Below are positions 1-12,495 of a stretch of 12,495 nucleotides of DNA, in pieces (the stretch's first letter is position 1; every line of letters begins with the position of its first letter). Source of the DNA: Bacteroidales bacterium (GTDB taxonomy: Bacteria; Bacteroidota; Bacteroidia; Bacteroidales; Dysgonomonadaceae); the NCBI GenBank assembly GCA_012841425.1, contig DUUR01000277.1:1-12495 (forward strand), given 5' to 3'. The notes under the pieces are model-generated. The model was not told where the DNA came from, did no database searches, and was given only the letters and a program-made list of their open reading frames with translations. The position numbers and the translations under genes are program-made.

Positions 1-56
1 ATATAATATCCCTATATAACTAAAAACTGTTTATCTAACACTTGTATATATCTTTT

Positions 57-413
57 TTAGGTCAATAAAAATACCATCTGCGTACTTTTGCCTAAAATCA
101 ATACCCATATATGATAACTTTCTCGATCAAGACCAGGGAACAACTTACCACCATGAACTTCTAAATATTCCATTTGAGACTTATTACAATCCTTCTCTAT
201 CTTCCTTCTTGTAATTGGGTCTATATAGTGCAAGAAATCGTCATATATCTCAGTTATAGGTGTACCCATATAGCCTTCTATATCTTTTTTGCTAAACTTT
301 TTAACCACTTCATCATATTCATCTAATACTTTGTTCCAAGCAATTAATAAGCCATCAGTTGAATCCCACAAAGTACCATCTAAATCAAAAATTACACTAT
401 CTAGTTTATTCAT
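57..413 (-). pseudogene. HAD-family phosphatase, truncated
   Basis: The N-terminus carries HAD motif I, FDLDGTLWD at residues 9-17. Asp10 would be the nucleophile and Asp12 the acid/base. A helical cap-like region follows, up to about residue 97 (GGKLFPGLD). After that the frame ends in about 20 residues that do not resemble the family, and the stop comes at 118 residues. Relatives are usually about 200-220 residues, so motif II (Ser/Thr), the motif III Lys and the acidic motif IV are all missing. In another frame, about positions 31-120 encode a family-unlike tail that includes MGIDFRQKYADGIFIDL, so the break looks like a deletion joined to foreign sequence rather than one frameshift. The start has a GAGAGG site six bases upstream. 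It lies 51 bases downstream of ptsI on the same strand, so the two are probably co-transcribed. A catalytically active product is unlikely. Confidence 0.75.
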
Positions 414-464
414 ATATTATGCCTCTCTTTTCATGTCTACTTCTATATTTATAAGTTACAATTA

Positions 465-2084
465 TTATTTTGCATATCTTATACTCTTACGCACTGGCAA
501 AACATTTGCAGGTGAAACAGATAATTCATCTATTCCTATGTCAAGGAAGGTTGCTGTAAGACTTGTATCTGCTGCTAATTCACCGCAAATTCCTACTCTT
601 ATACCTTCCTTATGAGCATTGTCTGCAACTAGTTTGATAAGTCTTAAAATCGCTTCATGATGAGGATTATAGAAATCATCAATTTTGTCATTTTGCCTAT
701 CAATGGCTAAGGTATATTGGCTTAAGTCATTAGTTCCAATACTAAAGAAATCAACCTCTTTAGCAAGTAAATCACTAATAAGTACAGCAGCAGGTGTTTC
801 TATCATAATACCTTGCTCTACATCTTTATATAATTTGCCTTCATTGTCAAGCTCTTTTTTAACTTCCCCCACTATCTTTTTAATCTTTGAAACTTCATCT
901 AGGGAAATAATCATTGGATACATTATTGATATATTTCCATAAGAACTAGCCCTTAAAATAGCTCTAAGCTGAGTCTTGAATATATCAGGTCTAGTTAAAG
1001 AAATCCTAATCCCACGATAGCCTAAGGCAGGATTCTTTTCCTTGTCCATATCAAAATATTCAAGCTGCTTATCGGCACCTATATCTAAAGTCCTGATGAT
1101 TACCTTTTTACCAGCCATAGTCTCGGCTAACTTCTTATAAATGGTAAATTGCTCTTCTTCACTCGGATAATCATCTCTCTCTAAGTATACACATTCACTT
1201 CTAAATAAACCAATACCATTTGCATCATTTTTAATAACTTCTGACAAATCAATAAGGCTTCCAATATTGGCTAATACATCTATCATTTTACCCGACAAAC
1301 TAATATTATCCTTTCCTTTCAGCTCTTCTAGTAACTTCTCTTCTTCTAATTCCTTTATTTTCTTTTCCTTATACATAATTAATGTGCTTTCATCTGGATT
1401 AATTATTAAAATGCCTGAAGAACCATCAACTATGGCAGACTTTCCATTCCAGTCTTCTTCAATATCAATTCCTGATATTGCTGGAATCCCCATAGTTCTG
1501 GCTATAATTGATGTATGAGAATGTTCAAAACCATATTGTGTGACAAGAGCTAGAAGTTTACTTTTATCTATATGTAGGACTTCACTAGGAGTTAAACTAA
1601 CGGAAAGCAAAATAATAGGCTCATCAAGAATAAGGGTCTTATTACTTACACCAGTAAGTATCCTAATAAGCCTTTGAGATATATCCCTAAAATCATCAGC
1701 CTTAGCCCTAAAGGACTCCGCTTTCATATTATTGAAAAACCTAGAGTAATAATCACAAGTAAGCTTAACAGCATAGGAGCTGTTTACTTTTTGTGTTTTA
1801 ATAATATTAATAATAAAATCATTAAATTCTACGTCTTCTAATAACTTAATGTGAGATTTAAAAACTTCTGCATCCTTCTGCCCCACCTTGATTATTGCGT
1901 CTTCATAAATATCTCTGAGCTGGCTAATTGCGGTATCACGAGCAGCCTTATATCTTGCAATCTCTCTATCTATATCTTTATCTTCTATTTTACTTCTGCT
2001 AATAATATTGTTTTCCTTAGAATGAAAATAAATCTTGCCAATAGCAATACCTTTGGATATACTTTTTCCCATATGTTTTTGCAT
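465..2084 (-). CDS. ptsI: PTS Enzyme I (phosphoenolpyruvate-protein phosphotransferase)
   Basis: This is the cytoplasmic first enzyme of the sugar phosphotransferase system. It takes phosphate from phosphoenolpyruvate onto a histidine and passes it to HPr. The N-terminal swivelling and HPr-binding part covers residues 1-145. The phosphohistidine motif is HSHTSIIARTMGIPAISG, with His190 as the active residue (family consensus GGxTSHTAI). The PEP-binding TIM barrel has Arg295 (LFRSE), Arg331 (RTLDIGADK), the signature IGTNDLSQYTLAIDR at 449-463 and Cys500 in GICGE. All key residues are present. At 539 residues it is slightly shorter than the usual ~570. The chosen start has AAAGGG eight bases upstream; Met5 is a weaker alternative. 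No ptsH or sugar-specific permease gene is visible nearby, so those partners must lie elsewhere. The only companion is the broken HAD gene downstream. Its apparent promoter lies within a gene relic (see 2121-2193). Confidence 0.95.
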   Translation of the reverse strand: MQKHMGKSISKGIAIGKIYFHSKENNIISRSKIEDKDIDREIARYKAARDTAISQLRDIYEDAIIKVGQKDAEVFKSHIKLLEDVEFNDFIINIIKTQKVNSSYAVKLTCDYYSRFFNNMKAESFRAKADDFRDISQRLIRILTGVSNKTLILDEPIILLSVSLTPSEVLHIDKSKLLALVTQYGFEHSHTSIIARTMGIPAISGIDIEEDWNGKSAIVDGSSGILIINPDESTLIMYKEKKIKELEEEKLLEELKGKDNISLSGKMIDVLANIGSLIDLSEVIKNDANGIGLFRSECVYLERDDYPSEEEQFTIYKKLAETMAGKKVIIRTLDIGADKQLEYFDMDKEKNPALGYRGIRISLTRPDIFKTQLRAILRASSYGNISIMYPMIISLDEVSKIKKIVGEVKKELDNEGKLYKDVEQGIMIETPAAVLISDLLAKEVDFFSIGTNDLSQYTLAIDRQNDKIDDFYNPHHEAILRLIKLVADNAHKEGIRVGICGELAADTSLTATFLDIGIDELSVSPANVLPVRKSIRYAK

Positions 2085-2120
2085 TATATCATCCCTTTAT
2101 ATAATTAATAACAATTTGTA

Positions 2121-2193
2121 TTTATCATAGCATGTTTTATTGTAAAAACAACTATCATACTTAAGGTTGGTAAAATCATATCCATGACTTGCA
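2121..2193 (-). pseudogene. Relic of a YARHG lipoprotein gene
   Basis: These 73 bases align without gaps to 5383-5455, inside the 472-residue lipoprotein gene, with 66 identities. On the minus strand they read ASHGYDFTNLKYDSCFYNKT then CYDK, against ARHGYDFNNPKYASYFYNKT then WYDK in the intact gene. The YARHG arginine and the conserved tryptophan are both replaced, as expected for neutral decay. The relic has no start and no lipoprotein signal. It is closest to the second repeat unit of the larger lipoprotein. It abuts, over nine shared bases, a dehydrogenase relic on the other strand. Confidence 0.85.
2124..2151 (-). promoter_or_regulatory. Probable ptsI promoter (extended -10)
   Basis: On the minus strand TTGTTT (2146-2151) and TATGAT (2124-2129) are separated by 16 bases. 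A TGC directly before TATGAT gives an extended -10. Transcription would begin near 2117, about 30 bases before the ATG. The whole promoter sits inside the decayed YARHG fragment. The matching bases in the intact lipoprotein gene are TTATTT and TGGTATGAT, so two changes bring it closer to a sigma-A site. Found by eye; no transcript data. Confidence 0.5.
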
Positions 2194-2239
2194 AGCCTTA
2201 ATAACAAATCTAAATCTTCCTACAGTTATTAAAATCGCC
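2185..2239 (+). pseudogene. Relic of the 5' end of a sugar dehydrogenase gene
   Basis: These 55 bases align without gaps to 8504-8558, near the start of the dehydrogenase fragment gene, with 47 identities. On the plus strand they encode LITNLNLPTVIKIAK, against LITILNLPTVIKTAY in the intact copy. A stop (TGA) follows almost at once. The match overlaps the neighbouring YARHG relic at 2185-2193 (TGACTTGCA), a string that resembles both donor sequences (TGCCTTGCA at 5447, TGACTTACA at 8504). That makes it the likely deletion junction. Confidence 0.8.
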
Positions 2240-2244
2240 AAATG

Positions 2245-2305
2245 ATAAAAGACTGCTATACTCTGAATTTTCCTTGAAACATATCAGTATATAACAGTCT
2301 TTTAT
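2245..2305 (-). terminator. Long hairpin, possible endolysin terminator
   Basis: ATAAAAGACTG (2245-2255) and CAGTCTTTTAT (2295-2305) are perfectly complementary 11-base arms. The 39-base interior can pair further (TATAC with GTATA, then TGA with TCA). On the minus strand it ends in CTTTTAT, 56 bases beyond the endolysin stop. The run of T is short and the loop is long for a classical intrinsic terminator, so a decayed mobile-element end or a transcript-stabilising hairpin is also possible. Confidence 0.5.
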
Positions 2306-2360
2306 AATTATTTTATCTATGTTATCTATTGTTGTGTATAGTAACTAATATACTAGTATC

Positions 2361-4787
2361 TTATTTAACAATTCTCGAAAATGTATCATTTCCTGCTATA
2401 CCATCTGTTGTCAATCCATTACTTATTTGAAATGCTTTAACTCCTTGTTCTGTCGAAACTCCAAAAATTTTATCTACTCCAGCAGATAGGGAAATATTAT
2501 GAGCATGAAGACCTATCTGTAGGCAAGCAACAACTAGATTGTTATTTCCTTTCTTTTGATTGTTAGCAGAAATAGCAGTAGATGTAGCAGGACCATATAC
2601 CCCATCTATGGTAAGTTTTGTTCTATAAGTACTATTTAAAGATGATTGAATAGCTTTAATTAATGCAGTTTTGCTGGCTGGTCCCCAATCTCCATCAGCA
2701 GTTATTCCTGATTTAAACAAGTTATTTAGTGCTGACTGGGCCACTTTAATATTAGAACTCAAACCACTAGATGTATAGGAACTTACATAATCTTTGTGCA
2801 TATAGCCAATACCGAGACCAGTTACATTTATACGGATCCATTCTCCTACTTTTGTACCATCAACTTTAAAACTTGCTCCTTTGTTTAATGAACCTATTAT
2901 CTCACCAGCTGGTGTTTTTCTAACATAAACTCCTTGCCCTGTAGAATATGCTGTTGAATTCCATGAACTGCTATTACTAGGTGAACTTGTTCCGCCAGTC
3001 AAAGCTTCAAAGGTTGCTTTTCCTGCTATACCATCTACTGAAAGCTTATTCCTTGATTGATAAGTTTTTAATCCACTTTCTGTGGACGGTCCGAAGAAAT
3101 GATCAATTCCACCATTTAGAGAAATATTGTTTGCATACAAGCCAATTTGTAGCACAGCTACTACTAAGTTATTGTCACCACATTTTTGGTTATGAATAGA
3201 TATTGCATTAGCTGTATTGTTACCCCATATACCATCTACAATTAAACTTGTACCATATACTTTGTTTAAAGATTTTTGTAATGCTCGGGTGTATGCAAGC
3301 TTGCTCGCAGGTCCCCATATTCCATCAACCTCAATACCTGCATCAAATGTGTTATTTAATGTCCTCTGTGCCAGCTTCACACCATCACTTCCAACACCTG
3401 TACCACTATAAGAAACATAATCCTGATGCATCCAGCCAATCCCTATTCCACTAACTTTGATTTTTACCCATTGTCCACTTTTACTACCGTCTACTTCGAA
3501 TGTATTTCCTTTATTTAAAGATCCAAGTATCCTACCACCAGGAGTGGCTCTTACTCGTACACCATTGCCTGTACATGTACCAGTCCCAGTTCGTTCCCAT
3601 CCAGAGTCATTTTCACTAGAACCACCTTCATTGAACCCTCCGTTGACATCTGTAACCATGCTGTAATCAGGGCGAACGAATCTGGTACTGCTTCCAATAG
3701 TACGTGTTTTTCTAAAAACACCTTCACCCTCGCTTACTATACCAGAACTATCGGAAGTATTTCCTTCTATTGTTATGATTTTCGAACTACTAGGTACACT
3801 TTCAACTAAACCCGTATGGTAAAACCTAGTGCCATTGTAGTAAAGAACAATATCTCCCCTTTTAGGTTCTTTATATAAAGAGTGTAGTTTTCCCAACCTA
3901 TCACAGTTTATGAATGGATAATGTTTTAACATCTTTTCTGTAGTTTTTTGTCCAAAGGCATTCATCATACACCAAGTTACAAAACAAGCACACCATGGCT
4001 GCGTATGTTGACCTGGATCAATATCTCTCCAGTATTTTGTATAATTTCCACTTCCAGCATTTGCGGTTTTACTATCAAGGTTTGCTTTGCTTTTCTTTTC
4101 AAGGTAACCAACTTCATTCGATGCAATTTCTAATAATTTGTTTATAGCATCTTCTGAAGTAATTTTATCCGTGTTTGGTAAGTACTTTTTAAGGCTATCA
4201 TATACCATCTTTTGACGAGTTGCATAAGTTCCAACTTGATTTCCAGTGTCTGATTTAGAAGCTTTATAAATATTATCAAGAGTATAGGGCGTCTTTGATT
4301 TGGCAAGTACTCTTCTAGTTGCACCATAGCCTCCCTGATGGGCAAAATTTGCACACATCATTTTTGCATCCATATCTGTAATTCCCATTTTTGCTACTTC
4401 ATTTATATATACCTGAATATCCTCTACAACTAATTCATCTTGGCAAGCTCGTCCTTGTGCCGAGTCAATAATGTTAATGATACATTTTCCTTTCGCGGAA
4501 CTCTTTTTAACTTGGTACTTGTCCCAGGATTTATTATCTAAATCATAAGCAATTCCTTCTGTGTCAAGGGATTTAAAGCTTGCTTGATCTTTCTCTCGGA
4601 TTCGTTTCAGCAATTTCTGTGCATTAACACCCATCCATTGTGCCGCTCCAATCGTTATGGCATGCTCTATTGAAGAATTCGTATATGCTTCCACAAAAGC
4701 ACGATAGTTCTTGTTGCCATATACATTACCACCAGTTTCCACTGCGTATATAATATTACGCATTATAACTTTTTCATTTTTATTCAT
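2361..4787 (-). CDS. Phage-type endolysin: lysozyme-like + CHAP + two (SH3b + PG-binding) blocks
   Basis: This 808-residue modular peptidoglycan hydrolase has no signal peptide or membrane anchor, as in holin-dependent endolysins. Residues 1-205 form a helical lysozyme-like domain of a kind seen in clostridial phage proteins, with VETGG giving a candidate catalytic Glu17 and ITIGAAQW following; the assignment is tentative. Residues 215-375 are a CHAP amidase/peptidase with candidate Cys266 (QPWCACF), His324 (FYHTGL) and Glu341/Asn343 (IEGNT). Then come SH3b (~397-460), peptidoglycan-binding modules (~468-598, with DGIWG motifs), a second SH3b (~609-672) and a second peptidoglycan-binding block (~680-808). 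The two 200-residue halves are clearly similar and arose by tandem duplication. An AAGGAG site lies eight bases before the start. The holin gene is 89 bases upstream on the same strand, giving a lysis cassette without other phage genes in view. The role would be cell lysis or holin-dependent release of proteins. Confidence 0.88.
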   Translation of the reverse strand: MNKNEKVIMRNIIYAVETGGNVYGNKNYRAFVEAYTNSSIEHAITIGAAQWMGVNAQKLLKRIREKDQASFKSLDTEGIAYDLDNKSWDKYQVKKSSAKGKCIINIIDSAQGRACQDELVVEDIQVYINEVAKMGITDMDAKMMCANFAHQGGYGATRRVLAKSKTPYTLDNIYKASKSDTGNQVGTYATRQKMVYDSLKKYLPNTDKITSEDAINKLLEIASNEVGYLEKKSKANLDSKTANAGSGNYTKYWRDIDPGQHTQPWCACFVTWCMMNAFGQKTTEKMLKHYPFINCDRLGKLHSLYKEPKRGDIVLYYNGTRFYHTGLVESVPSSSKIITIEGNTSDSSGIVSEGEGVFRKTRTIGSSTRFVRPDYSMVTDVNGGFNEGGSSENDSGWERTGTGTCTGNGVRVRATPGGRILGSLNKGNTFEVDGSKSGQWVKIKVSGIGIGWMHQDYVSYSGTGVGSDGVKLAQRTLNNTFDAGIEVDGIWGPASKLAYTRALQKSLNKVYGTSLIVDGIWGNNTANAISIHNQKCGDNNLVVAVLQIGLYANNISLNGGIDHFFGPSTESGLKTYQSRNKLSVDGIAGKATFEALTGGTSSPSNSSSWNSTAYSTGQGVYVRKTPAGEIIGSLNKGASFKVDGTKVGEWIRINVTGLGIGYMHKDYVSSYTSSGLSSNIKVAQSALNNLFKSGITADGDWGPASKTALIKAIQSSLNSTYRTKLTIDGVYGPATSTAISANNQKKGNNNLVVACLQIGLHAHNISLSAGVDKIFGVSTEQGVKAFQISNGLTTDGIAGNDTFSRIVK

Positions 4788-4809
4788 ATGATTTGCTCCT
4801 TTTCTTTTT

Positions 4810-4827
4810 TTGAATTTGCAAATTCAA
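4810..4827. promoter_or_regulatory. 18-bp perfect palindrome between holin and endolysin
   Basis: TTGAATTTGCAAATTCAA is a perfect palindrome without a loop in the 89-base gap between the holin stop and the endolysin start. Lacking a loop, it is more like a DNA-binding site than an RNA hairpin. No promoter elements were recognised next to it. The regulator, if any, is unknown. Confidence 0.35.
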
Positions 4828-4876
4828 TAAAGTAAGTAGTAAGCATATCTTCATATGGAAACAAAAAGTTTAATTT

Positions 4877-5140
4877 TTATTTTTCATCATTATTTTTAAT
4901 ACTTTGTTTAACTTCGTAAAAACCAGTGCTAGATAATCCAGATATCATTCCACTAAGGACAACTTCTGAAGAACATGAACTTGATATAGTAATATTAATG
5001 ACTATTCCTACTAGCATTAATGTTAATGGAATGTATCGATTTGGAAATTCTGGAAAGGCTTCTTTCAAGCTATATCCAATACATAAACACATACCCGCAG
5101 TAATAAAGTTAAGATAATCATATAAAATATTAGTATCCAT
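4877..5140 (-). CDS. Small holin-like membrane protein
   Basis: The 87-residue protein has an N-terminal hydrophobic helix (~10-27), a strong second one (~36-54, IPLTLMLVGIVINITI), a weaker glycine/serine-rich third one (~59-76) and a charged tail (KQSIKNNDEK). Size, helix pattern and charged C-terminus fit small phage holins of the Hol44 / holin superfamily V kind. The family call rests on pattern and context, not on an alignment. It directly precedes the endolysin gene, so it would form the membrane lesion that lets the signal-less endolysin reach the wall. A GGGGGTGG stretch four bases before the ATG serves as ribosome binding site. A promoter-like sequence precedes the gene, suggesting that it starts its own two-gene transcript. 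Confidence 0.75.
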   Translation of the reverse strand: MDTNILYDYLNFITAGMCLCIGYSLKEAFPEFPNRYIPLTLMLVGIVINITISSSCSSEVVLSGMISGLSSTGFYEVKQSIKNNDEK

Positions 5141-5179
5141 TATTCCACCCCCTTCCTAAGTAAGGTAATTACAAGATAA

Positions 5180-5208
5180 ATAGTATTCTTAAATAAAAAA
5201 AGAAACAA
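5180..5208 (-). promoter_or_regulatory. Probable sigma-A promoter of holin-endolysin genes
   Basis: On the minus strand TTGTTT (5203-5208) and TACTAT (5180-5185) are separated by exactly 17 bases. The initiation point would be near 5173, about 33 bases before the holin start. The -35 element lies in the T-tail of the terminator that ends the lipoprotein transcript, so the lysis genes appear uncoupled from the lipoprotein genes except by read-through. Confidence 0.5.
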
Positions 5209-5211
5209 AAA

Positions 5212-5238
5212 ACTCTGGAAATCATTTTCTTCCAGAGT
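5212..5238 (-). terminator. Intrinsic terminator after the lipoprotein genes
   Basis: ACTCTGGAA (5212-5220) and TTCCAGAGT (5230-5238) form a perfect 9-bp stem with a 9-base loop. A-runs on one side and T-runs on the other make it work in either direction. It lies 42 bases past the stop of the second lipoprotein gene and directly upstream of the holin promoter. Confidence 0.85.
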
Positions 5239-5280
5239 TTTTTTAAAGCATAACCGTAATTTTTTCGGCTTATTATATTT

Positions 5281-6699
5281 TTAATCTTGTTTATTTTCAA
5301 TCTTTTTAATCAATTCTATGTTTTTAATTTCAAAATCATTTAGATAAGTACTTGGTTTGTCGGGAAATTCTGGCGATTTATGTTTATCATACCATGTTTT
5401 ATTGTAGAAATAACTAGCATACTTAGGGTTGTTAAAATCATATCCATGCCTTGCATATATTTCATTACGTGCGAATCCGAGACTATCCCGTGACAATTCA
5501 GCAATTTCTTGCTCATTTAAATATCGACTATCACTGTCGGGAAAGATGAAGGCAGAGTCAATTTTAGCACCAGTGTAAGATTCCAAACGTCCTAGTTTAG
5601 AATCTAGTTCTACACTATAATCTGCATCTGGATTTTTTTCAGTAATTTTTGTTTTAAGTATAACATAATCTCTCTCAAACTTTAGTGTACCAGTTCCTTT
5701 ATTATTATAATTATCCGTAAAATCAAATTCTACAACATCCCCTTGTAATGTACCTACACAAGCTTCAGCAGTGGCGCTTTTACCATCTGTGCGATAAGGA
5801 CCTCCTGCTAAGATTTCAAAATTGATTTTATTATCTGTTGCTGCTCCAAATGTAATAGAACATGGATCACCAAAGCAAAACTCATAAATAAAATATTCAT
5901 AATAGCAAAGAGTTATATCCTGAGAATTTTCTCCAACCACATCGTTTGATTCAATCTTTTTAATCAATTCTATGTTTTTAATTTCAAAATCGTTTAAATA
6001 TTCGTTTGGATCATTATTTGGCCCTATAAGAAAACCATGATAATCATACCATGTCTTTTTATGAAAATAACTAGCATACTTTGGGGTGTTGAAAATGTAA
6101 CCATGTCTTGCAAAGATTTCATTTCGAGCAAATCCTAAATCTTCTTTGGATAAAGCGAGGAGTTCTTCTTCTTTTATATATCGTCTATCACTATCGTCAA
6201 AAATAAAAGAAGAGTCTACTTCAACATCACCGTAAGATTCTACACGAACCAACCTTGATTCTGCCTCTAAACTATAATCTGCATCTGGATTTGCTTCCTC
6301 TATAATTGTTTTTAATATAATGGCATCTCCATCAAAGCTTAATGTGCCAGTACCTGCATTATTATAATTATCTACAAAATCAAATTCAACAACTTCTCCA
6401 CATAAAGTACCTACACAATTCTCAGCCGTTGGAACTTCACCATCAATTAGGTAGGGTTCTCCAACATGAATTTTAAAATTAATTTGGTCTTCTGTTGCTG
6501 AAGTAAATAAAATGGAACATGTATCTCCTGATGAAAATTCAAAGATAAAATGCTCATAATATGAAAGTTTAATATCATTTGATTCATCAGTATCTATTGT
6601 TTCTATAATCTTAGAATTATTACTTCCTTTTAACTCACTTTCTTCACATCCTGTCAAAATGAGCATAATGGTCAAGATTAAAATACTTTTCTTTATCAT
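5281..6699 (-). CDS. Lipoprotein with two YARHG repeat units
   Basis: This is a surface lipoprotein of 472 residues. The signal peptide MIKKSILILTIMLILTGC ends in a lipobox (LTGC), so Cys18 would be lipidated and the protein anchored outside the membrane. Two repeats follow (~44-250 and ~261-469). Each has a beta-rich part (SYYEHFI..., NYNN[A/K]GTGTL...) and a YARHG domain, with ARNEIFARHGYIF in the first and ARNEIYARHGYDF in the second, each followed by PKYASYF and KTWYD. YARHG is a bacterial extracellular domain of unknown function, thought to act at the cell wall. The start is set by AGGAGG six bases upstream; an upstream ATG eight codons earlier has no comparable site and would spoil the signal peptide. 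It follows the paralogous lipoprotein gene by 43 bases in one operon. Unlike that paralog it lacks the long acidic linker after the lipid anchor. Confidence 0.85.
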   Translation of the reverse strand: MIKKSILILTIMLILTGCEESELKGSNNSKIIETIDTDESNDIKLSYYEHFIFEFSSGDTCSILFTSATEDQINFKIHVGEPYLIDGEVPTAENCVGTLCGEVVEFDFVDNYNNAGTGTLSFDGDAIILKTIIEEANPDADYSLEAESRLVRVESYGDVEVDSSFIFDDSDRRYIKEEELLALSKEDLGFARNEIFARHGYIFNTPKYASYFHKKTWYDYHGFLIGPNNDPNEYLNDFEIKNIELIKKIESNDVVGENSQDITLCYYEYFIYEFCFGDPCSITFGAATDNKINFEILAGGPYRTDGKSATAEACVGTLQGDVVEFDFTDNYNNKGTGTLKFERDYVILKTKITEKNPDADYSVELDSKLGRLESYTGAKIDSAFIFPDSDSRYLNEQEIAELSRDSLGFARNEIYARHGYDFNNPKYASYFYNKTWYDKHKSPEFPDKPSTYLNDFEIKNIELIKKIENKQD

Positions 6700-7381
6700 A
6701 TACTTCCTCCTGTTTTTGAACAAAATATTATATTATATTATTTTAATCTTGTTTATTTTCAATCTTTTTAATCAATTCTATGTTTTTAATTTCGAAGTCG
6801 TTTAAATAATCTTCAGGTTTATCACTAGCATCTATTATGAGAGCATGACGATCGTACCATGTTTTTTTATGAAAGTAACTTGCATATTTGGGATTGTTAA
6901 AAAAATACCCGTATCTTGCAAAGATTTCATTACGTGCATATCCTAAATCTTCCTTTGACAGTCCAGTAAGTTCTTCTTCTTTTAAATATCGACTATTACT
7001 GTCAGGAAAAACATATGAAGAGTCTGTTTTAATATCGCCATAAGTTTCTTCACGAAATAACTTAGATTCTGCTTCTAGACTATAATCTGTGGCTGGACTC
7101 TCTTCATGGATCATTGTTTTTAATAGAATATCATCTTTATCAAATTTTAGTGTTCCAGAACCCTTGTTATTATAATTGTCTACAAAATCAAATTCAAGCA
7201 CATCGCCCCGCAATGTACCTATACAATTATCAGCAATTATAACTTGGCTGGAAACATTAGATTCATACTTAGTAATTAGAATCTTGAAATTAATTTGATT
7301 TTCTGTTACTGAACCAAATGTGATTGTAGATACATCTCCATCAAAAGATGTATAGATAAAATGCTCATAATATGAAAGTTT
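5293..7381 (-). repeat. Three copies of a ~205-codon YARHG unit
   Basis: Units lie at about 6755-7381, 5950-6570 and 5293-5919, all on the minus strand. Each encodes the beta-rich segment, a YARHG domain and the closing string YLNDFEIKNIELIKKIE. The start regions and leaders of the two genes are also copied: both leaders contain a similar AT-rich stretch and GGAGGAAGT before the ATG. One gene duplication plus one internal duplication explains the layout. A decayed fourth piece lies at 2121-2193. Confidence 0.85.
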
Positions 7382-7648
7382 AATATCATTTGATTCATCA
7401 GTATCTTTCAAATTGTCTATTTCTTCTTTTTTATCAACTTGTTCAGGACTATCTGGTTTTTCTGTTTCATTTATTTCTTCTGTTTCATTTGAGTCTTCTA
7501 TATCATCTAGAATTAAATCTTCTTCAGATGAAGAATCATTATCTATTGTTTCTACAATCTTAGAATTATTACTTCCTTTTAACTCACTTTCTTCACATCC
7601 TGTCAAAATGAGCATAATAGTCAAGATTATAATACTTTTCTTTATCAT
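6743..7648 (-). CDS. Lipoprotein with acidic linker and one YARHG unit
   Basis: This 301-residue paralog of the next gene has a nearly identical signal peptide and lipobox (MIKKSIIILTIMLILTGC, lipidated Cys18). Residues 36-85 form a Glu/Asp/Ser-rich linker, likely a flexible spacer through the wall. One copy of the ~205-residue unit follows (~90-298). Its YARHG motif is altered to ARNEIFARYGYFF, with Tyr in place of the name-giving His, while PKYASYF and KTWYD are kept. A GGAGG site lies seven bases before the ATG. It is the first gene of the two-gene lipoprotein operon and is preceded by a good sigma-A promoter and a 10-bp dyad. The divergent sigma-like gene begins 199 bases away. Substrate or partner is unknown. 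Confidence 0.85.
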   Translation of the reverse strand: MIKKSIIILTIMLILTGCEESELKGSNNSKIVETIDNDSSSEEDLILDDIEDSNETEEINETEKPDSPEQVDKKEEIDNLKDTDESNDIKLSYYEHFIYTSFDGDVSTITFGSVTENQINFKILITKYESNVSSQVIIADNCIGTLRGDVLEFDFVDNYNNKGSGTLKFDKDDILLKTMIHEESPATDYSLEAESKLFREETYGDIKTDSSYVFPDSNSRYLKEEELTGLSKEDLGYARNEIFARYGYFFNNPKYASYFHKKTWYDRHALIIDASDKPEDYLNDFEIKNIELIKKIENKQD

Positions 7649-7679
7649 TTACTTCCTCCCGTTTTTTGTACAATATATT

Positions 7680-7711
7680 ACATTGTTTTACTTATAATAT
7701 CAAAACAATGT
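7680..7711. promoter_or_regulatory. 10-bp dyad at the lipoprotein promoter
   Basis: ACATTGTTTT (7680-7689) and AAAACAATGT (7702-7711) are a perfect inverted repeat with a 12-base spacer. The dyad runs from the -10 element across the predicted start of the lipoprotein transcript, the usual place for a repressor operator. It could also fold as a hairpin in the 5' leader. No matching second site was found in the window. Confidence 0.5.
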
Positions 7712-7736
7712 TATACCTTTGTCAGAAGAATGTCAA
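7708..7736 (-). promoter_or_regulatory. Sigma-A promoter of the lipoprotein operon
   Basis: On the minus strand a perfect TTGACA (7731-7736) is followed after 17 bases by TAACAT (7708-7713); TATAAC at 15 bases is an alternative -10. Transcription would start near 7701, about 50 bases before the ATG. Confidence 0.6.
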
Positions 7737-7765
7737 CAATTTATCATATTTATGGATTTTTTATG

Positions 7766-7774
7766 TGATATTAT
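7766..7774 (+). promoter_or_regulatory. Possible extended -10 promoter of the sigma-like gene
   Basis: TGATATTAT on the plus strand is an extended -10 without a clear -35, about 74 bases before the start of the sigma-like gene. A second candidate is TTTACA at 7794-7799 with CTACTT 16 bases on (7816-7821). TTTACA is the -35 known for TcdR/BotR/UviA-class sigma factors, but CTACTT fits the TcdR -10 (CTCTTT) at only four of six bases. Confidence 0.3.
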
Positions 7775-7847
7775 GAATTTTAAATGTTTTTTGTTTACAT
7801 TTTTAGAAGTTTTTACTACTTGTCTTTCTGAAGGGAGAGATAAGTAT

Positions 7848-8381
7848 ATGGATAAATTGATGAATTTACTTAAAAATTATAAAGATAATAAAAGCGAAGA
7901 ATCATTAAGTGCAATTATTGAGCAAATGAGTCCTCTAGTAAAGAAATATGCCCGCTTGACTCACTGTATGGAATATGACGATGCAATACAAGAATTATAT
8001 GTTACCTTAATTGAAACACTAGAATACATTGACCCAGCACGTGGAAGGTACGAATGCCTGAGTTATATGAAATATGCCATTCAAAATAAGTATAGAAGAT
8101 TATGTAGTAAAAATATAGCTAAAAATAATACAATAGCCTTATCTGAAAATTTACATTTCAAAGAAGAATGCGTAAACAATTTGGAATTCTATCTTGACTT
8201 ACAAAAATATATTGATGATTTATATTTAACTAGTCCAAGGAAAAGTAATATACTTTACTTATCAGCAATTAAAAACATGTCTGACAAAGAAGTTGCTGCA
8301 AAATTAAAAATATCAAAACAATATGTTAATAGAATAAAAAAACAGTATATATCAGTTTTTCTACATAATTATAAAAGTTAA
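7848..8381 (+). CDS. Small sigma-70-like factor (TcdR/UviA/BotR-like)
   Basis: The 177-residue protein has the two-domain shape of small clostridial sigma factors. An N-terminal region-2-like part contains LVKKYARLTHCMEYDDAIQELYVTL (~29-53, given here in two readable pieces: LVKKYARLTHCMEYDD and AIQELYVTL). A C-terminal region-4-like helix-turn-helix carries MSDKEVAAKLKISKQYVNRI (~144-163). It would bind RNA polymerase core and direct it to specific promoters. Size and pattern fit group-5 sigma factors such as TcdR, UviA and BotR; the related regulators of conjugative transposons are an alternative. The ATG at 7848 is chosen because GAAGGGAGAG precedes it; a TTG 43 codons upstream would add a hydrophobic stretch alien to the family. 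It is divergent from the lipoprotein operon and in the same block as the lysis genes. Confidence 0.75.
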   Translation: MDKLMNLLKNYKDNKSEESLSAIIEQMSPLVKKYARLTHCMEYDDAIQELYVTLIETLEYIDPARGRYECLSYMKYAIQNKYRRLCSKNIAKNNTIALSENLHFKEECVNNLEFYLDLQKYIDDLYLTSPRKSNILYLSAIKNMSDKEVAAKLKISKQYVNRIKKQYISVFLHNYKS

Positions 8382-8425
8382 AGAAATCCATTCTTAATAT
8401 ACATACAATTTATGTGTTTAGTGTG

Positions 8426-8450
8426 ATATGCAATCATATTATTTGCATAT
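8426..8450. promoter_or_regulatory. 8-bp dyad upstream of the dehydrogenase fragment
   Basis: ATATGCAA (8426-8433) and TTGCATAT (8443-8450) are perfect inverted arms with a 9-base spacer. It lies 45 bases past the sigma-like gene and 37 bases before the dehydrogenase ATG. There is no T-run, so an operator is more likely than a terminator. Confidence 0.35.
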
Positions 8451-8486
8451 AATTAATAAATGAAGTCATTATGAAAAGGTATTAAT

Positions 8487-8783
8487 ATGAGAAACATTAG
8501 CGTTGACTTACACCCCTTAATAACTATTCTAAACCTTCCTACAGTTATTAAGACCGCCTATCTTCCTGGGGATACTGATGAGAGATTGTTTATTGCAACT
8601 CAAGTAGGTGAAATATATTATCTTGGAAATGGAACTGTTGAACCTTTTTTGAATATCACAGATCAAGTTATTGAACTAGGAAAAGAAAGTGGCGGTTATG
8701 ATGAGCGTGGACTTCTAGGCCTAGCCTTTCATCCAAACTTCCATAATAACGGACTATTTTACATACATTACTCACATAAATGA
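8487..8783 (+). pseudogene. PQQ-dependent sugar dehydrogenase-like protein, N-terminal fragment
   Basis: The 98-residue frame matches the start of the soluble glucose/sorbosone dehydrogenase (HHIP-like beta-propeller) family. The first blade reads LPGDTDERLFIATQVGEIYYL, shown here as LPGDTDERLFIATQ and VGEIYYL, and the hallmark GLLGLAFHPNFHNNGLFYIHYS (8723-8775 approximately) follows, shown as GLLGLAFHPNF and NGLFYIHYS. Full-length members exceed 300 residues, so about two thirds are missing. No signal peptide is seen, although many relatives are exported. AAAAGG lies seven bases before the ATG. The frame breaks at HYS, where the sequence changes into an IS30 transposase in a different reading frame. 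A TGA then ends it at once. No continuation was found on the far side of the element, so this is not a simple insertion. A relic of the same gene's start lies at 2185-2239. Confidence 0.75.
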
Positions 8784-9810
8784 AAGAAAAAACAAACATT
8801 TAAATGAGAAAGAAAGATATCAAATTGAAGGATATCTTAAAGACGAGAAAAAGGCCTGGCAAATAGCCGAACTACTTGGAAGAAGCGAGAGAACCATTCA
8901 GCGTGAAATAAAGAGAGGTACAGTAACACTGCTTGATTCACATTTGAGGGAATATGAGCTGTATTGTGCAGATACTGCACAGCGTAAATATTACGAAAAG
9001 GCTGCAAATAAAGGAAGAAATTACAAAATCGGAAATGATCATGAATTTGTTGAACATATTGAACGAATGATTATAGATGAAAAGTATTCACCAGATGCCG
9101 TTATTGGAAGATTAAAACTAGAAGGCAGTCCTTTTAAAACCTCTATCTGTACAAAAACATTATATAATTATATCGATGCAGGGCTGTTTTTGCGTTTATC
9201 CAATAAGGATCTTCCAGTGAAGAAAAAAGGGAAGAAACGTACTTATAGAAAGACAAGAGTAGCATTAAAGAATCTGAAAGGAACTAGCATAGAAGAACGT
9301 CCAAAAGAAATTGAAAGCAGGAGTGAATATGGTCACTGGGAAATGGATTGTGTGGTTGGAGGACAGAAAAAGGGCAAATCAGTATTACTTGTTCTGAGTG
9401 AGAGAAAAAGTCGTGAAGAGATTATATTTAAAATGACTGGAAAAACTCAGGAATGTGTTAAAAAGGCGATAGACAGCCTAGAAATGAAATTAGGCTATAT
9501 CAAGTTTACTGAAACATTTAAAACGATAACAGTGGATAATGGAAGTGAGTTTCTTGACTTTAAGGGAATTGAAACATCAATTAAGAGAAAAGTAAAAACA
9601 AGAACCAAAGTGTTCTATGCCCATCCATTCAGCTCTTGGGAACGTGGTACAAATGAGAATACGAACAAACTAATAAGACGCTTTATACCAAAGGGAAGTA
9701 GTATAGATGATATTTCCTTATCCATGATAAAATATATAGAAAATTGGATAAATAATTATCCTAGAAGAATATTTGGATACCGAACAGCAAATGAAGTAAA
9801 AGTAGCGTAA
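8767..9810 (+). CDS. IS30-family transposase, 5' end lost
   Basis: The product catalyses copy or cut-and-paste of an IS30 element. From about 8779 the frame reads NERKNKHLNEKERYQIEGYL, followed by a helix-turn-helix (AWQIAELLGRSERTIQREIKR) that would bind the element's ends, split here as AWQIAELLGRS and ERTIQREIKR. The DDE catalytic core is complete: Asp in GHWEMDCVVGG (codon at 9346), Asp in ITVDNGSEF (9535) and Glu in SSWERGTNENTN (9640), with 34 residues between the last two, as in IS30. The C-terminus WINNYPRRIFGYRTANEV is typical. The frame is open back to 8725 but has no ATG, GTG or TTG before a TTG at 8944, which lies after the helix-turn-helix. Homologs I recall start about where ATT stands at 8767. 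Expression is therefore doubtful. Confidence 0.85.
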   Translation: MTHINERKNKHLNEKERYQIEGYLKDEKKAWQIAELLGRSERTIQREIKRGTVTLLDSHLREYELYCADTAQRKYYEKAANKGRNYKIGNDHEFVEHIERMIIDEKYSPDAVIGRLKLEGSPFKTSICTKTLYNYIDAGLFLRLSNKDLPVKKKGKKRTYRKTRVALKNLKGTSIEERPKEIESRSEYGHWEMDCVVGGQKKGKSVLLVLSERKSREEIIFKMTGKTQECVKKAIDSLEMKLGYIKFTETFKTITVDNGSEFLDFKGIETSIKRKVKTRTKVFYAHPFSSWERGTNENTNKLIRRFIPKGSSIDDISLSMIKYIENWINNYPRRIFGYRTANEVKVA

Positions 9811-9870
9811 AAGATAATATTATACAATGAGAATTACCAAATGTTTACACGACACTTAAACTTGCAATCT
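8767..9870 (+). mobile_element. IS30-family element lacking its left end
   Basis: The element consists of the transposase frame and about 60 bases of right flank. TTTACACGACACTTAAACTT (9844-9863) has the look of an IS30-type terminal repeat; the exact right boundary is uncertain. No complementary copy (AAGTGTCGTGTAAA) exists left of the gene. The transposase begins directly against dehydrogenase sequence, so the left repeat, the promoter and the start codon are gone. It should not be able to move by itself. Confidence 0.75.
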
Positions 9871-10172
9871 TTAAAAAATATCTAAACATGATATTAATGT
9901 TGACATAAAAAAATTTCCTTTTTAGTTTAAATCATAGTAAGCGTATAACAATCTCACGGATTTAAAAGTATCAAAAATCATGGGATAATAACTCTAGAAA
10001 GTACTTTTAATGTTGGCAACACACTTTGTCAACATTAGAACAGTACCCTATAACTATACAATACATCTATTATTAGCCCCTTACAAATCTTATTTTTATT
10101 CTTGCCAGAAAAGAGAATTCTATTTCACAAAAGCACAGATTGTTTTACTCTACCCTTTTTTGTTCTATAACA
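9811..10172. other. Gene-free stretch right of the IS element
   Basis: After the IS right end at about 9870 there is AT-rich sequence with no credible reading frame on either strand. No continuation of the dehydrogenase could be recognised. A TTGACA at 9900-9905 has no good -10. A dyad is listed separately. No clear terminator was found after the permease gene. Confidence 0.6.
10008..10037. promoter_or_regulatory. 8-bp dyad of unknown role
   Basis: TAATGTTG (10008-10015) and CAACATTA (10030-10037) are perfect inverted arms with a 14-base spacer. A smaller palindrome, TGTTGGCAACA (10011-10021), overlaps the left arm. There is no T-run and no gene start nearby, so its role is open. Confidence 0.25.
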
Positions 10173-10901
10173 TCATACTTTCATCTTCTTGCGGAATACG
10201 TAAACTGCTCCAATACTAATAACAACGCCATAGCCAAGCACCCACCACGCATGTGGCAGCATATCTGCATATTGACCGTTCATCCCTGCTCTCCCCATTT
10301 CTACCGCATGGAAAAATGGAAGTGCATAAGCAATCTTTTCAAACATTCCGCCGACTAACTCCACGCTGAACCATGCTCCTGAAAACAACGCGGTCACATT
10401 CGTCAGTAAAGCACCACAAATACCGCCGACTGCCTTTTCACTAAAAAGGCTACCGAGTAAAAGTCCAGAACTAATAAAAACGAGTCCGATTGGCAAGATA
10501 AAAATAATTGTTAGAATGATAGAAAAACTGAATCTCATGCCTAAAAACATAGCTGAAACAAAACAAAGGATTGTTTGTAAGAGTGCCATTGGAACGAGCG
10601 GTAGTGTATATCCTAGTATGAAATCCTTTGCCTTCATTGGCGTTGTAAAGAGCCTCGTTAAAAATTCACTCGTCCGATCTTTGGCAACGATTTGCCCAGC
10701 GAATAAAGCCATGAAGGACAAGCCAAATACAGCAACTCCTGGTGTTAGCATGTCGATGTTAAAAATATCCACCGGTACATTTCTATTAATTAACGTTAAT
10801 AAAACAAGTAAGACAATCGGGAACACTAAACCGAAGAACAAAGAAATTGGATCTCGTATGATTTCTTTTAATGTACGATAACTAAACATCAATGTTTTCA
10901 T
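10173..10901 (-). CDS. ABC-2 type transporter permease
   Basis: The 242-residue integral membrane protein has six predicted hydrophobic helices, near residues 20-41, 52-73, 94-121, 127-150, 160-178 and 218-236. The cytoplasmic stretch AKDRTSEFLTRLFTTPMKAK between helices 2 and 3 is typical of the ABC-2 family, in which the ATPase contacts the permease. The family exports drugs, lipids or polysaccharides; the substrate here cannot be told. It would work as a dimer with the ATPase encoded just upstream. GGAGG lies nine bases before the ATG, and the start overlaps the end of the ATPase gene by 20 bases, a sign of coupled translation. Length is complete for the family. The base composition is visibly richer in G+C than the ptsI and lipoprotein genes. 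Confidence 0.88.
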   Translation of the reverse strand: MKTLMFSYRTLKEIIRDPISLFFGLVFPIVLLVLLTLINRNVPVDIFNIDMLTPGVAVFGLSFMALFAGQIVAKDRTSEFLTRLFTTPMKAKDFILGYTLPLVPMALLQTILCFVSAMFLGMRFSFSIILTIIFILPIGLVFISSGLLLGSLFSEKAVGGICGALLTNVTALFSGAWFSVELVGGMFEKIAYALPFFHAVEMGRAGMNGQYADMLPHAWWVLGYGVVISIGAVYVFRKKMKV

Positions 10902-11628
10902 CGTTTATTACCTCCTTAACCGAATTAATAAAGGCATCTTCAAGTGAAGAAGTCTGTGTTTGAGCCATTAATTCATCTACTGTTCCTAATGCACTTACCT
11001 TCCCTTTTTGCAAAATACATATTCGATCCGACAAGTTCTCAGCTTCTTCTAAATAATGTGTTGTTAATATGATAGTAACTTTATTTTTTAAGTCCTTTAT
11101 AACTTGCCAAAGTTCTCGTCTTGCAAGGACATCAAGACCTATAGTCGGTTCATCAAGAAATAATATATCTGGTTCACTGACTAAAGCCATGGCAATACTC
11201 AATCGACGCTGCCAACCACCTGATAATTCCTTACTTCTTTTTTTACTATAAGGTTCTAAGGAAAAGATATCCATCATTTCGTTCACTTTTCCCTTTCTTT
11301 CTTTTTTAGTAAAACCATTAAGACCTGCCAAAAGTTCTAGATTTTCGTAAACAGTTAAATTAAAAGCAATTGCTGTTTCTTGAGGAGATACGGCAATGAC
11401 TTTTTTTACCTTGCCAGTCTCTTTTATGAGATTATATCCTAAAATAAGCCCTTCACCACTCGTAGGCTTGACTAGACCGCAGAGCATTTTAATCAGCGTC
11501 GATTTTCCAGCACCATTCATACCTAGTACTGTATATACTTCTCCTTTATTTACTATAATGGAAACTTCATCAACGGCTTTTATTTCACCATATGCCTTTG
11601 TAATATTCCGCGTCTCTATCGCAATCAT
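10882..11628 (-). CDS. ABC transporter ATP-binding protein
   Basis: This 248-residue ATPase drives the adjacent ABC-2 permease. Walker A is GMNGAGKS (36-43), the Q-loop Gln is at 83 (SPQET), the signature is LSGGW (135-139), Walker B is ILFLDEP with catalytic Glu160, and the switch His is at 191 (TTHYLEEAE). All are intact; Trp instead of Gln in the signature is a common variant. The order and sequence resemble DrrA/CcmA-like exporters, but the short C-terminus lacks an extra regulatory domain. GGAGG lies seven bases upstream of the ATG, and that ribosome binding site is read as the Glu-rich tail of the preceding regulator. The start overlaps the regulator's stop by four bases (ATGA). The substrate is unknown. 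Confidence 0.92.
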   Translation of the reverse strand: MIAIETRNITKAYGEIKAVDEVSIIVNKGEVYTVLGMNGAGKSTLIKMLCGLVKPTSGEGLILGYNLIKETGKVKKVIAVSPQETAIAFNLTVYENLELLAGLNGFTKKERKGKVNEMMDIFSLEPYSKKRSKELSGGWQRRLSIAMALVSEPDILFLDEPTIGLDVLARRELWQVIKDLKNKVTIILTTHYLEEAENLSDRICILQKGKVSALGTVDELMAQTQTSSLEDAFINSVKEVINDENIDV

Positions 11629-12056
11629 TCCTCTTCCTCCTTATTCACAAGAACATTAGGAGGGAAAAATCCTTGCATATAGCTTTGAGGAATGATTGCC
11701 AATCCCCGCTCCTCATCACCAACAATAATTATAGTATCGCCCGCTTCAATATGAAAAAGTTCACGTGCTTTTTTTGGAATAACAATTTGTCCTCTTTCTC
11801 CCACTGTTGCAGCCCCAAATACGTGTTTACCTTTCGGAGGAACTCCCAGACCTGCTTCTTCTTCATTATAGTTCACCAAATCATCTAAGGTAACATCATA
11901 CAATTCCGCTAGCTTCACGCAGAGACTTATATCTGGCGTAGAATCTCCCCTCTCCCACTTTGCAATAACTTGGCGGGAAACATCCAATTTTTCCGCCAGC
12001 ATTTCTTGTGTATATTGATGTTGATTTCTAAGTCGTTTTAAATTCATATATATCAT
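11625..12056 (-). CDS. XRE helix-turn-helix / AbrB-fold fusion regulator
   Basis: The 143-residue protein has an XRE helix-turn-helix (~5-60: NLKRLRNQHQYTQEMLAEKL then DVSRQVIAKWERG). A SpoVT/AbrB swapped-hairpin domain follows (~84-122: VGERGQIVIPKKARELFHIE then AGDTIIIV). Two different DNA-binding folds in one chain suggest binding at the operon's own promoter, with the AbrB part also giving dimerisation. The ATG at 12056 is preferred, since AGGAGG stands ten bases upstream; a GTG at 12065 is only one base from that site. The C-terminal EEEE is encoded by the ribosome binding site of the ATPase gene. It is the first gene of the regulator-ATPase-permease operon, so autoregulation and control of export by a drug or stress signal are likely, though inferred. 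Confidence 0.88.
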   Translation of the reverse strand: MIYMNLKRLRNQHQYTQEMLAEKLDVSRQVIAKWERGDSTPDISLCVKLAELYDVTLDDLVNYNEEEAGLGVPPKGKHVFGAATVGERGQIVIPKKARELFHIEAGDTIIIVGDEERGLAIIPQSYMQGFFPPNVLVNKEEEE

Positions 12057-12371
12057 ATTTTTCACACCTCCTCTTCAAGGATAACAGATGAATCCATCTT
12101 ATTCTATATATAAAACATAACATCCATGTGATGATTTGTATAACCCAACATTTTCATATAATGAATAATTTAGCGAGATAAGGTAATGTTTTTACTTTTT
12201 AATTTCTTTCTTGATTGTGACCGATTAAAATTCGAACAACATTAAATTTAGGTCTTTGTGACCCGCTACTTCAAAACTTTAATATAAATGAGAAACTGAC
12301 TTTTTTCCCCTATATTTTGTTATTAAGATTAAAATGCAATATAAGGCACTCTGCTATTGAGCCCTTACTGA
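12057..12371. other. Upstream region of the regulator operon
   Basis: About 300 bases without a gene. On the minus strand AGGAGG stands before the regulator. An AT-rich stretch at about 12100-12122 (TATGTTTTATATATAG) could hold a -10, but no convincing -35 is seen. ACATCCATGT (12119-12128) is a near-palindrome and could be an operator. Nothing else was recognised. Confidence 0.45.
12342..12367 (-). terminator. Weak hairpin after the right-edge reading frame
   Basis: TAAGG (12342-12346) with CCTTA (12363-12367), and CTC (12349-12351) with GAG (12359-12361), form an imperfect stem around TGCTATT. It lies just past the stop of the right-edge frame and is followed on the minus strand by ATATTGCATTTT. 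It is a weak candidate terminator. Confidence 0.3.
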
Positions 12372-12494
12372 TCAGCTATCAAAATCTACATCAGCAGCCT
12401 TTCTGACTATCTTCTTTATTTTATTCATAGGAAAAGGAACATCCCCTTCCTTGAAATACTCTATCTTTACAACCTTTACCATAGCTAGATGATC
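12372..12494 (-). CDS. End of an unidentified reading frame cut by the window edge
   Basis: The frame enters at the right edge and ends with TGA at 12372-12374. Its last residues are MVKVVKIEYFKEGDVPFP followed by MNKIKKIVRKAADVDFDS. It is basic and likely soluble. The internal ATG at 12482 has no ribosome binding site, so this is more likely the C-terminus of a longer protein than a small gene. It runs on the same strand as the regulator operon and ends about 315 bases before it. No family was recognised. Confidence 0.4.
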   Translation of the reverse strand, partial: DHLAMVKVVKIEYFKEGDVPFPMNKIKKIVRKAADVDFDS

Positions 12495-12495
12495 A

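Follow-up and report, generated by a model that had tools for sequence, protein, structure and literature searches.

A composite remnant of a YARHG lipoprotein gene and a sugar dehydrogenase gene in front of ptsI, best read as a duplicate that collapsed

Partial duplication with an internal deletion at short direct repeats is a familiar outcome of illegitimate recombination and of replication slippage. Deletions of this kind likewise leave truncated copies that keep the order of their donors, are joined over about nine bases and drift as pseudogenes. The short remnant described here, which lies in front of a ptsI gene and which we call the scar, shows nothing distinctive when compared with them, and its full duplicate is one that we infer from two surviving pieces.

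Both genes that supplied these pieces belong to described families. The glucose/sorbosone (PQQ-type) dehydrogenases of Bacillota (PF07995) are the closest relatives of one of them: a fragment on the right of the locus resembles residues 1-96 of these enzymes, and the scar corresponds to codons 7-24. Unlike the enzymes of the family, both copies at this locus are fragments, the longer one measuring 98 aa and standing beside an IS30 transposase gene. The other piece is a fragment of the domain that defines the YARHG domain proteins (PF13308; PMC3355149). It differs from those proteins in being without the R of the YARHG motif and without the conserved Y and W, and in comprising only 26 codons.

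The window, by which we mean the whole stretch of 12,495 nucleotides that was analysed, is the entire contig C196 of a metagenome-assembled genome (MAG; G000) with 73.8% completeness and 337 contigs. The features on which the argument depends are as follows.

465..2084, minus strand: ptsI, encoding PTS enzyme I (PF02896, PF05524, PF00391; TIGR01417, 566 bits)
2113..2193, minus strand: remnant of a YARHG domain, 26 codons, open frame (71 of 81 bases identical to 5375-5455)
2124..2132, minus strand: candidate extended -10 element TGCTATGAT for ptsI, inside the scar (motif scan)
2185..2193, no strand given: junction word TGACTTGCA, common to both pieces (alignments)
2185..2239, plus strand: remnant of codons 7-24 of a GSDH-type dehydrogenase gene (47 of 55 bases identical to 8504-8558)
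2241..2309, no strand given: long stable hairpin between the lysin gene and the scar (predicted from folding alone)
5281..6699, minus strand: gene for a YARHG lipoprotein with two YARHG units, the last of which is the parent of the scar (PF13308, two stretches)
8487..8783, plus strand: 5' part of a GSDH-type sugar dehydrogenase gene, truncated beside an IS30 transposase gene (PF07995)

The two matches and their junction

The scar occupies 2113-2239, a total of 127 bases, and is a composite of pieces from two neighbouring genes. An earlier note on this DNA had reported that 2121-2193 agrees with 5383-5455 at 66 of 73 bases and 2185-2239 with 8504-8558 at 47 of 55, both in the order and orientation of the donors; a recount gave exactly these figures, and the alignments retain the order and orientation. 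The left match, on the other hand, begins at about 2113 and not at 2121, with a sharp end of similarity at that point. Overall, the scar is 12-15% diverged from both donors.

That these matches exceed what shuffled sequence yields, on which the earlier note had made its interpretation depend, is borne out by 500 dinucleotide-preserving shuffles per piece, scored by the best ungapped alignment against 5281-8784. The observed score was 59 for 2121-2193 (shuffle maximum, 19), 39 for 2185-2239 (maximum, 18) and 34 for 2194-2239, the portion outside the overlap (maximum, 17). Chance similarity was rejected, since for each of the three pieces none of the 500 shuffles approached the observed value. 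When 2085-2360 was compared by blastn with the whole 1.7-Mb assembly, the query itself ranked first and the two donors ranked second and third (5376-5455, E 2.3e-23, 89%; 8504-8558, E 1.9e-11, 85%), and a repeat finder returned the same pairs. Comparison of the flanks with 4877-8784 detected no additional donor remnant, either in 2240-2360, where 42 of 300 shuffles were equally good, or in 2085-2112, where 62 of 300 were. A weak repeat between 2278-2315 and 8336-8373 (71% of 38 bases) was taken as chance.

The two pieces meet at the nine-base word TGACTTGCA, in which the earlier note had seen a resemblance to both donors. Our alignments agree: the word is one mismatch away from each donor word (TGCCTTGCA and TGACTTACA), and a single microhomology join connects the YARHG piece to the dehydrogenase piece.

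Decay of the YARHG piece and history of the dehydrogenase piece

The parent of the left piece is the last of the three YARHG units of the window and lies on the same strand. The first and second units, considered as sources, were rejected on account of their lower agreement (54 of 73 and 50 of 73 bases, compared with 66 of 73). Over the 81 bases, the scar and the parent unit differ at ten sites, eight of them changed only in the scar and two only in the parent unit; at one of the eight scar-only sites, the YARHG units differ among themselves. Translated, the scar would read ASHGYDFTNLKYDSCFYNKTCYDKYK, as compared with ARHGYDFNNPKYASYFYNKTWYDKHK in the parent unit. An R of the YARHG motif has become S, a W has become C and a Y has become C, at positions where R is found in 163 of 163 selected YARHG segments, W in 158 and Y in 117, shares that are biased upwards, that of R the most, because the motif used to pick the segments demanded R or K and a filter for likeness to the parent unit followed (163 segments in which 9 or more of 26 residues resemble that unit, among 254 picked by motif from 119 of the best 120 homologues listed). 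Given that the changes unique to the scar remove the domain-conserved R, Y and W, the YARHG piece is dead, having lost its coding constraint.

By codon position, the ratio of third to other changes is 4:6 in the scar and 25:18 in the pooled comparison between live YARHG units, so that the surplus of changes at first and second positions does not reach significance (p 0.48). The ORFs that overlap the scar are 21-36 aa long, and none of them looks gene-like by eye; a search of the whole window gave no Rfam match at the gathering score. The segment 2090-2236 folds slightly better than its shuffles (z -1.55, with 15 of 200 shuffles equal).

The dehydrogenase fragment on the right consists of 98 codons only, ending next to the IS30 transposase gene. 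Its score against PF07995 is 22.7 bits, under the cut-off of 25, and it matches residues 1-96 of relatives at 60-66% in 5 of 391 genomes, in which those relatives are open frames of 471-484 aa. The assembly, which is incomplete, has no PF07995 match at E 1e-10 elsewhere, and the region 8487-9810 contains no convincing terminal inverted repeat that would mark the ends of the IS30 element. The eight differences between the scar and the right-hand copy were polarized with five outgroup genes, which place four changes on the scar side, three on the right-hand side and leave one unassigned. Counted over the 55 bases of DNA, the right-hand copy is one base closer than the scar to four of the five outgroups, and the scar is two bases closer to the fifth. 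The right-hand copy has accumulated almost as many changes as the scar (three sites as compared with four), and the two are therefore sister copies, not a parent and its fresh daughter.

At the protein level, the right-hand copy is closer than the scar to most of the best 120 dehydrogenases listed, the matching residues out of 18 being 7 for the scar and 9 for the right-hand copy in 68 proteins, and 8 and 10 in 36. These figures rest on the best 120 of the 2740 proteins that passed a search with query A1, in which two full-length dehydrogenases were aligned with the window fragment. None of the best 120 of 2740 exceeds 66.7% identity to the window fragment, and thus no intact allele like that of the window is among them. 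The same 120 proteins (P0241-P0360) are full-length dehydrogenases of Clostridia and Bacilli that are 85-91% identical to the query. They may be unusually conserved or may have spread recently, and the window fragment, at up to 66.7%, is an outlier.

Neighbouring genes and provenance of the contig

The lipoprotein genes at 5281-6699 and 6743-7648 together contain three YARHG units (PF13308). Among the homologues listed, P0121 has its start at the codon that begins at 6699. P0122, which comes from a different contig of 4.4 kb, joins a head like 6743-7648 to a tail sharing 98% identity with the last unit of the window. P0122 and P0123, both from other contigs, combine parts of the YARHG genes found here, and the array looks variable. 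These reshuffled genes (P0121-P0123) point to an array that readily undergoes duplication and deletion, and two genes may have fused to give the double-unit gene at 5281-6699.

In a wider view, the segment 2361-8381 encodes a lysin (CHAP, SH3 and peptidoglycan-binding domains), a holin (PF16079), the YARHG lipoproteins and a divergent sigma factor. The sigma factor scores above the cut-off of a general sigma-70/ECF model; its score with the BotR model, 23 bits of 138, is below the cut-off. Judged by its gene content, the segment is perhaps a cassette for host lysis or release under its own sigma factor. Further to the right, 10173-12065 carries an ABC-2 type transporter pair and a gene recognized by helix-turn-helix repressor models as well as by AbrB models, with a G+C content of about 36%, as compared with about 32% in the left part of the contig.

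Genome searches with different parts of the locus, amounting to 1815 genome look-ups in samples with genomes counted repeatedly, found no other copy of the locus, and no genome sampled held a full second copy or an intermediate. In the MAG itself and 60 relatives, the DNA of the scar had no match at E 0.001 beyond the window itself, and the lipoprotein gave one distant YARHG domain outside the window in the same 61 genomes (G048, 43%). A search of 392 genomes from the same order as the Diplocloster genome G065 (Lachnospirales) gave no match to the lipoprotein at E 1e-20; in 398 genomes of the phylum of G065 the lipoprotein had two distant domains (39-40%), one with an internal stop, and in five genomes reached from ptsI it had three (33-42%). 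Searches around G628, whose ptsI was the best match, covered its family and order and gave no lysin in 6 genomes at E 1e-40 or in 7 at E 1e-60. In samples or capped scans, the collection viral_contigs yielded nothing for the lipoprotein, the lysin or the scar pattern, phages yielded nothing by DNA or by the lipoprotein, and plasmids yielded nothing by DNA and one distant YARHG domain (52%). A scan of genome_contigs with ptsI gave no other copy of the locus.

The surroundings of related genes in other genomes were compared as well. Twelve window proteins were searched by tblastn at E 1e-5 against the dehydrogenase loci of five genomes (12.9-19.9 kb each), where the only match besides the dehydrogenase was an ABC ATPase at 36% in two of them. 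Six ptsI loci, with 2.9 kb (L035) to at most 10 kb of sequence upstream, had besides ptsI an ABC ATPase at 22-31% (L035 and L036) and one XRE-type match at 38% (L039). No window homologue except ptsI was found at 30 ptsI loci with short flanks.

The origin of the contig bears on how these results are read. At E 1e-100, ptsI was found in 1 of 41 genomes, namely the MAG's own, and in 0 of its 40 relatives. A different contig of the MAG has ORFs that resemble Bacteroidota genes by eye, and the five named relatives of ptsI, 55-60% identical, stand in Lachnospiraceae and other Clostridiales records in a pattern-limited scan. On these three grounds, the contig probably belongs to a clostridial genome and was misbinned, and searches of its own genome therefore say little about the history of the locus. 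Tetranucleotide usage correlates at 0.51-0.70 among stretches of other contigs of the MAG, at 0.26-0.40 between these and window positions 1-8780, and at 0.22-0.31 between the window and three clostridial ptsI loci. Composition thus does not place the contig, as the window is no nearer to the clostridial loci than to the contigs of the MAG.

Origin and possible role of the scar

The reading that we consider best, with a probability of roughly 0.6, is that 2113-2239 is a dead composite remnant of a segment that was duplicated beside ptsI and then internally deleted. The duplicated stretch would have begun in the last YARHG unit and extended in the direction of the 5' end of the dehydrogenase gene, and the copy would have lost everything between the words TGxCTTGCA of the YARHG unit and TGACTTxCA of the dehydrogenase gene, by slippage or end-joining at the microhomology, as the junction suggests. 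The remnant has since drifted without coding constraint, which the lost residues show for its YARHG part. The divergence of the two pieces is alike (10 of 81 and 8 of 55 bases; Fisher p 0.80, at low power), which fits a single event while having little power to demonstrate it.

The earlier note had likewise proposed a collapsed duplicate, and much of that proposal stands: the non-functional relative, the order and orientation of the donors, the similar divergence and the microhomology all speak for it. The complete 3-kb copy with the sigma gene, and with it a loss of 3 kb, is not borne out. That the lost part measured about 3 kb and included the sigma gene is an assumption, given that the YARHG proteins on other contigs, near-identical as they are, differ in make-up.

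Because only two short pieces survive, separate insertions also have to be weighed. Two fragments might have been captured successively beside ptsI as filler, through repair or template switching, so that a full copy never existed. The small amount that remains, 81 and 55 bases each with sharp ends, and the lack of further donor sequence above shuffles on either side would suit such captures, but the order and orientation of the donors, the similar divergence and the single microhomology join are explained more simply by one deletion, and we regard successive capture as quite unlikely. An assembly artefact, that is, a chimeric join in a metagenome contig, is highly improbable. In its favour, the MAG is fragmented, ptsI was not found in the 40 relatives searched and the other contigs of the MAG differ somewhat in composition; a misjoin of identical reads, however, would not yield a scar diverged from both donors to the extent seen here, and the lysin protein belongs to a cluster for which 8 contigs are recorded, with lengths of up to 22.6 kb that exceed the present one.

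A further scenario, which we hold to be unlikely, is that an older YARHG/dehydrogenase scar was the site where the block of lysin, holin, YARHG and sigma factor genes entered in one piece. The dehydrogenase repeats of 55 bases would then be the borders of the block, produced by recombination at the 5' end of the dehydrogenase gene or by its duplication. These repeats (2185-2239 and 8504-8558) do directly flank 2240-8503, and in the five other genomes the dehydrogenase has no homologue of lysin, holin, YARHG, sigma factor or ptsI nearby (E 1e-5). The block is accordingly not a usual neighbour of the dehydrogenase, as judged from the 12.9-19.9 kb inspected in each. Against its entry as a unit, an earlier deletion would still be required to join the YARHG piece to codon 7, and Pfam identifies no integrase, transposase or other recombinase among the five main genes of 2240-8503, although such an enzyme could act from elsewhere. 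The related suggestion of the earlier note, that the flanking repeats could have deleted or moved the lysin-holin block, finds no support: the repeats are not identical over long distances, their longest exact runs being 16 and 17 bases, and the searches brought up no sequence without the block.

In the reading as a collapsed duplicate, which we continue to prefer, the scar is in all likelihood just what an earlier duplication would ordinarily leave behind. Any present role would be mainly that of an upstream region of ptsI. The start codon of ptsI is at 2084, and since only 28 bases separate it from the scar at 2113, a promoter directly before ptsI must overlap the scar. A motif resembling the extended -10 element, TGCTATGAT, is situated at 2124-2132, at a distance from ptsI that fits by eye. 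It descends from the TGG-TAT-GAT codons (W-Y-D) of the YARHG domain, and an element like it is also present in two live YARHG units. Such elements are not clearly enriched in the window, with 5 found and 2.64 expected, and 24 of 200 shuffles contain as many. Consensus sigma-70 scans detected no minus-strand site inside 2085-2240, the nearest being 2338-2310, beyond the hairpin. The consensus scans showed no excess over shuffles: over 1950-9000 they gave 37 promoter-like sites (38.5 in shuffles) and 4 terminator-like sites (2.2 in shuffles), and over 2050-2400 they gave 3 (3.4) and 0 (0.1), respectively. The hairpin at 2241-2309 is predicted at -24.9 kcal/mol, with z -6.7 on the minus strand and -5.6 on the plus strand; judged by its folding, it may act as a terminator, and it is missing from the terminator-like sites of the consensus scans.

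It is conceivable, if very doubtful, that the dead YARHG piece was retained because TGCTATGAT became the promoter of ptsI after the old upstream region had been lost. The odds of this proposal are lowered by the consensus scans, which score no minus-strand promoter in the scar. If it were true, one could trace here how coding sequence became regulatory DNA for ptsI, a gene central to sugar uptake; failing that, the scar would represent ordinary genome wear. As a collapsed duplicate, it would offer a small, clear case of a duplicated segment shrinking to a scar joined at a microhomology, and this at a locus where the lipoprotein genes, to judge from other contigs, seem to have been reshuffled.
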